This document shows, piece after piece, positions 1 to 5,439 of a DNA stretch of 5,439 bases. Location: NCBI GenBank assembly GCA_946491675.1, contig CAMLYN010000083.1, positions 1 through 5,439 of the forward strand, read 5' to 3'. Position numbers and translations under genes: made by a program. The stretch's first letter is position 1, and each line of letters starts with the position of its first letter. The notes under the pieces were generated by a model. The model saw only the letters and a list, made by a program, of their open reading frames with translations, did no database searches and was not told the origin of the DNA. Source of the stretch: an uncultured Mycoplasmatota bacterium (GTDB lineage: Bacteria; Bacillota_I; Bacilli_A; RF39; UBA660).

Positions 1-53
1 GGAAGGTCGATATTATGAAAAGCCTTATTAATTTTATTTTCAATATTTTTCAT
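1..53 (-). CDS. Probable anti-sigma factor, N-terminal fragment (runs off window)
   Basis: An ATG at 53-51 overlaps the TGA stop of the ECF sigma gene as ATGA, and an AAGGAGG Shine-Dalgarno (58-64) sits 4 bases upstream, inside the end of the sigma gene. The frame stays open to the window edge and reads MKNIENKINKAFHNIDLP. A charged amphipathic start of this kind, directly downstream of and translationally coupled to an ECF sigma gene, is typical of membrane-anchored anti-sigma factors (for example DUF4179/DUF4367-type proteins), whose N-terminal cytoplasmic segment binds the sigma factor. Only 17 full codons are visible, so the open frame, the ribosome binding site and the coupling are seen, while the function is inferred from position. 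Confidence 0.6.
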   Translation of the reverse strand, partial: MKNIENKINKAFHNIDL

Positions 54-550
54 TGTTCCTCCTTCATAAGTTCTTTTAATTTTTTGATTGCTCTGTGGTA
101 TTTTGAGAGTGTAGTAGTTAATTTTAAATCTAAAATGTTCGCAATCTCATGAAATTTAAATCCATTTAAACTATGTAAAACAACTATTTGTCTTTCTAAA
201 TCATTTAAATTTTCTAATAAGTAATTAATTAAAATTTTATCGTAATTGTCTTGGGTTTTAAACTCGATATTAGTAATATCAACTTCTTTTTTACTTTTTC
301 TTATTTTCATATAAGCTAGATTTTTAGTGATAGTTAAAATCCATGCTAATGGTTTTCCTTGCTTTTGATAACGATAGGCATTATGGTAAATTGATATAAA
401 TGTTTCTTGGGTAATATCTAAAGCATCATCATGATTTTTTAAAATACTTAAAGCAAAACTGTAAACATTAGTATTAATTAGATTATATAATTCGTTAAAG
501 GCTTCAGTATCATTAAAAGAAATTCTTTCTAAGTAGCTATCTAGTTCCAT
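50..550 (-). CDS. ECF-type RNA polymerase sigma factor (sigma-70 family)
   Basis: A 166-residue sigma factor with only regions 2 and 4, the usual size for an ECF sigma. Region 2 spans about residues 14-88: the core-binding part includes ALDITQETFISIYHNAYRY (43-61) and the -10 recognition helix region PLAWILTITKNLAYMKIRK (67-85). Region 4 spans about 112-163, with LNDLERQIVVLHSLNGFKF (115-133) and the helix-turn-helix HEIANILDLKLTTTLSKYHRAIKKLKEL. It directs RNA polymerase to a small regulon, probably under control of the overlapping downstream anti-sigma gene. The frame is open from a TTG at 568, but ATG 550 is preferred: GAGAGGAG (559-566) lies 8 bases before it, and the TTG start would place that site inside the gene. 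The family is certain; the regulon and inducing signal cannot be read. Confidence 0.93.
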   Translation of the reverse strand: MELDSYLERISFNDTEAFNELYNLINTNVYSFALSILKNHDDALDITQETFISIYHNAYRYQKQGKPLAWILTITKNLAYMKIRKSKKEVDITNIEFKTQDNYDKILINYLLENLNDLERQIVVLHSLNGFKFHEIANILDLKLTTTLSKYHRAIKKLKELMKEEQ

Positions 551-558
551 TGTTTTTA

Positions 559-566
559 CTCCTCTC
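559..566 (-). promoter_or_regulatory. Ribosome binding site of the ECF sigma gene
   Basis: On the minus strand GAGAGGAG precedes ATG 550 by 8 bases. It decides the start in favour of the ATG over the in-frame TTG at 568, which has no such site upstream. Confidence 0.8.
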
Positions 567-574
567 AATAAGAC

Positions 575-603
575 AATGCATAAAAATATAATTTTATTGC
601 ATT
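575..603. repeat. Inverted repeat in the leader of the ECF sigma gene
   Basis: AATGCATAAAA (575-585) pairs with TTTTATTGCATT (592-603), leaving one bulged T (597) and a 6-base AT loop. It lies between the main sigma-gene promoter (625-653) and the ribosome binding site (559-566), so the mRNA would carry it as a hairpin. It also covers the -10 box of a second possible promoter (591-596), so a DNA operator role is equally possible. The symmetry is seen; the function is unknown. The TGCATT/AATGCA arms carry the only G/C pairs. Confidence 0.4.
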
Positions 604-620
604 AGATTTTCATTTTTCAA
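591..620 (-). promoter_or_regulatory. Possible second promoter for the ECF sigma gene
   Basis: Minus strand TTGAAA (615-620), an 18-base spacer and TAAAAT (591-596) resemble a housekeeping promoter downstream of the stronger one at 625-653. The AT-richness of the region makes chance matches likely, so this is a weak call. Confidence 0.3.
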
Positions 621-624
621 AATA

Positions 625-653
625 ATTTTATCTTATTGATAAATTGTTGTCAA
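625..653 (-). promoter_or_regulatory. Housekeeping-type promoter of the ECF sigma/anti-sigma operon
   Basis: Minus strand TTGACA (648-653, perfect -35), a 17-base spacer and TAAAAT (625-630, 5 of 6 matches to the -10). The transcript would start near 618, giving a leader of about 68 bases that includes the inverted repeat at 575-603. The consensus match suggests transcription by the vegetative sigma factor rather than purely by autoregulation. No clear ECF-type -35 (AAC-containing) motif was seen. It overlaps the promoter facing the aminopeptidase gene. Confidence 0.7.
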
Positions 654-665
654 TAATTATATAAA
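636..665 (+). promoter_or_regulatory. Probable promoter of the M29 aminopeptidase gene
   Basis: TTGATA (636-641), an 18-base spacer and TATAAA (660-665) would start a transcript near 672, with a leader of about 32 bases containing GGAGGG (693-698). An alternative is the perfect TATAAT at 681-686, but it has no convincing -35 at 16-18 bases and would put the start almost on the ribosome binding site. This promoter interlocks with the divergent one: the minus-strand -35 (648-653) lies in its spacer, so the two probably exclude each other. Confidence 0.5.
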
Positions 666-703
666 ATTTTAAATTTAAGGTATAATAGTAATGGAGGGAT
701 AAC

Positions 704-1897
704 GTGCAAGAGAAATATGCGGATTTATTATTAGAAAGTTGTTTAAATATAAATAGTGGACAGCCATTATTAATATCGTGTCCAATTGAAGTTTATGAGT
801 TTGTTAGAATATTAGTAAGAAAAGCTTACTTAAAAGGTGTAAAGGATATCTATATTGATTATAGTGATGAAGTATTAAAGCAATTGCAACTTCAAAATTT
901 TAGTGAAGAAGAATTAAACAATAGTTCATTTTGGAATAAAAAAATATTCGATGAATATGCAAAAAAAGATGCAGCGTTTTTAATGTTAAGCACTTATGAA
1001 GAAAGAAATAATGTTGATAGCAAGAAATTAGAATGTGTGGCTAAAATATCTAGATTATCACGGCCTTTATTTAAAGAAAGGCAGTTAAATAATGAAATTG
1101 CTTGGTGCATTGCTTCGGTTGCTACTAAGACATGGGCTGATAAAATGTTTCCTGGGGAAGAAAATAATGTTGAAAAGTTATGGAATACAATTTATCAAAT
1201 GTGTTTAGTAGATCATGATGATCCTATTAATTCATGGAATGAAAAAATAAAAAGTCGTGAAAAAAGAGCACAAGTTATGAATAAAAAACAATATAAATAT
1301 CTTTATTTTAAAAATTCTTTAGGAACTGATTTAACAATCGAGTTACCTAAAAATCATATTTGGGCTAGTGGTGGAGCTTTAGTTAATGGAAAAACTGTTA
1401 TTGAAAATATGCCTACTGAAGAAATTTTTACAGCACCTTTTAAGTATGGAACTAATGGTGTGGTTTATAATTCCAAACCACTTGTTTATAATGGAATTTT
1501 AATTGATGATTTTATGATTAGATTTGAAAAAGGAAAAGTGGTTGATTTTAAAGCAAAAAAAGGATATGAAGCATTAAAGTCAATTATTGAATTTGATGAA
1601 ACTTCTAATATGCTTGGTGAAATAGCTTTAGTTGATTATGATTCACCAATTTCTAATTCGGGATTAGTTTTTTATGAAACTTTATATGATGAAAATGCTT
1701 CATGTCATATGGCTTTAGGATCAGCTTATTTAGAATGCATTGATAATAATCAAACTAAAGAAGAAATATTTAAACAAATTAACCAAAGTAATAATCATGT
1801 TGATTTTATGTTTGGAACAGCTGATTTAGAGGTGATTGGAATAAAAGATGACAATACTAAAGAGCTGATTATGAAAGATGGAAATTTTATTGAATAA
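704..1897 (+). CDS. M29-family aminopeptidase (AmpS/PepS/AmpT-like)
   Basis: A 397-residue cytosolic metallo-aminopeptidase that removes N-terminal residues from peptides; the family is usually near 410 residues, so this is full length. The N-terminal domain begins with the family pattern YADLLLESCLNINSGQPLLI. The two-metal site is intact: Glu240 in NMPTEE, Glu306 in GEIALV, His335 in ENASCHMALGSAY, Tyr342, and His365 and Asp367 in NNHVDFMFGT. These spacings match the ligands I recall for Thermus AmpT (Glu250, Glu316, His345, Tyr352, His376, Asp378) within one residue. The start is GTG, supported by GGAGGG (693-698) 5 bases upstream; the upstream ATG at 691 runs into a stop at once. The gene ends in tandem stops TAA TGA. 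No signal peptide or membrane segment is seen. The role is probably peptide turnover; a sporulation role because of its position before sigG would be speculation. Confidence 0.92.
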   Translation: MQEKYADLLLESCLNINSGQPLLISCPIEVYEFVRILVRKAYLKGVKDIYIDYSDEVLKQLQLQNFSEEELNNSSFWNKKIFDEYAKKDAAFLMLSTYEERNNVDSKKLECVAKISRLSRPLFKERQLNNEIAWCIASVATKTWADKMFPGEENNVEKLWNTIYQMCLVDHDDPINSWNEKIKSREKRAQVMNKKQYKYLYFKNSLGTDLTIELPKNHIWASGGALVNGKTVIENMPTEEIFTAPFKYGTNGVVYNSKPLVYNGILIDDFMIRFEKGKVVDFKAKKGYEALKSIIEFDETSNMLGEIALVDYDSPISNSGLVFYETLYDENASCHMALGSAYLECIDNNQTKEEIFKQINQSNNHVDFMFGTADLEVIGIKDDNTKELIMKDGNFIE

Positions 1898-1902
1898 TGA
1901 AT

Positions 1903-1949
1903 AAAAAATCTCTTTTAAGATCAAAATTAATCTGAAAGGAGATTTTTTT
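1903..1949 (+). terminator. Terminator-like hairpin that also buries the sigG ribosome binding site
   Basis: Positions 1903-1916 pair with 1935-1948 (14 pairs, one U-G wobble at 1913/1938). After one A-G mismatch, 1918-1921 pair with 1930-1933, leaving an 8-base loop. The base is an A-tract/T-tract (six A, seven T), the form of an intrinsic terminator for the aminopeptidase transcript. The 3' arm contains the only Shine-Dalgarno of sigG (AAAGGAG, 1935-1941), which would be entirely paired in any transcript entering from upstream. The pairing is seen; whether it terminates, represses translation or both is inferred. Confidence 0.7.
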
Positions 1950-2723
1950 ATGGCACGTCATCGAGTTGAAATAGTTGGCGTGAATACTGCGAATATTAAT
2001 GTATTAAGTAATGAAGAAATGTTAGAGCTTTTTGATAGATTTCATAATGGTGATTTATTAGCTAAAGAAAAGTTGATTAAGGGAAATTTAAAATTAATTT
2101 TATCTGTTTTAAAAAAATATAATAGTCGAACAGATAATATGGATGATTTGTTTCAAATTGGTTGTATTGGTTTAATTAAAGCTATTGATAACTTTGATTT
2201 AGAACATGACGTTAAATTTTCAACTTATGCAGTTCCTATGATTTTAGGGGAAATAAAAAGATATTTAAGAGACAATAATGCAATTAGAGTAACTAGAAGT
2301 TTAAAAGATATTGCTTTTCGTGGATTAAAAGCAAAAGAAGAATTGACTCATAAACTAAATCGTGAGCCAACCAATAAAGAAATAGCTGATTTACTTTCAA
2401 TATCAGAAATAGATGTGGTTCAAGCTTTTGAAGCTATTAAAGATACTGTTAGTATGTCAGAACCGATTTACAGTGATGGGGGAGATACGATTTATTTGTC
2501 AGAACAAATAGCTGATAATAAAGACAAAATTAATTGGGATACAAGATTAATGTTGAAAGATGCGATTAATAAATTAAAAGAAAAAGAAAGATTTATTATT
2601 CAAAAAAGATATTTTGAAGGAATTACCCAAATTGAGTTATCAGAAGAAATTGGTATTTCGCAAGCTCAAATATCAAGAATTGAGAAAAATGGTTTAGAGA
2701 ACATGAAAAAAATGTTTCGATAA
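1950..2723 (+). CDS. sigG: RNA polymerase sigma-G factor, forespore-specific late sporulation sigma
   Basis: A 257-residue group 3 sigma factor, close in length to B. subtilis SigG. The diagnostic SigG start is present (VEIVGVNT at 6-13, compared with VEICGVDT in B. subtilis). Region 2 is at about 36-109, with DDLFQIGCIGLIKAIDNFD (65-83) and FSTYAVPMILGEIKRYLRDN (90-109). Region 3 follows RVTRSLKDIAF (113-123) to EPIYSDGGDTIYLSEQI (171-187). Region 4 is at about 203-253, with the helix-turn-helix ITQIELSEEIGISQAQISRI (225-244). SigG drives late genes in the engulfed forespore, including spore DNA-protection, germination and core-maturation genes. The ATG has AAAGGAG (1935-1941) 8 bases upstream, inside a hairpin. 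ylmC follows after 25 bases and is probably co-transcribed. No spoIIGA or sigE lies directly upstream, unlike the classical arrangement. No convincing forespore-type (SigF/SigG) promoter was found in the preceding 100 bases. Confidence 0.95.
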   Translation: MARHRVEIVGVNTANINVLSNEEMLELFDRFHNGDLLAKEKLIKGNLKLILSVLKKYNSRTDNMDDLFQIGCIGLIKAIDNFDLEHDVKFSTYAVPMILGEIKRYLRDNNAIRVTRSLKDIAFRGLKAKEELTHKLNREPTNKEIADLLSISEIDVVQAFEAIKDTVSMSEPIYSDGGDTIYLSEQIADNKDKINWDTRLMLKDAINKLKEKERFIIQKRYFEGITQIELSEEIGISQAQISRIEKNGLENMKKMFR

Positions 2724-2736
2724 TCATAAAATTAGG

Positions 2737-2743
2737 TAGGTGG
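2737..2743 (+). promoter_or_regulatory. Ribosome binding site deciding the ylmC start
   Basis: TAGGTGG lies 5 bases before the GTG at 2749. The in-frame GTG at 2740 overlaps this site and has only a weak AGG 3 bases upstream, so the shorter product starting MRLSDLQ is preferred; this also matches how the family usually begins. Confidence 0.7.
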
Positions 2744-2748
2744 TTGAT

Positions 2749-2970
2749 GTGCGATTAAGTGATTTGCAAACTAAAAATATTATAACTACTGATGGTAAAT
2801 TAATAGGCAATATTATCGATGTTGTTATTGAAAATGGAACAATTAAATATTTAATTGTTGAGAAAAGTAAATTCTTAATTTCTATGTTTACTTCAAAAGA
2901 TGAATTTGAAATAAAATGGAATCAAATAAAAACAATTGGTGATGATGTTATTATTGTTGACTGTCAATGA
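2749..2970 (+). CDS. ylmC: YlmC/YmxH-family sporulation protein (PRC-barrel domain)
   Basis: A 73-residue protein that is essentially one PRC-barrel fold. It starts with the family pattern MRLSDLQTKNIITTDGKLIG (1-20), followed by NIIDVVIENGTIKYLIVEK (21-39) and the closing strands FEIKWNQIKTIGDDVIIVD (53-71), where family members read roughly E(I/V)PW..I..IGED.I.V. Its biochemical role is not established. Family genes are commonly found beside sigG, which supports both identities. It starts at GTG 2749, with a longer GTG start at 2740 possible. The stop codon lies inside the 5' arm of the terminator that ends the sigG-ylmC unit. Relative to typical members the middle (SKFLISMFTSKDE, 40-52) replaces the glycine-rich stretch, a mild divergence. 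The symbol is assigned by family and position; YmxH is the equally close alternative. Confidence 0.85.
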   Translation: MRLSDLQTKNIITTDGKLIGNIIDVVIENGTIKYLIVEKSKFLISMFTSKDEFEIKWNQIKTIGDDVIIVDCQ

Positions 2971-3007
2971 ATTGATAAATTTTAAAATCTTCATTGACTC
3001 TTTTTTT
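2963..3007 (+). terminator. Intrinsic terminator of the sigG-ylmC unit
   Basis: GTCAATGAA (2963-2971) pairs perfectly with TTCATTGAC (2990-2998). Inside it GAT/ATC (2974-2976 with 2987-2989) can extend the stem. After TC comes a run of seven T (3001-3007). The ylmC stop codon is in the 5' arm and the next gene's -35 box begins in the 3' arm. Confidence 0.8.
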
Positions 3008-3022
3008 GTTGTATGATATACT
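2994..3022 (+). promoter_or_regulatory. Extended -10 promoter overlapping the upstream terminator
   Basis: TTGACT (2994-2999), a 17-base spacer and TATACT (3017-3022) preceded by TG at 3014-3015, a good housekeeping-type promoter. The transcript would start near 3029, about 28 bases before GTG 3057. The -35 is the 3' arm of the ylmC terminator and the T-run is the spacer. Confidence 0.75.
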
Positions 3023-3041
3023 TAAATTCCCATTAAAATTG

Positions 3042-3048
3042 AAAGGAG
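3042..3048 (+). promoter_or_regulatory. Ribosome binding site deciding the start at 3057
   Basis: AAAGGAG lies 8 bases before GTG 3057. The frame is open back to a TTG at 2994, but that codon is part of the promoter -35 and upstream of the expected transcript start, so the residues encoded by 2994-3056 are not translated from this transcript. Confidence 0.8.
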
Positions 3049-3056
3049 AATTTAGT

Positions 3057-3503
3057 GTGTTTGGAAAAATTCCATTAGAACAGTTATACATTGCAAATTA
3101 TGTAATGGAATCGTTAGAATATGTTTATAGCGGATTATTTAAATCTGTTAGTATAATTCATCATTTTAAAACAAAAAAAGAAAAGGATGTATTTGTTTTG
3201 GTTACCAATTCTAAAAATCAATTTGTCGGATATATGAGTTTAACTGATGGTCAAATCTATCAGCAAATTAATATAGCTTTGCAAGATTATGAAATCACAT
3301 TAGAAGATAATGATTTGGAAGGAATAAAAAAAGCAGAAAAAGTTAATAGTGGCTATATCAACTTTGAACCATTAAAAAATTATAGTTCTAAATATATTAA
3401 ACCTTATATGAATTATAAAGATGTCCAAAAGACTATTAAAGATGTAAATCGTCAAATTATGGAAAATGATGAAAAAGAAAAAACAATAAAATTTGTAGCA
3501 TAA
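3057..3503 (+). CDS. Uncharacterised 148-residue soluble protein
   Basis: I do not recognise the family. The protein starts MFGKIPLEQLYIANYVMESL from GTG 3057. Residues 7-30 look helical; 31-80 read as alternating strands, with hydrophobic runs at SVSIIHHF (30-37) and DVFVLVTNS (44-52) and a GYMSLTDGQIY turn (58-68); about 83-95 is charged; the rest ends in a lysine/glutamate-rich helix (119-142). There is no signal peptide, membrane segment, cysteine or obvious catalytic motif, so a small cytosolic alpha/beta protein is the best description. It has its own promoter (2994-3022), Shine-Dalgarno and terminator (3524-3597), so it is a single-gene unit between the sporulation pair and the RNase J gene. 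Codon use and composition match its neighbours, giving no sign of recent transfer. The vegetative-type promoter argues against strict sporulation control. Confidence 0.85.
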   Translation: MFGKIPLEQLYIANYVMESLEYVYSGLFKSVSIIHHFKTKKEKDVFVLVTNSKNQFVGYMSLTDGQIYQQINIALQDYEITLEDNDLEGIKKAEKVNSGYINFEPLKNYSSKYIKPYMNYKDVQKTIKDVNRQIMENDEKEKTIKFVA

Positions 3504-3523
3504 TTCTAATAAAGAATTTATTA

Positions 3524-3597
3524 AAATTAGTTTAGATTTTCTTTAAAAATAAATTTCGAACTATAATTTGTTCAACTAGACTAATTTCTTTTTTTTT
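3524..3597 (+). terminator. Intrinsic terminator with a branched loop, before the RNase J gene
   Basis: AAATTAGTTTAG (3524-3535) pairs with CTAGACTAATTT (3576-3587), 12 pairs with one U-G wobble, followed by C and nine T (3589-3597). The 40-base interior is not empty: ATTTT/AAAAT (3536-3540 with 3546-3550) and GAAC/GTTC (3558-3561 with 3570-3573) could form two small hairpins, giving a three-way junction. The 3' arm carries the -35 of the next promoter. Confidence 0.75.
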
Positions 3598-3605
3598 GAT
3601 ATAAT
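3577..3605 (+). promoter_or_regulatory. Extended -10 promoter of the RNase J gene, overlapping the terminator
   Basis: TAGACT (3577-3582, 4 of 6 matches), a 17-base spacer and a perfect TATAAT (3600-3605) preceded by TG at 3597-3598. The start would be near 3612, with a leader of about 31 bases carrying AAAGGAGG. The weak -35 is compensated by the extended -10. The layout copies the promoter at 2994-3022. Confidence 0.75.
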
Positions 3606-3642
3606 TAATTCGTGTTTAAAATCTAATGAAAGGAGGTTAACT

Positions 3643-5283
3643 ATGAGTAAGATTAAGATTTTTGCTTTAGGTGGATTAAATGAAATTGGTAAAAATATGT
3701 ACGTTGTTGATGTCGATAATGAATTATATATTTTTGAAGCAGGATTAAAATATGCTGATGATAAAATGTTAGGTGTTGATTACATTATTCCTAACTACGA
3801 TTATTTAATTAATAATAAAGATCGCATTCAAGGTGTTTTTTTATCACATGGTCATGATGAACAAATAGGTGCAATTCCGGATATATTACATGATTTGCCT
3901 AATTTAAAAATATATGGATCACGTTTTACCTTAGAATTATTAAAGGAAGAACTGGATGCGGAAAATTTAAAAGGTAATTTAATCGAATTAAAGCCTCATA
4001 AAAAAATTAAAGTTGGTAAAAATTATATTTTTCCGATTACTTTATCACATTCTGTTCCTGAAAGTTTTGGTTATGTTTTATATACAAATGATGGTGCAAT
4101 TTTTTATACTGGTAATTTTGTTTTTGATCCATCAATGCAGGGAAGCTACAAAATGGATATTGGCAAACTTGCTTATGTTGGCAAACAAGGAGTTTTATGT
4201 TTATTAAGTGAGTCATTATATGCTGATAAATTAGGTTTTACTTCACCTAAACATCGTAGTTATAAATATTTAAGAGAAGTTATTAATAAATATAATGGTC
4301 GTATTTTAATTAATATTTTTCAAGGTCAATTTTATCGTATGCAAGAATTGTTAAATGTAATAAGTGAAGCTAATCGTAGACTTGTTATTTTAGGAAAAGG
4401 ATTAGAAAATAATTTAATTAAAGCAATAAATAATGGTTATATTAATTTTGATAAGTCACGGATTGGAAATATTCATCATTTAGATAAAGATTCGATAATT
4501 ATTGTTTCAGATGAAAGAGAAAAGCCTTTTTCTAATATGAAACGAATAGTTCGTGGCTATGATAAATTTATTACGTTAAATGAAGATGATACTATTATTT
4601 TTGCTTCACCAGTTTACGATGGAATGGAAAAAAGTGCGACTGTTCTTTTTGACGAAATTGCTAAAAAAGGATGTAATTTAATAACAATGTCAAGTAAAGA
4701 TTTTTATGCTTTACATGCATCAAGCGAAGATTTAATGTTAATGTTAAATTTAATGCAACCAAAGTATTATTTTCCTGTTATTGGTGAGTATCGTCATCAA
4801 GTAGCTAATAGTGAAGTAGCTAAACAAATGGGAATGGCTGAAGAGAACATTATTTTGAACTTAAATGGTCAAGTAGCTACATTTGTTAATGGTAAATTAA
4901 TTGATGAAAATGATGATGTTAAAGTTGACGATATTTTAATTGATGGTAAAACAGTTGGTGATATTGGCGAATTAGTTATTAAAGATCGTGAAATGCTTGG
5001 TGAAAACGGAATTGTTTTAGTTGTTGCTATTATTGATAAATTAACTAAAAAAATATTATCTGGTCCAGAAATTGTAACAAAAGGTTTTGTATATGTAAAA
5101 GATAATATCGATTTAATTAAAGAGGCTGAAAAAAAAGCTTTAGAAATTATTCAAAATAATACTAAAGTTTCTTATATTGATTATAGTAAAACTAAAAATG
5201 AAATTAGAGATAAAGTTGGTAAGTATTTTTATCAAGAAACAGAATCAAAGCCAATTATTTTGATAATGTTACAAGAAATTTAG
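3643..5283 (+). CDS. rnjB: Ribonuclease J family protein, J2-like, probably catalytically impaired
   Basis: A 546-residue RNase J-family protein (J1 and J2 are about 555), full length. It has the metallo-beta-lactamase domain (about 1-200 and 345-420), the beta-CASP insert (about 205-340) and the C-terminal domain (about 430-546, with VGDIGELVIKDREML and GPEIVTKGFVYV). RNase J enzymes carry 5'-3' exonuclease and endonuclease activity on mRNA; in B. subtilis J1 is the active partner and J2 mainly associates with it. Overall sequence and the C-terminus fit the family well, but key residues are changed: HGHDEQ at 69-74 replaces HGHEDH, TGN at 156-158 replaces TGD, and PVIGEYR at 378-384 replaces the PIHGEYR of J1. 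TGSQGEP is replaced by VSDEREKP (288-295). His69, His71, His136 and His358 remain. HGHDE(N/Q) resembles B. subtilis J2, hence the symbol, but J2 keeps TGD and GSQGEP. ATG 3643 has AAAGGAGG (3629-3636) 6 bases upstream. It is a single-gene unit with its own promoter and terminator. Confidence 0.9.
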   Translation: MSKIKIFALGGLNEIGKNMYVVDVDNELYIFEAGLKYADDKMLGVDYIIPNYDYLINNKDRIQGVFLSHGHDEQIGAIPDILHDLPNLKIYGSRFTLELLKEELDAENLKGNLIELKPHKKIKVGKNYIFPITLSHSVPESFGYVLYTNDGAIFYTGNFVFDPSMQGSYKMDIGKLAYVGKQGVLCLLSESLYADKLGFTSPKHRSYKYLREVINKYNGRILINIFQGQFYRMQELLNVISEANRRLVILGKGLENNLIKAINNGYINFDKSRIGNIHHLDKDSIIIVSDEREKPFSNMKRIVRGYDKFITLNEDDTIIFASPVYDGMEKSATVLFDEIAKKGCNLITMSSKDFYALHASSEDLMLMLNLMQPKYYFPVIGEYRHQVANSEVAKQMGMAEENIILNLNGQVATFVNGKLIDENDDVKVDDILIDGKTVGDIGELVIKDREMLGENGIVLVVAIIDKLTKKILSGPEIVTKGFVYVKDNIDLIKEAEKKALEIIQNNTKVSYIDYSKTKNEIRDKVGKYFYQETESKPIILIMLQEI

Positions 5284-5311
5284 TCAAAGAAAAATTTTCT
5301 TTGACTTTTTT
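5283..5311 (+). terminator. Intrinsic terminator of the RNase J gene
   Basis: GTCAAAGAAA (5283-5292) pairs with TTTCTTTGAC (5296-5305) around a 3-base loop, followed by six T (5306-5311). The stem starts at the last base of the TAG stop codon. The 3' arm again ends in TTGACT, but here no -10 box lies at a usable distance: TATACT at 5313 is only 6 bases away. Confidence 0.85.
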
Positions 5312-5325
5312 ATATACTAGGAAAG

Positions 5326-5361
5326 TGCTTTGCAAAAATTGATAAAGCAAAAATTATCAAT
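5326..5361. repeat. Overlapping inverted repeats in the right-hand intergenic region
   Basis: ATTGATAA (5338-5345) and TTATCAAT (5354-5361) form a perfect inverted repeat with an 8-base spacer. TGCTTT (5326-5331) and AAAGCA (5344-5349) form another that competes for the same bases. The 9-mer GCAAAAATT is also repeated directly at 5332 and 5347. The remainder of the right end (to 5439) is AT-rich, with no ribosome binding site, no supported gene and no complete promoter; a TTGGAC at 5414-5419 could begin one that is cut off by the window edge. Function unknown. Confidence 0.4.
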
Positions 5362-5439
5362 AAGTGAATAATTAAAATAGTGTAAAAAAAATACAGCGAT
5401 CATATATTGCAATTTGGACATTTAAAAATAATATTATAA

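Follow-up and report, generated by a model that had tools for sequence, protein, structure and literature searches.

The window, a stretch of 5,439 nucleotides, encodes an RNase J2 of 546 amino acids in which half of the metal site has been replaced. This J2 is probably the partner of RNase J1 in a J1/J2 complex, one that adds little if any exonuclease activity itself and binds at most one metal, as judged from its sequence and from those of its relatives. The alignment shows that four of its seven metal ligands are replaced and that all four belong to the second site. Glu, Gln, Asn and Ile at these four positions provide a clean natural case for asking whether a J2 protein can aid J1 without catalysis of its own.

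The gene and its family

The gene and the signals around it are located as follows.

3643..5283, forward strand: RNase J2 gene (rnjB type), 546 amino acids, identified by TIGR00649, Pfam domains, a PDB match and its place in the J2 clade
3629..3636, forward strand: ribosome binding site AAAGGAGG, read directly from the sequence
5282..5306, forward strand: terminator-like hairpin of 11 pairs at the end of the J2 gene, from a hairpin scan against shuffles
3577..3605, forward strand: promoter-like TAGACT-17-TATAAT with 10 of 12 matches, indistinguishable from chance

The frame is unbroken from its ATG at 3643, and the sequence-only reading, which had noted an intact, full-length frame and a ribosome binding site, is borne out on both points. 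It had also credited the gene with a good promoter, which did not hold. Seven promoter-like sites were found in the region 3400-5439, below the shuffle mean of 17.2 and so without excess over chance, and the promoter-like match was rejected as evidence of expression because the region is poorer in such sites than its shuffles. The two terminator-like hairpins found (shuffle mean 0.3) are both strands of one inverted repeat.

TIGR00649, the RNase J family model, matches residues 4-543 of the protein with 441 bits (cut-off 400), which places it in the family. The RNase_J1_RnjA model gave 448 bits against a cut-off of 820, and four ligands are replaced besides, so the protein does not belong to J1. 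PF22505, PF12706, PF07521 and PF17770 were all found above their cut-offs, and the best PDB match was the J2 protein of S. epidermidis (E 7e-118). Phylogenetic analysis placed the window protein and S. epidermidis J2 together in a 63-row group split from J1, with a support of 100/99 and in 100% of 200 bootstrap trees. Published descriptions of J2 have HxHxDH altered but its first two histidines kept (PMC3937233, PMC7864078), a rule that is not universal, and HGHDEQ in the window protein has this form. The window protein is accordingly taken to be an RNase J2 from an uncultured member of the Bacilli, and its features place it inside the known J2 range, as a J2 of an ordinary, known kind.

Metal-site residues and their conservation

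The residues of the metal site are encoded at the following positions.

3847..3864, forward strand: HGHDEQ, residues 69-74, with His69 and His71 retained and with Glu73 and Gln74 in place of the second-metal ligands Asp and His
4048..4050, forward strand: His136, the third first-metal histidine, retained (coordinate derived from the residue number)
4114..4116, forward strand: Asn158 (TGNF), which replaces the metal-bridging Asp of TGD
4774..4794, forward strand: PVIGEYR, in which Ile380 (codon 4780-4782) replaces the second-metal His

The three altered motifs that had been pointed out earlier, HGHDEQ, TGN and PVIGEYR, were thus confirmed at their exact codons. They are not a sequencing accident, because the MAG loci L001-L056 and the 120 database homologues listed show them too, in identical or closely related form. 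Among these 120 homologues, N158 is found in 115 and Q74 in 118, and His380 in none.

Conservation was counted in a main set of 186 unique non-canonical J2 rows, including the window, with at least 45% identity to the window protein. This set is defined by identity and not by taxonomy, and a natural gap surrounds it: its lowest member has 46.5% identity, the next non-canonical row 40.7% and the best canonical row 34.9%. Near-identical rows and one protein shorter than 500 amino acids (L051) were removed before counting, which left 257 of 277 rows in an earlier set and 332 of 367 in a later one. His69 and His71 are each present in 186 of the 186 J2 rows, and His136 in 185 (the exception is L316). 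At position 380, His occurs in 0/186 rows; position 73 is Asp in two of them, and position 158 is occupied by Asn in 99 rows, by Asp in 84, by His in two and by Ser in one. The wider sample of non-canonical J2 rows gave the same picture, with His380 absent from 231/231 and all three first-site histidines present in 222/231. The paper on the crystal structure of S. epidermidis J2 left it to be determined whether other J2 paralogues have a one-metal site as well (PMC7864078), and the J2 sequences collected here, with these two counts, make that question testable.

All seven ligands are intact in 48 of the 48 J1 copies fetched from the order; these are the best-scoring matches of genome searches, so degenerate J1 would be under-sampled among them. 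Since the three first-metal histidines are nearly fixed, His380 is never present and the J1 copies keep all seven ligands, the metal site of the window J2 is best read as dismantled in its second half and kept in its first. The description of the site as broken was right for the second-site ligands and too strong for the first metal.

Ligand loss is not inherent to J2, because J2-type copies with seven ligands exist in Bacillales. Within the J2 clade, five rows sampled from Bacillales (L118, L119, L123, L214 and L216) have all seven, as does L129, which lies beside them in the row set. A further 14 sampled J2 rows, Lactobacillales by inference, have D73, H74, D158 and I380 and keep HGHEDH. These rows have Ile380 and the clade in common with the window J2 but, unlike it, keep the other ligands. 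Loss beyond that of the window J2 was found in four J2-like loci (L247, L261, L262 and L263) of genomes in which TGA is read as an amino acid and where the J2-like gene is a second RNase J copy. His69 and His136 are lost in all four, and His71 in three, with L261 retaining the second His of HxH. An intact J1 was read in both genomes checked among this TGA-reading set, G142 (L229, with L261) and G103 (L276, with L247).

The nearest characterized proteins are the J2 proteins (rnjB) of S. epidermidis and S. aureus, known J1 partners that resemble the window J2 in clade, in domains, in the replacement of four of seven ligands and in the retention of the first-metal histidines. S. epidermidis J2 aligns with HGHEHA, TGE and PVQGEF (Gln392), so that all four second-site ligands are replaced, and S. 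aureus J2 also reads HGHEHA (PMC3937233). The replacements are His, Ala, Glu and Gln in staphylococcal J2 and Glu, Gln, Asn and Ile in the window J2. The idea that the window protein goes a step further than J2 is rejected by S. epidermidis J2, which also loses four ligands, and by the four TGA-reading loci, which lose first-site histidines. The premise behind it, taken from B. subtilis, that J2 keeps TGD fails as a general rule, as TGE in S. epidermidis demonstrates. Separate losses of ligands in the staphylococci and in the clade of the window were tested but not shown: the tree needs two changes between canonical and non-canonical states, and an AU test did not reject a single group (p 0.453).

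Positions 158 and 380 vary together in the set with at least 45% identity. An acidic residue at 158 is paired with Lys or Arg380 in 82 of 84 rows (exceptions L053 and L174) and a neutral residue with a non-basic 380 in 102 of 102, which gives an overall concordance of 184/186. The rule is weaker below 45% identity, where 24 non-canonical rows (of the 156-row set) combine an acidic residue at 158 with a residue other than Lys or Arg at 380, and many J2 rows outside the 45% set carry Asp158 and Ile380 together with HGHEDH. A kin-aware test on supported branches yielded five independent pairs, about four agreeing and none opposing, with a median p of 0.125; a Fisher p from the row counts was disregarded, since it takes no account of kinship. 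A version with fewer rows had a similar outcome, and the addition of 90 loci, which brought 75 new unique non-canonical rows (from 156 to 231), supplied no further independent 158/380 pairs. With so few usable pairs left after kinship, and at this median p, the covariation is a lead and not a result. Both positions are second-metal ligands in J1, and the charge covariation suggests that a lysine may stand in for the charge of the second metal. A stepwise history can be hypothesized tentatively, although it is doubtful. The J2 of this order would have passed from a two-metal nuclease to a one-metal scaffold, in which Lys380-Asp158 replaced the second metal and, in the window lineage, later gave way to an uncharged pair (Asn158 with Ile or Asn380), while the three-histidine first metal was kept as a structural element under nearly full constraint.

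Domains, candidate partner and probable role of the protein

The regions outside the metal site that bear on the role of the protein are listed below.

4294..4644, forward strand: beta-CASP domain, residues 218-334, from a domain search
4696..4731, forward strand: segment KDFYALHASSED, the phosphate-pocket region by alignment to J1
4975..5280, forward strand: RNase_J_C domain (PF17770), from a domain search

The J1 motifs FASN, TGSQGEP and SxPIPGN, which presumably have a role in the RNA channel, align with FQGQ, SDEREKP and SPVYDGM in the window J2. S. epidermidis J2 keeps the acidic TGE, YASN and TGMQGEP but not the third motif (SxPIPGN), whereas all are replaced in the window J2. Only the last residue of the J1 phosphate-pocket trio His-Ser-His is retained, as His358; in S. 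epidermidis J1 the trio is His364, Ser366 and His368 (PMC7864078).

The divergence of J2 relative to J1 was measured by domain in 19 genomes with both copies, with the beta-CASP domain taken as 218-345. The two metallo-beta-lactamase parts diverge 1.61 and 1.69 times as much as in J1 and the beta-CASP domain 2.41 times, versus 0.82 for the linker and 0.84 for the C-terminal domain. The C-terminal domain of J2 is not relaxed, whereas its catalytic and beta-CASP domains are. In B. subtilis J1, a surface of the C-terminal domain drives dimerisation and is part of the dimer interface (PMC7864078). Residues 430-454 of the window J2 fall below pLDDT 50 in its structure model. The dN/dS of the window J2 against seven relatives is 0.063-0.125 at a dS of 0.64-0.83, so the comparison proposed earlier among close relatives revealed strong purifying selection. 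Mean dN/dS over 21 pairs of seven genomes is 0.095 for J2 and 0.067 for J1.

An RNase J1 (at least 590 bits) was found in 19 of 21 near-relative genomes, which were chosen among the genomes of loci L001-L056. It is absent from the matches of G008 and G013, for which incomplete MAGs are the likely reason. G008 has two matches in the J2 score range (442 and 419 bits) and none in that of J1, and is likely a mixed or incomplete MAG. A sample of 60 genomes of the order contained both J1 and J2 in 53, J1 only in three (two with J2 fragments), J2 only in three and neither in one.

The window J2 would assemble with an intact RNase J1 into a J1/J2 complex, in which it would stabilise or stimulate J1 and add little or no exonuclease activity itself. 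Like the site of S. epidermidis J2, the one made up of His69, His71 and His136, close to Glu73 and Asn158, would bind no more than one metal. A selected, non-catalytic partner had been proposed from the sequence at the outset. A selected partner with probably weak or no catalysis is supported by the J2 clade, the purifying selection, the presence of J1 in most relatives and the constraint on the C-terminal domain, but a purely non-catalytic protein does not account for the retention of the histidines. IntS9/IntS11 of Integrator and CPSF100/CPSF73 are pairs of an inactive and an active beta-CASP protein. The likeness to these pairs is an analogy only, that of an inactive metallo-beta-lactamase/beta-CASP paralogue beside an active one, as they are eukaryotic and of a different family. 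IntS11 and CPSF-73 entries occurred among the fold-search matches of the window J2, at 14-18% identity.

A pure scaffold need not keep three histidines, so some property of the first-metal site appears to be still under selection. Because their near-fixation is unexplained by a pure scaffold, a one-metal enzyme has to be taken seriously as an alternative, although it is the less likely reading. The window J2 would then be a ribonuclease with weak endo- or exonuclease activity of its own through His69, His71, His136, Glu73 and Asn158, and partner binding would be secondary. S. epidermidis J2, which binds one Mn through His76, His78, His80, His144 and Glu166, is mainly a monomer when alone and has endonuclease activity (PMC7864078). 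E. faecalis J2 is inactivated by H69A and H71A; its HxH is needed for a weak exonuclease activity and a regulatory effect, and J1 binding persists without it. S. mutans J2, which is nearer the HxHxDH consensus, was reported to be a potent nuclease (PMC6759994). The report on S. aureus is divided: some cleavage by J2 is apparently possible without J1, and HxH loss gives no growth phenotype, with a mainly structural role proposed (PMC3937233). In S. epidermidis, J1 is stimulated by J2, and no activity was seen when J2 was combined with a dead J1. The window protein also lacks features of the S. epidermidis enzyme. Asn158 does not offer the carboxylate that S. epidermidis J2 has as Glu166, whose mutation influences activity, and the phosphate pocket retains only one of its three residues, although mutations there had little or modest effect in S. 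epidermidis J2 (PMC7864078). YASN and TGMQGEP-type motifs, largely kept in S. epidermidis J2, are absent here, and the beta-CASP domain diverges 2.4 times as much as that of J1. These differences speak against an independent one-metal enzyme.

A new role independent of J1, either RNA binding or a link to sporulation, is improbable. The gene lies behind sigG and ylmC, and sigG is upstream of J2 in 13 of 15 loci with at least 78% identity, but among the 56 loci examined, the 41 more distant ones do not have it directly upstream, and neither does L005 (85% identity). The J2 gene also has its own ribosome binding site and terminator-like hairpin. The sporulation link through sigG and ylmC was rejected because this neighbourhood is not conserved in the more distant loci. 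That the gene is decaying towards loss can be dismissed with near certainty: ligands are lost and 15 of 232 genomes of the order, possibly incomplete, have no J2 match at E <= 1e-110, but J2 is found in the other 217, dN/dS is 0.06-0.13, the full-length frame is intact and the C-terminal domain is as constrained as that of J1 or more.

Neighbouring genes

The sigG-like gene at 1950-2723 scored 365 bits, just below the NF006071 cut-off of 372, and is followed by a ylmC/ymxH-type sporulation gene at 2740-2970. These sporulation-type genes are present though the near-relative MAGs have only about 1.0-1.4 Mb, and spore formation is a question worth raising. In four of the 41 distant loci, sigG lies 6-7 kb downstream of J2. 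An ORF of 148 amino acids at 3057-3500, for which searches of Pfam and NCBIfam gave no match at E 0.001, precedes J2 in 11 of the 56 loci. A profile search identified an ECF-type sigma factor gene at 50-568 on the reverse strand of the window. In locus L004, the ORF that comes after the ECF-type sigma factor gene (755-2152, reverse strand) resembles a gene for an RsgI-type anti-sigma factor that carries PepSY-like repeats.
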